From positions 1 to 64,000 of the forward strand of contig JABDCA010000003.1 of NCBI GenBank assembly GCA_013288345.1: a stretch of DNA of 64,000 nt, written 5' to 3'. Within the stretch, counting starts at the first letter, position 1; each line of letters starts with the position of its first letter. Position numbers and translations under genes: made by a program. The notes beneath the pieces are model-generated. The model worked only from the letters and a program-made list of their open reading frames with translations. It was not told the origin of the DNA and did not search any database. Shown here piece by piece: positions 1-64,000 of this stretch. Origin of the DNA: Bacteroidota bacterium (GTDB taxonomy: Bacteria > Bacteroidota > Bacteroidia > JABEUT01).

Positions 1-2586
1 CAAGCCGAGGTTAACATTAAAAAGAATGATAGCAGCAAGGTAATAACCCTGAACTTATTATGCGAGAAGCTATACAAGGCAGGGCAGGCAGAAAAAGCGC
101 TGGAGATTGGCATAGATGCCTTAGATCTTGCAGCTAAGTTATCATACACACGTGGCGAAGCGGATGCGTTTAGAAGTGTGGGGATGATATACTATGTTCA
201 GTTAAAATATACTGATGCACTACGAAACTATACACTTGCCTACAAGGCATACGAGCTGCTGAAAGATACCTTTGATATGGGTTTTATGGCCACACGCAAG
301 GGCCTGGTGTATTTCCGGCAGGCCAATTACCCGCTGGCTTTGCAGGAAGATTTCCTTTCGCTTAAGCTACGCGAGGCTGTAAAAGATTCAGCCGGAATGA
401 CATCTACCTATATAAACCTGGGTAATGTTAACTCAGAACAGGCTAATTATACCGAAGCCCTTAAGTACGAGAACATGGCGCTGACCCTGAGCATACGCCT
501 GAAACGCAAAATGAACGAATCGGCTTGCTGCATCAATATTGGCGGAATTGAAGTATACCTGAAAGAATACCAGAAGGCGCTCGATAATTTCAAAAAAGCG
601 CTTGTTATGGGTGCCGAGCTGAAAGATGACGAAGGCATAGCTATAACATACAGCGATATTGGTGAGGTGTTTCACGATATGAATAAAGATGATTCAGCCA
701 TGGTGTACTATACACGTTCGTTGTTGATGAAGCATAAGATCGGGTATAAACGCGGTTTTGAGTCTTCGTATATTGAGATGTCGTATATGTATAATGCCCA
801 TAAGCAGTTTTTATTGGCCCGTATTTATGCCGATAGCGCACTAAAGGCATCTATGAAAACAGGTAGTATTAACTACATAAGTATGGCCTATGCTGAACTG
901 GCACATGCCGATAGTAGCCTGGGTAACTTTAAGCTGGCCTTTGAAGAGTATGTGCATTCAGTATCATGGAAGGACAGTTTGACAAACCAGGAGAATACCA
1001 AAAAAAGTGTGCAGGCTGCGATGAATTATGAGTTTGATAAAAAACAAGCCATTGAAAAAGCGCAGCAGGATAATAAAGATGCTATTGCCGAACAGGACAG
1101 GAAGAAACAGATGATAGTGCGCAATTCGTTTATTGCAGGCTTTTTGCTGATGATAGCGTTGGCGTTTTTCATTTTCAGGGGCTTAAGGCAAAAGCAAAAA
1201 GCCAATGAAATTATTACCCGCCAAAAGGAAGAGGTAGAGAAACAAAAACTGGTGGTAGAAGAACAAAAGGCAAAGGTAGAGGAGCAAAATGTATTTATTG
1301 AACACCAAAAATCTATTGTAGAAGAAAAGAACAAAGATATAACCGATAGCATACGCTATGCATCGCGCATACAGCAGGCATTGCTTACCACCGAAGATTA
1401 TATTGGCAAGCACGTAAAAGAATATTTTATTCTGTTTAAACCGCGCGATATTGTCAGCGGCGATTTTTACTGGGCCTTTAAAACCCCCGAACTGCAAGCG
1501 GGTGGCGATAACGGAAATAGCGGGCACGGAACAACCGGCGCTGCATTAGCTCCGTCGTTAAAAGAAAAAGCAATAGCATTTAAAAAGCGATCGACCGAAG
1601 CAGAGAAAATTGCATGGCATTTGCTAAAGGCTAATTCTGCCGGGTTTAATATTATAAGGCAACATGTTTTAGGGCAGTATATAGCCGACTTTGTGCATGT
1701 TCAAACAAAAACCATTATAGAAATTGATGGCGATGTGCAGGATTATTCAAAGGAAGAAGAAGCACAAAGGGCAGCATGGCTTGCAGATATGGGCTATGAG
1801 GTGCTGCGTTATAAGAGTGATGAAGTAGTTGGTAGCTCGTTGAAGTTTTTAGATAGTGTAGTAGCCAAACTACAGGACAAGGCGCTGAAAGCTTTTCCTG
1901 ATGGCAATGATACAACAGGGGCATTTTGTATTGCCTGCTGCGATTGTACAGGCCATGGTGTACCGGGTGCCTTTATGAGCCTGCTCAATATATCTATGCT
2001 GAACGAAACTGTGGTGGAGCGGGAGATACAAAGGCCGGACCTGGTATTGAACGATGTACGCGATAATATTATTAAGGCCCTTAACCCCGAAAAGGTAGAT
2101 ACCGAAAGCCAGGATGGTATGGATTGTTCGCTGGTTACATTCGATTTTAAAAATGGCATAATGCAGGCCGCCTGTGCCAATAACCCTGTGTGGATAATAC
2201 GGAATGGAGAGCGTCACACTGAGCCTGTCGAAGTGTCTACCTTACCTATAGATGGGCTTCGACAAGCTCAGCCTGACAATTTCTTCGAAATTGCCCCCGA
2301 CAAAATGCCTGTAGGCATACAGCATGGCGAGCAAAAGCCATTTACCCTGCACAACGCAAAAATAAGTAAAGGCGATTGCATATATTTGTTTACCGATGGC
2401 TATGCTGACCAGTTTGGCGGGCCTAAAGGAAAGAAGTTCAAGTACAAAACCCTGCAGGAATTGATAATGAACAATGCGCAATTACCAATGAAGGAGCAGA
2501 AGACTATTTTAAATAAAACATTTGAAGATTGGAAGGGCGGATTAGAGCAGGTGGATGATGTATTAATAATAGGAGTTAGAATTTAA
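1..2586 (+). CDS. TPR / coiled-coil / SpoIIE-type PP2C phosphatase, 5' truncated, with inserted DUF559 domain
   Basis: The reading frame is open from the first base, so the gene starts upstream of the window; the GTG at 178 is only an internal valine. N-terminal tetratricopeptide repeats (about 1-990) are followed by one transmembrane helix (about 1111-1185), a charged coiled coil (1190-1345) and a C-terminal SpoIIE/PP2C serine phosphatase. Metal-binding motifs GDFYW (about 1458) and CDCTGHGVPGA (about 1938) and the terminal DDV are present. In this family TPRs sense partners and the phosphatase dephosphorylates serine/threonine of anti-sigma-factor-antagonist-like proteins. About 130-140 residues of a DUF559 nuclease-like domain separate the first two phosphatase motifs, which lie about 15 residues apart in the neighbouring paralogue. 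A second in-frame insertion is a palindromic repeat (2212-2277). Whether the phosphatase still folds is unknown. Confidence 0.9.
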   Translation, partial: QAEVNIKKNDSSKVITLNLLCEKLYKAGQAEKALEIGIDALDLAAKLSYTRGEADAFRSVGMIYYVQLKYTDALRNYTLAYKAYELLKDTFDMGFMATRKGLVYFRQANYPLALQEDFLSLKLREAVKDSAGMTSTYINLGNVNSEQANYTEALKYENMALTLSIRLKRKMNESACCINIGGIEVYLKEYQKALDNFKKALVMGAELKDDEGIAITYSDIGEVFHDMNKDDSAMVYYTRSLLMKHKIGYKRGFESSYIEMSYMYNAHKQFLLARIYADSALKASMKTGSINYISMAYAELAHADSSLGNFKLAFEEYVHSVSWKDSLTNQENTKKSVQAAMNYEFDKKQAIEKAQQDNKDAIAEQDRKKQMIVRNSFIAGFLLMIALAFFIFRGLRQKQKANEIITRQKEEVEKQKLVVEEQKAKVEEQNVFIEHQKSIVEEKNKDITDSIRYASRIQQALLTTEDYIGKHVKEYFILFKPRDIVSGDFYWAFKTPELQAGGDNGNSGHGTTGAALAPSLKEKAIAFKKRSTEAEKIAWHLLKANSAGFNIIRQHVLGQYIADFVHVQTKTIIEIDGDVQDYSKEEEAQRAAWLADMGYEVLRYKSDEVVGSSLKFLDSVVAKLQDKALKAFPDGNDTTGAFCIACCDCTGHGVPGAFMSLLNISMLNETVVEREIQRPDLVLNDVRDNIIKALNPEKVDTESQDGMDCSLVTFDFKNGIMQAACANNPVWIIRNGERHTEPVEVSTLPIDGLRQAQPDNFFEIAPDKMPVGIQHGEQKPFTLHNAKISKGDCIYLFTDGYADQFGGPKGKKFKYKTLQELIMNNAQLPMKEQKTILNKTFEDWKGGLEQVDDVLIIGVRI
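1540..1900 (+). other. In-frame DUF559 (Vsr-like endonuclease) domain inserted in the phosphatase
   Basis: The inserted segment has the hallmarks of DUF559: TEAEKIAWHLL, then RQHVLGQYIADF, then IIEIDGD, then a YEVLRYKSDEV end. The D...E-x-D spacing (ADF...IEIDG) resembles the PD-(D/E)xK nuclease core, so the catalytic residues look intact. The insertion lies in the loop between GDFYW and DCTGHG. Both junctions carry a similar string (acaaccggcgc near 1532, acaacaggggc near 1912), encoding TTGA on each side, which could be a remnant of the insertion event. No intein splice motifs are seen. Confidence 0.85.
2212..2277 (+). repeat. Palindromic REP-like element inside the phosphatase coding sequence
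   Basis: The arms cactgagcctgtcgaag and cttcgacaagctcagcctga are inverted repeats with few mismatches. The same family occurs between genes at 9371-9426, with half copies near 10534 and 40284. Here it is read through in frame as about 22 extra residues (containing EPVEVS and GLRQAQP) absent from the paralogue at 2591-4903. Confidence 0.85.
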
Positions 2587-2590
2587 TAAA

Positions 2591-4903
2591 ATGGACAAGG
2601 GACAATTGACAAGGGACAATTTTGAAAAACAGGAAAGAGTTTCTGTGCGATTTAACTGCCCACTGTCTATTATCAACTGTCAATTGTTGGTTTTGCTTTT
2701 CACTTTTAGTTTTTCACTTTGTTCAGCTCAAAAAGCAACTATCGATTCTATTACTCATGTTTTAAAAACAGAACTTAAAGACGACAGCAATAAAGTAAAT
2801 ACGTTAAATGCCCTGAGTGGTAAGCTTTGGCGTATGGATAAGTACGATACTGCCATTATATGTGCTAACAATGCCCGCACACTTGCAGAGAAGATTGATT
2901 TTAAAAGGGGAATTATAAAAGCATGGCGCAACTGCGGTTCGGCATATTATAACCAGGGAAATTATTTTAAATCGCTCGAAAGCTATACCAAATCATTGGC
3001 GCTTAGCCAGCAGATCGGCGATCAAGCCAGTACAGCTCTTGACCTGGGAGGTGTAGCACGCGTTCAGTATATACAGGGTAATTACCCTAATGCAATGGAC
3101 TATTATCTGAAGGCATTGACTATAAACCAAAAACTTGGCGATAAAGATGCTATTGCCAGCAACTATGGCAATATGGCTAATATTTATAATTCACAAGCCA
3201 ATTACGATCTGGCCATTGAATACCATAAAAAAGCAATAGATATTTATACGGAAACAGGTAATAAAAACGGAATAAAAAGAGGTTTTGAAAACATATCAAT
3301 CTTGTACAGGGACGAAAAAAAATTCCCTGAAGCCATAGACTATGAAGCTAAAGCATTGCAGGTCTGTCGTGATATGAAAAGCGAAAAGAATATAGCAACC
3401 GCTTATAATAATATGGGGGAGGTATATAATAAGCAGGGTAATTACTCAATGGCCATGATATATTACGATAGCGCCATTAATCTTAACCGTAAAAATGGCA
3501 ATATAAAAAGTGTGAGCATAAACCTTGTTAACCAGGGTGAAGTATACAGACTGCAAGGTAATTACCCTAAAGCGTTGCAGTATGATAATGAGGCGCTTGC
3601 TATAAGACGACAGTTGGGTGATAAAAGTACCCTGGCTTATGCCTATGATGATATTGGTGAAATATATATACAGGAAAAAAAATATGACATAGGCCGGAAA
3701 TATACCGATTCAAGTATTATGTTTTCGAAGGCCATTGGTGAAAAATTTTTGGTGAAGGATGGCTACCACGACCTTGTTGAAATAGACAGCGGTGTGGCTG
3801 ATTACAAAACAGCTTTTGAAGATTATAAGAAATATGTTGCCTATAGCGATAGCCTGCTGAATGATGCCAACACCCAAAAAACAGTGCAGGCTGAGATGAA
3901 TTACGACTTTAACCAAAAGCAGGCAGCCGAAAAAGCCGACCAGGATAAAAAAGATGCCATTGCCGAACAAGACCGTAAAAGGCAGGCCATAATACTATAC
4001 TCGGTGCTGGCAGGGTTTTTACTGTTAATGGCGCTTACCTTCTTTATATTTCGCGGGCTCAGGCAAAACCAAAAAGCCAACCGTATAATTACAAAGCAGA
4101 AAGAAGAAGTGGAGCAACAGAAAGCCATGGTGGATGAAAAGAACAAGGAAATATTAGATTCTATTAATTATGCCAAGCGCCTGCAAGATGCTATTCTTCC
4201 TCCGCTTGCACTCATCAAGCAGCACTTGCCGGAATCGTTTGTGTTATATAAGCCCAAAGATATTGTTGCCGGAGATTTTTACTGGATGGAAGTAGTTAAA
4301 GCCCCATCGGGTGATATTGTTTTAATTGCCGCATGCGATTGTACAGGCCATGGCGTACCGGGTGCATTGGTAAGTGTGGTTTGTAGTAATGCACTTAACC
4401 GCACCGTAAAGGAATTTAAAATAACGCAGCCGGGTAAAATATTAGATAAGGTACGCGAACTGGTGTTAGAGACATTCGAGAAGAGTGAAAGCAATGTGCA
4501 GGATGGTATGGATATATCGTTGTGCTGCCTCAATACCAAAACCGGCGAAGCACAATGGAGTGGGGCCTATAATTCGTTGTGGTATGTGCAAAACAACGAA
4601 CTGAAAGAAATAGATGCCGACAAGCAACCTATAGGAAAGAATGACAGGCCTGTACCATTCAATACACATAATGTAAAATTTGAAAAAGGCGATATACTCT
4701 ATTTGTTTACCGATGGTTATGCCGACCAGTTTGGTGGGCCTAAGGGCAAAAAGTTCAAATACAAAACCCTGCAGCAATTGATAATGGACAATGTTCATTT
4801 AACAATGCCGGAACAAGAAACCATTTTAAATAAAACCATTGAAGACTGGAAAGGCGGCCTGGAGCAGGTAGATGACGTGCTTATAATGGGAATACGAGTT
4901 TAA
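2591..4903 (+). CDS. TPR / coiled-coil / SpoIIE-type PP2C phosphatase (second paralogue)
   Basis: 770 residues. The N-terminus is a signal sequence ending near residue 47 (LCSAQ), then TPR repeats (about 60-400), a transmembrane helix (about 465-488), a coiled coil and a SpoIIE/PP2C domain with GDFYW (about 561), CDCTGHGVPGA (about 582) and DDV (about 760). It follows the first phosphatase by 4 bases, so the two are probably co-transcribed. The last 90-100 bases of the two phosphatase domains are almost identical, pointing to recent duplication or gene conversion. This copy has the standard phosphatase domain without the DUF559 insert, so it is the better candidate for an active enzyme. The first 35 codons are written in intergenic-type repeat (gacaattgacaagggacaat), yet no later in-frame ATG would keep the signal peptide. 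Confidence 0.9.
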   Translation: MDKGQLTRDNFEKQERVSVRFNCPLSIINCQLLVLLFTFSFSLCSAQKATIDSITHVLKTELKDDSNKVNTLNALSGKLWRMDKYDTAIICANNARTLAEKIDFKRGIIKAWRNCGSAYYNQGNYFKSLESYTKSLALSQQIGDQASTALDLGGVARVQYIQGNYPNAMDYYLKALTINQKLGDKDAIASNYGNMANIYNSQANYDLAIEYHKKAIDIYTETGNKNGIKRGFENISILYRDEKKFPEAIDYEAKALQVCRDMKSEKNIATAYNNMGEVYNKQGNYSMAMIYYDSAINLNRKNGNIKSVSINLVNQGEVYRLQGNYPKALQYDNEALAIRRQLGDKSTLAYAYDDIGEIYIQEKKYDIGRKYTDSSIMFSKAIGEKFLVKDGYHDLVEIDSGVADYKTAFEDYKKYVAYSDSLLNDANTQKTVQAEMNYDFNQKQAAEKADQDKKDAIAEQDRKRQAIILYSVLAGFLLLMALTFFIFRGLRQNQKANRIITKQKEEVEQQKAMVDEKNKEILDSINYAKRLQDAILPPLALIKQHLPESFVLYKPKDIVAGDFYWMEVVKAPSGDIVLIAACDCTGHGVPGALVSVVCSNALNRTVKEFKITQPGKILDKVRELVLETFEKSESNVQDGMDISLCCLNTKTGEAQWSGAYNSLWYVQNNELKEIDADKQPIGKNDRPVPFNTHNVKFEKGDILYLFTDGYADQFGGPKGKKFKYKTLQQLIMDNVHLTMPEQETILNKTIEDWKGGLEQVDDVLIMGIRV

Positions 4904-4908
4904 TACAG

Positions 4909-5004
4909 TTTATAAAGTTCATAAAGTTTTTAAAGTTCATCAAGTTTATAAAGTAGAAGCTATTTACTGCTTTATAAACTTTCTACTTTACGAACTTTTA
5001 ACTT
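4909..5004. repeat. Inverted repeat of agttcataaagttt strings
   Basis: Direct copies of agttcataaag/agtttataaag are followed by the complementary ctttataaactttctacttt, giving a long AT-rich stem-loop between the phosphatase operon and the next gene. A relative with the same units lies at 15971-16064. It may double as a terminator. Confidence 0.6.
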
Positions 5005-5066
5005 ATAGGTAACATTGGCTCCCTTAAACAAGCCTACTTTTATTTTTCCTTAAAACCCTTGGAAAT

Positions 5067-6005
5067 ATGAAAGCAAGAGTACTTACCCTGGCATTGGCAT
5101 TATGTTTAACCTTCGCAGCAAAAGCGCAATACCCAAACGTTACTTTATATAATATACAATACACTACAGTAGCTAATGGCAATTCGCCTTATATGAACCA
5201 ATTTGTAAATACAGGTGGCATTGTAACCGCATCGTATGGCTCGGGCTATTATGTGCAAACTACCCGCGCAAACCAATGGGCAGGTGTAAATGTGTACGAT
5301 AAAACGCATGCACCGGCAGTGGGCGACAGCATTACATTTACCGGCGAGGTAATTGAATATTATAGCGAAACCGAAATGCAGACCATTACCAATTACGTAA
5401 CAGTAAGTACCGGCAACCAGGCATTAACTCCGCCTACTGTTGTAGGGTTCGATTCTATACAACAGGAAAAATACGAAGGCATGCTGGTAAAGATAAAGGA
5501 TGCTACCTGTGTACGTTATAATGCTCCCAAGGCATGGTATGTGTTTACCGATTCTACCATGACAAAAGGTAAAAGTAGCCTCGATACTGTCGATAACATA
5601 AATTATACTTACCCTTACTCCAAAGGCAAAAACTACAGTGTAACAGGCTGTGTGCACTTCGAATATGCCAACTGGATTGAGCCACGTAATAAACTCGATA
5701 TTGATTCAATTAACGTTACTGCAGTCGGTATTGCTAATTACGTGAATGATCTTGCTGATATTAATGTATATCCTAATCCCAGTAATGGTGTATTTACAGT
5801 TTCTGTTAATGCACTTGCAAATGAAAAGAATACCGGCATTACACTTACCGATATTACGGGCCGCATAATTTATACTGAGCAGTTAGATATAAATGCCGGA
5901 ACACATACTTTGCCTATTAATGCCGGTACCCTTGCAAAAGGATGTTACTTTTTGCAGTTAAGCAACGCCCAATACAGTGCGGTTAAAAAAGTGATTATTA
6001 ATTAA
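5067..6005 (+). CDS. Secreted OB-fold-like protein with T9SS C-terminal sorting domain
   Basis: 312 residues. Signal peptide of about 20 residues (ends AAKAQ). The central region (about 20-215) is beta-rich, with alternating 'VG-D-ITFTGEV-Y' and 'YEGMLVKIKDATC' motifs as in the OB-like domains found in secreted Bacteroidota nucleases and DUF5689-type proteins. The last 75 residues form a type A T9SS sorting domain (INVYPNPSNGVFTV ... GCYFLQL ... KKVIIN). The protein should be exported by Sec, cross the outer membrane by type IX secretion and be released or anchored. No catalytic residues are recognised, so the enzymatic function is open. It is the only clear T9SS cargo in the window. Confidence 0.85.
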   Translation: MKARVLTLALALCLTFAAKAQYPNVTLYNIQYTTVANGNSPYMNQFVNTGGIVTASYGSGYYVQTTRANQWAGVNVYDKTHAPAVGDSITFTGEVIEYYSETEMQTITNYVTVSTGNQALTPPTVVGFDSIQQEKYEGMLVKIKDATCVRYNAPKAWYVFTDSTMTKGKSSLDTVDNINYTYPYSKGKNYSVTGCVHFEYANWIEPRNKLDIDSINVTAVGIANYVNDLADINVYPNPSNGVFTVSVNALANEKNTGITLTDITGRIIYTEQLDINAGTHTLPINAGTLAKGCYFLQLSNAQYSAVKKVIIN

Positions 6006-6189
6006 GATACCTCTGATTGGTTTTAATTCAATTAAAAATTATTCCAAAGGCATCCCTCTGGGAAGAATGACGAATTAGAAATAGAAAACTCGGCGCACCT
6101 CTGCGTGTTTTTCTCTCTGCGTACTCTGCGGTAAAGGTGTTGAATGTAAATTCTGTTTTTTATTATCAAATCTTCAAATCTCCCAATCA
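6006..6189. other. Intergenic repeat-like filler
   Basis: The gap holds simple strings seen elsewhere in the window: 'ctctgcgtgtttttctctct' and 'gtactctgcggtaaa' (relatives near 10673 and 12240) and 'atcaaatcttcaaatctccc'. No gene is seen. Confidence 0.5.
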
Positions 6190-6699
6190 TCAAATTACTA
6201 TTTCAAACAATACCAACGATAGGGTAGAGTAGTGCTTGGGCAAACCTTTGGCATCTTTATCTAACTGGCGGTGCCCGGCTATTTTAAAGCCACACTTTAT
6301 GTAATAGTCGCCCAGGTTTTTATTGTCGGCCCAGGTATCCATTCGTATATACTTACGGTCCGTTTCTTTGCAATGCGCTTTTGCCCAGTCAATAATAACT
6401 TTGGTAAGGCTGCGGCCTTTAAATTTTGGGTTTGTAGCAATGCGGTGTATGTAAATCGAAAACTCGTTATCGTCCTTGCCCCATAACAGTGGATCATTGT
6501 AAAAGATTGAAAATATACAAGCCACTTCTCCCTCTTCCACAATTTTCCAGTGACGTTTTTCCTCTATCTCGGTTGCTATCAGCTCCCTGTCGAACTCTTT
6601 CCACAGGTTATAGCCATTCTTGCGCTGGTATTCGGTTGCAAGTTGGTATAGTTCAAAAATCGTTTCTGTATCTTCTGGGGTGCTGTTAAGTATTTTCAT
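6190..6699 (-). CDS. GNAT family N-acetyltransferase
   Basis: 169 residues. The acetyl-CoA-binding motif A of the GNAT fold is visible as IYIHRIATNPKFKGRSLTKV (about 84-103), followed by the helix IDWAKAHCK and the typical C-terminal strand with YYIKCGFKIAGH. The substrate cannot be predicted. It is the first of three acetyltransferase-domain genes on the minus strand (with 7328-7810 and 8081-9037), but the repeat-filled gaps argue against one transcript. Confidence 0.85.
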   Translation of the reverse strand: MKILNSTPEDTETIFELYQLATEYQRKNGYNLWKEFDRELIATEIEEKRHWKIVEEGEVACIFSIFYNDPLLWGKDDNEFSIYIHRIATNPKFKGRSLTKVIIDWAKAHCKETDRKYIRMDTWADNKNLGDYYIKCGFKIAGHRQLDKDAKGLPKHYSTLSLVLFEIVI

Positions 6700-6741
6700 T
6701 TGTTCTCTTTTCTCTAAACAATTATTTTCTATTCAAATTTG

Positions 6742-6834
6742 GGCGTTCCCCCATGCTGCGCAAGGGGGCGGGCTATACGCTGCAAGTCCTAGCTGCGCTG
6801 TGGGCTTTCCGCTACAACGGCGAAGCCCTCATGA
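6742..6834 (+). repeat. Interspersed GC-rich repeat, copy 1
   Basis: Begins gggcgttcccc, contains gctgcgctgtgggctttccg and ends near cggcgaagccctcatgag. Copies occur at 9239-9334, 14503-14617 (both reversed) and 22999-23087. It is richer in G+C than the surrounding sequence. Confidence 0.8.
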
Positions 6835-6901
6835 GTTCCGTAGAAAACAATAGAGATGCGAATAATCCCTAACGCAAACCACCATTCGTAATTCGTAATT
6901 T

Positions 6902-7246
6902 TTAATTCGTAATTAAAATTCTGTCGTTAATGGTATTAGGCTGAGAGATAACAAGGAACTCAAGCTCGTGCAGGGTTTCGTTAGCAATAAAATGCTTTGT
7001 ACCCGCAGCAATTAAAATACCCATATGTGCCCCTATGGTATCAGTTTCATTATCGCAATGAAAGGTAGCAACGCCTTTTAAAATGAAAAAATACTGCTGT
7101 GCATTTTTATGGAAGTGCAATTGCTCTTTGGTACCCGGTGGCATGCTCTCCTGCTTTACCGATAAGCCAGCAGTATCAGCCAATACCCAGCTATTGCAGT
7201 TTTCTCCCCAGGTATAATGTTGTGCGTTGTCTTTGTTTGTTATCAT
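6902..7246 (-). CDS. Small single-domain cupin protein
   Basis: 114 residues, one cupin barrel. Motif 1 reads PPGTKEQLHFHKNAQQYFFI (about 36-55), with metal ligands H44 and H46; the usual glutamate is a glutamine (Q51). Motif 2 has IGAHMGILIAAGTKHFIAN with H85. Such stand-alone cupins bind a metal and act as isomerases, dioxygenases or sugar-binding proteins; the substrate cannot be read from the sequence. The gap to its neighbours is filled with aattcgtaatt-type repeats. Confidence 0.85.
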   Translation of the reverse strand: MITNKDNAQHYTWGENCNSWVLADTAGLSVKQESMPPGTKEQLHFHKNAQQYFFILKGVATFHCDNETDTIGAHMGILIAAGTKHFIANETLHELEFLVISQPNTINDRILITN

Positions 7247-7327
7247 AATTTTAAGTTGATGATTTGAAAATTTGGTAATTTGATGATGAAAAGACTTTAT
7301 AATGTATGGTTATTAATTTTCAGATCT

Positions 7328-7810
7328 TCAAATTGCCAAACCATCAAATCGCTTCTCCATTTTAATATTAGCCCTCTGAAACTCTGAAGTACCCAAAGGT
7401 ATTTCTGTAAAACCAAGTTTGTAATACAATTGTATGGCCGCAGCAGAGCCTTCCTTGTTCGAGAATAGTATCAATGTTTTGGCGCCAAACTCTTTCATGC
7501 TTTGCACCGAATATTCACCCAGCAGCTTGCCTATTTTCAGTCCTCGGTATTTTTCGTCTACTGCCATTTTTATCATTTCATATACTCCTTCGCCCATGTT
7601 CAGGTAAGCAACGGTACCCACTACATAGCCATTATGCAGGGCAATATATATACGTCCACCGCCCTTTAGTACATATCCATCCGGGTCGTTGACCGTTTTC
7701 AGGTCTTCTTCTTCCATTATGTACTTACGGGTTATCCACTGCTCGTTAATTTCTTTAAACCGCTGTTGGTGCTCGGGTAGGTAGTCTACTATTTCGATTG
7801 TTGTTTCCAT
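7328..7810 (-). CDS. GNAT family N-acetyltransferase
   Basis: 160 residues from the ATG at 7810. The frame stays open for another 46 codons upstream, but those codons are translations of interspersed repeats (the tgtgtcat element at 7871-7982), so the internal ATG is the likely start. The motif A region is MIKMAVDEKYRGLKIGKLLG and the C-terminal motif is AIQLYYKLGFTEI, typical of GNAT enzymes that acetylate amines. Substrate unknown. Confidence 0.85.
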   Translation of the reverse strand: METTIEIVDYLPEHQQRFKEINEQWITRKYIMEEEDLKTVNDPDGYVLKGGGRIYIALHNGYVVGTVAYLNMGEGVYEMIKMAVDEKYRGLKIGKLLGEYSVQSMKEFGAKTLILFSNKEGSAAAIQLYYKLGFTEIPLGTSEFQRANIKMEKRFDGLAI

Positions 7811-7870
7811 GGTTTTTATTTCGTTATTGGATATTCCTTGTTCGATATTCGATATTCTTTTTTCCTGGCT

Positions 7871-7982
7871 TTGGCACAACGGCGAAGCCCTCATGAGATC
7901 CAAAATAAATGAGCGCGTCACGAATAATTCTGTGCATCTATGTGTCATTTTCTATCATCGTTACTCTTCACCTCACGTGCCT
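7871..7982 (-). repeat. Interspersed 'GGCACGTGAGGTGA...ATGACACATAGATG' element, copy 1, with nested insert
   Basis: Reversed copy. Ends are ggctttggcaca and cacctcacgtgcc, and the core is catctatgtgtcat. About 45 bases containing acggcgaagccctcatgag (also at the end of the GC-rich repeat at 6742) are inserted after the first end. Other copies: 14432-14495, 23109-23166, 26471-26530, 61447-61510, 61783-61850. Confidence 0.75.
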
Positions 7983-8080
7983 AAGCTCTTTCTTTTGTTT
8001 TTATTTCATTATTCGAAATTCGGAGTTCGATATTGGATATTCTCTTGTTCTCATTTTCAAATCTTCAAATTACCAAATCA

Positions 8081-9037
8081 TCAAATTGTATTCAGTTTCA
8101 TTATTTTCTGAGTCCTTTTCAATACATCCATTTCTTTAGGCGCTTTTTTATCTTCGAAGCCGAGTTTGTAATACAGGCGGTGTGCTTCTTTTAAATCGTT
8201 GGTGGTTTGCAGCCATAGCTCGGTGGCTTTGTTTTCTTTGCAACGTGTTATGCAACGCTCTATCAGTTTGGTGGCAATACCCAGCTTCCGTACTTCAGGG
8301 TTTATATACAGCTTGCAAAACTCAAACTTATCATCGTTCAGCCTTTTGAGTGCCACACAACCCACGACTGTATTTTTATAGATGGCGTAAAACACAAAAC
8401 CTCCATTGCTTAAGTAAGCCTCTTCAGGGTTCTTTAATGCATATTCATCTTCTTTCTCCAGCTTGCCGTTTAGCATGCCCAGTAACCAGTTGCCGGCTAA
8501 ATTGTAAAAATGCTTTTTCAGCGATGGCTTAAAATCTACCACCTGCACAGGGTTGTAATCGTTCACATCGCGAATGCGGTCGGGTAGGGGTTTTATTTCA
8601 ATATCGCGTTCAATACGGCTTACTATGTTTATCAGGTCGGGGTGGCCGCCTGTAAGTAATTGCTCTAATGCTTTCGATATAGATTGCCATATAGGCTCAA
8701 GCTTGGTATATAGTTTTTTGCCCTGTGCCGTAAGCACAACATGTTTCGAACGGGCATCGGCAGGATTGGCAGTAATTTTTGCCAGACCATGTTCCTGCAA
8801 CTCGCGCACAATGTTCTTAACTGTAATATGGGTAAAGCCTATAGCCGCCGAAATATCCTGCATGGTTAAAGGCTCGCTGCTTTGCAATAGGGTGTAGTAG
8901 GTGGCAAACCAGCTTGCTTTAAAATCAATTCCGCGTTCGCTGTACATCTTGTCGCCTTCGGTTTGTAGCTTTTCGCCTATGCGCCGAAACCGTGTTGCGC
9001 CTGCCAGGAAGCCTAATTTCGATACTGTGTCTACCAT
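8081..9037 (-). CDS. MarR-type regulator fused to a GNAT acetyltransferase
   Basis: 318 residues from the ATG at 9037; an in-frame start at 9088 would add 17 residues overlapping the promoter and is less likely. The N-terminal half is a winged helix-turn-helix of the MarR family (MQDISAAIGFTHITVKNIVR recognition region, then the DARSKHVVLTAQG wing). The C-terminal half is a GNAT domain (CKLYINPEVRKLGIATKLIE, HRLYYKLGFEDK). Such fusions are a known class in which a sensor or acetyl-CoA-dependent activity is coupled to DNA binding. The operator palindrome lies in its own promoter (9059-9088), suggesting autoregulation. Confidence 0.88.
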   Translation of the reverse strand: MVDTVSKLGFLAGATRFRRIGEKLQTEGDKMYSERGIDFKASWFATYYTLLQSSEPLTMQDISAAIGFTHITVKNIVRELQEHGLAKITANPADARSKHVVLTAQGKKLYTKLEPIWQSISKALEQLLTGGHPDLINIVSRIERDIEIKPLPDRIRDVNDYNPVQVVDFKPSLKKHFYNLAGNWLLGMLNGKLEKEDEYALKNPEEAYLSNGGFVFYAIYKNTVVGCVALKRLNDDKFEFCKLYINPEVRKLGIATKLIERCITRCKENKATELWLQTTNDLKEAHRLYYKLGFEDKKAPKEMDVLKRTQKIMKLNTI

Positions 9038-9058
9038 GCTATTATGAAATATGTTTTG

Positions 9059-9088
9059 CAAATATATGAAAGTAGTTTCATAAAACAA
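9059..9088 (-). promoter_or_regulatory. Promoter and palindromic operator of the MarR-GNAT gene
   Basis: On the minus strand: -33 TTG (9086-9088), 19-base spacer, -7 box TATATTTG (9059-9066). The spacer carries the perfect palindrome TATGAAA-N4-TTTCATA (9065-9082), where bound repressor would block RNA polymerase. A half-site relative (tatgaaat) lies between the -7 box and the start codon. Confidence 0.7.
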
Positions 9089-9238
9089 GTGAAAAATTAA
9101 AAACTAAAAGTTAAAAGTGTTGGAAGCAAGTGGCGTTTTGCCCCCTTCCCCCTAAAGGGGGTATAAAGCGTTTGTTATTAAAAGCCCCTTTAGGGGTTTG
9201 GGGTAATGAGTAATTAAGAATCGTAAAACAAGAACGCC
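9089..9238. other. Intergenic repeat cluster
   Basis: Contains a aaaaattaaaaactaaaag string, the complement of the ctttt/gtttttcac strings that encode signal peptides elsewhere, and a ccccctaaaggggg / gcccctttaggggtttgggg inverted pair (about 9140-9200). No gene is seen. Confidence 0.5.
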
Positions 9239-9334
9239 ATGGCAGTTCGCGTTAGGGATAGAAGCGGAAAGCCCACAGCGTAGCGAGGACTTATAGCGGA
9301 TAGCCCGACCCGACGTGAGGAGGGGAACGCCCAA
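9239..9334 (-). repeat. Interspersed GC-rich repeat, copy 2 (reversed)
   Basis: Reads gcgttagggatagaagcgga, then aagcccacagcgtagcgagg, and ends ggggaacgccc. Same family as 6742, 14503 and 22999. Confidence 0.8.
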
Positions 9335-9370
9335 GGTAAGTTTAAAATGAAAAACTAAAAATGAAAAACG

Positions 9371-9426
9371 TCATGTTGAGCCTGTCGAAACATATTCGAA
9401 ACATTTCGACAAGCTCAATGTGACAT
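9371..9426. repeat. REP-like palindrome (gtcatgttgagcctgtcgaa family)
   Basis: Near-perfect stem: tgttgagcctgtcgaaacat ... atttcgacaagctcaatgtg. It is the intergenic counterpart of the element translated inside the first phosphatase (2212-2277). Confidence 0.8.
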
Positions 9427-9428
9427 AT

Positions 9429-9469
9429 AAAAAAAGAGGGGATGGCGTAACCTCACTCAAACCATCCCC
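9429..9469 (-). terminator. Rho-independent terminator of the TonB-like gene
   Basis: On the minus strand GGGGATGG and CCATCCCC form a stem around a 16-base loop and are followed by a run of seven T. It lies about 70 bases downstream of the TonB-like stop codon. Confidence 0.7.
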
Positions 9470-9535
9470 CCAACAGCTCGCCCGGACAGTAATCCGGTAC
9501 GAGACCAAACCGGGAGCGGGCGCTCCCTCTATATT
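9470..9535 (-). ncRNA. Candidate structured 3' RNA after the TonB-like gene
   Basis: Between the stop codon and the terminator the minus strand can form two more hairpins: GGGAGC-GCCC-GCTCCC, and CTCG-T-ACCGGA...TCCGG-G-CGAG. With the terminator this makes three consecutive stems over about 100 nt, more than a simple terminator needs. It could be a 3'UTR-derived small RNA. No known RNA family is recognised. Confidence 0.3.
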
Positions 9536-10357
9536 TTAATTCAGCTGAAACTTAACCGGTATGTTTAGCTGTACCCTTACAGGGTGTCCATTTTGCTGGC
9601 CGGGTTCCCATTTGGGCATTTTCTTTAATCCTTCTAATGTTGTTTCGCTTAGCTTATCTGCCCCGGGTATGCCACGTAATATTTTAATGTTGCTTACTGA
9701 GCCATCGGCCTCAATAACAAAGCTGGCATACACCACACCCTGGTTACCCATTTCGCGTTGCTGGGTCGGGAAGTCTACATTCTTACCCAGGAAGTCAGCC
9801 AAATCGCCATTGAACTTAGGCATGATAGGAGCCCACATTACAGGTTGTGCCGGCAGAGCAGAAGGCCCCGGGTCGACTGGCAGAGTGGGTGGCTGTACCG
9901 GAGCATCGCCGGGTACAGTAGTAGAACCAACGCGTGTATCGTTTTGTTTTTTTGCTGTATTAGCGCTGTCTACCTGGTTAGGATCGGTGGTTATTATAGG
10001 TGGAAGATCGGTAGTTTGAGGTGGTGGAGGTGTATTGGTTACCGGTGGGTGTGGTACAGGTGGTTTTGGTTTGGGTGGAGTAGGCGGAGTGTAGTTATCA
10101 ATAACTACTGTAACGCTATCTACCGGTGTAATATTTACAACAGGCCCAGGACCGGGGAAAAGTTTTTTTATGAGCATGGGTGTACCGGTACCTACAATAA
10201 TGGTAGATAAGGTAAGAAGCAAGCCCATTAAAAGTGCGTAATTGTAACGTTGCCTTACGTAAAAGGCGCCATAAGCTTTATGCCTGCCTTCAAACACTAT
10301 TTCGTTGCGGCCAAGGCTGGTTACATCGTCCCAGCTTCCTGATGATTTGTGTCCCAT
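9536..10357 (-). CDS. TonB-family energy transducer
   Basis: 273 residues. One transmembrane helix (about 40-64) after a short cytoplasmic N-terminus, then a periplasm-spanning proline-rich segment (about 90-130, PPTPPKPKPP) and a C-terminal TonB domain (about 195-273; QGVVYASFVIEADGSVSNIK and ending VQLNIPVKFQL). The family couples the inner-membrane proton gradient to outer-membrane receptors. The N-terminal motif IVFEGRHKAYGAFYVR is typical of Bacteroidota TonB proteins. No exbB/exbD lie nearby, so it must work with proteins encoded elsewhere. The gene has its own terminator. Confidence 0.9.
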   Translation of the reverse strand: MGHKSSGSWDDVTSLGRNEIVFEGRHKAYGAFYVRQRYNYALLMGLLLTLSTIIVGTGTPMLIKKLFPGPGPVVNITPVDSVTVVIDNYTPPTPPKPKPPVPHPPVTNTPPPPQTTDLPPIITTDPNQVDSANTAKKQNDTRVGSTTVPGDAPVQPPTLPVDPGPSALPAQPVMWAPIMPKFNGDLADFLGKNVDFPTQQREMGNQGVVYASFVIEADGSVSNIKILRGIPGADKLSETTLEGLKKMPKWEPGQQNGHPVRVQLNIPVKFQLN

Positions 10358-10744
10358 GGTTGTTTGAATTTAAAGTTGGGAAGCTTTGTTGCATGCGCGA
10401 TGTTTTGATAGTATAACGCTGCTTCTTTTCATTTATTGTTCGGGGGTTATTTAATTAGTAATTAACAATTAGTAATTAGTAATGAAATACTCTGTGAAAC
10501 TCCGTGTTCTCTGTATCTCTGTGTTGGAAATTAAAACGTCATGTTGAGCTTGTCGAAACATCTTCCGCTTATTTAACCTATAATGCAGCAACCCTTAAAA
10601 AGATACAGGAAATAATTATGAATGGTAAATTTTGAATTGTGATTGAGCACACGTTCGTCATTGCGAATATTTTACCGCAGAGAACGCAGGGAGAAAGGCG
10701 CGCAGAGTACGCTGAGGTCAAATGAATTAAACTCGGTCAATTTT
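10358..10744. other. Intergenic repeats
   Basis: Holds attagtaattaacaattag strings, a half copy of the gtcatgttgagcttgtcgaa palindrome (10534-10560), and a gcgcagagtacgctgaggtc string (about 10673-10720) related to 12240-12313. No gene is supported; overlapping open frames are repeat translations. Confidence 0.5.
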
Positions 10745-12082
10745 TTATTGTTGCACAAAAACAACTTTCCCGCTGTTGCCATTGGCGCCGTTATCGCCTG
10801 CAAAGCCGTCGTGGCCATCGCGGCCTCTGCTACCCGGCGGGTTACCTGCCCCACCACTGCCACCTTCTCCGCCTTTACCTGCAAGTCCGCCTTGCCCGCC
10901 TGCACCGGGTATACTGGTAGCGGTAATTAAATTTATAAATGGTTTTGCTGCTGCGTTATACATCACTGTAATGTTTCCTCCATCGTACCCATCATCGCCA
11001 TTGGTGCCATTGCCACCATCATCGCCGTTGCCGCCATCACCACCGGGGCCTTGTGTGGTTATAGTGTTTGTACTTGTAGTGCCATCGGCATTGGTGGTTG
11101 TTTCGGTATAGGTGCTTAATGCTCCGTCGGAACCTCTCATGCCACCTGCAGCAATAAACCCATTTGTACCATCCAGTCCATTGGCACCGCTGCTGCTAAT
11201 GTGTATAGAGCCACCGGCAGTATTAATTATATAATCGTACATTTTTTTGCCAATACTATCACCAACATGTATGCGCATTAGTTTGGCATGTATAATGCTA
11301 TCGTCGTACACATTGGCTAAAACCTTCAGGCTATGGCCGTTGCTGTATGACCCTATATTGCATTGGTAGCTTGCAACATAATCGAGTACAATTTGCAGGG
11401 TGTCGGCTATAGCAGTGTGTTTGCGGAGCACTGCAATAAGTTGCACTTTATCGTTGATGATTTTAACAGGATCATTATCTATCTTCAAATCGCCCTTCGA
11501 TTTTGAAATGTGGCTACCCTCGGGTGCAAACACAAAGTCCTGCAGGTTTTTTGAAGCCGGAGCCCACTTTTCTATCACGGCTTTATTGTCGTAGATTGTT
11601 TTTATACCAAACTGCACATGGTTGCCCGGCGCTTTCGAAAACTTGCCTTTGGTAAGTATTTTTATGCCCGTTTCATAATCGTACGGAATTTTTGCGGTAA
11701 GCAAAAACTTGTCCTTGCCACCCAGCAGCCATTTGCGGGTATATACCTTCACGGTAATAGAATCATTCTTTTTATAAGAGGTATCGCCGGTAATTTTAAG
11801 TTTCCCACCGGCAAATGATCCGCCTGTTACTTCAACCCTGAATTTTGTCCAACCATAGTTGCCATGTAAAAGGCCTCTTGTATAAACTGCTTCTCCTTTA
11901 TCGGGAACGGTAATAATACCTAACTGCAATGCCTGGCCAGGTATGCGTAAGGCAGAAGTATCGTATAGCAATACAGTCTCTTGTTTAGAAGAATCGGCGT
12001 GTGCTTTAATGCCGGCTATTTGAGCAGTGGTATTCAGCTTGAATAATACAAGTAAAGCTGTTAAGCAATGTATATGTTTCAT
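10745..12082 (-). CDS. Secreted protein with collagen-like glycine-rich C-terminus
   Basis: 445 residues with a signal peptide (about 1-20, ends TTAQ). Residues about 20-310 are beta-rich and of no recognised family. From about 311 the chain is dominated by Gly-X-Y triplets (GPGGDGGNGDDGGNGTNGDD, later GGEGGSGGAG and GRDGHDGFAGDNGANGNSG) broken by one 25-residue non-collagenous segment. Bacterial collagen-like tracts form trimeric stalks on cell surfaces. No T9SS sorting domain or lipobox is seen, so the final location is uncertain. The Gly triplets are coded by repetitive DNA (gccgccatcaccaccg) and may vary in length between strains. Confidence 0.75.
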   Translation of the reverse strand: MKHIHCLTALLVLFKLNTTAQIAGIKAHADSSKQETVLLYDTSALRIPGQALQLGIITVPDKGEAVYTRGLLHGNYGWTKFRVEVTGGSFAGGKLKITGDTSYKKNDSITVKVYTRKWLLGGKDKFLLTAKIPYDYETGIKILTKGKFSKAPGNHVQFGIKTIYDNKAVIEKWAPASKNLQDFVFAPEGSHISKSKGDLKIDNDPVKIINDKVQLIAVLRKHTAIADTLQIVLDYVASYQCNIGSYSNGHSLKVLANVYDDSIIHAKLMRIHVGDSIGKKMYDYIINTAGGSIHISSSGANGLDGTNGFIAAGGMRGSDGALSTYTETTTNADGTTSTNTITTQGPGGDGGNGDDGGNGTNGDDGYDGGNITVMYNAAAKPFINLITATSIPGAGGQGGLAGKGGEGGSGGAGNPPGSRGRDGHDGFAGDNGANGNSGKVVFVQQ

Positions 12083-12361
12083 AATGGAGGTTATAAAATT
12101 AGCATTAATCGGCCTTACTCAATTAGGCGACTATTGTTTTGAAACCTTTTGCCAAGAATATTTTTTTTACATTTTTTAACAAAAGGCTTGACTTATAGAT
12201 AGGAGCCTCAAGTAGTTCGTTATTGCGAATATTTTACCGCACATGCCTTCGCTGAAAGCTACGGCAGTCGATGAAAGAACACAGAGAGAAAGGCACGCAG
12301 AGTGCGCCGAGGTTATTTGTGGTTTTTAGCCACGAATTTCACGAATTAAAACGGGTGGTTA
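12083..12361. other. Intergenic repeats
   Basis: Contains gttattgcgaatattttacc (12219), shared with about 10658, and a cagagagaaaggcacgcaga string shared with 10680 and 6080. No gene is seen. Confidence 0.5.
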
Positions 12362-12733
12362 TTAGTGTTTCAGCCAATATAGTAGATACCCGGCTTTATT
12401 TTCATAACACATAAGGTCAAATTTATATTCACCTAATACTACGTGATATTTTTTAAATCCTCCATCATTTAAGCCACATGCCATACTGCCTCTATCTTTA
12501 TTCTTTAGTTCTCCAACAACTGGGAATTCAGGAGGAACCTCATTCTGAAGTTCTAGTAAGTAGCAATCTAAAACAATCTTCGAGCTGTCTTTTTTTATTG
12601 ATCCAACATAATTGTGTTCGATGTAAAGTAAATCAACATCATAACCCGTTTTATTGTAAATGGTTATTTTTAGTTTTTGCCCATTACAATACACCGAAAC
12701 AAAAAGTACAAGTAGGGTTAAAAGGCTTCTCAT
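12362..12733 (-). CDS. Small secreted protein, unknown function
   Basis: 123 residues with a Sec signal peptide (about 1-18, ends YCNGQ). The mature part is beta-rich with three cysteines; the region IYNKTGYDVDLLYIEHNYVG resembles small periplasmic immunoglobulin-like or lipocalin-like folds, but no family is recognised. It stands alone between repeat-rich gaps. Confidence 0.65.
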   Translation of the reverse strand: MRSLLTLLVLFVSVYCNGQKLKITIYNKTGYDVDLLYIEHNYVGSIKKDSSKIVLDCYLLELQNEVPPEFPVVGELKNKDRGSMACGLNDGGFKKYHVVLGEYKFDLMCYENKAGYLLYWLKH

Positions 12734-13184
12734 TTTGCAGTGGTAAATTATACCATAAATATACCCAATAATTCGTAATTTTTAATTCGTAATTCTTAAT
12801 TAAATTTAAGCTACGCAGAACCGATAGGTTAAGCTATCGGTTCCATTTAGCTCGGTACACGCTGTAAATCAGTATGTTGCGGAGCATTGTTGCGCAAAGT
12901 AGTTATGGCGCACATTTTAATTAATGTTTTGAAAATCAACAATTTTTAAAAGCGCACTTCGCCCTTTTCTTTCTTTCTTTTTTAAGGGGATATAGAAAGG
13001 GGGGTATAAGGGGGGAAAGATAAGGGGAGGTTTTTTTCTTTCTTTCTTTAAAAAGCTGGAGGCTTTTTTAGTCGTAAGTTGATAGTCGTAAGTTGATAGT
13101 CGTAAGTCGATAGTCAAAATGCAAAAACTTTTAATGTTGTTTTCCTTACGACTATCGACTGATGACTTACGACTTTTTTCGACC
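12734..13184. repeat. Repeat-rich intergenic region with perfect hairpin
   Basis: A perfect 10-bp stem gaaccgatag/ctatcggttc lies at 12818-12843. A polypurine/polypyrimidine inverted pair (tttctttctttctttt ... tttctttctttcttta) spans about 12960-13055. Inverted runs of cgtaagttgatagt and cttacgactatcgac lie at 13070-13170. No gene is seen; the open frames here are repeat translations. Confidence 0.6.
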
Positions 13185-13241
13185 TGTTGAAAACTTATTA
13201 ACTATTTTGTTTATTAGTATTTAACATTGTGTTTATCTTTG
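13185..13241 (+). promoter_or_regulatory. Promoter of the phage head operon
   Basis: TGTTGAAAACTTATT is followed 42 bases later by the end of a -7 box TATCTTTG (13234-13241), with TTTTG at 13205-13209 as upstream element. The same three elements at identical spacing precede the second phage operon (30295-30351), so this is likely a phage promoter type. Confidence 0.65.
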
Positions 13242-13331
13242 CAGAACCAATTGACAGTTGACAATGGACAATTGACAATGAATTAAGAAACCACAACTTT
13301 TAACTTTCCACTTTAAACTTTTCACTCAATT

Positions 13332-14411
13332 ATGCCTGCCATACCTTACAAGCACTACCCGCTCGATGCACCCGACAGCCCATGGGATGCAAATGCTGAA
13401 ATAGCAAAAGCCACCACCACCGACCTGGCCGTAATGTGCGCCTGGGACGACAAAAGTCGCGCTGAACAAAAGAACGGCTACAAGTTGCCGCACCACAGTG
13501 CAGGCACATACCACACCAACCTTAAAGGCGTAATAGCCGCAGGCAATGCCATAATGGGCGCAAGGGGCGGAGTAGAAATTCCGAAGTATGATTTGGATGC
13601 TGTGAAAGCGCATTTGCAAAAACACTACCACGAGTTTGGCCGCACCGCTCCCTGGGAAAGCAAAGCCGAATGGCGCTGGTACCAAACCAAGAACGGTGGA
13701 ACATTGAAAGATGTGGACACCACCGGGCGCACCGTATGCGGCTACTTTGCATCGTTCAACACCCTCGACAGCGATGGCGATATGTTTGCTCCCGGTTGCT
13801 TTGCAAAAAGCATTAACGAAAACAGCGACCGCATTATGCACCTATTGCAACACAATACCCTGCAACCTATTGGCCGCCCAAATGTGCTGAAGGAAGATGC
13901 ACAGGGTTTGTATTTCGAAACCCCCATTGCCAAAACACAATTGGGCGATGATGTGCTGCAACTATACCGCGATGGTGTGTACAAAGAACACAGCGTTGGC
14001 TTCGAAATGATAAATAACCAGCAGTCTTCTGTGTTTAGTAATCAGTCGCTGGAAGAAGAACAAGTGAATGTTATTAAGGAGGCCCGCCTATGGGAAGGCT
14101 CTACAGTAACCTGGGGAGCAAATGCCAACACGCCTTTCAGGGGCATAAAGTCCAATTCCACACTAGCCACTAATCACTACCCACTTATCACTACAGAGAA
14201 TATTCTCGATGAGGCCCTTGAGCGCAGTTCGCTTATTTACAAGCAACTGCACCGCGGCAACCTGCACGATGATACGTATACACTTTTAGAAATTGAACTC
14301 AAGCAACTGCAATCGCTTTTAGCAGCAAGGCCGTGTAACCACACCTTGCCCGCGAATGATAGCGATGATGTTGATGTGCTGAAGCAGATCAATGCAATGC
14401 TTAAGTCATAG
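13332..14411 (+). CDS. HK97-family prohead protease (S78) with N-terminal extension
   Basis: 359 residues. Residues about 115-270 match the S78 prohead protease: TVCGYFASFNTLDSDGDMFA, catalytic His in IMHLLQHN (H170) and Ser in YKEHSVGFEM (S221), and the EGSTVTWGANANTPF end. The family trims the capsid scaffold during head assembly. The first 110 residues (WDDKSRAEQKNGYKLPHH) form a separate domain often fused to phage head proteases. The region about 235-295 contains repeat-like insertions (NNQQSSVFSNQS; ATNHYPLITT coded by ccactaatcactacccac, a string also found between genes at 14701 and 39008). The capsid gene follows, as expected; portal and terminase are missing upstream. Confidence 0.88.
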   Translation: MPAIPYKHYPLDAPDSPWDANAEIAKATTTDLAVMCAWDDKSRAEQKNGYKLPHHSAGTYHTNLKGVIAAGNAIMGARGGVEIPKYDLDAVKAHLQKHYHEFGRTAPWESKAEWRWYQTKNGGTLKDVDTTGRTVCGYFASFNTLDSDGDMFAPGCFAKSINENSDRIMHLLQHNTLQPIGRPNVLKEDAQGLYFETPIAKTQLGDDVLQLYRDGVYKEHSVGFEMINNQQSSVFSNQSLEEEQVNVIKEARLWEGSTVTWGANANTPFRGIKSNSTLATNHYPLITTENILDEALERSSLIYKQLHRGNLHDDTYTLLEIELKQLQSLLAARPCNHTLPANDSDDVDVLKQINAMLKS

Positions 14412-14431
14412 AACAATTTGGGTTGCCTGGC

Positions 14432-14495
14432 TTTGGCACAATCCTTTACATCTATGTGTCAAGTCCTATCATCGATACTTTTTACCTCACGTGCC
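14432..14495 (-). repeat. Interspersed 'tgtgtcat / cacctcacgtgcc' element, copy 2
   Basis: Reversed copy: ggctttggcaca, then catctatgtgtca, then acctcacgtgcc, about 64 bases long. It lies directly against the next repeat. Confidence 0.75.
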
Positions 14496-14502
14496 ATGGC
14501 TT

Positions 14503-14617
14503 TCTGCGTTAGGCCCGCCCGGATGACCGGTCGGACAAGGATTGCAGCGAAAAGCCCACAGCGTAGCGAGGACTTGTAGCGTAAAGCCCGACCCGACGAT
14601 AGGAGGGGAACGCCCAA
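14503..14617 (-). repeat. Interspersed GC-rich repeat, copy 3, with nested insert
   Basis: Reversed copy ending ggggaacgcccaaag. About 25 bases (cccgcccggatgaccggtcg) interrupt the gcgttaggg...gcggaaagccc part found intact in copy 2. The rest of the gap to the capsid gene holds ctaaaaactaaaagtgaaaa and actagtcactaaccactaat strings. Confidence 0.75.
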
Positions 14618-14736
14618 AGAAAGAATTTAAAGCTAAAAACTAAAAGTGAAAAATTCAAGCGGAGTAGATTCTTCGCTTCACTCAGAACGACAAAAAAACT
14701 AATCACTAGTCACTAACCACTAATCACTAAATTAAA

Positions 14737-15963
14737 ATGGAAAACAAACAGGTGGATGCTATCGTAAAAGAAATAAGCGATAACATAAACACCATAAAAA
14801 CAAAAGGCGAAGCGCAGGATGCGCAGCTAAAATCGCTCGATGCAAAAATTGCTGCTAACCAATGGCAGCTTGGCGATAAATACGAGGCCCTGCGCAAGGA
14901 CTTCGACCAGATGACAGCAGTACTTAAAAAAGGCCGCATATTTGGCGCCTACGACCGTGGCATGACCGTAAAGGATATGCTATACGCGCAAAAAGAAGGA
15001 TTGGCGAGCCTTAAAAACAAAGCCGGTATGCCGGTAAGCTTATCGCTGAAGGCGCACCAGTTGTTTACCAAAACAGCAGGCAACGTTACCGAAGGTGGTA
15101 ACCTGTTGGGCACCGATCCTATTCCGCCTACCAGGCTAATGGGTATTTATGCCGATCCGCTGAGGCCCGTGCATATACGCCAGTTTATGAACAGCACCGC
15201 TACCGACAGCAACCAGATACTGTTTAACCAGTTGACAGGCGAGAATGATGGTACCGGTACCACAGCGGAAGGATCGAGCGCTGCACAGAGTGACTTTACC
15301 ATTACCGCTAAAGAAGTGGTGGTGCGTAAGCTGAACACCTACCTTACTATCAGTAAAGAAATGATGGAAGATGCCGACTTTGTAGACAACTACATTAACA
15401 CCCACGTTGCGGGCCGCTTGCTTATGCAGGAAGATACCCAGATAATTTCGGGTAACAACAGCGCGCCTAACCTGCAAGGTATTGCACCTATTGCAGCAGC
15501 GTATGCCAATCCTGTAATTCCGGGTGCCACTGCAAGCAGTATTAATTACTACGATGTATTGCACCAAGCCGTAACACAGGCACGTGTGGCTTATTACACG
15601 CCCAATTACATACTTATTAATCCTAATGATTATAACGCGCTGGTGTTATCGCGCGATAGCTATGGTCGGTACCAGTTCCCGCAAATGATAAGCGGAGCGC
15701 CGGGCACCTTCTTCATTAACGGAGCACAGGTAATAGCTAACACAGCTATGACTGCCGGTTACTTCCTCGTTGGCGACTTTCAACTGGGAGCAACCCTTGC
15801 TTACCGCGATGAGGTGAACGTAACCTTTAGCAACCAGCACGTAGATAACTTTGTAAAAGGCTTTATTACCGTGCTTGTAGAAGAACGCCTTGCTAACGTG
15901 GTTTACCGCCCTAACGCTTTTGTGTATGGTAACTTTAACCAGGCAGAGGCTTCTGGCTCGTAA
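14737..15963 (+). CDS. HK97-family phage major capsid protein
   Basis: 408 residues, normal for the family. An N-terminal coiled coil (about 1-75, the delta/scaffold segment removed by the protease) is followed by the HK97 capsid fold: STATDSNQILFNQLTGENDG, then KEVVVRKLNTYLTISKEMME, then QEDTQIISGN, and a C-terminal NVVYRPNAFVYG. It sits just after the prohead protease and before a strong terminator, so the two form a head operon. The gene is intact with no in-frame damage. Confidence 0.93.
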   Translation: MENKQVDAIVKEISDNINTIKTKGEAQDAQLKSLDAKIAANQWQLGDKYEALRKDFDQMTAVLKKGRIFGAYDRGMTVKDMLYAQKEGLASLKNKAGMPVSLSLKAHQLFTKTAGNVTEGGNLLGTDPIPPTRLMGIYADPLRPVHIRQFMNSTATDSNQILFNQLTGENDGTGTTAEGSSAAQSDFTITAKEVVVRKLNTYLTISKEMMEDADFVDNYINTHVAGRLLMQEDTQIISGNNSAPNLQGIAPIAAAYANPVIPGATASSINYYDVLHQAVTQARVAYYTPNYILINPNDYNALVLSRDSYGRYQFPQMISGAPGTFFINGAQVIANTAMTAGYFLVGDFQLGATLAYRDEVNVTFSNQHVDNFVKGFITVLVEERLANVVYRPNAFVYGNFNQAEASGS

Positions 15964-15970
15964 GAGCCAG

Positions 15971-16064
15971 AAAGTTTAAAGTTCGTAAAGTAAAAAGTTC
16001 ATAAAGTAAATGGAATATTACCCTTTATAAACTTAATGAACTTTAAAAACTTTATAAACTCTGA
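15971..16064. repeat. Inverted repeat of agttcataaag strings, second copy
   Basis: aagttcgtaaag / agttcataaag units are followed by their complement (ctttataaacttaatgaact), as at 4909-5004. In both places the element lies just downstream of a stop codon. Confidence 0.6.
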
Positions 16065-16115
16065 TTTTGACTTGTTTCATGGTTGGTTTCATAGGCTTGC
16101 CTTACGGCAAGCAAG

Positions 16116-16150
16116 CCGGGCCTTGTTCTTAGGAACGGGTCCGGTTTTTT
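16116..16150 (+). terminator. Rho-independent terminator after the capsid gene
   Basis: A long stem (ccgggccttgttc paired with gaacgggtccgg) is followed by six T. It closes the head operon and marks the edge between phage genes and the following non-phage block. Confidence 0.75.
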
Positions 16151-16285
16151 AAATAATGGACAGTTGACAATGGAAACGAAGGTTCCCGTCATTACGACCG
16201 CGTGCCGCCTTAGCTTTAGCGGTGGGGCAGGAACGAAGCAACCCCAGTATTTTGTAAGAACAAAGAATAAATGTAAATTTGAGAT
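16151..16285. other. Intergenic with partial gtcattgcgag-type repeat
   Basis: cgtcattacgaccgcgtgcc (16195) and caggaacgaagcaacccca (16227) resemble an altered copy of the element found inside the glycosyltransferase (23981, 24357). No gene is seen. Confidence 0.45.
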
Positions 16286-16861
16286 ATGTATAAAAGTTTC
16301 CTGATAACATATATTCTACTATTTATATCTGTTTGTAGTTATGATATAGATTTTAAAAATGACATTCATTCCAGAAATGTTCCAACAGAAATTAGGTTTT
16401 GTTTTAATAAATTATATGCTCAATGGACTGAAGTATCGGAACAATTGGCTGATACTGGAACTGAATTATTGAATGGAAACAGTTGGATAGATATGAAACG
16501 AAGAAATGATACTTTGTTGAGTGATTACATACCAGATACCAGTAACTTCAGTATGAGTCAACCACAATTCTTTACATCATTTATACTTACGAAAAACCTG
16601 AAATGGATAGAAAAATTTGGTAGTAATAAAAGATTCGGGTATTTTACAATAGATTCAGCAAGCAATGAAATTATAAGTAAGAAATTCCCTTTTTTTGGTT
16701 TCCCATCCTATAAAAATGTTGAGAATGTCCATCTTAGAATACTTTACCTTGATGACGATTATTTACTTCTTGAGCACAAATATGGAAGTTTTAATTATGT
16801 AATCTTTCTTATAAATAGAGTTACCGTAGATAAATTGGGTTTAGGTCGCAGTTCTAACTGA
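16286..16861 (+). CDS. Secreted small protein, family of three (copy 1)
   Basis: 191 residues with an N-terminal hydrophobic signal segment (about 1-18). It shares with the next two genes a [LF]Y..W..[IV]S motif near the mature N-terminus, a central 'SF/DY..DT' stretch and a C-terminal YLDD.Y.L[ML].HK segment. No known family is recognised; the pattern of strands suggests a lipocalin-like barrel. Codon use is AT-rich compared with the flanking phage genes. It begins the cluster leading into the MORN-repeat genes. Confidence 0.65.
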   Translation: MYKSFLITYILLFISVCSYDIDFKNDIHSRNVPTEIRFCFNKLYAQWTEVSEQLADTGTELLNGNSWIDMKRRNDTLLSDYIPDTSNFSMSQPQFFTSFILTKNLKWIEKFGSNKRFGYFTIDSASNEIISKKFPFFGFPSYKNVENVHLRILYLDDDYLLLEHKYGSFNYVIFLINRVTVDKLGLGRSSN

Positions 16862-16869
16862 GAAGTTTT

Positions 16870-17331
16870 ATGTTAAAACCACTTATAATAATAGTTTTTA
16901 GTTTGTTGATGTTGTCAGCTTTTGGCCAACGAGTGAAACGAGCTTTTGATTATAAGAAATTTTACCAGTCGTGGATCAATATATCAAGGCATGTGGAAGG
17001 CGATAGCAATATACAGAGCTATATTGGAGATACAGCTAAGTATATGATGCAATATACAGATTATATCTGCTTTGAAACTTCAGGTGTGGTGGCTGAGAGG
17101 GATACAGAAGCGGTGATAACCGGAGAGAATTTTATAGTAGATACTATAAAAGGTAGCTTTACTACATACGATGATGAAGAAGGTAAGGGTGCTATAGGAA
17201 CCAGCTACTTTCTTTATCTTGATGACAAGTTTATGTTATTGGCGCATAAAGTAAACGATAAGACCATGGTCGATTTCTATATAAGTAAAAAGGTGGTTGA
17301 ACATATTTGGAAATTTAATGCAGGAGAATGA
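16870..17331 (+). CDS. Secreted small protein, family of three (copy 2)
   Basis: 153 residues with a signal peptide (about 1-20, ends SAFGQ). Motifs FYQSWINISRHVEGDSNIQS and YLDDKFMLLAHKVNDKTMVD align with copies 1 and 3. It starts 8 bases after copy 1 and its stop overlaps the start of copy 3 (ATGA), so the three are translationally coupled. Function unknown. Confidence 0.7.
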   Translation: MLKPLIIIVFSLLMLSAFGQRVKRAFDYKKFYQSWINISRHVEGDSNIQSYIGDTAKYMMQYTDYICFETSGVVAERDTEAVITGENFIVDTIKGSFTTYDDEEGKGAIGTSYFLYLDDKFMLLAHKVNDKTMVDFYISKKVVEHIWKFNAGE

Positions 17332-17891
17332 AAGTAATAACCATTATCATATTATCCCTTTTGTTCCTGGTTTCATGCACCGGTTCTAGTAACCATGGAC
17401 AAAGTTCGGGTAGCGATACTGCTTTTAATAAGTTAGCTGTGAATATACCTGTCCGTAAAAACAGGGCTATTGATTTTGCCAGGCTATATGGCAAGTGGGC
17501 ATATATATCAAACCACTTTAGTGATACCACCAGGATTCTGACAGGGAAGCCAGTGTTTTATAAAAATGACGGCGATTCGAACATCCACAGCTTTTTAAGT
17601 GATACTGCTTTGTTTGATATGAGTCGTGCAAATTTTATTGATTTTAATTCAGCAGGTAAATGGCATGAATTTGCCGGGGAAGGCAAGGACAGTGGAAAGT
17701 ATAGAATTGATAAGGCGATAAGTGTATTGTTTAAATCATGCCGAATGACACCCATGAATTGCTGCGATTCAGTTTATTTGGAGAGGGTGATTTACCTTGA
17801 TGATAAATATATGCTAATGGTATCGATGTTGCCGCCGAATGAGACGATGGGAAGAAAGATCATAACATTTCTTAAGAAAGTAAGCAAATGA
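17328..17891 (+). CDS. Lipoprotein, family of three (copy 3)
   Basis: 187 residues. A lipobox (FLVSC, Cys about 17) marks it as a lipoprotein, unlike copies 1 and 2. It shares FARLYGKWAYISNHFSDTT and VIYLDDKYMLMVSM with them. Start and stop both overlap neighbours by four bases (ATGA at 17328 and at 17888), so it is coupled to the first MORN-repeat gene. Function unknown. Confidence 0.72.
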   Translation: MKVITIIILSLLFLVSCTGSSNHGQSSGSDTAFNKLAVNIPVRKNRAIDFARLYGKWAYISNHFSDTTRILTGKPVFYKNDGDSNIHSFLSDTALFDMSRANFIDFNSAGKWHEFAGEGKDSGKYRIDKAISVLFKSCRMTPMNCCDSVYLERVIYLDDKYMLMVSMLPPNETMGRKIITFLKKVSK

Positions 17892-18628
17892 AGCCTTTTT
17901 TTATAATACTCTTCACTTTTAGTTTTTCACTCTTCACTCTATGTGCTATAGCCCAGCAACCCGAATACCCCGACAGTGGCCTGTCTGCCGAACAGGCAGG
18001 TTTCACCAATAAAACTGAGGCCAAAAACTTAACCATAAATGGCTTGAAGGAGGGCAAGTGGGTGGAGTATGTGGCAGACTATGGTATACGTACAACAGAT
18101 ACCAGTAAAGCTGATTTTTATTTGACTAGCGTATATAAGGCAGACCGGTTATATGGAATTCAAAGGCAATTTTATAAAAGCGGAAAGCTATGGAAAGTAT
18201 CTACCCACAATAATGGTGAATTAGATGGATTGGAAAAGGAATATTATGAAAATGGAAATATTGAGAGTATAACTCCCTATGTTAAAGATGAATTGAATGG
18301 AACTGCCAGAGATTACTATATAAGTGGTGCAATTCAATCTGAAAGTACATTTATTAATGGTAAAGGAAATGGTATATACAGGAGGTATTATGAAAATGGA
18401 ACTGTAGATTGTGAATATCCGTTTGTGGATGGTGTGCTAAATGGTATAGCAAAAACATATTTCCCAAACGGTAATTTGCAATATGAATATATTTATGTTA
18501 ATGGACAGAATGATGGTTTGTGTAAAGACTATTATTGGAATGGGAAATTGAGAAGTGAAACTGTATACAGTAAAGATGTAGAAGTATCTGTAAAGCGGTA
18601 CGATGAAAACGGTAACGAAATCAAATGA
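17888..18628 (+). CDS. Secreted MORN-type (MORN_2/YwqK-like) repeat protein 1
   Basis: 246 residues. Signal peptide about 1-22 (ends AIAQQ), a conserved N-terminal motif GFTNKTEAKN...GLKEGKWVEY, then 7 repeats of about 23 residues of the form G..K.YYENG.....PYV.G..NG, ending YDENGNEIK. Database labels such as 'YwqK antitoxin' rest on the repeat and do not prove a toxin-antitoxin role. The repeats form an extended beta-hairpin sheet, probably for binding. It is coupled by ATGA to the lipoprotein upstream and is the first of five paralogues in a row. Confidence 0.85.
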   Translation: MKPFFIILFTFSFSLFTLCAIAQQPEYPDSGLSAEQAGFTNKTEAKNLTINGLKEGKWVEYVADYGIRTTDTSKADFYLTSVYKADRLYGIQRQFYKSGKLWKVSTHNNGELDGLEKEYYENGNIESITPYVKDELNGTARDYYISGAIQSESTFINGKGNGIYRRYYENGTVDCEYPFVDGVLNGIAKTYFPNGNLQYEYIYVNGQNDGLCKDYYWNGKLRSETVYSKDVEVSVKRYDENGNEIK

Positions 18629-18736
18629 AAGTTACACACATTTTTTTGACCTGTGTGTAATTGTGTGTAATTAATAATTAGGAATCGAAAAAGCTTTGTG
18701 AGCTTTGCGTAAACTCTTTGCGAACTTTGCGGTTAA
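18629..18736. other. Intergenic repeat strings
   Basis: cacacatttttttgacctgt and gtgtaattgtgtgtaatt relate to the repeat at 19560 and 40313. A gctttgcgtaaactctttgc string follows. The stem-like repeat may end the first MORN transcript. Confidence 0.5.
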
Positions 18737-19558
18737 ATGAAAAAAATGAAGCACTTATCCCTTACTCCTTACCGCTTACTCCTTGTTGGTTCGCTTTTAG
18801 TTTTTCACTTTTCACTTTTCGCTCAGAATGGTTTTACCAACAAAGCCGAAGCAACCAATAAAACAGTAAACGGTTTAAAAGAAGGCAAATGGCTGCAGTA
18901 TATAGATATATGGGGCGACACCACAACAAGCGCTAAAGAAGCGTTTGGTTATGGCCTTATTGAGTACAAGTTAAACAAGCCCTTTGGTGTGGTGCGCTAT
19001 TATTTTGCAAGCGATACTATAACAGGTACTAACCGGGGCAAATTTGTATATGCAGTGCCTGCAATTGATTTGACCGATGTTGTAAAAACTTATTATTACG
19101 ATAGCGGAAAACTGCATAGTGAAACAACATACGCCAATGGCAAAAAAGATGGAGTAGAGAAAAAATACTTTGCCGATGGTAAAATACAGGAGGAAGCGCC
19201 TTATAAAAATGGCTTGATGAATGGCACCGATAAAACCTATTATGAAAACGGCAAACTATCGGATGAGGTGCCTTATATAAATGATACCGTTAATGGAGCA
19301 TGTAATAGCTATTCTGCAAGAGGAGCGCTGCTGTCGCAGGTGCCATACATCCATAACATATTAAACGGAGTACTTAAGGAATACGATACAAGCGGGGTGT
19401 TAACCAAGGAAGTGCCCTATGTAAATGGCAAAAAGAATGGTGTTTTGAAAATGTATTATTTTTTCAGCGGTAAATTGCAATTCGAAATACCTTATACCGA
19501 TGATAAGCTTAGTGGAACACCAAAACATTACGATGAAAATGGTAACCGTATTGAATAA
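18737..19558 (+). CDS. Secreted MORN-type repeat protein 2
   Basis: 273 residues with a signal peptide (about 1-30, ends FSLFAQ) and the N-terminal motif GFTNKAEATN...GLKEGKWLQY. About 7 repeats of 23 residues follow (EKKYFADGKIQEEAPYKNG and relatives), ending YDENGNRIE. The signal peptide DNA contains cttatcccttactcctta and cttttagtttttcacttttc, strings also found between genes and in other genes. Paralogue of 17888, 19792, 20828 and 21576. Confidence 0.85.
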   Translation: MKKMKHLSLTPYRLLLVGSLLVFHFSLFAQNGFTNKAEATNKTVNGLKEGKWLQYIDIWGDTTTSAKEAFGYGLIEYKLNKPFGVVRYYFASDTITGTNRGKFVYAVPAIDLTDVVKTYYYDSGKLHSETTYANGKKDGVEKKYFADGKIQEEAPYKNGLMNGTDKTYYENGKLSDEVPYINDTVNGACNSYSARGALLSQVPYIHNILNGVLKEYDTSGVLTKEVPYVNGKKNGVLKMYYFFSGKLQFEIPYTDDKLSGTPKHYDENGNRIE

Positions 19559-19559
19559 A

Positions 19560-19672
19560 AATGGCACACAAATCTTCGACCTGTGTGCCAACGTGTGCCA
19601 AAAAGCAGATAAGAAGATGAGCACTTTACACAAATACCCCGTTTCGTGTCAAAAAGTGTAAAGTGGCCTGAG
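19560..19672. repeat. Repeat with cacacaaatc / caaataccccgtttcgtgtc, copy 1
   Basis: Includes two tgtgccaa half-sites and the 31-base string starting ctttacacaaataccccgtt, which recurs inverted at 40446-40476 as ttttgacacgaaacggggta. A gtgtaaagtg end makes an imperfect inverted repeat with cactttacac. Confidence 0.7.
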
Positions 19673-19791
19673 GCAATTACGAATAATAAATTGCAAATTA
19701 CGAATGATAATCTTTGTGTACTTTCGGTTAAATAATTCTATATGAGTATAATGAAAATAAGAAACACTAATTATTAAAAAAAATTAACCGC

Positions 19792-20778
19792 ATGAGACCA
19801 ATCTCGCACATCGTATTAATTACCTCTTTATTGTTTATCTCTTTATATGCTGCTGCCCAAAAGGGTTTTACTGATAAGGCAGAAGCCAAAAACGAAATGA
19901 ACGATGACAAAAAGAATGGGAAATGGCTTGAATATATTGATACCGCTTTTGGTACGCCCAACGATAGCACCCGCCCGTTTTATAAGCTTACCGTATATAA
20001 AAACGATGAACCGGTTGGTATAGTCAGGGAGTTTTATAAAAACGGAGCCAAAAAAATGGAAATACCTTATGTTGAGGGACTGAAAGATGGAGTTCAGAAA
20101 GAGTATTATGAGAACGGAAATTTAATGAGCGAATACCCTTATACCAAGGGAGAAAAGAACGGTACAGTGAAAAAGTATTATGCCAGTGGTAAACTGAAAA
20201 CAGAATGGCCCTACACGAATGGCGAAATAAATGGCATGCAGATATCGTATTATGAGAGTGGCGCCATTCACTGGAAGGTACCTTACGTTAAGAATTTAGG
20301 TGAGGGCACCGGGACTGAGTACTACGAAGGCGGAGGGAAGAAGTGGGAAGAGCCTTATACAAATGACAAAAAGAATGGAGTACTAAAAGGTTATTATAAA
20401 GATGGTAAGCTGAAATCAGAAAACGTATATGTAGATGGTGTTAAAAGTGGTGTTTGGAAAGAATATTCTGAAAAAGGTATTGTAACCTACGAGTGGCCTT
20501 TTGCTAATGGACTGAAGAATGGAATAGTAAAAGAGTATTACGAGAGCGGTAAGCTTGAGAACGAATGGGTATATGTAAATGGTGTTAAAAATGGCGAAAT
20601 GAAAGGCTATTATGAAACCGGAACTGTGGAGTGGGTGGTGCCATATACCAACGATAAAAAGAACGGCATGCAAAAACAGTATTACGAAACAGGTAAAATG
20701 GAAACCGAGACTCCCTTTAATGATGGCGAAGCAGGTGTAGCCAGGCATTTTGATGAAAACGGCAGCGAGATTAAATAA
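19792..20778 (+). CDS. Secreted MORN-type repeat protein 3
   Basis: 328 residues. Signal peptide about 1-22 (ends AAAQ), N-terminal motif GFTDKAEAKNEMNDDKKNGK, then 11 repeats of about 23 residues (KEYYENGNLMSEYPYTKGEK type) and the closing FDENGSEIK. Unlike its neighbours it has an ordinary signal peptide not built from repeat strings. The repeat number (11) differs from proteins 1, 2 and 4 (7 each) and 5 (16). Confidence 0.86.
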   Translation: MRPISHIVLITSLLFISLYAAAQKGFTDKAEAKNEMNDDKKNGKWLEYIDTAFGTPNDSTRPFYKLTVYKNDEPVGIVREFYKNGAKKMEIPYVEGLKDGVQKEYYENGNLMSEYPYTKGEKNGTVKKYYASGKLKTEWPYTNGEINGMQISYYESGAIHWKVPYVKNLGEGTGTEYYEGGGKKWEEPYTNDKKNGVLKGYYKDGKLKSENVYVDGVKSGVWKEYSEKGIVTYEWPFANGLKNGIVKEYYESGKLENEWVYVNGVKNGEMKGYYETGTVEWVVPYTNDKKNGMQKQYYETGKMETETPFNDGEAGVARHFDENGSEIK

Positions 20779-20827
20779 CCAATTAGGAATTACGAATTAC
20801 GAATCAAAGACTATCGACTTACGACTT

Positions 20828-21544
20828 ATGACTATCGACTTACGACTTGCCGCACTAACAATTTTAATTTGCATTTGTACTCCTGCCTTTGCCCAGGATA
20901 GCCTCTCGGCCGACAAAGCGGGCTTTACTGATAAGAAAGAAGCCAGGAATAAAACAGTAAATGACCTTAAAGAAGGTAAGTGGATAGAGTACATTGATGA
21001 TCATGAAGAAAAGACAACCGATGTTTTGCCTGATTATGCGCTTACCATATACAAGGCCGATAAGCCGGTAGGCCTGGTTCATGAATATGACGAAGGCAAA
21101 CTAAAGAGCACTACACCATACGTTAATGGTAAAATAAGCGGCCTTAAGCAATGGTATTATGGTAGTGGCAAAGTAAAAAAGACTGTTGCCTATACCGATA
21201 GCCTTAAAAATGGCGAAGGGAAAGAATACTATGATAATGGCCAGGTGATGATTGAAACCACTTATGCCAACGATATACAGGTGGGGATAGAGAAGACCTA
21301 TTCTGAAAAGGGCGAAGTGGTTTGGGTGATCCCTTTTGTTAATGATAAAGAAAATGGCGTGGGTAAAGAATATTACAAAAACGGAGTTGTTAAACGTGAG
21401 GTACCTTATACCGATGGCGCACAAAATGGTGAGGAGAAGGATTATTACGAAAGCGGAAAACTAAAGAGTGTAACAATGTATAAGGATAGCGATGTGGTAG
21501 GCCCGGTTAAAAAGTACGATGAAGATGGCAGCGAGATCAAATAA
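20828..21544 (+). CDS. Secreted MORN-type repeat protein 4
   Basis: 238 residues from the ATG at 20828, giving signal peptide MTIDLRLAALTILICICTPA ending FAQ. The frame extends upstream into gene 3, but that part is translated gaattacgaattacgaat and gactatcgacttacgactta repeats. N-terminal motif GFTDKKEARN...DLKEGKWIEY, about 7 MORN_2 repeats and the end YDEDGSEIK. Even with this start, the first codons of the signal peptide lie in the actatcgacttacgactt repeat. Confidence 0.82.
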   Translation: MTIDLRLAALTILICICTPAFAQDSLSADKAGFTDKKEARNKTVNDLKEGKWIEYIDDHEEKTTDVLPDYALTIYKADKPVGLVHEYDEGKLKSTTPYVNGKISGLKQWYYGSGKVKKTVAYTDSLKNGEGKEYYDNGQVMIETTYANDIQVGIEKTYSEKGEVVWVIPFVNDKENGVGKEYYKNGVVKREVPYTDGAQNGEEKDYYESGKLKSVTMYKDSDVVGPVKKYDEDGSEIK

Positions 21545-21575
21545 TCAATTACGAATTAGGAATTACGAATTACGA

Positions 21576-22961
21576 ATGAAAAACCTTTGCGTCCTTTGCT
21601 CCTTTGCGTCTTTGCGAGATGAATTGAAGGTGATATTGTGTTTTTTACTTTTAGTTTTTCACTTTTCACTTTTCGCTCAAACCGGTTTTACTAATCGTGC
21701 TGAGGCAAAAAATGTATTGAAAGATACCCTTAAGGAAGGCAAATGGATAGAGTACCTCGATGCCAAAGGCAATATTACCAAAGATACCACCGGGCCCGGA
21801 TATGTATTAACCGAGTACCTCGATGGCAAGCCTGTAGGTATGGTTCGCGGATATTATAAAGGCGGAGAGAAGCTATCGGAGATACCTTACAGTAACGGAA
21901 AAAGGAATGGGTTAGACAAGGTGTATTACCAGCATGGTGCCCTGCAACAGGAAGTGCTATTTGTTAACGACTCGATTGATGGTGCCGAAAAAGAATATTT
22001 TGAAAACGGTACTGTACAACGTATAGGTAACTATGTTCATGGCAAGCAAACTGGTAATTCGTATATATATTACGATAACGGAGCAGTAAACTGGATAATC
22101 CCTTTTGTAAATGGCAAAATTAGCGGAGTACAACGAGAATACTATAAAAGCGGAATACGCAAGGGTACATATGTTTTTGCCGATGGTAAAGAAACAGGTA
22201 TCGACTCGCAGTATTTCGAAAGTGGCAATGTTCAGTACATCACATCATTTGTTAATGGTAAAAAGGACGGTACCGAAAAAGACTATTACGAAAGCGGTGT
22301 ACTTAAAGGCGAATACCCATATAGCGATGGTAGCATTAATGGTATGATGAAGGAATATTACGAAAGCGGCAAGCTAAAAAGCGAATCGCCATCATCGGCA
22401 GGGCAAATGGGTGGAGTGGTAAAAGAATATTATGAAAGCGGCACATTAAAAAGCGAAATGCCTTATACAATGGGCCAGGTAAACGGTTCAGCTAAGGAGT
22501 ATTACGAAAGCGGAAAGCTAAAGTATGAGACCCCAACTACCAATGGTAAAAAGAATGGCACCGAGAAAGATTACTACGAAAGCGGATTGCTGAAAGGCGA
22601 GTTTCCGAATGTGAATGGAGTGCAAGATGGTATTACCAAGGAATATTTTGAAAGCGGTAAAATAAAGTTCGAAGCACCATTTACTGCTGGCAAACGCAAC
22701 GGAGTAGAGAAGGATTATTACGAAAGCGGCAAGCTTAAGGGGGAGTTTCCTGCTACAGATGGCGTTGTTACCGGCACAGTAAAAAAATATTACGAGGATG
22801 GAAAGCTGCAATACGAAACGCCGTATAGTAATGGTAAAATAAACGGCACAGTAAAAGAATACTATGAAAATGGGAAAGTAAAATCTGAAACTCCGTATAC
22901 CAACGACACCATTAGCGGGCCCGTTAAGAGCTATGATGAGAAGGGAGTTTTGATTAATTAG
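21576..22961 (+). CDS. Secreted MORN-type repeat protein 5 (longest)
   Basis: 461 residues from the ATG at 21576; an earlier frame start at 21519 overlaps gene 4 and is repeat-derived. Signal peptide about 1-36 (hydrophobic core ends FHFSLFAQ) is coded by cctttgcgtcctttgctcct followed by cttttagtttttcacttttc strings. Motif GFTNRAEAKN...TLKEGKWIEY, then 16 repeats of about 23 residues; those in the C-terminal half are nearly identical (EKDYYESGKLKGEFP type), so the DNA is a 69-base tandem array able to change copy number. Ends YDEKGVLIN. Confidence 0.86.
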   Translation: MKNLCVLCSFASLRDELKVILCFLLLVFHFSLFAQTGFTNRAEAKNVLKDTLKEGKWIEYLDAKGNITKDTTGPGYVLTEYLDGKPVGMVRGYYKGGEKLSEIPYSNGKRNGLDKVYYQHGALQQEVLFVNDSIDGAEKEYFENGTVQRIGNYVHGKQTGNSYIYYDNGAVNWIIPFVNGKISGVQREYYKSGIRKGTYVFADGKETGIDSQYFESGNVQYITSFVNGKKDGTEKDYYESGVLKGEYPYSDGSINGMMKEYYESGKLKSESPSSAGQMGGVVKEYYESGTLKSEMPYTMGQVNGSAKEYYESGKLKYETPTTNGKKNGTEKDYYESGLLKGEFPNVNGVQDGITKEYFESGKIKFEAPFTAGKRNGVEKDYYESGKLKGEFPATDGVVTGTVKKYYEDGKLQYETPYSNGKINGTVKEYYENGKVKSETPYTNDTISGPVKSYDEKGVLIN

Positions 22962-22998
22962 GAATTAAAAATTAGGCTCGAAGTATATTAAGTATTTA

Positions 22999-23087
22999 TT
23001 TTGGGCGTTCCCCTCGTGCCTCGGGTCGGGCTATCCGCTACAAGTCCTCGCTGCGCTGTGGGCTTTCCGCTTCTATCCCTAACGCGG
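22999..23087 (+). repeat. Interspersed GC-rich repeat, copy 4
   Basis: ttgggcgttcccctcgtgcc ... gctgcgctgtgggctttccg ... ttctatccctaacgcgg. The cleanest forward copy of the family at 6742, 9239 and 14503. Confidence 0.8.
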
Positions 23088-23108
23088 AATACATTGTGAG
23101 AAAATATC

Positions 23109-23166
23109 GGCACGTGAGGTGAAGAGAAAAGATAATAGGCAATGACACATAGATGCAAAGACCTGT
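23109..23166 (+). repeat. Interspersed 'ggcacgtgaggtga ... atgacacatagatgca' element, copy 3
   Basis: Forward copy with both ends (ggcacgtgaggtga and ctgtgccaaa) and core caatgacacatagatgcaaa. It follows directly on the GC-rich repeat, the same pairing as at 14432-14617. Confidence 0.78.
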
Positions 23167-23239
23167 GCCAAATACAAGAAGCATGGATTTAGATTCTTCG
23201 CTCCACTTAGAATGACAAAACCACTAACCACTATTAAAA

Positions 23240-24802
23240 ATGAAATTAACAATAATGATTTGCTCGCTGCAAAAGCGATTGAACCAACTTGCGCTATTAG
23301 CAGAACATTTGCAAAAACAGGCAGAAGGGAAACCTGTTGAAATACTATGGCTCGGCGATAATAAAACCATGAGCGTAGGGGAGAAGCGCAATAAGCTATT
23401 AGCTATGGCTAAAGGCGATTACGTTTGCTATGTAGACGACGATGATTGGGTGGCCGATGATTATGTGGAATCTGTTTTGCAGGGCATTGCAAATAAACCC
23501 GATTGCGTTTGCTTTGATGCTATATATACAGCAGACGAAGCCCCACCCCGTCCCTCCCCATTGTGGAGGGGTAGTGGCTTTAAGTACTCCCCTAATGGGG
23601 AGGATTTAGGTGGGGTTTCTATTTTAGTTAAGTATAGCTTAAACAACTTATTGAATGTAGATGAGCCCGGCAAACCACGCTTGCGTGTACCTAACCACCT
23701 TATACCCATTAAGCGCGAATATGCCCTGGCAACCATGTTTGCCGAAAAGAATTTTGGAGAAGATACCGACTATGGTTTGCGTGTGCGCCGCTTGCTGAAA
23801 ACCGAATATAAGATTGAAAAGCCATTATACTATTATAGGTTTTCGGTTGCTAATAGCGAAACACATAAATATTCACCACGTTATCGCAGGCCTATATCGC
23901 AACCTATGGTAAAGATGGATGTGGTGATAGTGAGTAATGCCACCCTACCTTCTGAAGGGGGGAAAGAAAAACCGCAGGGGTACCGTCATTGCGAGGAACG
24001 AAGCAATCTCAGTATTAACGATGAGACTGCCACGTCCGCAAAGCCGGAACTCGCAGTGACGAACAACCAACCACTTATCCCTTACTCCTTATACCATACT
24101 ACTCAAACCGCTATCAACTCCATTGCATCACCCAATGTTAATATAATAGTGCTCGAAAAGGCTAATAACATTACCTATGCCAATGCCGATACTTTTTTAC
24201 AGAAAGAACCCTTTAACTATAACCAATGCCTTAACGATGGTGCAAGCATGGGTAATGCAGAGTATATATGTTTTGCCAATAATGATGTTGTGTTTCCTGA
24301 TGGGTTTGTAGAGGAGGTGATAAGGGAGATGCAAGCCCCACCTAAACCTCATAAGGTTCGTCATTGCGAGGAACGAAGCCCGTCCGAACGGCATTTGGGC
24401 CGGGCGGGCAATCTCATTAGTAACGATGAGACTGCCACGCCCGCAAAGCCGGAGCTCGCAGTGACGGGAGTCGGCCTCGATGTCCTATCTGTTACCAACC
24501 ACAAAGGCTTTATACACCCGCATATAATAAGTGGCTTTTGTTTTATAATGCGGCGCGATGCATGGCTGAAGATTGGTAAACTGAATACTGACTATAGTTT
24601 TTGGTGTGCCGATAATGTTACCAGTGAACAAATAAAACAACATAAACTGCGTGAAGGCCGATCTGCTATTAAAGTGTTTCATGGTACATCGGTAACGCTG
24701 AACAAGCTCAATTCTGCCACGCGTGATGCATATACCAAAGGCTGTGTAAAGCAGTTTAACCGCGACTACAACAGCAATGTGCTGGGGCTTGGAGCAAATT
24801 AA
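23240..24802 (+). CDS. Glycosyltransferase with two GT-A domains, interrupted by in-frame repeats
   Basis: 520 residues. The N-terminal domain has a GT2-like fold: MKLTIMICSLQKRLNQLALL start, ILWLGDN, the KRNKLLAMAKGDYVCYVDDD motif with the metal-binding acidic cluster (about 65-69), and KNFGEDTDYGLRVR. The second domain (about 235-520) also looks like GT2 (YICFANNDVVFPDGF, then FCFIMRRDAWLKIGKL). It could glycosylate surface or virion structures. It lies between the two phage operons. Three palindromic repeats (23540-23616, 23981-24062, 24357-24466) and a short cttatcccttactcctta string are translated in frame, adding roughly 100 residues that do not belong to the fold. All keep the frame open, so the product may still be made. 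Confidence 0.8.
   Translation: MKLTIMICSLQKRLNQLALLAEHLQKQAEGKPVEILWLGDNKTMSVGEKRNKLLAMAKGDYVCYVDDDDWVADDYVESVLQGIANKPDCVCFDAIYTADEAPPRPSPLWRGSGFKYSPNGEDLGGVSILVKYSLNNLLNVDEPGKPRLRVPNHLIPIKREYALATMFAEKNFGEDTDYGLRVRRLLKTEYKIEKPLYYYRFSVANSETHKYSPRYRRPISQPMVKMDVVIVSNATLPSEGGKEKPQGYRHCEERSNLSINDETATSAKPELAVTNNQPLIPYSLYHTTQTAINSIASPNVNIIVLEKANNITYANADTFLQKEPFNYNQCLNDGASMGNAEYICFANNDVVFPDGFVEEVIREMQAPPKPHKVRHCEERSPSERHLGRAGNLISNDETATPAKPELAVTGVGLDVLSVTNHKGFIHPHIISGFCFIMRRDAWLKIGKLNTDYSFWCADNVTSEQIKQHKLREGRSAIKVFHGTSVTLNKLNSATRDAYTKGCVKQFNRDYNSNVLGLGAN
23540..23616 (+). repeat. Palindromic repeat inside the glycosyltransferase (ccccacc...ggtgggg type)
   Basis: The arms gccccaccccgtccctcccc and ctccc...ggggaggatttaggtggggt are complementary. 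It is read as about 26 residues (PPRPSPLWRGSGF...PNGEDLGG) between DAIYTAD and VSILVKY. Related strings lie between genes near 30062. Confidence 0.8.
23981..24062 (+). repeat. Palindromic repeat inside the glycosyltransferase (cgtcattgcgag type), copy A
   Basis: Ends cgtcattgcgag and ctcgcagtgacg are inverted; the middle has gaagcaatctc and gagactgccacg. Read in frame as RHCEERSNLS...ETATSAKPELAVT. A half copy without the left arm lies between genes at 30125-30171. Confidence 0.85.
24357..24466 (+). repeat. Palindromic repeat inside the glycosyltransferase, copy B with nested insert
   Basis: Same ends and middle as copy A. About 29 bases (ccgtccgaacggcatttggg and cgggcggg) are inserted within the left arm, itself a short inverted repeat. 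The total still keeps the reading frame (RHCEERSPSERHLGRAGNL...AKPELAVT). Confidence 0.85.
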
Positions 24803-24867
24803 GAATTAAAAATTACGAATTGGAGAACGCAACTCTGTTTTAAATTGAGAGTAAGAATAGTTTAAAT

Positions 24868-24899
24868 AAAAAAGCCCCGCATTACTGCAGGGCTCTTTT
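24868..24899. terminator. Bidirectional terminator between convergent genes
   Basis: aaaaaaGCCC...GGGCtctttt with inner GC/GC pairs. It separates the glycosyltransferase (plus) from the beta-barrel gene (minus). Confidence 0.7.
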
Positions 24900-24919
24900 A
24901 ATAAGAATAAATGGAACTA

Positions 24920-25699
24920 CTACAAATTGAAAGCTAAGCCAACTGTAACAGAAACGATACTGGTTGCCATAGTTTGTTTGAGTGTAGTGTTGGTATGAGT
25001 ACCAGAAAATACGCCGCTTTCGGTGTCGGTGTAGCCTGTATAAGCAATGCTTGAACCGGTGTAACCTGCGTTAACAGTAAGGCCCATTTTATCGCTGAAG
25101 TTATACTTGATACCTGCACCAAAATGGTAGCCAAAACCACTTCCGTCTTTACCTGAGGTAACGATGGTTTCGTTTGAGCTTCCTGCTGTTTCAGATTCTG
25201 TTTGGGTAGGGGTGTTACCTGTAACAAGGCCCACTAACAAACGGATATCAATTTTAAGCTTGTCGCTTGCAGGTAGAGAAAGGAAAGGACCAACCAAATA
25301 CTGACCAATATAGTAATTGGTAGAGGTTAATGTCTTTGTTTCGCCTGAAGGAACGTTGTTGTTGAAACCGGTAGCAGTTTCGTAGCTGGTAACATCAAAC
25401 GAGTTCATGTTTCCGCCAATCATAACCATTACACCAACCGGGCCGCCTAAAAGGTAGCCTGCAGTTACGTTAAAATGGAAACCGGTACTTGCCCAGCCTG
25501 TTCTTTTGGTGGTATCATTTTGGCCTGTGGTATCTTTTTTGCCAAAGTCGCTCATAGGTATACCGGCACCAACCGATACGCCAATGGTAAGTTTGCTGTC
25601 GCCGCCTCCGCCGCCACGGAACATAAGATCCTTGTCGCCGGCCTTAACTGCAAATACAGAAAGTACTGCAATTGCTACTAGTAGAATTTGTTTTTTCAT
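24920..25699 (-). CDS. Outer-membrane beta-barrel protein
   Basis: 259 residues. Signal peptide about 1-20 (ends AVKAG), then alternating amphipathic strands with glycine-rich turns (TIGVSVGAGIPMSDFGKK; GFHFNVTAGYLLGG; GFGYHFGAGIKYNFSDK) and a C-terminal strand ending VTVGLAFNL, with the terminal hydrophobic/aromatic pattern of 8-stranded barrels (OmpW/PorT-like). No plug, enzyme or peptidoglycan-binding domain is seen, so it is probably a small porin-like or structural protein. No operon partners. Confidence 0.78.
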   Translation of the reverse strand: MKKQILLVAIAVLSVFAVKAGDKDLMFRGGGGGDSKLTIGVSVGAGIPMSDFGKKDTTGQNDTTKRTGWASTGFHFNVTAGYLLGGPVGVMVMIGGNMNSFDVTSYETATGFNNNVPSGETKTLTSTNYYIGQYLVGPFLSLPASDKLKIDIRLLVGLVTGNTPTQTESETAGSSNETIVTSGKDGSGFGYHFGAGIKYNFSDKMGLTVNAGYTGSSIAYTGYTDTESGVFSGTHTNTTLKQTMATSIVSVTVGLAFNL

Positions 25700-25878
25700 T
25701 AGGTTTTTTAGTTTTGGTGATTAAATTGTTAGTACAAAAATAGAATAATTATTGTATTGGACAGAAAATGTGGAAGTAGCACATTATTATGCGATTAGTA
25801 TGGGTAGTAGTATTTATTTTAGCGCCATGCCTTGTTTTGATTTATCTTTGGTAACCCCTTAATAAACATATATAGTAT

Positions 25879-26004
25879 ATGGTGCGTTTTTTTAAAATAG
25901 TGGTAATGAGCCTTGCTTCGTTATTTATAGGTGTAACCATATTAGGCGTGCTGGCGCTAGTTGGCTTTTGTATGTTCAACTTTTTTAAAGGATTAATGCG
26001 GTAA
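25879..26004 (+). CDS. Short single-helix membrane protein
   Basis: 41 codons from an ATG at 25879. The translation has basic residues at both ends (MVRFFK; FKGLMR) and one long hydrophobic segment (VVMSLASLFIGVTILGVLAL), typical of small membrane proteins. A TATCTTTG box about 30 bases upstream (25845) fits a Bacteroidota -7 element. No family is recognised. It could be chance, but box, start and membrane segment together support a gene. Confidence 0.5.
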   Translation: MVRFFKIVVMSLASLFIGVTILGVLALVGFCMFNFFKGLMR

Positions 26005-26389
26005 TACCAATTTGATGATTTGAAAATTTGGTAATTTGAAGATTATTAAATATCAGATGAAATTAAATGATGCGGAAGCTCATAAAAACTTCGTTATTCA
26101 AGATTCAGAATTGGATATTGGATATTTAAGGAGGGCTATAAAAGCTAAAAGGGGAAAGGACCCCATACCTCCCCCCGTTTTAGAGCGCGGTTGTTAAGCT
26201 TTCACCTCACAATCCACAACCTCAGTACTATTTCAATAAAAACTTTTCTTTCCAGGTGCCTATGGTAGTTGCCATAGGCTTTGTTGTACGAATGCAAAAT
26301 AACAACATGGCCACAGCATAAAAGCTGATTTAAGTCACCTTTTCAATAAAAGCCTGTTTATCAAGCGGAATAAAATAGCAATTGACAAT
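26005..26389. other. Intergenic with a hairpin
   Basis: A stem gcctatgg/ccataggc followed by tttgttg (26258-26286) could be a weak terminator on the plus strand. atttgatgatttgaaaattt and gaccccatacctccccccg strings fill the rest. No gene is seen. Confidence 0.45.
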
Positions 26390-26530
26390 GGATAATGGAC
26401 AATTAACAATGCAAAGACACGTGAGGCAATAATAATTGACAATGGATAATGGACAATTGACAATTGTAAAGGCACGTGAGGTGATATGGAACGACAATAG
26501 ATAATGACACATAGATGCAAGGAACTGTGC
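26390..26530 (+). repeat. gacaatggataatggacaat strings plus ggcacgtgaggtga element (copy 4)
   Basis: Two blocks of attgacaatggataatggac are each followed by a cacgtgagg end: a partial copy (26410) and a full one (26471-26530, with gataatgacacatagatgca and ctgtgccaaaa). Confidence 0.7.
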
Positions 26531-26599
26531 CAAAAGAATTTAAAAGTGAAGAATGTAATTAATGACTAATTACTTATGGCTAACGACTTATGACTATAA

Positions 26600-27079
26600 T
26601 TACTCGTCATTGTTTATCTGAAGGTCGTAAAGTTTGTTGGCATCAATGTCGTACTTAACGCACAGGTAGTTAGCACCGCCGCCTTGTACCATTACCATTT
26701 GTTTGAGCCAGTTACGTATGTACTTGCTATCGTCCCAAAATAGGTTGATGTATAAGGTTTTGTGGCCATCTTTACCGGTATAGCCAAAGTATTGCCTTTT
26801 GTATTTTTTAAGGTGGCGATAAATATCGGGTAATCGTTTGCTGGTATCGCGTTGTAGCAGTAATTGCTCAGCCATAGCATGCTCGGCCTTGTCAATATCG
26901 GGGAAACCAGGGGTGAATCGCTTTGTGGGTTGTGCCATTTCTGATGTGTAAGCCATTGGGAATATGGCACAATCGTAGTTATCGGTTTTGTAATGCCAGG
27001 CAGCGGTACTGTCTTTTATCTGCGCGTACAACGTTACAGATGCAATTATAAAATATAAAGCGAGTAGAGGTTTTTTCAT
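26600..27079 (-). CDS. Secreted protein of unknown function
   Basis: 159 residues with a signal peptide about 1-19 (ends TLYAQ). The mature part is mixed alpha/beta; GKDGHKTLYINLFWDDSKYI and the C-terminal GGGANYLCVKYDIDANKL are the best conserved-looking parts. No enzyme motif or lipobox. The same type of small secreted protein recurs at 59836-60324, without clear sequence similarity. Confidence 0.68.
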   Translation of the reverse strand: MKKPLLALYFIIASVTLYAQIKDSTAAWHYKTDNYDCAIFPMAYTSEMAQPTKRFTPGFPDIDKAEHAMAEQLLLQRDTSKRLPDIYRHLKKYKRQYFGYTGKDGHKTLYINLFWDDSKYIRNWLKQMVMVQGGGANYLCVKYDIDANKLYDLQINNDE

Positions 27080-27192
27080 TTATAAACTGTAAAAATATGC
27101 CTTATGGTGAATTTGATTTAACAAAAATATAATTTGTTTGGAATAAACAAAGAAACAAATGATAATTAATGTGTTTGTATAAGGTTTTGACA

Positions 27193-27969
27193 TTAATTAT
27201 ACATAATGTTAGGCCTTATGTAGCCGAAGCTATAGGATAATGTGGCAGAAAAATTAACATAGCTCATTACCGATTCGCTGATGTTGCTGTGTGTTTCGCT
27301 CGAAACATAGGAATTGGTGCTGGTAACAGTATTAAACTTAAAGGATGCAAAAATAAGGTCACAGTAGGCCATTACAGCCAAATGTCGCGACATTTTGTGG
27401 CCAAGGCCTATACCGGGGCTCATGGCAAAGGTGCTCGATGTGGCCGATGTAACATTGGTGGTATAAACCTTATAACTTGTATAAGCAGGCCCTTGTGGTA
27501 TATGGGTAGTGTAGGTAATAGCAGGTAGTGTGCAAATTAGTGGCCCCACCATAAAGCGGACCTCTAATGCACCACGTGTAGTACGTTGTGGCAGTTTAAG
27601 GTTTAAGCCTCCCATTAAGTAATATATATTGTAATGCCCGGCACTGCCACCACCAAATGTGTTGGTTTTATTGGTGTCGGAATTTAAGGGTGCATAAGCC
27701 GAAAGGTCGAACCCGGGTGCACTATAACCCAGCATGCAGGCAATACCCCAGTACGATTCTTTAAGCGCTATAAGGGCTGATATGTTTACGGTTGGGCCAT
27801 TGGTGCCCCAAAAAGGCCTTACATTGTTAACAGGTTTATTGCTCAGGTTTTGGCCATAACCAACACTGGCTGCTACAAATGGGTACATATAGTTTGGCTT
27901 GCTGCTATCGGCCTGGCTAAATGCAAAGCCCGAAAAAAATATTGCGGCTGATAGTAATAAATACTTCAA
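27193..27969 (-). CDS. Outer-membrane beta-barrel protein
   Basis: 258 residues. The only usable start is a TTG at 27969, which gives signal peptide LKYLLLSAAIFFSGFAFSQ. The mature protein is a small beta-barrel: YPFVAASVGYGQNLS, AGHYNIYYLMGGLNLKLPQR, SPGIGLGHKMSRHLAVMAYC and SVMSYVNFSATLSYSFGY. No functional motif. It reads away from the lipoprotein pair that starts at 28051. Confidence 0.75.
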   Translation of the reverse strand: MKYLLLSAAIFFSGFAFSQADSSKPNYMYPFVAASVGYGQNLSNKPVNNVRPFWGTNGPTVNISALIALKESYWGIACMLGYSAPGFDLSAYAPLNSDTNKTNTFGGGSAGHYNIYYLMGGLNLKLPQRTTRGALEVRFMVGPLICTLPAITYTTHIPQGPAYTSYKVYTTNVTSATSSTFAMSPGIGLGHKMSRHLAVMAYCDLIFASFKFNTVTSTNSYVSSETHSNISESVMSYVNFSATLSYSFGYIRPNIMYN

Positions 27970-28050
27970 AGCAGGAGAGATTGTATTGTAAAGGTAGTGA
28001 TAAATTGCGTTAATTGTTTTAGTAATATTGTATAGAACAAAAAAATAAAT

Positions 28051-28854
28051 ATGATTCGGAATACATTATATAAAGCACTGGCGCTGACAAGCATTGCATG
28101 GTTGGTTATAGCCTGCAATAGTGGCGATAAAAATAAAGCCGCTGCAAGTACAAAAGCCGGCGATTCAGCAAAAGGCCCTGTACAGCCACCACTAGATCCT
28201 AAGATTGAAAAGCTATTGGTTCATTTTAAAGATAACCTTAAGTTTCCGGTAGTTATCGATTCTGCTTTTATAGCCCATGTTACAAAATACGATTCGCTTG
28301 GTGCCAATGAAGTGAAGATGCTTGCCCTGCAATGGTTTAAAGATAAGTTGACGGATGATGATAAAATGGATCTGGTGGATTTTTATAAAATAGATTCGAT
28401 AAAAGCCAAACACGGCTTTGCAAAGTTTGCAGATTCGCTACAACCTGGCGATACTAAGTTTTCGAATGCTTATGGCCTGCAGAAGATAAAGCTAAAGGAC
28501 AGCACCTTGTTACTTATTTGGGCCAATTCTTACGCCAGTTATGAAGCTGATCCGGTATCGGGTGGTACTAACATTTACGGCACTGTTTTAAGTGGAAGCG
28601 ATATAGGCATTACTTATGTGCTTGCCGAAAGCAGCAGTTTTGCCGATCCGCCAAGTGGTAGCGAAACATTACTAACGGATAGTATAACCAACGACGGAAA
28701 GTTGTTCTTCAGGCAGACAACCATACAGGATGACTATGATAGTATGCAGGCACAGGTATATCAGTCTTTTTACCAGTATCAAATAAGTCATGGTAAGATG
28801 AGTTTTAAATCGACCAAAGATGGCGGCAACTGGAAGGAGAAGATAAAAGAGTAG
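28051..28854 (+). CDS. Lipoprotein, tandem pair copy 1
   Basis: 267 residues with a lipobox (WLVIAC, Cys about 22). The mature part has a flexible Ala/Lys-rich linker (about 25-45) and then a globular domain (IEKLLVHFKDNLKFPVVIDS onward) of unknown family; the C-terminus is SKFKSTKDGGNWKEKIKE-like. It is followed 8 bases later by its paralogue. Probably an inner- or outer-membrane-anchored periplasmic protein. Confidence 0.75.
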   Translation: MIRNTLYKALALTSIAWLVIACNSGDKNKAAASTKAGDSAKGPVQPPLDPKIEKLLVHFKDNLKFPVVIDSAFIAHVTKYDSLGANEVKMLALQWFKDKLTDDDKMDLVDFYKIDSIKAKHGFAKFADSLQPGDTKFSNAYGLQKIKLKDSTLLLIWANSYASYEADPVSGGTNIYGTVLSGSDIGITYVLAESSSFADPPSGSETLLTDSITNDGKLFFRQTTIQDDYDSMQAQVYQSFYQYQISHGKMSFKSTKDGGNWKEKIKE

Positions 28855-28861
28855 TGAAAGT

Positions 28862-29656
28862 ATGATTCGAAGTACAGTATTCAAAATATTGGCGCTGACC
28901 TACCTTGCCTTCTTGGTTATTGCTTGCAATAGTGGTGAGTCTATAAAAACTCGAGCTCAATCACCTGTAGATACTAAACTTGGAAAGCTCCTTGTACACT
29001 TTAAAGACAATATTAGCTTTCCGGTAATTATTGATTCTGCATTTATTGCCCATGTTACAAAATACGATACGCTTGTTGCCAATGAAGTGAAGATGCTTGC
29101 TGTGCAATGGTATAAAGATGATATGATGGAGAATGATCATGTAGTACTGCATGATTTTTATATGATTGATTCATTAAACGCAAAGCACGGGTATGCTAAG
29201 TATATAGATTCGCTTCAAGAGGGGGCTTATGGTGATACCAGGTTTTCGACTGCCTATAGCCTGCAAAAGATAAAACTAACGGATAGCACCACCTTACTTG
29301 TATGGGCCCTTTATTATGCCAACTTGGATACTGATAACGTAATGACCGCTGAGGAACAGTTTAAGGGCACCAACATATACGGAACAGTTTTAAATAACAA
29401 TGGTATTGGTTTTACCTATTTACTTGCTGAAAGTAACATTCATACTACTGAATCAGATGGTAATGAGGTGTTGCTTACGGATAGCATAACCAATAGCGGA
29501 AAGTTGTTCTTCAGGCAGACAACCGTACAGGATGACTACGATAGTATGCAGGCTCAGGTATATCAGTCTTTTTACCAGTATCAAATAAGTCATGGTAAGA
29601 TGAGTTTTAAATCGACCAAAGATGGCGGCAACCGGAAAGAGAAGATAAAAGAGTAG
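28862..29656 (+). CDS. Lipoprotein, tandem pair copy 2
   Basis: 264 residues with a lipobox (FLVIAC, Cys about 21), paralogous to the previous gene along its whole length (IDSAFIAHVTKYD..., ANEVKMLA.QW.KD). The last 130-140 bases of the two genes are almost identical while the middles have diverged, which suggests gene conversion of the 3' ends. Copy 2 lacks the linker of copy 1. Function unknown. Confidence 0.75.
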   Translation: MIRSTVFKILALTYLAFLVIACNSGESIKTRAQSPVDTKLGKLLVHFKDNISFPVIIDSAFIAHVTKYDTLVANEVKMLAVQWYKDDMMENDHVVLHDFYMIDSLNAKHGYAKYIDSLQEGAYGDTRFSTAYSLQKIKLTDSTTLLVWALYYANLDTDNVMTAEEQFKGTNIYGTVLNNNGIGFTYLLAESNIHTTESDGNEVLLTDSITNSGKLFFRQTTVQDDYDSMQAQVYQSFYQYQISHGKMSFKSTKDGGNRKEKIKE

Positions 29657-29781
29657 TGGGTTGTTTGGGATAACGATATAGCTCCCAATTTCGGGTTGCA
29701 ATTATAGGCTATGTTTTTTATAAATAGTGTTAAAAAAACAGAAATATTTAGGCCTGTTGATAACTAAACAAGGGTCAAACT

Positions 29782-29815
29782 ATTGACAAAGGGGGTAAGC
29801 AATGTGTACTTTGGT
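29782..29815 (+). promoter_or_regulatory. Promoter of the candidate structured RNA
   Basis: TTGACA at 29782 and TGTACTTTG at about 29807-29815 have near-consensus spacing for a Bacteroidota -33/-7 pair (one base shorter than TAnnTTTG). No start codon with coding potential follows. Confidence 0.4.
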
Positions 29816-29819
29816 CAAA

Positions 29820-30059
29820 GATATTTTCAGAGAAGCTTCGAGAATATAAAAACAAAGTTCTAACCAATAAATCTATCCGGGGCAAAGGCAACGGAAAGCT
29901 AAATTGAGGAATACCCGACGGGGTAAACCGGAAACAGAGAGAGCCTGAATTGCTGTGAGAAGGCAATAAAACTATCCGCAGGGCTCTATAAACAACAACA
30001 GGCGGTAGATAATTTATTAAAATAACTAAGGGCTACCCCGTAAGGTGGTCCTTTTTTTT
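29820..30059 (+). ncRNA. Candidate structured non-coding RNA with terminator
   Basis: About 240 bases without a credible reading frame but with many complementary segments: ATATT...AATAT around GAAGCTTC (29818-29849), TACCC-GAC-GGGGTA, ATTGC...GCAAT, CTATCCGC...GCGGTAG and a long-range AGAGCCTG...CAGGGCTCT. A promoter precedes it and a terminator hairpin with eight T ends it. It does not match RNase P, tmRNA, SRP RNA or a riboswitch I recognise. It lies between the lipoprotein pair and the second phage operon. Confidence 0.45.
30028..30059 (+). terminator. Rho-independent terminator
   Basis: AAGGGCTACC / GGTGGTCCTT stem of 10 pairs (two wobbles) with a 6-base loop, followed by eight T. Ends the candidate RNA. 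Confidence 0.75.
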
Positions 30060-30294
30060 GGCCCCTCCTGACCTCCCCAAAGGGGAGGACTTAAAGGCAT
30101 AGTTCTAAATAAACTCAATTTTAACGTTGAGACTGCCACGCCTCGCAAAGCCGAAGGCTCGCAGTGACGTAGTGTTTATCCCTTACCACTTATCCCTTAC
30201 TCCTTTTTCGAAGTACTCGCTGACTAGCTGATTTGTTTTTAAAGGTGCTCGTGAGCCCAAAAACATCTCTTTTTTCAATTGTAGTTTTTGGGGT
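30060..30294. repeat. Intergenic repeats including half copy of cgtcattgcgag element
   Basis: cctccccaaaggggaggac (30075) is a palindrome of the ccccacc family. gagactgccacgcctcgcaa ... ctcgcagtgacg (30129-30171) is the right half of the element in the glycosyltransferase. cacttatcccttactccttt (30190) matches strings coding parts of two proteins. A cccaaaaacatc / gtagtttttgggg stem lies at 30256-30293. Confidence 0.65.
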
Positions 30295-30351
30295 TGTTGA
30301 AAACTTATTTGCCTTTTTGTTTACTACTAATAAACAAAATATTTATCTTTG
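30295..30351 (+). promoter_or_regulatory. Promoter of the second phage operon
   Basis: TGTTGAAAACTTATT followed after the same distance as at 13185 by TTTATCTTTG; TTTTTGTTTAC lies between. Identical length and order of elements support a shared phage promoter. A 5' leader with inverted gaggttaagattgag / cttaatctcaacc strings follows. Confidence 0.65.
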
Positions 30352-30445
30352 TGCAATCATTCAGGCTGAGGTTAAGATTGAGGCTGAGAAAAACAAATTA
30401 CTCACTTAACCTTAATCTCAACCTTAACCTAAGTCTCAAAAAATA

Positions 30446-31054
30446 ATGGCACTTACCGAATTAAAAGTAGTAACCCCTCCGGCGACTGAGCTGGCTCTTG
30501 CCACCGTAAAGAGTTATCTGCGCATCGATTTTACCGACGATGATACTCTTCTCACCACTCTCATCCAGTCAGCGCGCGAAAGAGCGGAGCAATATTGCAA
30601 CCGCTCTTTTATAAGCCAGTCGCTGGAGGCATACTACGATAAAATAGAAAAGAACTTTACCCTGCCGCGTGCACCCATACAAAGTGTGGGCACGGTAAAA
30701 CTTATTTACCTGAACGAAGTAAGCACACTTACCCAAAATGCCGACTATTATGTAATGGGCAACCAGGACCAATGGATAACCATAACAGCAACCACTTATA
30801 ATCTTCCGCCTGGCTTTTCGCCGGGTGATGATTTGAGCCGCTACCATTTAGATGTAGCTTATACAGCAGGCTATGGCAGCACATGGGTGAGTGTACCTAT
30901 GGGCATACAGGAAGCCATTATGAAAATGGTTGGCGCCGCTTACGAAGTACGCGAAGATGTAATTCAGTTGAGCTCGAAAGGTATTACCGGATTAATGGAA
31001 ATACCAAATGATGCAAAGAGCTTATTAAATGCTTACAGAGTAATTCCTTTATAA
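30446..31054 (+). CDS. Phage head-tail connector protein (gp6-like)
   Basis: 202 residues. The N-terminal part matches the gp6-like connector family: LATVKSYLRIDFTDDDTLLT and LIQSARERAEQYCNRSFISQ, with a PRAPIQSV motif, then a 'DVAYTAGYG....VP..IQEAI' C-terminal region. These proteins form the ring that joins portal to tail. In intact phages this gene directly follows the capsid gene; here about 14 kb lies between. Confidence 0.88.
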   Translation: MALTELKVVTPPATELALATVKSYLRIDFTDDDTLLTTLIQSARERAEQYCNRSFISQSLEAYYDKIEKNFTLPRAPIQSVGTVKLIYLNEVSTLTQNADYYVMGNQDQWITITATTYNLPPGFSPGDDLSRYHLDVAYTAGYGSTWVSVPMGIQEAIMKMVGAAYEVREDVIQLSSKGITGLMEIPNDAKSLLNAYRVIPL

Positions 31055-31175
31055 TTAGGAATTAAAAATTAGGAATTAGGAATCAAAACATAAATAATGA
31101 AAAAGAAAAATGAAAAGACAAAACTGTGTTCCATCATTCCTAATTCTCAGATTCCTAATTCCTAATTGAATCAGC

Positions 31176-32483
31176 ATGATAGGCTCGCTTCGTTATAAAA
31201 TAAATATACAGCAATTATCTACCACCACCGATGGCGCCGGAGATCACGGAGACACATTCACATTACCCTATTTTTACCTTGATCCGGCAAACGGTTCTAT
31301 AGCCATGAATATACGGTATTATTTAAGGATATTGGTTACGCCATCGTATACATCAACGCCATCATATACTCAACTTCAGAAGGATTCGGCATACATACTT
31401 GGTGGTAATCCGTGTATTACGTTCATGCATCAGATGATGTTCTACAGGCCTTAGGATAATACCACTTTATACTGGTCAGGACAAAACCAGAACAGCAACA
31501 ACTATTCATGGAATGGAGGTGCAACGCCAACCAAAACATTGACGTCGCAGTACAACTTCAATTACATGAACAACAACTTCCCCTATCAAACAGGGGTAGG
31601 TTATAAATACAGCAGCCCGACTAATGGAGGTATAACTCAGGCACAGTTAATGGCTTTATTGGCAGCATCTTGGGATAATACGCATCACGTTGCTAATCCG
31701 TTTAGCATATCGTTCGACATTACCGATACATGGGAAGCCGGCATGAATCCATCCTCGGGTTCGCCTCCTTTCGGATTATTGCCACAAGTTTTACAATTCG
31801 ATTTTAAAACATTCCCTGCTTATATATGGACAGGGGGTACTACACCGGCAGGTATAAAGGTAGTGGCCTCAATTGATGATTATGCAATAAGAGCAGTAGA
31901 CTTACAGTACAAAGACAACGCACAAAGTGCAACAAGTAATATTTCATTCTATTCTGCTTCAGCAGCTCAAACCCGATGGAATGAGCTTGTAATAAATGCT
32001 GCGTTTGGAGATACCAACTCGCAAGGTTATCCCGGTTCATTCTCGGTTTATACCGGTGCTAATACAACTACCTGGCATACAAGAACACTATCGGACACCG
32101 GAACAATTCTGGCTGATATATTCTTTAAAAAATTCGCCCAGATAGTATCTAACTACCGTAACAACCTGCGAGGTAATGTTATTTACGATAATACGTTGCA
32201 GATGTGGCATAGCGTATTGGATGAAGATGGAACACTATACATTCAGCTTGGCCATACGTTCGATATTAAATACAACAAGTTCACCACCGATATGGAAGGC
32301 ATGGCCGATTGGGGGAATACAATAACAACTGTTAAAAGCTCTCCTGGTACATCCATATCAAAAGGCGCTCCTATAAGAACGTCTACTCAACTAGTTACGC
32401 CTTTAGTATCGCAATCAGCTGCAACTCCTATAAAGATGCAGACAGGTGTAACATCATTAGCTAATCCCGCATACCCGCAATGA
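31176..32483 (+). pseudogene. Broken phage gene: head-closure start joined to a structural protein, with two apparent indels
   Basis: The first about 30 codons (MIGSLRYKINIQQL) look like a phage head-tail adaptor. The frame then meets an in-frame TAG at 31452-31454 but continues open in the same frame to 32483 (structural protein with YMNNNFPYQTG and WDNTHHVANPF). Between about 31412 and 31451 another frame is the better protein. Restoring one missing base near 31111+300 (at about 31412) and removing one g near 31450 would give a continuous ILGGNPVYYVHASDDVLQAL then DNTTLYWSGQ. The gene looks damaged by two compensating single-base changes, or the assembly has errors there. The 3' part alone would start at TTG 31539 (314 residues). 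It overlaps the next gene by ATGA. Confidence 0.6.
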
Positions 32484-33439
32484 GCACCTTAATAGGAGCA
32501 TATACATTTAACGAATCGGCCGCCAACGATTATTCAGGTAATAAGAATCATTTGGTGAATACCGGAGCTACATTCTCAACCACTACAACAACAAATGGCG
32601 GTTTTGGCCTGGATGCCGTATTTGCGGGCAGTGAATATATATCAGGAACGTTTCCTTCTATGGCGGCGCTAACGGGTTTCACTTGTTTCTTTAATTTCTA
32701 TACAACCAATCACGATTACAACATATCAACTATTTCGGGCGGATATACAATATATTTAAGCGGCGCAAACAAACTATCGTTCACTATTTACGATTCAACG
32801 GCTACAGCGCATACGCTTAACTCCTCAACAGTTCTTTCGCTTTCAACTTGGTACACGGTAGCCTGTGTTTGGGATGGCTCTAATATGTTCATATACATAA
32901 ACGGAGCTCAAGACTGTACTCAAGTGGCCTCATTTACCAATCCCGCAGCCGGTTCTGGTACTATCTTTATAGGAACATCGGCTATGCATGGGCGGATAAA
33001 TATGTTCGAAGTCCGCAATGCTGCAATGATGGATGCTCAGCAAAATGCTTTGACTTCATCGCCTGGCGGTGTATTGTTCATGGTTGACACTCATAACTTC
33101 CTGATTGACGATTTGTTCGCTGATTCAAACGTATTGAATCAAGGTGTTGTAACCTGGGTAGTAGACCAAAGCAATTTTTATGGCTATTCCCTTGCTGGAA
33201 ATATACCTAACAATATAGCCAAATATGGTAATGTATATAATACGGCCCGGCAGAATGTAATGGAGATAATAAATGACTTTGATGGCAACGGAAGCTCTCA
33301 GATAAGTATAAAATACCCCATTGCCAGTTTTTTAGATTACGCATCGCCAGCTAATAATGTAACCCTCGATTATCGCGGGCTATCAGGCTCATCTGATTCA
33401 ATAGCCAATGCAATGGCCATAACTTCTTTACGAATATGA
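32480..33439 (+). CDS. Phage structural protein with LamG/concanavalin-like domain
   Basis: 319 residues. Residues about 1-190 fit the LamG-like jelly roll: IGAYTFNESAANDYSGNKNH, LTGFTCFFNFYT, LSTWYTVACVWDGSNMFIYI and GTIFIGTSAMHGRINMFEVR, a carbohydrate-binding fold common in tail-tip proteins. The C-terminal 120 residues are of unknown family. ATGA overlaps at both ends tie it to its neighbours, so it is part of one translationally coupled late operon. Confidence 0.75.
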   Translation: MSTLIGAYTFNESAANDYSGNKNHLVNTGATFSTTTTTNGGFGLDAVFAGSEYISGTFPSMAALTGFTCFFNFYTTNHDYNISTISGGYTIYLSGANKLSFTIYDSTATAHTLNSSTVLSLSTWYTVACVWDGSNMFIYINGAQDCTQVASFTNPAAGSGTIFIGTSAMHGRINMFEVRNAAMMDAQQNALTSSPGGVLFMVDTHNFLIDDLFADSNVLNQGVVTWVVDQSNFYGYSLAGNIPNNIAKYGNVYNTARQNVMEIINDFDGNGSSQISIKYPIASFLDYASPANNVTLDYRGLSGSSDSIANAMAITSLRI

Positions 33440-34713
33440 TAATATTAGACACTACATCGCGCAGCCTTCAGGCAGTTTTAAACGGAGCTGCTGCTACTAC
33501 AAACCCGGTTTATGTTTGTTCGTTTGTAGATATTACCTCAACCGCTTTCGTACCCGGTACTAAAGATGGTTCGTTGAATGGTGGCACAGCAGTAACCATA
33601 ATGGCGTCGCCTGCTGCAAGTACCCAAAGGCAGTTAAAATACTTTTCACTTTTTAATGGCGATACTGCTCCCGTTACGGTCACGTTTATGTATAACGATA
33701 GCTCCACGCTCAATAATATATTCGCCACTGCCTTACCGGTAGGCTATAGAATTGAATACACAGGTGAAAATGGATTTAAGGTATATGATGTTAATGGCAA
33801 TCTGCGCTCGTCTTCATCTACAACGGCCAACTACTATCAGACTGTTCAGGTAAACGGAAGCAACCAACCTCAGGAGGGTGTAATGGATTTCAGCAGTGAG
33901 TTCGCTAATACCGATGATCCTTCGAATAACAGGTCGAAGATTGGAATTAATGCCATAGCCGAAAGCAAGGTTACAAATCTTACTACAGACTTGGCTGCAA
34001 AACTCGCATTGGCTGGCGGCACTATGTCCGGCAATCTTATTTTAAACGCTGACCCATCTACAGCGCTCGGTGCTGCTACCAAGCAATATGTAGATAATAG
34101 TATTCGGGTGCTTAATCAAAAGCCGACAGCAGATGTAGCAACAACAACCACTTTGCCGGCTAATACATATGCAAACGGTACAGCTGGTGTTGGAGCTACC
34201 CTTACAGGAAATAGTAATGGCGCTTTAGCTTCTATAGATACAGTTGCACCTTATGCCAATATGATTGTATTGGTTAAGAATGAGGTTACCGCAGCCAATA
34301 ATGGTTTGTATGTGCTTACCCAGGTAGGCGACGGTTCGCACCCTTACATCCTTACCCGCTCAAGCGATATGGATGCCTCTACAGAATTCGTCGGGGCATT
34401 CACCCCTATCGATAACGAGGGCTCAGCCAACAAAAATACTATGTGGTTGATGAACTATCAATCGAGCTTTACGACTGGTACAACTGCAGTTAACTTTACC
34501 CAGATGGGTGGAGTAGGTTATACCGCCGATGAAAGTACATTGCATTTATCTGGGACAGTATTCAGTATGCATTCAGCGCCACCTATACCGAGCAATGCAA
34601 CAACCAACACTCAAAGTCAATATGATAATTCAACAAAGCTTGCAACAACAGCCTATGTTGATTCAGCTTCTCATCCATTAATTTATTCACTAATCTATTT
34701 AAGCAACAACTAA
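33436..34713 (+). CDS. Phage tail-fibre-like protein
   Basis: 425 residues. Residues about 190-225 hold the typical tail-fibre segment LALAGGTMSGNLILNADPST followed by AATKQYVD; a second QYDNSTKLATTAYVD motif lies near the C-terminus. The middle (about 225-350) has beta-strand repeats with VLVKNEVTAANNGLYVLTQV. Low-complexity Thr/Ser/Asn content fits a trimeric fibre. It probably contacts the host cell surface. Confidence 0.8.
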   Translation: MIILDTTSRSLQAVLNGAAATTNPVYVCSFVDITSTAFVPGTKDGSLNGGTAVTIMASPAASTQRQLKYFSLFNGDTAPVTVTFMYNDSSTLNNIFATALPVGYRIEYTGENGFKVYDVNGNLRSSSSTTANYYQTVQVNGSNQPQEGVMDFSSEFANTDDPSNNRSKIGINAIAESKVTNLTTDLAAKLALAGGTMSGNLILNADPSTALGAATKQYVDNSIRVLNQKPTADVATTTTLPANTYANGTAGVGATLTGNSNGALASIDTVAPYANMIVLVKNEVTAANNGLYVLTQVGDGSHPYILTRSSDMDASTEFVGAFTPIDNEGSANKNTMWLMNYQSSFTTGTTAVNFTQMGGVGYTADESTLHLSGTVFSMHSAPPIPSNATTNTQSQYDNSTKLATTAYVDSASHPLIYSLIYLSNN

Positions 34714-34714
34714 A

Positions 34715-35167
34715 ATGTCAAACTCAAACATTCCAATGTTCACACAGGCAGTAAAGACAGCAGGTACTGTTCTTTCGGCTGCATCGGCTTGGACACCAAG
34801 CAATACAGTAAGTACAAACCTGGTAACACTGTTGACAGCAGGCTCCAATGGCGCAAGGGTAACATCATTAGTGTTGTCGAGTACGGATTCAGTCACGAGG
34901 GATGTCTTCTTAGTATTGGATGTTGGCGGAGCAGGCACAAACTTCGTAATACTCGGCATCGTAGATGTTCTCACTACATCAGGCACAGTCGCTAACATAC
35001 TGGCTGTAGACGCTTTAAATAGTACGGTTACTGTAGGTATGCCAATAGATAATAACGGTAAAAGAATAATCCAATTAGGTGCAAGCGATAAGTTATGGAT
35101 TGGTGTAGCCGCATCTATGACTGCATTGAAAATAATTCTTGCTGCAGCACAATATGAGAATTATTAA
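34715..35167 (+). CDS. Phage virion-associated protein, unknown
   Basis: 150 residues, small and beta-rich (ARVTSLVLSSTDSVTRDVFL; DKLWIGVAASMTALKIILAA). Proteins of this kind lie beside tail fibres in Bacteroidota phages as head or tail decoration proteins, but no precise family is recognised. It starts one base after the fibre gene's stop. Confidence 0.6.
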   Translation: MSNSNIPMFTQAVKTAGTVLSAASAWTPSNTVSTNLVTLLTAGSNGARVTSLVLSSTDSVTRDVFLVLDVGGAGTNFVILGIVDVLTTSGTVANILAVDALNSTVTVGMPIDNNGKRIIQLGASDKLWIGVAASMTALKIILAAAQYENY

Positions 35168-35205
35168 TGGATAAAGAAGATGGCACCTTCCAAAAAATAC
35201 AATAA

Positions 35206-36120
35206 ATGAGTTACGGAAGTGAACAAGGCACAAGAGGTAGTTTTGGCGGCCACGGAACATTAAGAGGTGCCATGGATGGAACAGTTCAGTCTGATTCCGC
35301 TAAGAGAGAGTTATTGCCTGAGACGGAGGCATGGCTCAGGCAAACTATCCAATATGGCGGTAAGCCTTCATGGTATTACATCAAGGCTATCGATAACTTT
35401 ATACGCCAACTAATATTCGATGGTAACTGGAACCTATTCGATAGATTATGGCTGTTTGCTACTGAACAAAGACAACACGCTACAATAAGCCTTGTTAATC
35501 CAAAAGGAATAACAGCGACTTGGCCGACAAATATAACAGAAGTTAACCCACAATTCCTTTTATGGTCGCCAATTGGAGGTTATAGAGGTAACGGCACTGG
35601 CAATGCGTTATCTGCAAATACATATCTTAACACAAACTACAACCCAGTAACTAATGGTGTTAATTTTGCATTGAATAATAATTCTTGGGGTTTCAATGTG
35701 AACGATACTACTGCAAGTGTTACGGCCTCACCTTTTTATATGGGTTGTTCAGATGGTGTAAGTATTAATAGTTGGCAGATAAATGGTGGTACTGTTGTGT
35801 ATGCCGTTATAAATAACTGGAATGGAATTACTGGCTCATTTACGACACCTTATACAAGTATTAAAGGATTTTTTACAAGCGTTAGGCAATCGGCCCCGAC
35901 GACGATAATATGGGTCAATGGTGCTTCTTATGCAATGTTTTCACAGGGCAGCACAGGTGTTTCAAATGCAAACTTCGGTATAATGACAGATGTAGGTATA
36001 TTAAGCAACTTCTGTCGCCAAACATATACGTTCGCCTTCACTGGCTCAGGTTCTATTAATCAACTGAAATTATATAATAGCTTAAAAACACTTTCTCAAG
36101 CCCTTGGCTTTGCTATATAA
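35206..36120 (+). CDS. Phage tail/structural protein
   Basis: 304 residues. The N-terminus (ELLPETEAWLRQTIQYGGKP ... IRQLIFDGNWNLFDRLWLFA) is helical and resembles the base of Bacteroidota phage tail-tip proteins; the C-terminal 190 residues are beta-rich with Asn/Thr repeats, as in receptor-binding domains. It closes the structural block before the lysis genes. Exact function not known. Confidence 0.6.
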   Translation: MSYGSEQGTRGSFGGHGTLRGAMDGTVQSDSAKRELLPETEAWLRQTIQYGGKPSWYYIKAIDNFIRQLIFDGNWNLFDRLWLFATEQRQHATISLVNPKGITATWPTNITEVNPQFLLWSPIGGYRGNGTGNALSANTYLNTNYNPVTNGVNFALNNNSWGFNVNDTTASVTASPFYMGCSDGVSINSWQINGGTVVYAVINNWNGITGSFTTPYTSIKGFFTSVRQSAPTTIIWVNGASYAMFSQGSTGVSNANFGIMTDVGILSNFCRQTYTFAFTGSGSINQLKLYNSLKTLSQALGFAI

Positions 36121-36128
36121 AAATTACT

Positions 36129-36383
36129 ATGGAACCGGAAGAAAAAAAACAACTCTTTGACAAGCTCGACAATATTGAACGCGGCATTTATGGCGATAAG
36201 GCTAACAAGCAGGAAGGCCTATTGGAGAAGGTCGAGCGCCATGATAAGATGCTGAAGGTATATGAAGTATTAGTTTGGCACAATCCCAAGGTTTTTTTTG
36301 TCACAATTGCCATACTTGTCGAAATATTACTAGAAACAAACAAGATTGGAATAATAACGACTTTAATAGGCATTTTTAAATAA
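36129..36383 (+). CDS. Holin-like small membrane protein
   Basis: 84 residues: an acidic/basic coiled coil (about 1-45, KLDNIERGIYGDKANKQEGL) and one C-terminal transmembrane helix (about 53-80, VFFVTIAILVEILLETNKIG). This matches XhlA-type phage proteins that help holins. Its stop overlaps the endolysin start by one base (TAATG), so the two form a lysis cassette. Confidence 0.7.
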   Translation: MEPEEKKQLFDKLDNIERGIYGDKANKQEGLLEKVERHDKMLKVYEVLVWHNPKVFFVTIAILVEILLETNKIGIITTLIGIFK

Positions 36384-36874
36384 TGGACATCAATAAAGCA
36401 TTCAGTATCCTCCAGCAGTTTGAGGGTGGTGATAAAGTAACTGATATTAGGGGTGATATGGGAGGTTTGACTAAATATGGCATAAGTAAAGTTGCCCACC
36501 CTGACTTGGATATTGCGAGCCTAACAGAAGTGCAAGCCATAAGTATATATGAAAAGGATTACTGGGAAGCCTCAAGCTGTGCTAAACTAAAGCCTGAACT
36601 AAAATATATTCATTTTGATACTGCAGTTAATATTGGCGTTGGTACAGCTATAAAATTGCTCCAACAGGTATCAGGGGTGGTTATAGATGGAAAAATTGGG
36701 TCAGAGACACTAACTAAGAGCTGCAGTGTAACGCCAGGGGATTATTTGTTATGTAGGTTAATGCACTATAATGAAATAATGGCTAATAATACTACTCTGT
36801 ATATGTTTTGTAAGGGTTGGGCCAATAGAATTGCAGTTTTATTTGCAATGCATAGGAATAATCAACTTCTTTAA
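36383..36874 (+). CDS. Phage endolysin, GH108 family muramidase
   Basis: 163 residues. The GH108 catalytic Glu is in the QQFEGG motif (E14), followed by DMGGLTKYGISK, the SIYEKDYWE motif (about 55-63) and a C-terminal peptidoglycan-binding region (about 80-160, AIKLLQQVSGVVIDGKIGSE). No signal peptide is seen, as expected when a holin releases it. It cleaves the glycan strand of peptidoglycan. It is the last recognisable phage gene. Confidence 0.88.
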   Translation: MDINKAFSILQQFEGGDKVTDIRGDMGGLTKYGISKVAHPDLDIASLTEVQAISIYEKDYWEASSCAKLKPELKYIHFDTAVNIGVGTAIKLLQQVSGVVIDGKIGSETLTKSCSVTPGDYLLCRLMHYNEIMANNTTLYMFCKGWANRIAVLFAMHRNNQLL

Positions 36875-36889
36875 ACGAGTTGGATAGGC

Positions 36890-36940
36890 CTTATATTTGT
36901 AAATAAAACCTATTGGAAACCAAAACTTATTTACTTTTGC
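36890..36940 (+). promoter_or_regulatory. Promoter region of the 36967 lipoprotein
   Basis: TTGGAAACC (about 36913) and TTACTTTTG (about 36931) have suitable spacing for a Bacteroidota promoter just upstream of the ATG at 36967. Confidence 0.5.
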
Positions 36941-36966
36941 GCCCAAATTAACATCAACCTTATAAA

Positions 36967-37455
36967 ATGAAAACAAAACAAATTTTTAGTCTTTTAGTAA
37001 TTGCAACTGCTGCAATGTTCTTGTATAGCTGTACCGGTGGATCAAACGCTGGTAAAATGCTTGTAAATAAATGGCAAATGGAGTCATTTAAAAGCGCTGA
37101 TTTCGATAAGCAAATGGCAAATCTTAAGCAGATGTCTGATACTACAAAAGACACCATGATGAAGTCTCAAATTGCTAACAGGATACAGATGGAGAACTCT
37201 GTTATGGAAGCTCTTAAGAACTCTGTTATTGAATATAAAGCTGACAGCACCTTTGAAATGAAAGTTTCTTTTATGGGCCAACCACAAACCAATAAAGGCA
37301 AGTGGATTCTTACCGCTGATAATAAGAAGATCATTCAAACTGATGACAGGCAAAAGAAAGATACTATGGTTATCTCTGATATTTCAGCTGATAAGTTTAC
37401 CATTACTAGCCCTGATAAGTCAGTTACTGTTGTTTACAAAGCAGTAAAGGCTTAA
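36967..37455 (+). CDS. Lipoprotein with lipocalin-like domain
   Basis: 162 residues. Lipobox FLYSC (Cys about 22), then a small beta-barrel pattern: KMLVNKWQMESF at the start, YKADSTFEMKVSFMGQ in the middle and DKKIIQTDDRQKKDTMVISD near the end, with TITSPD. This architecture recurs in Bacteroidota lipocalin-like (DUF4488/DUF5004-type) proteins. Ligand unknown. A bidirectional terminator follows. Confidence 0.75.
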   Translation: MKTKQIFSLLVIATAAMFLYSCTGGSNAGKMLVNKWQMESFKSADFDKQMANLKQMSDTTKDTMMKSQIANRIQMENSVMEALKNSVIEYKADSTFEMKVSFMGQPQTNKGKWILTADNKKIIQTDDRQKKDTMVISDISADKFTITSPDKSVTVVYKAVKA

Positions 37456-37476
37456 TACACTACACCAATCTTTTCG

Positions 37477-37505
37477 AAAAGTCCCGCCATTGTGCGGGAC
37501 TTTTT
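37477..37505. terminator. Strong terminator
   Basis: AAAAGTCCCGC-N6-GCGGGACTTTTT, a perfect stem with A and T tracts on both sides, so it can act in both directions. Confidence 0.85.
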
Positions 37506-37549
37506 CATTTTCAGCAATATTTGCTATAATTGGGGGTAAATTGCTAACA

Positions 37550-38500
37550 ATGCAGGAGCTATACCCAACCAAAGAACATATCGAAGCCGCTCATAAGCGG
37601 ATAAAGCCCTTCATTCATCATACACCGGTAATGACCAGCAAAAACATCAACGCTATGGCCGGTGCTGAGCTATTCCTGAAGTGCGAGAACTTGCAGAAAA
37701 TAGGTGCATTTAAGTATAGGGGTGCCACAAATGCAGTGTTGATGCTTACCGATGCCGAGAGGCAGAACGGTGTGGCAACACACTCATCGGGGAACCATGC
37801 CCAGGCGCTGGCGCTGGCTGCTCGCAACAATGGACTAAAGGCCTACATAGTTATGCCCGAAAACTCATCGAAGGTTAAGATGGATGCCGTAAAGGGCTAT
37901 GGTGCCGAGGTTATTACTTGTAAGCCCAACCAAAAAGCCCGCGAGGACACCCTTGCCGAGGTGGTAAAGCGCACCGGAGCAACCTTCATACACCCTTATA
38001 ACAATTACCACATCATTGCAGGGCAGGCTACTGCAGCTAAAGAGCTCATTGAAGAGATCCCCAGCCTGGATATTGTTATGGCCCCTGTAGGTGGTGGTGG
38101 ACTCCTCAGCGGCACTGCACTGGCTACACACTACTTCTCCCCCAAGTCATTGGTAATTGCCGGAGAACCTGCCAATGCTAACGATGCTATACAGTCTATG
38201 CAGCAGGGCAAAGTGGTAGAAGCATTGCCTCCCAACACTATTGCCGATGGCCTCTTGACCTCTCTAGGCGACAAAACCTTCGGGATAATACGCAAGCATG
38301 TGGCCGAGATACTGCCCGTAACCGAAGAGCAGATAGTGGCCGCTATGCGCCTGGTATGGGAGCGCATGAAGATCATCATAGAGCCATCGAGTGCGGTGCC
38401 TGTGGCTGCTGTGCTTGCCAACAAGGCTAAGTTCAGCGGGAAGCGTGTAGGCATCATCATTAGCGGGGGCAATGTAGACCTGAGTAAACTACCCTTTTAA
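37550..38500 (+). CDS. Threonine/serine ammonia-lyase (PLP-dependent)
   Basis: 316 residues from the ATG at 37550; an earlier in-frame start at 37490 would run through the upstream terminator and is unlikely. Fold type II PLP enzyme: the PLP lysine is K55 in IGAFKYRGAT, the phosphate loop is GGGGLLSG (about 180), and SSGNHAQALA binds the substrate carboxylate. Such single-domain enzymes without a regulatory ACT domain deaminate L-threonine (to 2-oxobutanoate) or serine, biodegradative or biosynthetic. No ilv genes are adjacent, so assignment to isoleucine synthesis is not secure. Confidence 0.9.
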   Translation: MQELYPTKEHIEAAHKRIKPFIHHTPVMTSKNINAMAGAELFLKCENLQKIGAFKYRGATNAVLMLTDAERQNGVATHSSGNHAQALALAARNNGLKAYIVMPENSSKVKMDAVKGYGAEVITCKPNQKAREDTLAEVVKRTGATFIHPYNNYHIIAGQATAAKELIEEIPSLDIVMAPVGGGGLLSGTALATHYFSPKSLVIAGEPANANDAIQSMQQGKVVEALPPNTIADGLLTSLGDKTFGIIRKHVAEILPVTEEQIVAAMRLVWERMKIIIEPSSAVPVAAVLANKAKFSGKRVGIIISGGNVDLSKLPF

Positions 38501-38551
38501 TTGTGAATTGTAAATTAGGTACTTATAATTTTTAACTTTTAGCTTTTCACT

Positions 38552-38977
38552 ATGAATACTATCCGTCCTTTCCACGTGGCCTTTCCGGTGAGTGATCTGG
38601 AGGTTACCCGCAAGTTTTATGCCGAAGTACTGGGCTGCAAGATTGGCCGCAGCGCCGAGCGCTGGATCGACTTCGACCTGTATAGCCACCAGATATCGGC
38701 CCACCTGGTAGAGGGCTGGAAGGGTGGTGCAAGTACCAACCCGGTTGACGGAAAGAACGTGCCAGTGCTGCATTGGGGCGTTATCCTCGATATGCACCAC
38801 TGGGAAACCCTTGCTGAGCGCCTGAAACAGCATCAAGTCAAATTCATTATAGAGCCATACATACGCTTTAAGGGCGAAGTAGGGGAGCAGGCCACCATGT
38901 TCTTCCTCGACCCAAGCGGTAACGCGTTGGAATTCAAGGCATTCAAGAATGATGCCTCGATATTTGCTACGAAATAG
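38552..38977 (+). CDS. VOC-family (glyoxalase/dioxygenase-like) protein
   Basis: 141 residues with two beta-alpha-beta-beta-beta modules. Metal-binding His in RPFHVAFPVSDLEVTRKFYA (H8) and HWGVILDM (about H74), and Glu in DPSGNALEFKAF (about E127) complete the usual H/H/E site. It could be a dioxygenase, a glyoxalase-like lyase or a resistance protein; the substrate is not predictable. It is separated from the dehydratase by a short repeat string. Confidence 0.85.
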   Translation: MNTIRPFHVAFPVSDLEVTRKFYAEVLGCKIGRSAERWIDFDLYSHQISAHLVEGWKGGASTNPVDGKNVPVLHWGVILDMHHWETLAERLKQHQVKFIIEPYIRFKGEVGEQATMFFLDPSGNALEFKAFKNDASIFATK

Positions 38978-39047
38978 TGATTAGTGGCTAGTGTTTAGTG
39001 AATAGTTCATAACTGGTCACTAGCCACTAATCTCTAGCCACTATTTT

Positions 39048-39533
39048 TTACTTCTTCAAGAACACCAATTGCCCAATGTGGTACGACATGTGTGCTGCAC
39101 GGCCCATTACAACAGTTAGCCTGTTGCGGTGAGGCTCTTTTGCAAAGTCTTCTGCCGAAACCGAATTATGTTTTAAAAACCAATCATCAGCAGTCATTTT
39201 GCTAAAGTGTGCAGCTAGCTTATCGTTTATAGTTTTCCAGTAAGCTTTTAAATCCTTTGCCGATGGAGTTTCTGCCACAGCTTTATCGGGTTTGCTTAAA
39301 AACGCTTCTACTAAGTTCGGGTAAAGCGCTTCTTCAAAATTTAATAATGGCAGCAAGCGATCGTTTACTGCAGCAAGGTGCCCCACCAGGTATGTGCCCC
39401 TGTTGCGGCCCGGCGCCACTTCCTTTTGCAATTGCTCATCGGTAAGGGTTTCTAATAAAGCATCAATTTCTTTTATCCTTCCGTTCCATAGGTCCATTAC
39501 TGCTTTTACTGCTAATTCTTTTGCGTTTGTCAT
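39048..39533 (-). CDS. DinB-like protein (DinB_2)
   Basis: 161 residues in a four-helix bundle. Metal-ligand histidines fit the DinB pattern: GHLAAVNDRLL (about H52) and HMSYHIGQL near the C-terminus (about H149/H153). The family includes thiol transferases that use mycothiol or bacillithiol. Lone copy here; a second DinB-like protein lies at 46328. Confidence 0.82.
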   Translation of the reverse strand: MTNAKELAVKAVMDLWNGRIKEIDALLETLTDEQLQKEVAPGRNRGTYLVGHLAAVNDRLLPLLNFEEALYPNLVEAFLSKPDKAVAETPSAKDLKAYWKTINDKLAAHFSKMTADDWFLKHNSVSAEDFAKEPHRNRLTVVMGRAAHMSYHIGQLVFLKK

Positions 39534-39558
39534 TGGGTTTGTTTTTTAAGGTTTAATA

Positions 39559-39813
39559 TTATTTGTTGTTTATTGCTTTGGCTTCCTGGTAAGCATCGGC
39601 TGCAAGGCTGAACATTAGTACAATGAGCCCGGTAAACAGCACCAGCCATTTTTCAAATACCAGGTTGGTAAGGTAAATGGTTATTTCGCCCCAGCGTATA
39701 AGTAGCCATGCAATTACAAGTGCTATACCAAGGCCTTTGCGTTTGCCGTTATAAATGTAGCCTCCGCCAAAAAGGAAAAGGTTCAAAACTGCTGCTATCC
39801 ACGGGTTTTTCAT
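39559..39813 (-). CDS. Small two-helix membrane protein
   Basis: 84 residues from the ATG at 39813; the frame is open 24 codons further but those lie over the promoter of the divergent regulator. It has two transmembrane segments around GGGYIYNGKRKGLGIALVIA, resembling TM2-type proteins. The divergent HxlR regulator lies 115 bases away and a palindromic operator (39878-39894) sits between, so the regulator probably controls it. Confidence 0.7.
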   Translation of the reverse strand: MKNPWIAAVLNLFLFGGGYIYNGKRKGLGIALVIAWLLIRWGEITIYLTNLVFEKWLVLFTGLIVLMFSLAADAYQEAKAINNK

Positions 39814-39877
39814 TTGTTGGTTGTTTAGGGTTAATGTACTATCGTTTTTAATTGAGGTGCCAAAGATAAAATAATAA

Positions 39878-39894
39878 ACTTGCATTTTGCAAGT
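39878..39894. promoter_or_regulatory. Palindromic operator between divergent HxlR and membrane-protein genes
   Basis: ACTTGCA-TTT-TGCAAGT is a perfect 7-bp inverted repeat. The -7 box of the HxlR gene (TAAATTTG at about 39913) lies downstream with TTG inside the palindrome as upstream element, so bound regulator would block its own promoter. Confidence 0.65.
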
Positions 39895-39927
39895 TTAAAT
39901 ATTAAATTTTTGTAAATTTGCAGCATA

Positions 39928-40254
39928 ATGGCAAAACAGAAAATAGCAAATACGGATATGCGGTCGAACTGCCCTGTGGCTTGTACCCTCGATTTGGTTG
40001 GCGATAAATGGTCCCTGTTGATCATACGCGATATGCTTATTTTTGAAAAAACTACTTACAATGAGTTTTTAAATTCTTCTGAAAAAATTTCGACCAATAT
40101 TTTAAACGACAGGTTAATAATGCTTTTAAATAAAGGACTTATTACCTATACCGGTACTGCCAAACGCAAAAAATACAAGCTTACTAAAATGGGCCTCGAT
40201 CTTAAGCCTGTTCTCGAATCTATCGTGGGTTTTGGTATGAAGTACTTAAGGTAG
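39928..40254 (+). CDS. HxlR-family transcriptional regulator
   Basis: 108 residues. Winged-helix domain with the family signature CPVACTLDLVGDKWSLLIIR (about 15-34, Cys at the start) and wing RKKYKLTKMGLDL. HxlR regulators respond to reactive electrophiles or disulfide stress, often through that cysteine, and typically control a neighbouring gene. Operator and divergent partner are described at 39878. Confidence 0.88.
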   Translation: MAKQKIANTDMRSNCPVACTLDLVGDKWSLLIIRDMLIFEKTTYNEFLNSSEKISTNILNDRLIMLLNKGLITYTGTAKRKKYKLTKMGLDLKPVLESIVGFGMKYLR

Positions 40255-40312
40255 TCGTAAGTCGATAGTCATAAGTCGTTAGTCATACTGAGCCTGTCGA
40301 AGTATATTAAAT

Positions 40313-40480
40313 TGCACACAATTACACACAGGTCGAGAAAATGTGTTACCTTTTTATAGGTTTTTCATATCTTAACTTAGAATGGCACACTTTGGCACAC
40401 GCTTCGCATTTTCGTGTGCCATTTTCCAATTTGCTTTACATATTTTGACACGAAACGGGGTATTTGTGTAAAGTAAACCT
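40313..40480. repeat. Repeat with gacacgaaacggggtatttg, copy 2 (inverted relative to 19560)
   Basis: cacacaattacacacaggtc (40313), aatggcacactttggcacac (40381) and ttttgacacgaaacggggta (40446) together correspond to the complement of the element at 19560-19672. The 31-base part is identical. The rest of the gap to 40731 holds no gene; a TAACTTTG box at 40698-40705 is a likely -7 element for the next gene. Confidence 0.7.
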
Positions 40481-40731
40481 GCATTTTGGCCGAAAAATGG
40501 CTTGCTATATTTTGCTGATATTATTCCCACTGTGTTAAGCTTATAGTTCATCGTTCATAGCTTATCGCTAGTACGTAAAGGTACCACTTTTTGCTCGTTT
40601 ATTTTTTGTGAATCTGTTATAGTTTTCAACCACTCGTGTTGTTTACAAGGTCTGGTCATGAACAAAAGACACATGGTTTATTCAGTCAATATTATTATAA
40701 CTTTGTTGTATAACATTAACCATTACAAAAA

Positions 40732-41631
40732 ATGAAAAATTTACTACTCGGCTTTAGCATTTTAATTTGCGGTATTGTAAATGCGCAACATATAACTGCG
40801 GCTTTTGATTCAAAAGAAATTAAAGCATTGCAAAATGGCATGCTTTATGTTATCCCTACCGGAGATAAAGTATTTGACGACAGTTTAAGTTCGGCGGTAG
40901 AAAAATACTGGAAGGTAACACCTGTTAAGGTCCTTTCGGCAGATGAAGTGATGAAGTATTTAAAAGACGAAAAAAATTATTTTATTGCACCTGCAACTAG
41001 TCTTGAAAAGGGTATGACCAATATGATTGCTTCTCCGCTAACATTTAAACCAAACCCAAGCATGGGTATTTATTTGACCACTGTTTACCTTTTCCATGGC
41101 AGTAGCGATAATAAAAGCCTGAAGAAAATGGATTTTGCAATTGACATTGCAAGGTGCATATTTCCATATTTTATTCATCAGGAAATGGGTGCCATAACTA
41201 TAGCAATTGCAGTAAAAAATCTTAATGACGATGTGGCAATGGTGATAAATGACAAATTAGACCCATATATACATGTTTCAGGCAGATTCAAGCCTATTGT
41301 AAAAGAAGAGTTTTGTAAAAATCCGGGAGCCTTAAAAACAAAAACTCTTTTGATTGATACCAGTTATGCGTTGTCTAAAAAATCGACATGGGTTAAGGAT
41401 TTCCAGGCATATAAATATAAGTACCGTTTTTTACCTCTTACCGAAATAACTACCCTGCTTAGTTCGGCTGATAGTAAAAATTACTGCATTGTAAATGAAG
41501 GCAATGAATCTTATTTTGGAGGCCTGGAGATTTATGATTTTGAAACAAAGAGCAAAATATGGAGTGGGAATGATGCTCCGTTAGCAAAAGAAATTGCTGA
41601 ACTTAATAGTGTCCTGGCAAGGAGTAAATAG
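40732..41631 (+). CDS. Secreted protein of unknown function
   Basis: 299 residues with a signal peptide about 1-18 (ends IVNAQ). No known domain. It alternates hydrophobic strands with charged helices (EKYWKVTPVKVLSADEVMKY; DFAIDIARCIFPYFIHQEMG) and no transmembrane barrel or lipobox is seen, so a soluble periplasmic location is likely. A promoter box lies at 40698. Confidence 0.7.
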   Translation: MKNLLLGFSILICGIVNAQHITAAFDSKEIKALQNGMLYVIPTGDKVFDDSLSSAVEKYWKVTPVKVLSADEVMKYLKDEKNYFIAPATSLEKGMTNMIASPLTFKPNPSMGIYLTTVYLFHGSSDNKSLKKMDFAIDIARCIFPYFIHQEMGAITIAIAVKNLNDDVAMVINDKLDPYIHVSGRFKPIVKEEFCKNPGALKTKTLLIDTSYALSKKSTWVKDFQAYKYKYRFLPLTEITTLLSSADSKNYCIVNEGNESYFGGLEIYDFETKSKIWSGNDAPLAKEIAELNSVLARSK

Positions 41632-41667
41632 CCTTACATTTCAACATTTAATTAATAGCCCCCATGT

Positions 41668-41803
41668 AAGCGCGAGCCTCCTGGACCGTGTTATATATTA
41701 GCATTGCATCCTTGCAATGCATATTAAGATGATTAATACTATTTAGTAAAATCTAATAATTGGCTCGAGCGAAGACGCTCGCGCCTACAGGAGCTAAGCT
41801 AAT
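41668..41803. repeat. REP-like element with nested hairpins
   Basis: Ends gcgcgagcctcctg and gctcgcgcctacaggagc are inverted (GCGCGAGC/GCTCGCGC); a gcattgca-tcct-tgcaatgc hairpin lies inside. No protein is encoded. Resembles the other nested palindromic elements in the window. Confidence 0.65.
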
Positions 41804-41868
41804 TAAACAAAGCCCCGAACTCCAGTGGCGAAAGCTTGATTTTGCTTAATCAAGGTAAATCAATTCCT

Positions 41869-42159
41869 TCAGATTAAAATATGCGATATCAGCGTGTTGT
41901 GGAAATTAACCAAAGCATGCTGTTCTGTATCTTCCATTTCAAACTTGCGTGCATACCAGCTATGCCTATGCGCCTTTACAGTGCTGCGGAAAGCCTTATC
42001 GTGTTTTTCTTCAGTATGGTGTTTTGCAGCATCGTTATGATGCTTTGCAGCCTCTTCGTAATGGGTTGCAGCTAATATATGGGCTTCAATATTTTTTTCG
42101 GTATTAAAAACGGGAATGATTGGCTCCTCTGTTAGTACATGCTCTATAGTTGTTGTCAT
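41869..42159 (-). CDS. Small His-rich helical protein
   Basis: 96 residues from the ATG at 42159; the frame start at 42171 is a TTG. The centre is a helix with repeated Ala/His pairs (EEAAKHHNDAAKHHTEE). It shares the A-x-x-HH-x-A-A pattern with the divergent 42578 gene, so both belong to one small family often seen in Bacteroidota beside SHOCT proteins. Metal or acid-stress roles have been guessed for such proteins but are not shown here. It lies one base downstream of the SHOCT gene. Confidence 0.7.
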   Translation of the reverse strand: MTTTIEHVLTEEPIIPVFNTEKNIEAHILAATHYEEAAKHHNDAAKHHTEEKHDKAFRSTVKAHRHSWYARKFEMEDTEQHALVNFHNTLISHILI

Positions 42160-42160
42160 A

Positions 42161-42370
42161 TTAAGCTTCAATTATTTTTTTCATTTCGTGATATTGCTCT
42201 GTGGTAATTTGTCCTGAGGCAAGTCGCTTCTTTAGAGCATCAAGTGCAGAATCTGTCTTGAATCGCTGACCGGGTATGTTATAAGGCACCGCGAATATCC
42301 AAAAGAGTAGTATAACCCATAAAACCCACCATATAAAGTGCATTCCACCAAAATAATTGTCGTATGTCAT
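42161..42370 (-). CDS. SHOCT-domain small membrane protein
   Basis: 69 residues: an N-terminal transmembrane helix (MHFIWWVLWVILLFWIFAV) and a C-terminal SHOCT motif (ALKKRLASGQITTEQYHEMK). SHOCT motifs sit at the ends of small membrane proteins. Co-transcribed with the His-rich protein and divergent from 42578. Confidence 0.78.
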   Translation of the reverse strand: MTYDNYFGGMHFIWWVLWVILLFWIFAVPYNIPGQRFKTDSALDALKKRLASGQITTEQYHEMKKIIEA

Positions 42371-42577
42371 AATGTTTAGTTTTTAATTGTTAACGAATTT
42401 CAAAGGGCAAAGGTGGGCCTATATACGTTGCAGTTTGTTATAGCCTTTTTCAATTGAATTACATGATTCACGTATTCGTAGAATATGTGAAATGTGTAAG
42501 ACTTTCTTGTATTGATATAAGAACTTAAGGCCTCAATAATTTGACCTTTGTACCGTACAAACTAAACATACAGCATT
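42371..42577. promoter_or_regulatory. Divergent promoter region
   Basis: A gacctttg box (about 42543-42550) before the 42578 gene is the best -7 candidate. The aacgaatttcaaagggcaaa string at the other end fits a minus-strand -7 (CTTTG). No further structure seen. Confidence 0.4.
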
Positions 42578-42793
42578 ATGGAAAATACAGCAGTTACAGA
42601 CGGAGCAGAGGATACAAGCGCTACATCAGAAAATCACAGAAAAGCAGCGAGCCATTTAATATCGGCAGCGGCACATCATTATAAGGCAGCCAATTTTATT
42701 AATGCAGGTGATGTTAAAAATGCCAGCGACCACACTGCGTTGGCAAAGCAGTATTTCGACCTTGCAAATGAGGCCAGAGGTGAGATTGTGTAA
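42578..42793 (+). CDS. Small His/Ala-rich helical protein
   Basis: 71 residues, mostly helical: KAASHLISAAAHHYKAANFI then DVKNASDHTALAKQYFDLAN. It shares the A..HH..AA pattern with 41869-42159. It stops just before the left end of the transposon. Function unknown. Confidence 0.68.
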   Translation: MENTAVTDGAEDTSATSENHRKAASHLISAAAHHYKAANFINAGDVKNASDHTALAKQYFDLANEARGEIV

Positions 42794-42799
42794 GGAAGG

Positions 42800-43407
42800 T
42801 TAATTGCCACGACCTTTAGGTCGTGGGTATAAGAAATTTAACCCAATAAGGGCTTTAGCCTAATTAGAAAGCAATGCCCCGCTTGCTTTAATAAAATTAT
42901 TGTATTCCTCGCTAAAGGTCTTTTTTTTGTGGTGTTCTTCTTGTTTTAAAATATAGCGTCTCACCTTATCAGTTACCGAAGAACTTACCGATAAAGCAAT
43001 GTATTCATCTTGCCACTCAAATTTTGTATTGATTAATTGTTGTTTATTTATCCAGTTAGAAGCTTCTCCTTTGATTAGCCCAATTGTTTTTGCAATTGTT
43101 TGGTCAGCACCAAGAGATATGAGTAGGTGAATATGATCTGCCACGCAATTATGGGTGTCGATATAAATGTTTTTCTTAATGCTGTTTTCTTTTATGTGTG
43201 CAAGAAGAAGTGGTTTCAGCTCTTTTGAAATTAAAGGTTTGCGATTTTTAGTTGACCAAATTGCATGAATCATTATTTTGCAGTAAGGCATGGAATTACA
43301 GGTATTTGTGATGGAATCAAATTTATGAAAAATAAAGATGTATGAGATTTTGGCTAAAGCCTATATAGGAATTAATTCATCCACGACCTAAAGGTCGTGG
43401 CAATTAA
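42800..43407. mobile_element. IS200-type element bounded by REP-like hairpins
   Basis: Ends are perfect inverted copies: ttaattgccacgaccttta at 42800 and taaaggtcgtggcaattaa at 43389-43407; each end itself folds as ccacgaccttt/aggtcgtgg. A second inner pair (ggctttagcc 42851, ggctaaagcc 43352) sits just inside. The transposase gene fills the middle. Two 130-base elements with the same ends but no gene occur at 47803 and 51523, and a lone hairpin at 43455. This is the arrangement of REP-associated tyrosine transposases and their REPIN-like derivatives. Confidence 0.85.
42860..43291 (-). CDS. IS200/IS605-type (REP-associated, Y1/HUH) transposase
   Basis: 143 residues. Motifs of the Y1 transposase family: start KIMIHAIWSTKNRKPLI, the HUH metal-binding motif VADHIHLLISL (about 50-60), FEWQDEYIALSVS, and the nucleophile-tyrosine helix VRRYILKQEEHHKKKTFSEE (about 108-127). 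It cleaves single-stranded DNA at a hairpin and joins covalently through the tyrosine. The gene's end overlaps the inner palindrome of the element. All key residues appear intact. Confidence 0.9.
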   Translation of the reverse strand: MPYCKIMIHAIWSTKNRKPLISKELKPLLLAHIKENSIKKNIYIDTHNCVADHIHLLISLGADQTIAKTIGLIKGEASNWINKQQLINTKFEWQDEYIALSVSSSVTDKVRRYILKQEEHHKKKTFSEEYNNFIKASGALLSN

Positions 43408-43454
43408 CGTTGCGCAGTAAGTACGATAGATTGTTGAACAGGGTGTTTTATATA

Positions 43455-43482
43455 GTTGCCACGACCTAAAGGTCGTGGCAAC
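43455..43482. repeat. Single REP-like hairpin
   Basis: gttgccacgacc-taaa-ggtcgtggcaac is a perfect palindrome of the same family as the transposon ends. It lies 5 bases after the stop codon of the aldo/keto reductase gene and may act as its 3' hairpin. Confidence 0.85.
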
Positions 43483-43487
43483 TAGTA

Positions 43488-44342
43488 TTACGCTTTAGCC
43501 GCAACTAAACTATCCAATTCCTTCATATCGCTTTCGGTAAGCTCTACCAAAACCGATTTGATGTTTTCTTCTAAGTGCGCCACGCTTGATGTACCGGGTA
43601 TAAGCAGAATATTGTTGCTATGATGATATAACCAGCTGAGCGCTATCTGTTGTATGCCTGTATTATGTAAGCCCGCAATTTTTTTAAGTGCCGCAAGGCC
43701 CTCTAAATTGCCTGCGTTAATGGGGTTCCAGGGGATGAAGGCAATGTTGTGTGCATTGCAGTATTCAAGTACATCTTCCCACTTGCGGTTGCTAACGCTG
43801 TACATATTTTGTACCGATACCACCTTGAAGAACTGTTGTGCCATTTTGATCTGCTCCACACTTACTTCCGATAAGCCAATGTGTTTTATTTTTCCTTCCT
43901 GTTGCGCCTGTTGTAAAAAAACGAATGTCTTTTCTGCGGGTACTTTAGGGTCGATGCGGTGCAGTTGGTAAAGGTCTATGGTGTCGAGCTTTAATCGCTT
44001 AAGGCTGCCATGCAGGGCTTCCTTTAAATGTGCAGGGCTCGAATCAATGTTCCATTCGCCGGGGCCGCTTCGTAAAAAGCCGCCTTTGGTACCAATTATT
44101 AAACCCTTAGGGTAGGGGTGTAATGCCTCGGCAATCAGTTCTTCCGAAACATACGGGCCGTAACTATCGGCAGTATCTATAAAATTTACACCCAATTCTA
44201 CTGCACGTTTCAATACTTTTAGTGCTTCCGGTTTGTTTTCGGGCGGACCCCAAATTCCTTTGCCAGTTATGCGCATTGCGCCATAGCCCATGCGGTTAAT
44301 GGTTAGCGCTCCACCAAGGCTGAATGTTTTTTCTGTTTTCAT
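43488..44342 (-). CDS. Aldo/keto reductase
   Basis: 284 residues in a (beta/alpha)8 barrel. Catalytic tetrad Asp56, Tyr61 (FIDTADSYGPYVSEELIAEA), Lys86 (IIGTKGG) and His128 (IDLYQLHRID) all present. The C-terminal NADPH-binding loop IPGTSSVAHLEENIKSV is typical. Reduces aldehydes or ketones; exact substrate unknown. It lies 27 bases downstream of the FabF-like gene, so probably in one transcript controlled by the TetR regulator. Confidence 0.9.
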   Translation of the reverse strand: MKTEKTFSLGGALTINRMGYGAMRITGKGIWGPPENKPEALKVLKRAVELGVNFIDTADSYGPYVSEELIAEALHPYPKGLIIGTKGGFLRSGPGEWNIDSSPAHLKEALHGSLKRLKLDTIDLYQLHRIDPKVPAEKTFVFLQQAQQEGKIKHIGLSEVSVEQIKMAQQFFKVVSVQNMYSVSNRKWEDVLEYCNAHNIAFIPWNPINAGNLEGLAALKKIAGLHNTGIQQIALSWLYHHSNNILLIPGTSSVAHLEENIKSVLVELTESDMKELDSLVAAKA

Positions 44343-44369
44343 GTTAAAGGAGATTAACGAATATGCAAA

Positions 44370-45614
44370 TTACGCTTTAAATTTTTTAAATATACTGGTA
44401 GCAATATGTCCGCCGAAACCAAAAGTGTTGCTCATGGCATAGTCGACATTTGTTTTTAATGCTTTGCCTGTAACAATATTGAACTTGCCTGCAAACTCCG
44501 GGTCAATGGTTTGGGTATTGATGGTAGGTGGTATAGCGCTTTCGTTTATGGCTGTTATACATGCAATCGCTTCAACCGCTCCAGCTGCACCCAGCAAGTG
44601 CCCTGTCATCGATTTGGTGGCACTTACCTGTAACCGTGTATTCTTACCAAAAACTCTTTCCACCGCTTTCATTTCGCTCACATCTCCCACGGGGGTAGAT
44701 GTAGCATGTGCGTTCAGGTAATCAATATCGCCAGGTTTTATGCCTGCTTCCTCAATAGCCAGTAACATGCCCAGGTAAGCGCCTTCGCCTTCGGGGTGTG
44801 TACCTGTAAGGTGGTATGCATCAGCCGACATACCGCCGCCCACTACTTCTGCAAAAATGGGTGCACCGCGTTTTACAGCATGGTCGTAGCTTTCTAAAAT
44901 AAGTGCGCCTGCACCTTCGCCCATTACAAAACCATCGCGGTTCACATCAAATGGCCTCGATGCTATTGTTGGGTTTTCGTTAAAGGTCGATAATGCCCTT
45001 GCTGCACCAAAACCACCAATGGCGCTTGCTGTTATAGGTGCCTCCGAGCCGCCAGTTATCATCATGTCGGCCTTGCCCCATCGTATATAGTCGAATGCAG
45101 TTATAATAGCAGTGTTCGATGTGGCACATGCCGACACCGTAGTAAAGTTAATACCACGCAGGCCGTATTTTATTGATATAACACCTGAAGCAATGTCCAC
45201 TATCATTTTAGGAATAAAGAAAGGATTGAACCGTGGAGTGCCGTCGCCTTTGGCATATTCGGTAACCTGTTCTTCGAAGGTAGTAATACCGCCATTGCCC
45301 GAACCCCATATAACGCCAATGCGGTTGCGGTTCAGTTTTTCGAAATCTATTTGGGCATGCTTTACGGCTTCCATTACCGATATTACAGCGTACCGGGTAA
45401 ACATATCGTACTTGCGCGATTCTGATTTTTCAATAAAATCATCCGTATTAAAATCTTTTAGCTCGCAGGCGAACCGTGTTTTAAACTTCGATACATCGAG
45501 CTTGGTAATGGGCCCAACGCCGTTCTTGCCTTCCAGTAATGCCTTGCTGAAACTATCTACCGTATTGCCAATGGGTGTAAGCGCACCCATACCTGTAACT
45601 ACAACTCTGTTCAT
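44370..45614 (-). CDS. Beta-ketoacyl-ACP synthase II-like (FabF)
   Basis: 414 residues. Catalytic Cys163 in VSACATSN, His303 in NAHATSTPVGD, Lys334 in ATKSMTGH and His339 in GHLLGAAGAVEA form the KAS II active site. It condenses malonyl-ACP with acyl-ACP in fatty-acid elongation. No acpP or other fab genes are next to it, and it stands under a TetR-type operator, so it may be an accessory copy rather than the housekeeping fabF. Confidence 0.9.
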   Translation of the reverse strand: MNRVVVTGMGALTPIGNTVDSFSKALLEGKNGVGPITKLDVSKFKTRFACELKDFNTDDFIEKSESRKYDMFTRYAVISVMEAVKHAQIDFEKLNRNRIGVIWGSGNGGITTFEEQVTEYAKGDGTPRFNPFFIPKMIVDIASGVISIKYGLRGINFTTVSACATSNTAIITAFDYIRWGKADMMITGGSEAPITASAIGGFGAARALSTFNENPTIASRPFDVNRDGFVMGEGAGALILESYDHAVKRGAPIFAEVVGGGMSADAYHLTGTHPEGEGAYLGMLLAIEEAGIKPGDIDYLNAHATSTPVGDVSEMKAVERVFGKNTRLQVSATKSMTGHLLGAAGAVEAIACITAINESAIPPTINTQTIDPEFAGKFNIVTGKALKTNVDYAMSNTFGFGGHIATSIFKKFKA

Positions 45615-45633
45615 ATGCTCTATAATTTGAATG

Positions 45634-45685
45634 CAAAGATAGTTAATTTTAAATTATACCGATTGGTATATTTTTAATATATTTG
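45634..45685. promoter_or_regulatory. Divergent promoter with TetR operator
   Basis: The palindrome TATACC-GATT-GGTATA (45655-45670) lies between two -7 boxes: TATCTTTG on the minus strand (45634-45641) for FabF and TATATTTG (45678-45685) on the plus strand for the regulator. TATACCnnnnGGTATA is a typical TetR-class operator, so the regulator should repress both genes. Confidence 0.75.
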
Positions 45686-45708
45686 TACTTCGAAATTAAA
45701 AGGAAGGC

Positions 45709-46302
45709 ATGTCTAAGGCAGAAAAAACAAAGGCATTTATCATTGAAAGATCGGCTCCGGTATTCAATACCAAAGGGTATGCGGGCACATCACTCAATGA
45801 TATTACTGAGGCAACCGGGCTTACCAAAGGTGCCATTTACGGCAACTTTACCGATAAAAACGACATTGCACTCGCTGTATACAAGTACAATGTATCGGGC
45901 ACACGCAAACGTATGGAGGCTGTGGTTGACAGCAAAGAAAACGCAATTGAAAAGCTATTGGCCTTTACCGCTTATTACGGAAACGATTACAAACGGATAT
46001 TTGCCAACGGCGGTTGCCCTATATTAAATACAGCTATTGAGGCCGACGACAGTAACCCCTTTATGAAAAAGGTGGTGCAGGTTTCGCTGAAGTGGCTGGC
46101 CGATTATTTAGCCGCTATTATAGAATTGGGTAAAAAGCAGAACAACATAAAAAAGGCTGTTGATGCTGTTGAATATGCGAATACTATTATTACCCTGCTT
46201 GAAGGAGGCATTATGATGGCCAAGGTTAACGATGAACCAAAGCACCTGTTGAATGCCCTGGACAGGATTAAGCTGATAATTGATAAAGAAATAAAGAAGT
46301 AA
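45709..46302 (+). CDS. TetR/AcrR-family transcriptional repressor
   Basis: 197 residues. N-terminal HTH (about 25-48: SLNDITEATGLTKGAIYGNF), followed by an all-helical ligand-binding domain typical of the TetR C-terminal fold (AFTAYYGNDYKRIFANGGCP). Divergent from the FabF-aldo/keto reductase pair with an operator between them. The ligand is likely a fatty-acid-like or xenobiotic compound, inferred from the partner only. Confidence 0.88.
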   Translation: MSKAEKTKAFIIERSAPVFNTKGYAGTSLNDITEATGLTKGAIYGNFTDKNDIALAVYKYNVSGTRKRMEAVVDSKENAIEKLLAFTAYYGNDYKRIFANGGCPILNTAIEADDSNPFMKKVVQVSLKWLADYLAAIIELGKKQNNIKKAVDAVEYANTIITLLEGGIMMAKVNDEPKHLLNALDRIKLIIDKEIKK

Positions 46303-46327
46303 TTTTTAATTAAAATATCCAACAAAC

Positions 46328-46861
46328 ATGAATCACAAAGAAGCCTTGATAAGCCTTAGAGGAGAAGTAGAACAAATAAGTAAAACAGCTTACGTGTTCG
46401 ACGATGAACGTTTTTACGAAAGCTATATCCCCAATAAATGGTCGGCGGCACAGAACATGGAACACCTGTTTATTGCAGTGAAGCCATTGGTAGGCTTATT
46501 TGGTAAGCCACAGGTAATGATAGATAAATGGGGTAAGGCCAATCATGCATCACGCACTTACGATGAAGTTGTATCGGTTTACCTCGATAAATTGAAAACT
46601 GCAGGCGTACTTCCATTTAATCCTTTAGACCTGGCTACTGAACCCACCAAAGCGGAACAGATTATGAAATATGATTTGATAAGCGAACAATTTATGGAAT
46701 CTGCGGGCTCATTTAACGAAGAGGAACTGGATAGCTACCAGGTGCCGCATCCATTAATTGGGCTGATGACAGCGCGTGAGTTTATTTACTTTACGCTATA
46801 CCACAACAGGCATCATCGCGAAGCGCTGGATAGGTTATTGGCACTGAGTAAAAACAATTAA
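46328..46861 (+). CDS. DinB-like / DUF1569-type protein
   Basis: 177 residues, four-helix bundle. Histidines in NMEHLFIAVKP (about H46) and YHNRHHREALDRLL (C-terminal) fit a DinB metal site. 25 bases after the TetR gene, so possibly in the same operon. Related in fold to 39048. Confidence 0.78.
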   Translation: MNHKEALISLRGEVEQISKTAYVFDDERFYESYIPNKWSAAQNMEHLFIAVKPLVGLFGKPQVMIDKWGKANHASRTYDEVVSVYLDKLKTAGVLPFNPLDLATEPTKAEQIMKYDLISEQFMESAGSFNEEELDSYQVPHPLIGLMTAREFIYFTLYHNRHHREALDRLLALSKNN

Positions 46862-46872
46862 TATTATGAGCC

Positions 46873-47091
46873 ATGAAACACAGGGTGGCATTTGTACTGA
46901 TAATGGGCTTTGTAACTACAGGCCTTATTTCGTTTACACTGGTATCTGTAAATGTGGGTTATATAAATAGCTTTTTTAGAATATGGATGAGGTCGTGGTT
47001 GATTGCTTATGCAATTGCAATACCAACGTTTTTAATACTCGGCCCTAAAGTTGAAAAACTGGTAGAGAAATTGTTTAGCGAAGAAAAATGA
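46873..47091 (+). CDS. DUF2798-type small membrane protein
   Basis: 72 residues with two transmembrane helices (about 5-27 and 39-58), including the arrangement FFRIWMRSWLIAYAIAIPTF and a charged C-terminus. Matches DUF2798, a family of unknown function common in proteobacteria and Bacteroidota. It overlaps the next gene by four bases. Confidence 0.8.
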   Translation: MKHRVAFVLIMGFVTTGLISFTLVSVNVGYINSFFRIWMRSWLIAYAIAIPTFLILGPKVEKLVEKLFSEEK

Positions 47092-47771
47092 GAACCATGA
47101 AAAGCAACACATTCCTGAATATGACACTAAAGCAATTTACCTGCTTAGTTATGATGGTTCTGCTTCTTCAAGGTTGTGCCGATAAGCCTTCTTACTCCAA
47201 TAAATATTATGGTGTGCAAATAACAAATAAACCACCAACAGGATCTATATATACTGATTCTGCAAAAAAGGAGTTCGCCTACAGGTCAATAAATGTTTAT
47301 ATAACCAATGACAGCATTATACCTGTAACCCTGCAAATTGCTTTTACAAATACATATATTGAGTTAACGCCATCAACGGAGAATAAGTATAAAGTGTTTT
47401 TACTTCCTGATTCAATGACGGCTGAAAAACAATACGACTTTACGGTCGATAATGGGCATGTAAGTAAAGGGTTGGAGGTTTTCTTAAAGAGAGAACTGTA
47501 CTCATCTGCAATGCTGAAGAAGGTTATTGCCCCGCATGAGACATACTTACTTAAACTTGGATTTCTTTTTAATAATCGGGGTGGACTTACCCAGGCACAG
47601 CTTTTCTCGAAAGGCCATAGATGCAGTTTGGCCATTCCAGAAAAGGAAGTGAGTTTAAAAGATGGCAACAGCAAGGGAATTGACTTGATGCTTGGCGTTA
47701 CCTTGAACTCCGGCACTACATACATGGGCTATTCAACCATTTCGTGCGGGCAATTGTTCTATGGTAATTGA
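47088..47771 (+). CDS. Lipoprotein of unknown function
   Basis: 227 residues. Lipobox LLLQGC (Cys about 30) after a long n-region; a second ATG at 47097 would shorten it by three residues. The mature protein is beta-rich (VQITNKPPTGSIYTDSAKKE; SINVYITNDSIIPVTLQIAF) and its C-terminal half could be an immunoglobulin-like fold. ATGA overlap with the DUF2798 gene suggests coupling. Confidence 0.7.
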   Translation: MRTMKSNTFLNMTLKQFTCLVMMVLLLQGCADKPSYSNKYYGVQITNKPPTGSIYTDSAKKEFAYRSINVYITNDSIIPVTLQIAFTNTYIELTPSTENKYKVFLLPDSMTAEKQYDFTVDNGHVSKGLEVFLKRELYSSAMLKKVIAPHETYLLKLGFLFNNRGGLTQAQLFSKGHRCSLAIPEKEVSLKDGNSKGIDLMLGVTLNSGTTYMGYSTISCGQLFYGN

Positions 47772-47802
47772 TGGGATGGTATTTGAGGCGAATTGCTCGA
47801 TA

Positions 47803-47932
47803 GTTGCCACGACCTTTAGGTCGTGGATAAGAGTTAAAATCACTAGGGCTTTAGCCTAAATAATTGAAATGTGTTTTGGCTAAAGCCTATTTATTGGTTT
47901 GCTAAAACCACGACCTGAAGGTCGTGGCAATT
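47803..47932. mobile_element. REPIN-like non-autonomous element 1
   Basis: About 130 bases with the ends of the IS200-type element: gttgccacgacctttaggtc at 47803 and ccacgacctgaaggtcgtgg at 47908. Inner ggctttagcc (47847) and ggctaaagcc (47878) correspond to the inner pair of the autonomous copy. No coding sequence. Confidence 0.8.
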
Positions 47933-47990
47933 GATTGTGTTGTAATAGACAAGTAATTTATTTTAGTTTTGCTTTTACTAATTCAAAAGC

Positions 47991-48791
47991 ATGTATTACA
48001 AAACATCTGACGGCAAACAACTTTATTACGAACTGCACGGGAACGAGCAAGCAAGTAATTGCATTGTTTTCCTGAATGGGTTATCGCAGTCGACTGTAGC
48101 ATGGTACTCAATGCTGTCCGATTTTGTTGATGATTACCGCGTTGTTCTGCTTGATTTGATTTTTCAGGGCCAGTCAGATAAAAGCGGCGAGGTGCGCGAT
48201 TTCGATAAGCATGCTGCCGATGTGCATGAACTGATAGATTCCTTGAATATTAAAAAGGTTACCATCGCCGGTATATCCTATGGCAGTTTGGTTGCACAGC
48301 ATTTTGCGTTGAACTATCCGCAACAACTTCATAAGCTAATATTGCTTTCGACCTTTGCGCATAAAACCCCTTATTACGATGCTATAGAGCTGGCATGGCA
48401 CAATGCCTTGGATGCCGGTGGCTACCCGCTTATGTTCGATGTTATGCTGCCAATGGTGCTGAGCGAAAACTATTTTGAACACCCGCTTATACCTATGGAT
48501 AAGCTAAGGGCCACAAAGCAAAGCCATAATACGGATACAGCTTCGTTAAAAAAATTAATGATAGCCACCCGAGACAGAGGTGATTACCGCGAAAAATTAA
48601 AAGCTATACAAACCCCTACACTGGTTATACAAGGCGAAAAAGATGCATTGTTTCCGGTACATATTGGCAAAGCGGTAAGCGATGCAATACAGGGTAGCAG
48701 GCTCGAAGTAATACCAAACGCCGGGCATACGCTCAACCTGGAGGCTATACCACAAACTGTAAGGCTTATAAAAGAGTTTACCGGAAAATAG
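47991..48791 (+). CDS. Alpha/beta hydrolase
   Basis: 266 residues. Nucleophile Ser96 in GISYGS, acid Asp218 in GEKDALF, His246 in NAGHTLN and the oxyanion segment FLNGLSQS complete the catalytic set. It has the general lid region of esterases and carbon-carbon hydrolases. Substrate not predictable; its stop lies 8 bases from the convergent adc gene. Confidence 0.88.
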   Translation: MYYKTSDGKQLYYELHGNEQASNCIVFLNGLSQSTVAWYSMLSDFVDDYRVVLLDLIFQGQSDKSGEVRDFDKHAADVHELIDSLNIKKVTIAGISYGSLVAQHFALNYPQQLHKLILLSTFAHKTPYYDAIELAWHNALDAGGYPLMFDVMLPMVLSENYFEHPLIPMDKLRATKQSHNTDTASLKKLMIATRDRGDYREKLKAIQTPTLVIQGEKDALFPVHIGKAVSDAIQGSRLEVIPNAGHTLNLEAIPQTVRLIKEFTGK

Positions 48792-48799
48792 AATTCAAA

Positions 48800-49540
48800 T
48801 TAGTTCTTCAGGTAGTCGTGTATTATTTCGCCTGTGTTCATGGTTAGGTCGCAAATAATATGTTGTCCCGAAACTATTTCTTGTACAGGTAACATATGAA
48901 AAGGTGCAAGTGCATGCGGAATAAAATGCAGTGCCGCAGGCGCTGACCAGGCTTCGTGAATAACAATTTCGGATTCTACTATTTTGAGCAACTGGCATAT
49001 AGCCAACGAACCATCGGGTGCAGGTATCGATTTAAGCGTGAAAATAGGAAGGTGGAAATTCTTTTTCACGGTATCCTTATCTAACCGTATGAACTTGTAA
49101 CCCATTGTAGCCGTAGCAACACGTTCGGTGCCATAGTTAACGGTACCAAGCATAGTGTCTCCGTCTACTTTCAATTCGGGAAACCCTATTTTTTTTGCAA
49201 AGCCCAGCATTTCACGGCCAAAGGCAAGGGCTGCCATATTGGGCACAATAAGCAAGTGCATAAAGTTTCCGGTTTGGCCCTTGTAGTTAACGGTGATTAA
49301 TTGTTCACTTTCAAAAAAAGTACCGCAGCCCGGTACATCGTGCATTTTAATTACCTGGAATTTTACAATCGGGTCAACTATTTCGAGTGGCTCAGGTACA
49401 AACTTGCGCAACAGGTTAATATCTGTTTTATAAGCTATGCTTATTATCTCGCGGCGGTAAAACTGTAAAGGTGGCCTGTTAAAAGCGGGCGATGCCAAAG
49501 GCATACCAAAGGCTGTTTTAAGTACTGTTTCTTTATCCAT
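48800..49540 (-). CDS. adc: Acetoacetate decarboxylase
   Basis: 246 residues, the usual length. Schiff-base lysine region GREMLGFAKKIGFPEL (Lys116/117) and the conserved ending MNTGEIIHDYLK. The enzyme converts acetoacetate to acetone and CO2. Its start lies one base from the patatin gene stop (49542), and bdhA precedes that, so the three genes form an operon reading from 51368 to 48800. Together they suggest degradation or balance of 3-hydroxybutyrate. Confidence 0.9.
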   Translation of the reverse strand: MDKETVLKTAFGMPLASPAFNRPPLQFYRREIISIAYKTDINLLRKFVPEPLEIVDPIVKFQVIKMHDVPGCGTFFESEQLITVNYKGQTGNFMHLLIVPNMAALAFGREMLGFAKKIGFPELKVDGDTMLGTVNYGTERVATATMGYKFIRLDKDTVKKNFHLPIFTLKSIPAPDGSLAICQLLKIVESEIVIHEAWSAPAALHFIPHALAPFHMLPVQEIVSGQHIICDLTMNTGEIIHDYLKN

Positions 49541-49541
49541 A

Positions 49542-50573
49542 TTAGCTTATAAATTCATGCTGCATCTCTACCGAGAAATCGGCCGATGTTTTGTTCCCTA
49601 CCAGGTCGTAGTTATTGTCGAGCCAATGTTTGGCATATTCTCTTCCTCTGTTCCGAAGCAGGTTTATAAAATCCCACGATGTGTTCGACTTGCTCGATAC
49701 ATCAAACTCTTCCAGTGCATTGTCGGCACAAATAACATGGTAATGCACTTTGCGTAATTGCCCGCCCATGTTATAGCCTTTTGCCAGTAATTCGTTTTTA
49801 AACTCTATCAGCCTCAGCTCTGCCATAAGGCTCGAATTAAAACTGAGCTCGTTAATACGGTGCAGTATCTCATCAGCCTTATGCGGCACTTTTTTGATCC
49901 TTACAGGATTTATCTGCAGCAGTAAAATATCACTTGTTTTGGTTCCTTTAATAAGCGGGTAGAGTGGAGGGTTGCCCATATAGCCGCCATCCCAATAATA
50001 CTCATTATCTACTTTTACGGCCTTATATAAGGTAGGCAGGCAGGCCGATGCCAGCAAGGTATCTACGCTTGCATCTTTGGTACAGAATACTTTCGACTGC
50101 CCTGTTTTTACATTGGTGGCACAGGTAAATAATTTCATTTTGCTTTGTTGCAGCGCTTTAAAATCAATAAGCTCAGCAAGTATGTCCTTTAAAGGATTTA
50201 CATCTAAAAAGTTCCATTGGTAGGGCGACAGGTAATTACTCACCAGGTTAAACATATTATAACCCGGGGAAAATTCCATATTGCCTGCCGAAAACATTTT
50301 GTCGATCATGCTGGGCTGTATCGGAAAAAAGGCTGATTCTTTCGAAAGCCTTTTCCAGAATGCGCCTAATACTTCTATTGCACCTTCGTTGCCGTTTTTC
50401 TGGTGCCCGTATACGGCAAGCCCTGCATTAATGGCACCTGCACTGGTTCCGCATATAGCAGTAATGTCGAACTTGTCTTCTTCAAAAAGCTTTTCGAGTA
50501 TGCCCCATGTAAAGGCACCGTGCGAGCCACCGCCCTGCAGGGCCAGTGTAATTTGTTTCTTGGTTTTTGCCAT
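49542..50573 (-). CDS. Patatin-like phospholipase / PHB-related esterase
   Basis: 343 residues. The oxyanion hole is LQGGGSHGAF, the nucleophile Ser44 is in GTSAG and the catalytic Asp195 in WDGGY. No signal peptide, so cytoplasmic. Patatins next to bdhA are known in Legionella pneumophila (bdhA-patD), where they act in hydroxybutyrate/lipid metabolism. Here it sits between bdhA and adc, which suggests hydrolysis of polyhydroxybutyrate or an acyl ester to supply 3-hydroxybutyrate; this is inference. Confidence 0.88.
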   Translation of the reverse strand: MAKTKKQITLALQGGGSHGAFTWGILEKLFEEDKFDITAICGTSAGAINAGLAVYGHQKNGNEGAIEVLGAFWKRLSKESAFFPIQPSMIDKMFSAGNMEFSPGYNMFNLVSNYLSPYQWNFLDVNPLKDILAELIDFKALQQSKMKLFTCATNVKTGQSKVFCTKDASVDTLLASACLPTLYKAVKVDNEYYWDGGYMGNPPLYPLIKGTKTSDILLLQINPVRIKKVPHKADEILHRINELSFNSSLMAELRLIEFKNELLAKGYNMGGQLRKVHYHVICADNALEEFDVSSKSNTSWDFINLLRNRGREYAKHWLDNNYDLVGNKTSADFSVEMQHEFIS

Positions 50574-50582
50574 GGTTAATTA

Positions 50583-51368
50583 TCAATGTGCTGTCCAGCC
50601 ACCATCAATTGAAAGCGCTGCACCGGTTATCATTCTTGCATCGTTGCCTGCTAAATAAAGAGCTAAAGCTGCTACCGATTCAATGTCTACAAATTCTTTA
50701 ATGGCTTGCGGCGCAAGCATAATATCGCTTACTACTTTTTCTTTCGATATGTTGTGGGCCTTTGCCTGGTCTTCTATTTGCTTATCTACCAAAGGTGTTT
50801 TTACATAACCGGGACAAATAGAATTAGCAGTTATACCAAATTCAGCGCCTTCTAATGCCAGTACTTTGGTGAGCCCTACCAGGCCATGCTTGGCTGCCAC
50901 GTATGCCGATTTAAATTCAGATGCTACCAAACCATGTGCCGAAGCAATATTGATTATCCTGCCGAACTTTTTGTTTTTCATTCCCTTCCATACTGCTTTT
51001 GATGTGTGAAACGAGGAAGAAAGGTTAATACCTATAATGGCATCCCATTTATCATTCGGGAAATCTTCAATTGGCCCCACAAATTGTATGCCTGCATCAT
51101 TTATCAATACTTCAATACTGCCAAACTTACTTTCTCCTTCTGTTACCATTGCTGCTATTTCATCAGGCTTAAGCATATTGGCCGGTGAGTACATGGTACC
51201 CACGTTGAATTCCTTAGCTACCACCGCTGCAATATCGGGCCCTTCTTTTTCGAGGCCGTTGAATATAATGTTGTAACCTGCTTTTGCAAAGGCTCTGGCT
51301 ATGCCAAATCCTATTCCGCTGGTGCTGCCTGTTATTAATACGGTTTGTGTTTTCTTAACTGTTTCCAT
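50583..51368 (-). CDS. bdhA: 3-hydroxybutyrate dehydrogenase (SDR family)
   Basis: 261 residues. Rossmann nucleotide-binding motif TGSTSGIG (14-21), NDAG (90-93) and the catalytic Ser143-Tyr156-Lys160 triad (ASAHG... YVAAK). The length and the C-terminal ALSIDGGWTAH agree with D-beta-hydroxybutyrate dehydrogenase, which makes acetoacetate with NAD. It is the first gene of the bdhA-patatin-adc operon. Confidence 0.88.
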   Translation of the reverse strand: METVKKTQTVLITGSTSGIGFGIARAFAKAGYNIIFNGLEKEGPDIAAVVAKEFNVGTMYSPANMLKPDEIAAMVTEGESKFGSIEVLINDAGIQFVGPIEDFPNDKWDAIIGINLSSSFHTSKAVWKGMKNKKFGRIINIASAHGLVASEFKSAYVAAKHGLVGLTKVLALEGAEFGITANSICPGYVKTPLVDKQIEDQAKAHNISKEKVVSDIMLAPQAIKEFVDIESVAALALYLAGNDARMITGAALSIDGGWTAH

Positions 51369-51522
51369 GGGGTTTATTTGGTTTTAAAAAGGCAAATATA
51401 TAGGGTTTGAATGGTTAGGGTTTATAACTTTTCGACCAAATATTACATTATTTACTGACGCTGTAATGTTACGCTTTTGTTATGGCAATGTGTAGTATAA
51501 CTAACAGTTGTATGTTTATTTA
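51369..51522. other. Promoter-side gap of bdhA
   Basis: The sequence before bdhA contains a caaatata box (51393; minus-strand TATATTTG), a good -7 element. No further gene. Confidence 0.5.
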
Positions 51523-51652
51523 GTTGCCACGACCTTTAGGTCGTGGAAGAGGATTAGAATAATAAGGGCTTTAGCCTAAATAATTTTTCAGTGTTTTGGC
51601 TAAAGCCCATATATCCGAATATCAATACCACGACCTAAAGGTCGTGGCAATT
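51523..51652. mobile_element. REPIN-like non-autonomous element 2
   Basis: gttgccacgacctttaggtc (51523) and ccacgacctaaaggtcgtgg (51628) as ends, ggctttagcc and ggctaaagcc inside. Same length and organisation as 47803-47932, with sequence differences only in the middle. Confidence 0.8.
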
Positions 51653-51842
51653 AATAAATTGAACACTGATATAGGATTAATATAAAAACAAACGAGGACG
51701 CTCCCGCATGCTTAGCGTACTATACGTGAATGATGTAATTTCTTTAGGCTTAAATACAAGCCTATACCGGGTAAGCGGGTATACTTTTGTAACCTGAAAT
51801 ATAACGAACGGAATACTCACAAATTTTAAATAAAAAACGATC

Positions 51843-52460
51843 ATGAAAAGCACAAACGGTAAACAAACAGAAATTTTGAAGAAAAGCATGGATAACGCTT
51901 TTAAAAACTCAAAAGAAAGTATCAGGTCTGTAATTCAATCGAATACAAAGCAATTTGATTCGGCTGTTGAAGCAAACAAAAAGACCTTCGACACCATAAG
52001 TAAAACCCTGAATGAAAAGGAAATAGACGCTTCTATTGTCAATTCGTTTAAAACCGCTTTTGGTAAGAGCATTAAAATGTCGGAAGATGTAATTGATTCA
52101 ATAATTGATTCGCACAGTAGCCGTATTAACGATAGTATTGACTTTACTACCCGTTTTATGGAGATCATCAGTACTTCAGACTTCAATAAAAAGGAAGGCC
52201 TTAGTAACCTGATGGAACTGGTAATGGAAAACCTGGAGAGATCAGCTGCCCTTTCGATGCACAATATGGAAAAGATAGGTACCGCATATAACGAACACCT
52301 AACTATGGCAGTGGGCTTTAACAAAAAGTTTGCCGATAAAATGAGCTCGCAGATAACAGCCATGTATAAGGTACAACCTAAAACCATGGACAGTTTTTCT
52401 GCTTTAGATATGGTTACCGAATGGTGGAAGAAGGATATTGCTGAAAAGGCAAAGGCGTAA
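51843..52460 (+). CDS. Phasin-like helical protein
   Basis: 205 residues, almost all amphipathic helix: IRSVIQSNTKQFDSAVEANK, GKSIKMSEDVIDSIIDSHSS, SAALSMHNMEKIGTAYNEHL. No signal peptide or transmembrane helix. The composition and helix pattern resemble phasins, which coat PHB granules. The location across from the bdhA-patatin-adc operon supports a PHB context. It is not a confirmed family member; a phaC gene is not in the window. A TACTTTTG box (about 51780) precedes it. Confidence 0.6.
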   Translation: MKSTNGKQTEILKKSMDNAFKNSKESIRSVIQSNTKQFDSAVEANKKTFDTISKTLNEKEIDASIVNSFKTAFGKSIKMSEDVIDSIIDSHSSRINDSIDFTTRFMEIISTSDFNKKEGLSNLMELVMENLERSAALSMHNMEKIGTAYNEHLTMAVGFNKKFADKMSSQITAMYKVQPKTMDSFSALDMVTEWWKKDIAEKAKA

Positions 52461-52477
52461 TTTGTATTAATAATTTT

Positions 52478-52515
52478 ACCCTGCAATTAATAAACTGATT
52501 GCAGGGTTTGTTTTA
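52478..52515 (+). terminator. Terminator of the phasin-like gene
   Basis: Perfect stem ACCCTGCAAT / ATTGCAGGGT followed by TTGTTTT. Confidence 0.8.
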
Positions 52516-52628
52516 TACCAAAATTCGGTTGGTATGCCAAGAAGCCCTCCGGGCTTCCTTTATTTCAATGAGAATATATTCCATCCCTCTCCTTGAGCAA
52601 GGAGAGGGTTAGGGTGAGGTCTATTAAA

Positions 52629-52668
52629 ATAAAAAAGCCCATAAGCCATTTGGCTTACGAGCTTCTTA
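52629..52668 (-). terminator. Terminator between convergent genes
   Basis: AAAAAAGCCC...TAAGCCAtttGGCTTA...GCTTcTT: stem with A and T tracts, able to end the minus-strand YceI transcript. A ctctccttgagcaaggagag palindrome lies just upstream (52590). Confidence 0.65.
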
Positions 52669-52682
52669 CCTGTAGAATTAAC

Positions 52683-53240
52683 TTACGATTGCTTAACCAG
52701 TTCTATTTCGCAGCTTATTGAAACCTCATCGCTTACCAAAACTCCGCCTGTTTCCAGGGCAGCGTTCCAGTTCAGGCCAAAATCTTTACGGTTTATCTTT
52801 CCGTTAACCGAGAATGCAGCCTTGTGGTTACCCCATGGGTCTTTTGCAATTCCGCCAAATTCAACATCAAACTTTACTTGTTTTTTAATGCCTTTAATGG
52901 TCAAATCGCCCCATAATTCAAAGCTACCATCGTTATCGTATTTTTCAACGGTATTGGCAGTAAAGTGTATTTCTTTGAATTTTTCTACGTCGAAAAAGTC
53001 CGGGCTCTTTAAGTGGCCATCTCTTTTTTCGTCGCCGGTGCTTATAGATGCCGGGTTTACAAAAAAGTCGGCTTCCACGGTCATAAAGTTTTCGCTGGTG
53101 GTGTAAATGCTTCCGTCAAATTCTTTGAACGAACCTTTTACATTAGCTATCATAAGGTGCTTTACCTTAAATCCAATTTCGGAGTGTGCAGGGTCTATGC
53201 CCCATTTTGTTTTTGTGATTGTTGCTTCTGCAGTTGTCAT
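52683..53240 (-). CDS. YceI-family lipid-binding protein
   Basis: 185 residues, the usual length for the lipocalin-like YceI barrel. Start WGIDPAHSEIGFKVKHLMI, then VKGSFKEFDGSI, and the typical DLTIKGIKKQVKFDVEFGG. No signal peptide, so probably cytoplasmic, unlike many periplasmic YceI proteins. YceI proteins bind isoprenoids such as polyprenyl compounds. Single gene. Confidence 0.9.
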   Translation of the reverse strand: MTTAEATITKTKWGIDPAHSEIGFKVKHLMIANVKGSFKEFDGSIYTTSENFMTVEADFFVNPASISTGDEKRDGHLKSPDFFDVEKFKEIHFTANTVEKYDNDGSFELWGDLTIKGIKKQVKFDVEFGGIAKDPWGNHKAAFSVNGKINRKDFGLNWNAALETGGVLVSDEVSISCEIELVKQS

Positions 53241-53343
53241 GATAATAGAGTTTTAAAATTTTATAATGCAAAGGTGCATGGTAAATGCGAAATTGAGATT
53301 AACCTAGATTAAGAAATGAAAAAAATCGACGAACCGGAATAAT

Positions 53344-54267
53344 TTAGTTGTCAATTTTATGCTTCACAACATACTTAATGCCAATCTTGAAGCCTATTAC
53401 TGGTGTAATTGGAGCTATGGTATAGCCAAATGGCCCAAGTTGTGTGGGTTGATAGGGGTAATAGGGGCTGCCTTTGGCTGCAGTTACATTGTTGAACATA
53501 ATACGGTTGTGAATACCAAAGCCATAAAAGAAATCAAGTAGCAGGCCACCGTCTCCTCCAATTTCATATCCACGTAAAATATCAAATCCATAAACATGGG
53601 CTTTTTCACTCATGGTATATGATATTTTCAGCTCCTCTGTAGGTTGATCATAAAAGGTAACATTATTGAACCATTCAGATTTGTAAACAAGTTGCAGGCA
53701 CCAGTACCGCTTAGGTTTACGTAAATCGTAACGTTTAAAGTAGAGCTTAAAGGCATTACCTGTATATACAGTACCGGGGTTGGTGTATTGCCCATTGGCA
53801 AAGGGATTTACAGAAAAAGTAGTGCTAGGCTGAATAATGCCTGCATAGGCACCAATAGCTATGCGGTTCCACAAATATTCCAGACTAATGTTTAGTTGTG
53901 GAAATATATATTGTGCAAGGTCGCTGGAAATTGAAATGCCACTTGATTGCGGGGGTGGAGGCGGTAGAGGTGGGGGCGGAGGCAAGCTAAGTTTAACCGA
54001 ATCTGCCTTATGTATAGAGTCGGTTTTTGCATTTTGGCAATGATAATAAACACCCCCATCAATAAAATCGATTGCCGTAGGTATTTCAAATACAAACAGG
54101 CCAAGCAAAACATCTGCCGATAATGCAGCAGGGTTTAATTCTCTTCTCGGTTCTCCCTTTTTAGGCTTATGGCTTTGGCAGTAGTTTATTTTACCACCAA
54201 ATACAGTGCCGCAGCCACTATTAAGCAATAACAGAAATAGTATAGATATATAAATGAGGTATCTCAT
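53344..54267 (-). CDS. Lipoprotein with YceK-like start and beta-barrel-like domain
   Basis: 307 residues. Lipobox LLNSGC (Cys about 19), then a YceK/YidQ-like stretch (LLGLFVFEIPTAIDFIDGGV), a run of prolines (about 95-110) and a C-terminal domain (about 115-307) closely related to the 58944-59732 protein (SDLAQYIFPQLNISLEYLWN, RIAIGAYAGIIQP, GFGIHNR). The C-terminal region looks like the DUF3575-type beta-barrel of Bacteroidota. Confidence 0.7.
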   Translation of the reverse strand: MRYLIYISILFLLLLNSGCGTVFGGKINYCQSHKPKKGEPRRELNPAALSADVLLGLFVFEIPTAIDFIDGGVYYHCQNAKTDSIHKADSVKLSLPPPPPLPPPPPQSSGISISSDLAQYIFPQLNISLEYLWNRIAIGAYAGIIQPSTTFSVNPFANGQYTNPGTVYTGNAFKLYFKRYDLRKPKRYWCLQLVYKSEWFNNVTFYDQPTEELKISYTMSEKAHVYGFDILRGYEIGGDGGLLLDFFYGFGIHNRIMFNNVTAAKGSPYYPYQPTQLGPFGYTIAPITPVIGFKIGIKYVVKHKIDN

Positions 54268-54339
54268 TCGCCGGATAATGGTATAACAAATTTAACAGAT
54301 ATTTTTGAAAAAGCAAGAATTTCCATAATAGTGTTTTGG

Positions 54340-54424
54340 AAACCCGAAGAGTTTCAATGTGAGTAGCCATCGGTGTAACCGATGGTGAAATAGCAACACA
54401 TAATAGCAGCCCTTCGGGCTTCTT
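54340..54424. repeat. REP-like element near the P-loop gene
   Basis: gccatcggtgtaaccgatgg (54367) is a short palindrome, and agcccttcgggct ending in ttctttt forms a terminator-like hairpin. A relative of the second part is at 52543-52560 (agccctccgggct). It may belong to a second REP family. Confidence 0.6.
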
Positions 54425-54856
54425 TTAGACTAATGCCACTATCTTTTCGGCAAAAGCGCCATCGTCAATGCGTTTAAGCGAATCGACAGGCTGGGTAGTT
54501 TTGTCAATGAATGTATGCTTTGCATACTTTTTTATTACACCCATACTGTCATAATCATCGGTGCAGGCGCAAATGGCTTTGGTGCAACCGGCTTTTGCAA
54601 AGTCAGCCAGAATTTCTTCTAACGCTTCTTTGTCGTTTTCGCCAGTGGTTAAGCCAATCACTTTCCCGTTAAGGCTCAGTATATCATAAAAATCTCTGTT
54701 GCCTGTTATATCTACACCTAAAAAATTACGTGTTTCAGGTTCACCGTAATGTCCTGTTACCTGTTTGTAACCGGCATGTAACAGTAATTGGTAGGCAATG
54801 TTGAGTGTTTGTGTTTTTCCACAGTTCGATGAACCTTTTAATACTATTATTTCCAT
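54425..54856 (-). CDS. Small P-loop NTPase
   Basis: 143 residues. Walker A GSSNCGKT (about 8-15) near the N-terminus, with a following helix SQTLNIAYQLLLHAG-like region. Residues CAC near 95 and a TTQPVDSLKRIDD C-terminus. No known family recognised. It lies 6 bases downstream of the MoxR-like gene, so it is part of that operon. Confidence 0.7.
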   Translation of the reverse strand: MEIIVLKGSSNCGKTQTLNIAYQLLLHAGYKQVTGHYGEPETRNFLGVDITGNRDFYDILSLNGKVIGLTTGENDKEALEEILADFAKAGCTKAICACTDDYDSMGVIKKYAKHTFIDKTTQPVDSLKRIDDGAFAEKIVALV

Positions 54857-54862
54857 AAACGT

Positions 54863-56347
54863 TTAGTTATTTTCTTCTCCGGTCAACAGATCTTTTTCCG
54901 AGAACATAGAGCCCAACAGGTCCTTGAACTGTATGCTGCGTTCCAGGCTCTTTCGGCCAATAAGCGAGTGTTCTGATAAAGCAAACAGTACAAACTCCAT
55001 CATCAGGGTTTTATCGGTGTCGTTCAGTTTCGGTACATATTCTTCTACAACCTCTGCCAAACCCGGAATTGCTTTTAATCCTTTGCTGTAGTTTTTGTCG
55101 GTTTCTAAAAACATACAATCAACCGTGTTGCCATCGCTAAACCAGTTGAGGATAGTTTGATATGGACTTGGTTGCTTTTTCTTTTTCAGTTTACCGGGGT
55201 CGGGGAAGTTTTGCAAAAACTCATTGCGTATAGCACGGCCCAATAAGTTCTGTGCTACTATGGCGGCGCCTTCCTGTTCGCCTTCATACACTAATTCTAT
55301 TTTTCCGTTAACGGATGGAATAACTCCTGATAGGTCAACTATACGGGCAATGGTACTCTTTTCGCCGTTCAGTAACATACGGCGTTCGGCGGTGCTTACC
55401 AAATTCTCGTATGCCGAAATGGTTAACCTTGCCGATACTCCGCTCTTGGAATCTACAAACTCATTTTCGCGTGCTTCGAATGCAATGCGTTCAATAAGTG
55501 TCGCAAGCAGATCGCCCACTATAATGTTTTTCTTTTGCTCGGCAGTAAGTTTTGCTTCCTGTGCTGTAATTTGTTTCGACAGGCCAATGCTCTTGGGGTA
55601 GTGTGTAAGTATCTGGCTGCCTATACGGTCTTTTAACGGAGTTACTATGCTGCCGCGGTTGGTATAGTCTTCGGGGTTAGCGGTAAAAATAAATTGTATG
55701 TCGAGGTTTATACGCAGTTTAAATCCGCGTATCTGTATATCGCCTTCCTGCAAAATGTTGAACAAGGCTACTTGAATACGTGCTTGTAAATCGGGTAATT
55801 CGTTAATTACAAATATGCAGCGGTTACTGCGCGGAATAATGCCATAGTGTATTACACGCTCGTCGGCATAGCTAAGGCGCAGGTTAGCAGCTTTAATAGG
55901 ATCTACGTCGCCAATCAAATCGGCCATTGATACATCGGGTGTTGCCAGTTTCTCCACATATCGCTCCGACCTGTGCAGCCAGGCAATAGGTGTTTTGTCT
56001 TTCAGTTCTTCGACCTTGCTTTTTCCAAAACCCGATATAGGGTTCAGCGGATCGTCGTTCAGCTCGCTGCCTTCTATAATTGGTATGTACTCGTCAAGCA
56101 AATCGGTAAGCTGGCGTGCTATACGGGTCTTTGCCTGTCCGCGTAGGCCAAGCAGGTTAATATTGTGGCGCGATAATATGGCACGTTCCAGTTCAGGTAT
56201 TACGCTGTCTTCAAAACCAATGATGCCTTTAAATACGTTTTCTTTTTTCTTTATCTTCTCTATCAGGTTATCGCGCAGCTCATCCTTAATGCCTTTGGGC
56301 TTGTAACCGCTCTTTTTTAATTCGCCTAATGTTTTGCTATTGTTCAT
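54863..56347 (-). CDS. MoxR-like AAA+ ATPase (magnesium-chelatase type)
   Basis: 494 residues from the ATG at 56347; a GTG 30 bases upstream is less likely. Walker A is GLRGQAKT (67-74), which fits the MoxR family; the Walker B position reads VINELPD, with Asn where Asp is usual. Sensor motif FTANPEDYTNRGSIVTPLKD and the arginine-finger region follow. The C-terminal part (about 380-494) is unusual for simple MoxR proteins. Works with VWA proteins as a chaperone for complex assembly or metal insertion; the VWA gene is next to it. Confidence 0.85.
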   Translation of the reverse strand: MNNSKTLGELKKSGYKPKGIKDELRDNLIEKIKKKENVFKGIIGFEDSVIPELERAILSRHNINLLGLRGQAKTRIARQLTDLLDEYIPIIEGSELNDDPLNPISGFGKSKVEELKDKTPIAWLHRSERYVEKLATPDVSMADLIGDVDPIKAANLRLSYADERVIHYGIIPRSNRCIFVINELPDLQARIQVALFNILQEGDIQIRGFKLRINLDIQFIFTANPEDYTNRGSIVTPLKDRIGSQILTHYPKSIGLSKQITAQEAKLTAEQKKNIIVGDLLATLIERIAFEARENEFVDSKSGVSARLTISAYENLVSTAERRMLLNGEKSTIARIVDLSGVIPSVNGKIELVYEGEQEGAAIVAQNLLGRAIRNEFLQNFPDPGKLKKKKQPSPYQTILNWFSDGNTVDCMFLETDKNYSKGLKAIPGLAEVVEEYVPKLNDTDKTLMMEFVLFALSEHSLIGRKSLERSIQFKDLLGSMFSEKDLLTGEENN

Positions 56348-56391
56348 ATTTCTGTTTTTTAATTTATTCGAAGGCACCCCCTATGGGGGAA

Positions 56392-57486
56392 TTATCTGAT
56401 GTTTTTTTTCTTGTTCCGTTCAAAATCTTCAAAAATAAAATTACCTAGCCCTTGTAACGATGTGTAGAAAGCCTTACCATTGTTGGCCTCGGTAAAGTCG
56501 TGGACAAATTCTTGCAGGTATGGGTCGCGGGCAACCATAAAGGTAGTAATAGGTATTTTAAGCCTGCGGCAGCTTTGTGCAAGCGTTAGACACTTGTTTA
56601 TTATTTTGCGGTCGAGGCCAAAACTGTTCTGATAATACTGGCCATTTTCTTTTATGCAAGTTGGCTTGCCATCGGTAATCATAAATATTTGCTTGTTGGC
56701 ATTTTTGCGCCTGCGCAGCAAATCCATTGCCAGCTCTATGCCTGCAACCGTATTGGTATGGTATGGGCCGACCTGTAAATAGGGCAGGTCCTTTATTTTT
56801 ATTTCCCAGGCATCGTCACCAAAAACAATTATGTCGAGCGTGTCCTTAGGGTATTTGCGTTTGATGAGTTCGGCAAGGGCCATGGCTACGTTCTTAGCCG
56901 GTGTAATTCTATCCTCGCCATACAAGATCATGGAGTGCGATATGTCTATCATCAGCACTGTAGATGTTTGCGTTTTATGTTCCCGCTCTTTTACCTCCAG
57001 GTCATTCTCGGTGATCATAAAATTGCTGATGCCATTGTTTATCTGTGCATTCTTCATGCTTTCCAGCATCGATATCTGGTCCAGTGTATCGCCAAACTGA
57101 AATGGCCGTGAGTCGCTGCTAATTTCATCACCACTGCCGGTGTACTTGGTAGCATGGTTGCCCGATGTGCCTTTTTTTAACTTGCCGAATATTTTCTCGA
57201 GCGCCTGCTGTCGTATGGCCTGCTCTGTTTTAGGGGTAATGGCAATGTTGCCTCCGCCTGAAGTTTCTTCGCGTATATAGCCCCTGTCTTTTAATTCCTG
57301 TATAAAATCGCCTATGCCGTAATCGGGCTCGGTAAGTTTGTATTCCTTATCTAATTCGGTGAGCCAGCTAATGGCTTCATTAAAATCTCCGCTGGTATAG
57401 GTTATCAGTTGTTTGAAAATATCAAACAGTTTATCAAAAGGACTTTGATCAGGCTTATCGTAATTACTAAATCGGTACCCCAGCAT
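56392..57486 (-). CDS. VWA-domain protein (MoxR partner)
   Basis: 364 residues from the ATG at 57486 (the frame start at 57495 is TTG). The von Willebrand A domain starts near 170 with the MIDAS motif DISHSM (about 179) and has [10 protein letters not shown] and MITDGKP. The N-terminal 130 residues hold a helical region similar to the CoxE/BchD-type partners of MoxR ATPases. It precedes the MoxR gene by 44 bases. Confidence 0.86.
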
Positions 57487-57707
57487 AACACGCAATAAAG
57501 TGTGAATTTAGGAATTAAAACGCTATACCGTGCTTGTAACATTCACTGATTGGGGAACAGGCGGTTGTTGCTGTGGAGTGGGGCGGTATACTTTATGGTA
57601 CCTGCCGGTTAATACTCATTCTCAATACGAAATATCGGTTTGCCTTTTATTGATTATATTAGAGTCTCGGAATTTGAAAGGATACCTTTTAAAGCCCAAA
57701 TATTGCA
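57487..57707. other. Gap upstream of the VWA operon
   Basis: No repeat family or promoter clearly seen; one long plus-strand open frame (57530-57811) has no protein character. The region may hold the promoter of the MoxR operon. Confidence 0.4.
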
Positions 57708-57791
57708 ATGAAAAAACTAATTGTTGTTATCGCCACACTTACCACTTCGGTATGTGCTATTGCCCAGGTAAATGGTGCGCAACCCCACTAA
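57708..57791 (+). CDS. Signal-peptide-only minigene
   Basis: 27 codons: KKLIVVIATLTTSVCAIAQ has n-region, hydrophobic core and a cleavage site AIAQ; only VNGAQPH follows before the stop. It looks like the remnant of a secreted protein that lost its mature part, or a short peptide. It lies 20 bases before the lipoprotein gene. Confidence 0.4.
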   Translation: MKKLIVVIATLTTSVCAIAQVNGAQPH

Positions 57792-57811
57792 TTATTAAAT
57801 TCTATTGCTGA

Positions 57812-58912
57812 ATGAACCCACTCAGGAAGGTTATATTTTTATTTGTTTTAGTAGGTGTTTTTTTATTCTCTTGTTCTAAATATTCCTTTACACCAAAGTA
57901 TTCTTCTCCGCCTACGGGGTATTATGATAAGGTTACAATGGGTACGGTTTATAATGGCAACCTGATAGTTGCCGGTCGTTTTACAACACTTTTTAATGGT
58001 TCAAATAATATTGCACAGTGGAATGGAAAGAGCTGGAGTGGGCTCGGTTCGGGATTATCTTGCGACTTTCAAGGGCAATCGATCTGGATAAAGTCTATGG
58101 CTGTTTATAATGGCAACCTTATTGTTGGCGGTATAATTAGCAGTGCAGGCGGGCAGGCTGTAAATGATATTGCCCAATGGAACGGTACATCATGGTCGCC
58201 CATGGCAAATGGGCAATACGGTAATGGTGTGAACGCTTTGGTTGTTTATAACGGAAATCTTATTGCCGGTGGAGATTTTTCTACTTCAGGTAGTTTTGGA
58301 ATTGCCCAATGGAATGGTACATCATGGGCTACCATGGGCACTAATTTAACCGGAATAATTGATGCGTTAGTTGTTTATAAAGGTAACCTTATAGCCGCAG
58401 GGGAAGATTATGGTTATGGTTCGGCAAAGCATCCGGCGCAATGGAATGGTGCTTCTTGGACAGCAGTGGGCGGAGGCTGTAACGGAGATATTAATTCACT
58501 TTTAATTTACAACGGTAATCTTATAGTACAAGGCAGTTTTGATAGCGCGGGTGGTGTTCCGTGTTCGGGAATTGCCCAATGGAATGGTACTGCATGGTCT
58601 GCATTAAGCAGTGGTGGAATGTACACCTCAGTTATGTATAATGGTATTTATTACCGGAATTTTAATTTTTTTAGCGATAGTGTTGTAAATGGCTGGAACC
58701 CATCTAACGGGGCAAATAGTGTTATAGGAACTTGTTTAAATACTAAAGATACCGTTAAAAATCCAAATTATGGAGGAGTGCAGGCAGAGGCCATGGCGTT
58801 ATGTGTTTATGATAGCACACTGGTAATTGGCGGATGGTTTAATTCTGTTAATGGAGTAAATACCAATGATAATATTGCCCAATGGAATGGAACTACCTGG
58901 TCTCCATTATAA
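57812..58912 (+). CDS. Lipoprotein with kelch-like 'IAQWNG' repeats
   Basis: 366 residues. Lipobox LFSCSK (Cys about 22), then about seven repeats of NGNLIVAGRF...IAQWNGTSWSALG form, spaced about 42-48 residues, which would build a beta-propeller. Similar repeats occur in surface proteins of Bacteroidota. Unlike many of them it has no T9SS sorting domain, so it is probably anchored by lipid. It is slightly irregular around residues 270-310, where a repeat is missing. Confidence 0.8.
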   Translation: MNPLRKVIFLFVLVGVFLFSCSKYSFTPKYSSPPTGYYDKVTMGTVYNGNLIVAGRFTTLFNGSNNIAQWNGKSWSGLGSGLSCDFQGQSIWIKSMAVYNGNLIVGGIISSAGGQAVNDIAQWNGTSWSPMANGQYGNGVNALVVYNGNLIAGGDFSTSGSFGIAQWNGTSWATMGTNLTGIIDALVVYKGNLIAAGEDYGYGSAKHPAQWNGASWTAVGGGCNGDINSLLIYNGNLIVQGSFDSAGGVPCSGIAQWNGTAWSALSSGGMYTSVMYNGIYYRNFNFFSDSVVNGWNPSNGANSVIGTCLNTKDTVKNPNYGGVQAEAMALCVYDSTLVIGGWFNSVNGVNTNDNIAQWNGTTWSPL

Positions 58913-58943
58913 GATTTACTGAGGAAAGATTACCTGAAAATAA

Positions 58944-59732
58944 TTATTCCGCAATTGTTTTTTTAATGGAATTGAACAAGCCTACCCTAATGCCAACTAC
59001 CGGAGTAAAATAGCAAACGTATCCAATATATGTTCCGGGAATAAGATAACCAGGATACGAATAATTATAAGGGCCGCTACCCCATTGATTAGAGTAAGTC
59101 AATGTTGAGGATGTTACATTATAATTCCTAACCCTGTCATGAACGCCAAAGCCATAAAATAAATCAAATCTTATTATATTCAGTAGATCAATTTGATGCC
59201 CGTGTAGGAGATCAATACCCCAAACTGTTGTTTTTTCATTTATAGTATAGTTATCGTACATAGCCTGATAAGGATACTCCTGACCATTATTCAATATGTC
59301 CATAAAGCTTACATTGTTATATCGTTCCGGTTTACATTCAAGCTGTAAACACCAATAAGTATTAGCCCTTTTTTTGCCATAGTATTTGAAATATGCTTTA
59401 AAGGCTTCACCACTGTAAACTGTTCCCGGCATTGTGTATTGGCCATTTGCCAGCGGGTTTACCTGGAAAACTAAATCAGGTTGTATAATTCCGCCATAAA
59501 TACCAATGGCCATTCTGTTCCAGCAATATTCGATGTTTATATTGGGTTGTAGTAAAATGTACTGTAATAGATCAGTTGAGACAGTAATTGTTCCGACATC
59601 TTTTTTGTTTGTTTGTTTTTGTTCGGGTACGGGAACAGAAATTGAATTATTTAAGGAAAGGCTATCATGTATCTGTGCTCCCAAAAACGATACAGGTAAA
59701 TAAAATAGTGCAGTAAATAAAAGCTTTTTCAT
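58944..59732 (-). CDS. Beta-barrel-like secreted protein, paralogue of 53344
   Basis: 262 residues from the ATG at 59732 (the TTG at 59735 is ignored). Signal peptide about 1-19 (ends FLGAQ). It shares with the 53344 gene the domain of about 190 residues: VSTDLLQYILLQPNINIEYC, RMAIGIYGGIIQPDLVFQV, GFGVHDR, and the C-terminal GIRVGLFNSI. It has neither the lipobox nor the proline linker of that paralogue. The pair brackets the MoxR-VWA and kelch genes. Confidence 0.75.
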   Translation of the reverse strand: MKKLLFTALFYLPVSFLGAQIHDSLSLNNSISVPVPEQKQTNKKDVGTITVSTDLLQYILLQPNINIEYCWNRMAIGIYGGIIQPDLVFQVNPLANGQYTMPGTVYSGEAFKAYFKYYGKKRANTYWCLQLECKPERYNNVSFMDILNNGQEYPYQAMYDNYTINEKTTVWGIDLLHGHQIDLLNIIRFDLFYGFGVHDRVRNYNVTSSTLTYSNQWGSGPYNYSYPGYLIPGTYIGYVCYFTPVVGIRVGLFNSIKKTIAE

Positions 59733-59835
59733 CAAGTGGATGGCTTACGCTTAGTTAAAACAAATGTAATAAATATAAGTAATTTCCGAAAGCTGTAAGT
59801 GGTAAGGCATTATGATGGTAGTTAATTAGATGAGA

Positions 59836-60324
59836 TTAATGCGTGCCGCTCGTTCCGTTTCTAACCCGTACCAGCTCGGTAGGAATTTGTTTGGTTTCAT
59901 CCATTTTATATACCGGATGTAATTCGGTCCATTTATGGCGCCTGTCATATACAAGCCTGCCTGTTACCTGCATATGTGTACCTATTTCAGGTATTGCTAC
60001 TTTGTTGGTATAGCCCTGGCACTTGCACGATATAGGGAAAATAGCCTGGTGGGCGCACACCAGTTCCAGTACAATACAACTATCCTGCCGGGTATAATTC
60101 TTTTTGCTCAACTTCACATAGTTCGAATCCATTCGCAGCCTGATGTGGTAGTCGCCATCAATTTCATTCAGCACAAATACAATGGTGCCTGTAACCGTCA
60201 TGGTATCTTTTTGGGTTACAAGCCTTTCGGGTTCGTAAATATGATCGTTGGGATCTTCCTGAGCTTTTACTACCACCGAAAGCAATAAAGCAATGATCAG
60301 TAAAGGCCTCTTTATGCACAGCAT
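59836..60324 (-). CDS. Secreted OB-fold-like protein, unknown function
   Basis: 162 residues from the ATG at 60324, which gives a clean signal peptide (MLCIKRPLLIIALLLSVVVK then AQ); a further ATG at 60351 adds nine residues. The mature part has VTGTIVFVLNEIDGDYHIRL and HKWTELHPVYK, a motif seen in secreted OB-fold proteins and near HNH-type domains in Bacteroidota. Three cysteines (CAHQAIFPISCKC) may bind metal or form a disulfide. Confidence 0.7.
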   Translation of the reverse strand: MLCIKRPLLIIALLLSVVVKAQEDPNDHIYEPERLVTQKDTMTVTGTIVFVLNEIDGDYHIRLRMDSNYVKLSKKNYTRQDSCIVLELVCAHQAIFPISCKCQGYTNKVAIPEIGTHMQVTGRLVYDRRHKWTELHPVYKMDETKQIPTELVRVRNGTSGTH

Positions 60325-60522
60325 AGTTATACTATATGAAGGTTGGTTCATGAAAAACAGGATTATAGTTTCTAAATCAGGGAGCCTCTATTCGCTTGTA
60401 TACACGCAATGTAAAGCTAAAAAAACAAAATGTGTTAGTTGTGAGCCTTTATTTTCCTAAAAGTGACTTTTGTGGTTTTTGCTATTCTTTTAATGAATAA
60501 AATAGACGAGGGGCAAAAAAGC

Positions 60523-60560
60523 GAGCCGGGAAAAAAGAAGGATCTTTTGTTACCCGGCTC
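60523..60560 (-). terminator. Terminator of the 60614 gene
   Basis: On the minus strand GAGCCGGG...CCCGGCTC with a 22-base loop followed by GCTTTTTTG. The only gene reading into it is 60614-60979. Confidence 0.65.
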
Positions 60561-60613
60561 TTAACCTTTCCGTTGCTCAGACGAAAGGAAGCCTTAATTA
60601 GTATAATACTGTA

Positions 60614-60979
60614 CTATATTCTCTCTAATGTGTTCTCTGAATTTTGTTCATGCGTTACGGCATTATGCTTTTCAAGCTGCCATTGGTCCGATGTGGTTTC
60701 AAGCCAATCGTTGCCAACTTTGCGGTACACCTCTGCATGTAAACCAAAGGTGTCCTTCAGGCCCTGTTTCAAATCAGATACGGTCATATGCGGAAAAATA
60801 GATAGTGTGCCTTTTGAATGCATGGCCCTGCATTCGCCTATCGACTTGGTGTGATGCACCAACAGGTGAGGCGGCTCTGCTGAATGGGTAAAAAAGTCAA
60901 GCCTGAGGTTTGGAAATATCTCTGAGAAATCTTTTTGTATCTCGTGAATCTTTCTCTTGTCGTGTATGTTGATTTCCAT
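60614..60979 (-). CDS. Conserved hypothetical protein
   Basis: 121 residues, alpha/beta, no signal peptide: NIHDKRKIHEIQKDFSEIFP, then LKQGLKDTFGLHAEVYRKVG and NDWLETT near the end. Proteins of this kind are found in Bacteroidota beside stress or metabolic genes; function unknown. It has its own terminator. Confidence 0.7.
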   Translation of the reverse strand: MEINIHDKRKIHEIQKDFSEIFPNLRLDFFTHSAEPPHLLVHHTKSIGECRAMHSKGTLSIFPHMTVSDLKQGLKDTFGLHAEVYRKVGNDWLETTSDQWQLEKHNAVTHEQNSENTLERI

Positions 60980-61220
60980 AATATGGTTTTATTAGTTGCT
61001 TGTTTTGTTAAGAAAATGTAACATCATATTGACAAGGCAAATTTGGGTTTATTGCTGTAAAGGAATGTTATATATTTTTTACGATTTATTATATAGTTTA
61101 CAGTTTATTATACAGAATAAAACAGGCGGCATTCACATTCACAAAACCTGCATTCATCGAAAATGGCTCTGTCTTTTTTTATTTGCAAACTAACTTTACT
61201 CAGCATTAAAGCATAATACG

Positions 61221-61394
61221 ATGGACACACATCATGAACATAAGCGCAGTTTTATACAAGAGTTAGAGCACGAGTTGTATCTGTTCTACACCCGCGAGAA
61301 CCATACTATTGGTAATTACCTGTTCCTTTATTGGATGATTGCCCTTGGTATACTTGGTTTGGTACTTGTAGCAGAGTTGTTGTTTAAGCACTAA
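61221..61394 (+). CDS. Small membrane protein
   Basis: 57 codons. A charged His-rich N-terminus (MDTHHEHKRSFIQELEHELY) and one C-terminal transmembrane helix (LYWMIALGILGLVLVAELLF). The ATG lies 20 bases after a possible -7 box (taacttta). Small for a gene finder, but its composition differs clearly from the repeat-filled surroundings. Confidence 0.6.
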   Translation: MDTHHEHKRSFIQELEHELYLFYTRENHTIGNYLFLYWMIALGILGLVLVAELLFKH

Positions 61395-61446
61395 AGTAAT
61401 TTAGGGTATGCGGTGGTATTGGTTTGAGAATTATAGTTTATCGTGG

Positions 61447-61510
61447 CTTGGGCACAGATCTATGCATCTATGTGTCATTGCCTGTTTATTCACTTTCTAC
61501 CTCACGTGCC
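61447..61510 (-). repeat. Interspersed 'tgtgtcat / cacctcacgtgcc' element, copy 5
   Basis: Reversed copy: cttgggcacagatc, gcatctatgtgtcattgc, tacctcacgtgccgtggc. Confidence 0.75.
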
Positions 61511-61545
61511 GTGGCTTTATCTATAAAGAATATTTACAAGTTGGT

Positions 61546-61715
61546 ATGATCCCTCGCTTCACTCGGGATGACAACCAATTTATTGCATAATAGGTAGGGG
61601 GGGGGAGTGGCGCGGGCGAAGCCCACGCCACTCCCCCCCCCTACAAAAACAAAACGATACTGTCATTCCGATTGAAGTGAAGCGGAAAGAGGAATCATAC
61701 CATCTTGTTGTCCTC
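61546..61715. repeat. Pair of ggtatgatccctcgcttcac strings around a GC hairpin
   Basis: ggtatgatccctcgcttcac (61546) and gaagtgaagcggaaagagga, tcatacca (61673) are complementary. Between them, ggggagtggcgcgggcgaag and cccacgccactccccc (61595-61640) form a perfect long stem. No gene is seen in 61395-62113. Confidence 0.65.
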
Positions 61716-61782
61716 ATTCATGCATTTTCCAATAATTAATTAGTAATTAAGAATTACGAATTGAAAACAAATACAGATAATG

Positions 61783-61850
61783 TAACGGCACGTGAGGTGA
61801 TAAGTAACGAGGATAGGAATGGACACATAGATGTAAAGTACTGTGCCAAA
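61783..61850 (+). repeat. Interspersed 'ggcacgtgaggtga' element, copy 6
   Basis: Forward copy: ggcacgtgaggtgataagta, ggacacatagatgtaaagta, ctgtgccaaag. Confidence 0.75.
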
Positions 61851-62113
61851 GTAAAGCTAGCCTGATGATTTTCAAATCACCAAATTAAATTGAATTTGCC
61901 GAAGGCTTAACTCGCGTACTTATGCCCTCACTCTTATCTCTCCCAATAAGGAGAGACGGTCCAGTTTACTATGTGGTATGAAATTGCTTTTGCCAATCAA
62001 TTGCCTTTCTCTCATGTTATTTAAAAATAGATATGGAATAGGTGAATGCACTTAATAGTTAAAATAGGTAATTGAAATGTCTTTCCTGGTTTGGGAAAGA
62101 TAAAAGATAGGGC

Positions 62114-63820
62114 TCAGCTTGCGTATTTTCTCTTGCGCATATAAGCAAGCACAATACCAAGCAGGGTTATAATGCCAATAGGTACACCCATGTTTATGAG
62201 TTCCCATTGTGTTTTATACTTGCTTGCTTTTTCCCTGTCGAGCAGGCGGAGTTTGAGTTGTTTGGTACGTACGCTAAGCAGTGCGCTGTCGCCACAGAGG
62301 TAGTTCATACAGTTTACAATAAAATCTTTGTTGCCGTAAATTTGCTGGGTTACTTTATAGGTATAGCCATCGTAACCTAAAGGGTAAGCTTGATTTTTGC
62401 CACGCTCTACTTCATTTATTACCACATCGCCATCCGACACCACTATCATAGATGTGTTTACACTTACATCCTGGTATTTCAATAATTTTAATGTATCAGG
62501 GCTCATGTTAAGGCGGTCCTTAAAGGCTGATGTAAACTTACCCTCGAGCAATACAGCAAGTGGCTGAAAGCCCTGGTCGAACTGTTTTTCGTCGGGTTGC
62601 ATGCGGACAATATCGAAACTAATGCGGGCAGGGGCATTGAGCAATCGGGTTGCTTTTGATGTGGTAAGTAAAATAGTTTTTTTAATGCCCGGTTGTTGTA
62701 TAGTATCTAATGTGCTGGCATATTTAAACTCAACCAAATTAAGGTTGCGTACAATAGGGTTGTTGCCGGTGGCAGAAACTAATGGCTCGTAGAACCATGG
62801 GTAAAGTTTTATGCGTGCCTGCTGCCCGGGTAACGAACTGTTCAACGGTATTGCAGATGATTGCAGGTCGAGCACTAAATTGCTGTTGAGCCTTACACCG
62901 TAGCGGAACAATTGATCGTCGATGTTCAGTTCGGTTTTAAAGGCTATTGTAACACCGTTGCGCGAAAGGCTGTCCATAGGTGCATACATGGGGTCTATAA
63001 GCCAAAGTACTTTTCCGCCACGCATAATAAACTGGTCAATAATGTAGGCATCCTTATCGTCGATTGCCTGCATAGGCTTAGCAATGATAAGCGCTTTGCA
63101 TAATTGCAAACCGTTTAGCTGATGGTTAATAGGTAGCAGGCGCACATCGTAATATTCCGACAAAGCATTAATGGCACCGGCAAGGTGCAGTGAATCGGGT
63201 TCGCCCTGGCCCTGCAAAAAAGCAACGATAGGGCGCATTTTCAAATCTATTTTATGGAATGCATTGTCAATATTATACTCCAGCGCCTCAATCGAATTGT
63301 TCAATTGGGTTTCGGGGTCGGCATCCATTTGTGTTTGCAATATGTTAATAGGCATATCGCGCCCGGCATAGTTGAGCATAGCACCCGGCCATATAATCTG
63401 TTCTGCTGTGCCCGAACTTGCTTTTACCTGAAGGTTAAAAGGTACCAGTCCGTTTTCATACAATTGGTGGAACACATCTTTGTTATCGCCGAGCGTAGTA
63501 GGATCTATAAACTGGTATTGCACATTACCACCCGAATAAGCGTTGAACTCATCGAGCATCTCTTTCATCTCATCGCGCAGGCGCACGAAGCCGGCGGGCA
63601 ATTTGCCATTGAGATAGACCTTGAAAAAGGCGAGCGTTTTAATATTTTTGGCTATCGCCTTCGATTCAGGCGAAAGGGTATAGCGTTTTTCAGAGGTAAG
63701 GTCGAAACGTTTGAATAAGAACGAGCCCACATAGTTGCACAGTATAATAAGCACTATACTAAGCGCCAGGCGGGTTAAGTCGCGCTGCTTGTTCTTTCTA
63801 TGTGCGCCTTTCTCTACCAT
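62114..63820 (-). CDS. gldG: Gliding-motility ABC transporter substrate-binding-like protein GldG
   Basis: 568 residues, the usual length. N-terminal transmembrane helix (about 14-35), then FDLTSEKRYTLSPESKAIAK, typical of GldG, the GANGG-free central domain with INDFRDEMKEML-like helices, and a C-terminal transmembrane helix (about 542-562). GldF and GldG form an inner-membrane ABC exporter-like complex needed for gliding in flavobacteria; it is also kept in non-gliding Bacteroidota. The start ATG overlaps the gldF stop (ATGGTAG). Confidence 0.92.
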   Translation of the reverse strand: MVEKGAHRKNKQRDLTRLALSIVLIILCNYVGSFLFKRFDLTSEKRYTLSPESKAIAKNIKTLAFFKVYLNGKLPAGFVRLRDEMKEMLDEFNAYSGGNVQYQFIDPTTLGDNKDVFHQLYENGLVPFNLQVKASSGTAEQIIWPGAMLNYAGRDMPINILQTQMDADPETQLNNSIEALEYNIDNAFHKIDLKMRPIVAFLQGQGEPDSLHLAGAINALSEYYDVRLLPINHQLNGLQLCKALIIAKPMQAIDDKDAYIIDQFIMRGGKVLWLIDPMYAPMDSLSRNGVTIAFKTELNIDDQLFRYGVRLNSNLVLDLQSSAIPLNSSLPGQQARIKLYPWFYEPLVSATGNNPIVRNLNLVEFKYASTLDTIQQPGIKKTILLTTSKATRLLNAPARISFDIVRMQPDEKQFDQGFQPLAVLLEGKFTSAFKDRLNMSPDTLKLLKYQDVSVNTSMIVVSDGDVVINEVERGKNQAYPLGYDGYTYKVTQQIYGNKDFIVNCMNYLCGDSALLSVRTKQLKLRLLDREKASKYKTQWELINMGVPIGIITLLGIVLAYMRKRKYAS

Positions 63821-64000
63821 TTTCTGCTTTCAATTGATACCCTGCTCATAAGTAAGAACACGACTGATACACTAACAAAATAGATTACATCGCGGGTATC
63901 TATCACCCCACGGCTCATAGATGAATAGTGAGCACTTATACCCAGTTGAGATACGAAATTGCCAACTATGCCCGACGATAGTGAACTGCCTAAATAACCA
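63814..64000 (-). CDS. gldF: Gliding-motility ABC transporter permease GldF, C-terminal fragment
   Basis: The minus-strand frame from the window edge gives the GldF C-terminus, HYSSMSRGVIDTRDVIYFVS, followed by the last membrane segment and ending ESRKW. The rest of the gene lies beyond the window. Its stop codon overlaps the gldG start, so the two are translationally coupled. Confidence 0.85.
   Translation of the reverse strand, partial: GYLGSSLSSGIVGNFVSQLGISAHYSSMSRGVIDTRDVIYFVSVSVVFLLMSRVSIESRKW

Follow-up and report, generated by a model that had tools for sequence, protein, structure and literature searches.

An in-frame DUF559 nuclease domain in a Bacteroidota SpoIIE-type phosphatase is probably an old copy of a mobile, non-splicing element

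The window analyzed here, a stretch of 64,000 nucleotides from a Bacteroidota bacterium, opens within a gene for a SpoIIE/SiaA-type phosphatase whose catalytic domain is interrupted by a DUF559 nuclease-like domain. The contig begins at base 1 of the window, and the reading frame is open at its 5' end, with the N-terminus missing. The relevant features are as follows.

1–2586, plus strand: host ORF of 861 residues with TPR repeats, a coiled coil and a SpoIIE/SiaA-type phosphatase domain carrying the DUF559 insert
1459–1473, plus strand: GDFYW, phosphatase metal-binding motif 1, to the left of the insert (from the sequence)
1474–1923, plus strand: in-frame insert, its extent and ends approximate (from comparison with the orthologue L004)
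1483–1509, plus strand: probable left terminal palindrome, decayed, encoding KTPELQAGG where relatives have KAPLNPPIG or QPPQPPEGG (from alignment)
1558–1872, plus strand: DUF559 domain, residues 520–624 (Pfam PF04480, E 2e-21)
1687–1740, plus strand: putative active site, with Asp at 1687–1689, Glu-x-Asp at 1720–1728 and the conserved His replaced by Gln at 1738–1740
1888–1923, plus strand: probable right terminal palindrome, decayed, KAFPDGNDTTGA here and KVLPNGEDLGGA in the orthologue L003
1918–2580, plus strand: remaining phosphatase domain, starting with CDCTGHG (Pfam PF07228)
2591–4903, plus strand: adjacent paralogue without an insert (Pfam)

The frame is read through the whole insert with no internal stop codon. 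The DUF559 domain scores 76.4 bits against a curated Pfam cut-off of 20.6, the SpoIIE domain is recognized at residues 640–860, and the PP2C fold and metal-binding motifs of the host are kept on either side of the insert. GDFYW and CTGHG lie 167 residues apart in the window ORF versus 24 in L004, an uninterrupted orthologue from the same genus, and the spacing is likewise short in the adjacent paralogue. A sequence-only reading of this DNA had proposed that a DUF559 domain lies in frame within a SpoIIE phosphatase and stretches the motif spacing relative to the paralogue; both points are confirmed. A second same-genus orthologue, L003, carries the insert, and the absence of DUF559 from L004 shows that not all relatives have the domain. 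A predicted structural model of the insert is of low confidence, mostly 38–77 per ten residues.

Within the domain, the Asp is encoded by GAC at 1687–1689 and the E-x-D by GAA at 1720–1722 and GAT at 1726–1728. The His that follows E-x-D-G is Gln in the window (CAG, 1738–1740) and Arg in L003, and is present in all 49 stand-alone copies and in 87 of the 90 in-frame copies described below. Across the in-frame set E-x-D is found in 90 of 90 and the Asp in 89 of 90; the copies without His are those of the window, L003 and L037. The earlier proposal that D...E-x-D is intact thus holds for both motifs, but besides the His the window copy has changes at other conserved positions. By profile it is a DUF559 domain; judged from its residues, its activity is doubtful.

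To survey related copies, a profile built from four interrupted phosphatases was run against 395 genomes of the class, 133 of which gave DUF559 matches. The loci fetched for study were mainly matches in long open frames, among the matches listed, together with earlier loci. Merging ORFs with identical DUF559 cores left 96 distinct ORFs, 95 of them with flanks long enough to score. In-frame copies within longer proteins number at least 90, in at least 70 genomes and at no fewer than 27 labelled host sites, a count that is not a rate, because copies were fetched largely for their long open frames. Unrelated Bacteroidota genes do carry DUF559 in frame, a check that the sequence-only reading had suggested. 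The insert is internal in 77 of the 90 and otherwise lies at the ORF end or in a poorly placed host. Leucyl-tRNA synthetase (LeuRS) is the most frequent host, with 32 copies at two sites, followed by MetH (9, two sites by label), Acs (8), SpoIIE (7 interrupted ORFs, repeating the window architecture), RecG (5, two sites), IleRS (4), RecJ (3), HisA/HisF-type proteins (3, N-terminal), MutS, IcmF and TsaB (2 each) and single cases that include TsaD, a CaiB-type CoA-transferase and HsdR. Host identity was checked with NCBIfam or Pfam for one member of each named family, and stretches of the host profile flank DUF559 on both sides in Acs, MutS, MetH, LeuRS, RecG, IleRS, IcmF and TsaD. When 12 genomes with an interrupted leuS were chosen and searched for leuS, every match (E up to 1e-60) in all 12 fell in the interrupted ORF, and the interrupted enzyme therefore presumably works. 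Outside the class, among 296 genomes sampled across the phylum, in-frame copies occur in MetH (L310–L313) and HsdR (L323, L325 and L327). A separate contig search for related loci returned mainly phosphatase matches, with a DUF559 insert in SpoIIE in none of those examined. One copy of unusual arrangement, L037:1–3306 (G006:C33), has DUF559 fused in frame ahead of an ATP-pyrophosphatase-like protein (named by reading), with the junction peptide ERPPPAPSCEERVERKK; its conserved Asp and His are both missing.

Better-preserved copies carry C-rich/G-rich hairpins on both flanks, inverted relative to each other. An intact left repeat consists of a C-rich tail and a pyrimidine/purine hairpin, for example GCCTCACCCCYAACCCCTCTCC-N4-GGAGAGGGG. 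When the left flank was aligned to the reverse complement of the right, with a score above 15 taken as a pass, 70 of 95 DUF559 units had terminal inverted repeats in the MITE/IS sense. The pass counts for comparison were 29 of 367 for other ORFs in the same set of loci (p 6e-38) and 27 of 710 for random windows (p 2e-56). Cross-locus flank pairs passed in 23% of cases because the ends of one element look much like those of another. Stand-alone DUF559 genes behaved similarly (28 of 43 domains, from 40 regions hand-picked among the matches listed, versus 12% of cross-pairs). In 49 nuclease units with an inverted-repeat score of 18 or more, the dinucleotides just outside the C-runs were mutually reverse-complementary in 57%, versus 15% after permutation (maximum of 1000 permutations, 31%), as if insertion occurred at the middle of short palindromes; because the units were preselected, this result is a lead only. 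The terminal dinucleotides of 26 solo doublets, described below, did not clearly exceed the permuted level.

The window copy (score 9) and L003 (score 11) are among the 25 of 95 units that fail the inverted-repeat test. Their ends still resemble the palindrome-encoded peptides of relatives; the 15 ORFs of 96 that have a clear form of the right-end peptide belong to six host families. The sequence-only reading had also noted that both junctions encode TTGA (Thr-Thr-Gly-Ala). These stretches, at 1531–1542 and 1912–1923, do not form a junction repeat: the right one sits where relatives read LGGA, inside the decayed right palindrome, the left one is set some 20 residues into the insert, and neither is found in L003. 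TTGA was accordingly rejected as a target-site duplication. Having lost its recognizable ends and one conserved His, the window copy is read as retained rather than active or mobile, probably an old relic with decayed ends.

The same repeats also occur without a nuclease. The left repeat of the recJ element, allowing up to two mismatches, was found 61 times in seven genomes of one genus and not at all in the reversed control. Thirty contexts of this repeat comprised 2 recJ DUF559 units, 12 tight inverted doublets, 3 repeats with a more distant partner and 13 without a partner by pattern; in 22 of the 30 the repeat falls within a frame that runs for at least 200 residues without a stop, some at the frame edge, and cargo other than DUF559 was seen in none. 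At the recJ site itself, the DUF559 unit is present in three genomes of this genus and the site is unoccupied in three others; G220 (L255) has, by eye, a solo repeat pair whose right half contains about 25 extra bases and escaped the search pattern. A solo pair also occupies the site of the window's insert in the SpoIIE gene of L135. For both SpoIIE and recJ, three states of one site are thus known: unoccupied, holding a solo doublet, and holding a nuclease unit. A solo-doublet finder recovered 27 doublets, 26 with tails, and is too strict for a census; 9 of 26 doublet lengths were divisible by three, which is no enrichment. At the DNA level no clean empty site was obtained, the recJ site and one solo insertion falling in variable loops that are too divergent for a target-site duplication to be read; in the comparison of this solo insertion with empty sites, 3 of 5 loci were readable by pattern (L306 and L307 gave none).

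More generally, a single consensus palindrome was found in 51 of the 395 class genomes and in no reversed control, and its presence is associated with DUF559: 38 of the 51 genomes with the palindrome have DUF559 matches, versus 95 of the 344 without it (odds ratio 7.7, p 3e-10). Among genomes with at least five palindrome copies, 14 of 16 have a DUF559 match, the exceptions being G127 and G157, which belong to the 13 palindrome-bearing genomes without a match. Conversely, 95 DUF559-bearing genomes do not have this particular repeat. A short hairpin consensus had no match in the window, and the consensus palindrome itself, which is longer, had none in the window's genome. Beside DUF559 inserts in leuS, the consensus palindrome occurs in tandem at a spacing of 105 bases (35 codons), five times in the leuS region L185 (G156:C49:109197–109650) and twice each at G126:C7:59042–59180 and G212:C119:6639–6777.

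In a quick tree of 108 phosphatase rows, from which L121 (not a true insert) and L083 were left out, the six distinct interrupted phosphatases require six changes and do not form one clade (p-AU 0.0006); the nearest neighbor of the window phosphatase is L004 (80%), which has no insert. In the DUF559 tree, likewise quick, with few columns and many open forks, the window insert groups with full support with those of L003, L006 and L209; the inserts of L044, L149 and L228 are placed elsewhere, with an Acs insert. Together these placements indicate related elements at one site in distant phosphatases and the arrival of at least two element lineages. Of the in-frame copies, 79 fall in one clade of 82 rows (support 93) and the other 11 are scattered among stand-alone copies. 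Host-site labels, mapped for 88 of the 90 in-frame rows, need 38 changes on this tree against a shuffled minimum of 61, and much of the spread is therefore vertical. By these trees, elements tend to keep their site within a lineage and yet have switched host many times. The insert dN/dS in 26 same-site pairs ranged from 0.05 to 0.51, at or under 0.25 in 25 of them, and the host part was lower than the insert in 21 of 26. Pairs were restricted to unsaturated dS, with many dS values above 1, and do not include the window–L003 pair. These codon comparisons indicate that the nuclease of in-frame copies is under purifying selection.

Based on these data, the family is read as a mobile, non-splicing, in-frame element that encodes its own nuclease, and the window insert as an old copy of it, with a probability of roughly 0.7; its movement and DNA cleavage are what we infer from the pattern. 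The diversity of unrelated in-frame hosts, the inverted palindromic ends, the solo derivatives and the independently occupied sites all favor the earlier suggestion of a selfish nuclease domain that would move without splicing. An intact element would comprise a left terminal repeat, a linker, the DUF559 frame and an inverted right repeat, all readable in the host frame. Its nuclease, of the PD-(D/E)XK (Vsr/DUF559) type, would be carried in frame in protein genes and never spliced out, so that the host protein would gain an extra domain of about 150 residues in a loop and stay functional. The nuclease may cut or nick the target, the hairpin ends or both, after which transposition or homing-like repair would copy the element into the break, and selection would remove insertions that disrupt the frame or the host. 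The best reading of the solo repeats is that they are a short form of the nuclease-bearing element; solo doublets would arise by internal loss of the nuclease or by its action in trans. A bolder version, held tentatively and at somewhat less than even odds, is that this is a new Bacteroidota class of mobile element in which a Vsr-like nuclease spreads in frame into the loops of essential proteins, repeatedly at the same sites and, as the terminal dinucleotides hint, at the centers of short palindromes that the nuclease cuts.

Three other explanations can be weighed against the same observations. The repeats could be moved by another enzyme, such as a REP-associated tyrosine transposase (RAYT), with DUF559 as a passenger between two repeats. 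Y1_Tnp genes are present in 15 of 18 genomes examined, solo repeats in genus g16 far outnumber DUF559 units, and 13 of the 51 repeat-bearing genomes are without a DUF559 match, two of them with at least five copies. Against this, G025, G141 and G181 have in-frame DUF559 and no Y1_Tnp match, and the 30 repeat contexts held no alternative cargo. Moreover, a loose C-rich hairpin pattern matched one of seven Y1_Tnp loci (L343), in a poorly complementary string, and four of the seven (L344 only just, the locus in the window clearly) had other inverted repeats above shuffles. A RAYT is consequently disfavored as the mover of these repeats, and the passenger explanation as a whole appears unlikely.

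Less likely still is a domesticated or regulatory role, in which the phosphatase would have acquired DUF559 to serve the host, for instance by binding DNA or sensing DNA damage. The window and L003 copies do stay in frame with most conserved residues kept and their recognizable ends gone, and inserts in other hosts are under purifying selection; domestication could hold for single old copies. The same kind of insert is nevertheless found in many unrelated enzymes, a number that disfavors the new fused regulator that the sequence-only reading had offered as its alternative; the phosphatases nearest to that of the window (L004) are without it, and in L135 a solo doublet can fill the same site. 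Finally, many of the genomes, including the window's, are fragmented drafts, in which an assembly or frame error might fuse two genes. That account is scarcely credible here and was rejected: the window has a single open frame without an internal stop and phosphatase homology on both sides of the insert, L003 has the same architecture, and in-frame leuS cases occur in the one-contig genomes G141 and G315.

The favored reading, a mobile element that keeps its nuclease in the host frame, can be set beside several known systems. Inteins and homing endonuclease genes also bring an in-frame nuclease domain into conserved genes, at sites that recur, and the present inserts share this property. No splicing (HINT) domain was reported when the window host and ten further hosts were scanned with Pfam; the insert is therefore expected to remain part of the mature protein and is not filed as an intein. 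The same scans found no Y1_Tnp domain in the element.

Rickettsia palindromic elements, as described in the available excerpts of two papers (PMC10969869, PMC3733652), are in-frame palindromes in many unrelated protein genes whose products are presumed functional, much as the solo repeats lie in stop-free frames in most contexts here. They measure about 150 bp, and those excerpts mention no enzyme-bearing in-frame form, whereas here the nuclease between the repeats is part of the host protein. REPtrons, in the portion of PMC3733652 that treats them, likewise pair dispersed palindromes with a gene bracketed by inverted copies, but they encode a tyrosine (HUH) transposase, whereas the present element has a DUF559 domain of PD-(D/E)XK type, and its enzyme-bearing form lies in frame in host genes. 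The COG4636 family, also of PD-(D/E)XK type, has been proposed to be selfish and to multiply in genomes; the accessible part of that report describes separate genes without recurrent neighbors, and neither palindromic ends nor in-frame placement (PMC551604). In Caulobacter, the DUF559 protein VsrA is named in a partial text as the cause of SOS induction in cells without the ScmA methylase of YGCCGGCR (PMC12907096). This suggests that a DUF559 protein may damage DNA, and on this basis the present nuclease would cut DNA, with the difference that VsrA, as that text presents it, is a separate protein of its own and DUF559 is here a domain inside other enzymes.

The element is therefore closest in behavior to the Rickettsia palindromic elements and closest in design to REP/RAYT pairs. 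It is called new because it shows the full defining features of none of the element classes tested; a stricter judge could class it with in-frame palindromic elements. In the open-access literature searched, by title and the start of the abstract, no description of in-frame DUF559 elements was found. One palindrome class, the CGTC class, is apparently without a dedicated transposase in the excerpt of PMC3733652, and DUF559 is a candidate enzyme for in-frame palindromic repeats. On the bolder version of the reading, the solo form would be comparable to the Rickettsia in-frame palindromes and would hint at the type of enzyme that moves them. If the favored reading is true, a self-encoding element would persist as an unspliced domain in enzymes such as LeuRS, IleRS, MetH and RecJ, working proteins that carry a parasite in their fold, and may account for odd long loops in Bacteroidota proteins.

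Several further arrangements were observed. In IcmF of G208 (L168), full repeat doublets lie on both sides of the DUF559 unit in what looks like a nested insertion. Neighboring DUF559 pairs occur in opposite orientation in L270 and on the same strand in L278, where they are nearly identical, and in L301. A stand-alone DUF559 gene with inverted palindromic flanks, L069:4157–4561, lies on a contig titled Candidatus Nomurabacteria, and the arrangement may thus extend beyond Bacteroidota. Elsewhere in the window, a Y1_Tnp (RAYT-type) gene at 42941–43279 on the minus strand is bracketed by a separate inverted repeat (CCACGACCTTTAGGTCGTGG, GGCTTTAGCC) that scores 39 against a shuffle maximum of 18. 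The phosphatase ORF itself has a second in-frame insertion at 2213–2277, an inverted pair of CACTGAGCYTGTCGAAG repeats (HTEPVEVSTLPIDGLRQAQPD) that is not seen in L003 or L004; with up to two mismatches allowed, this repeat is matched 53 times in the genome of the window and once in the reversed control.
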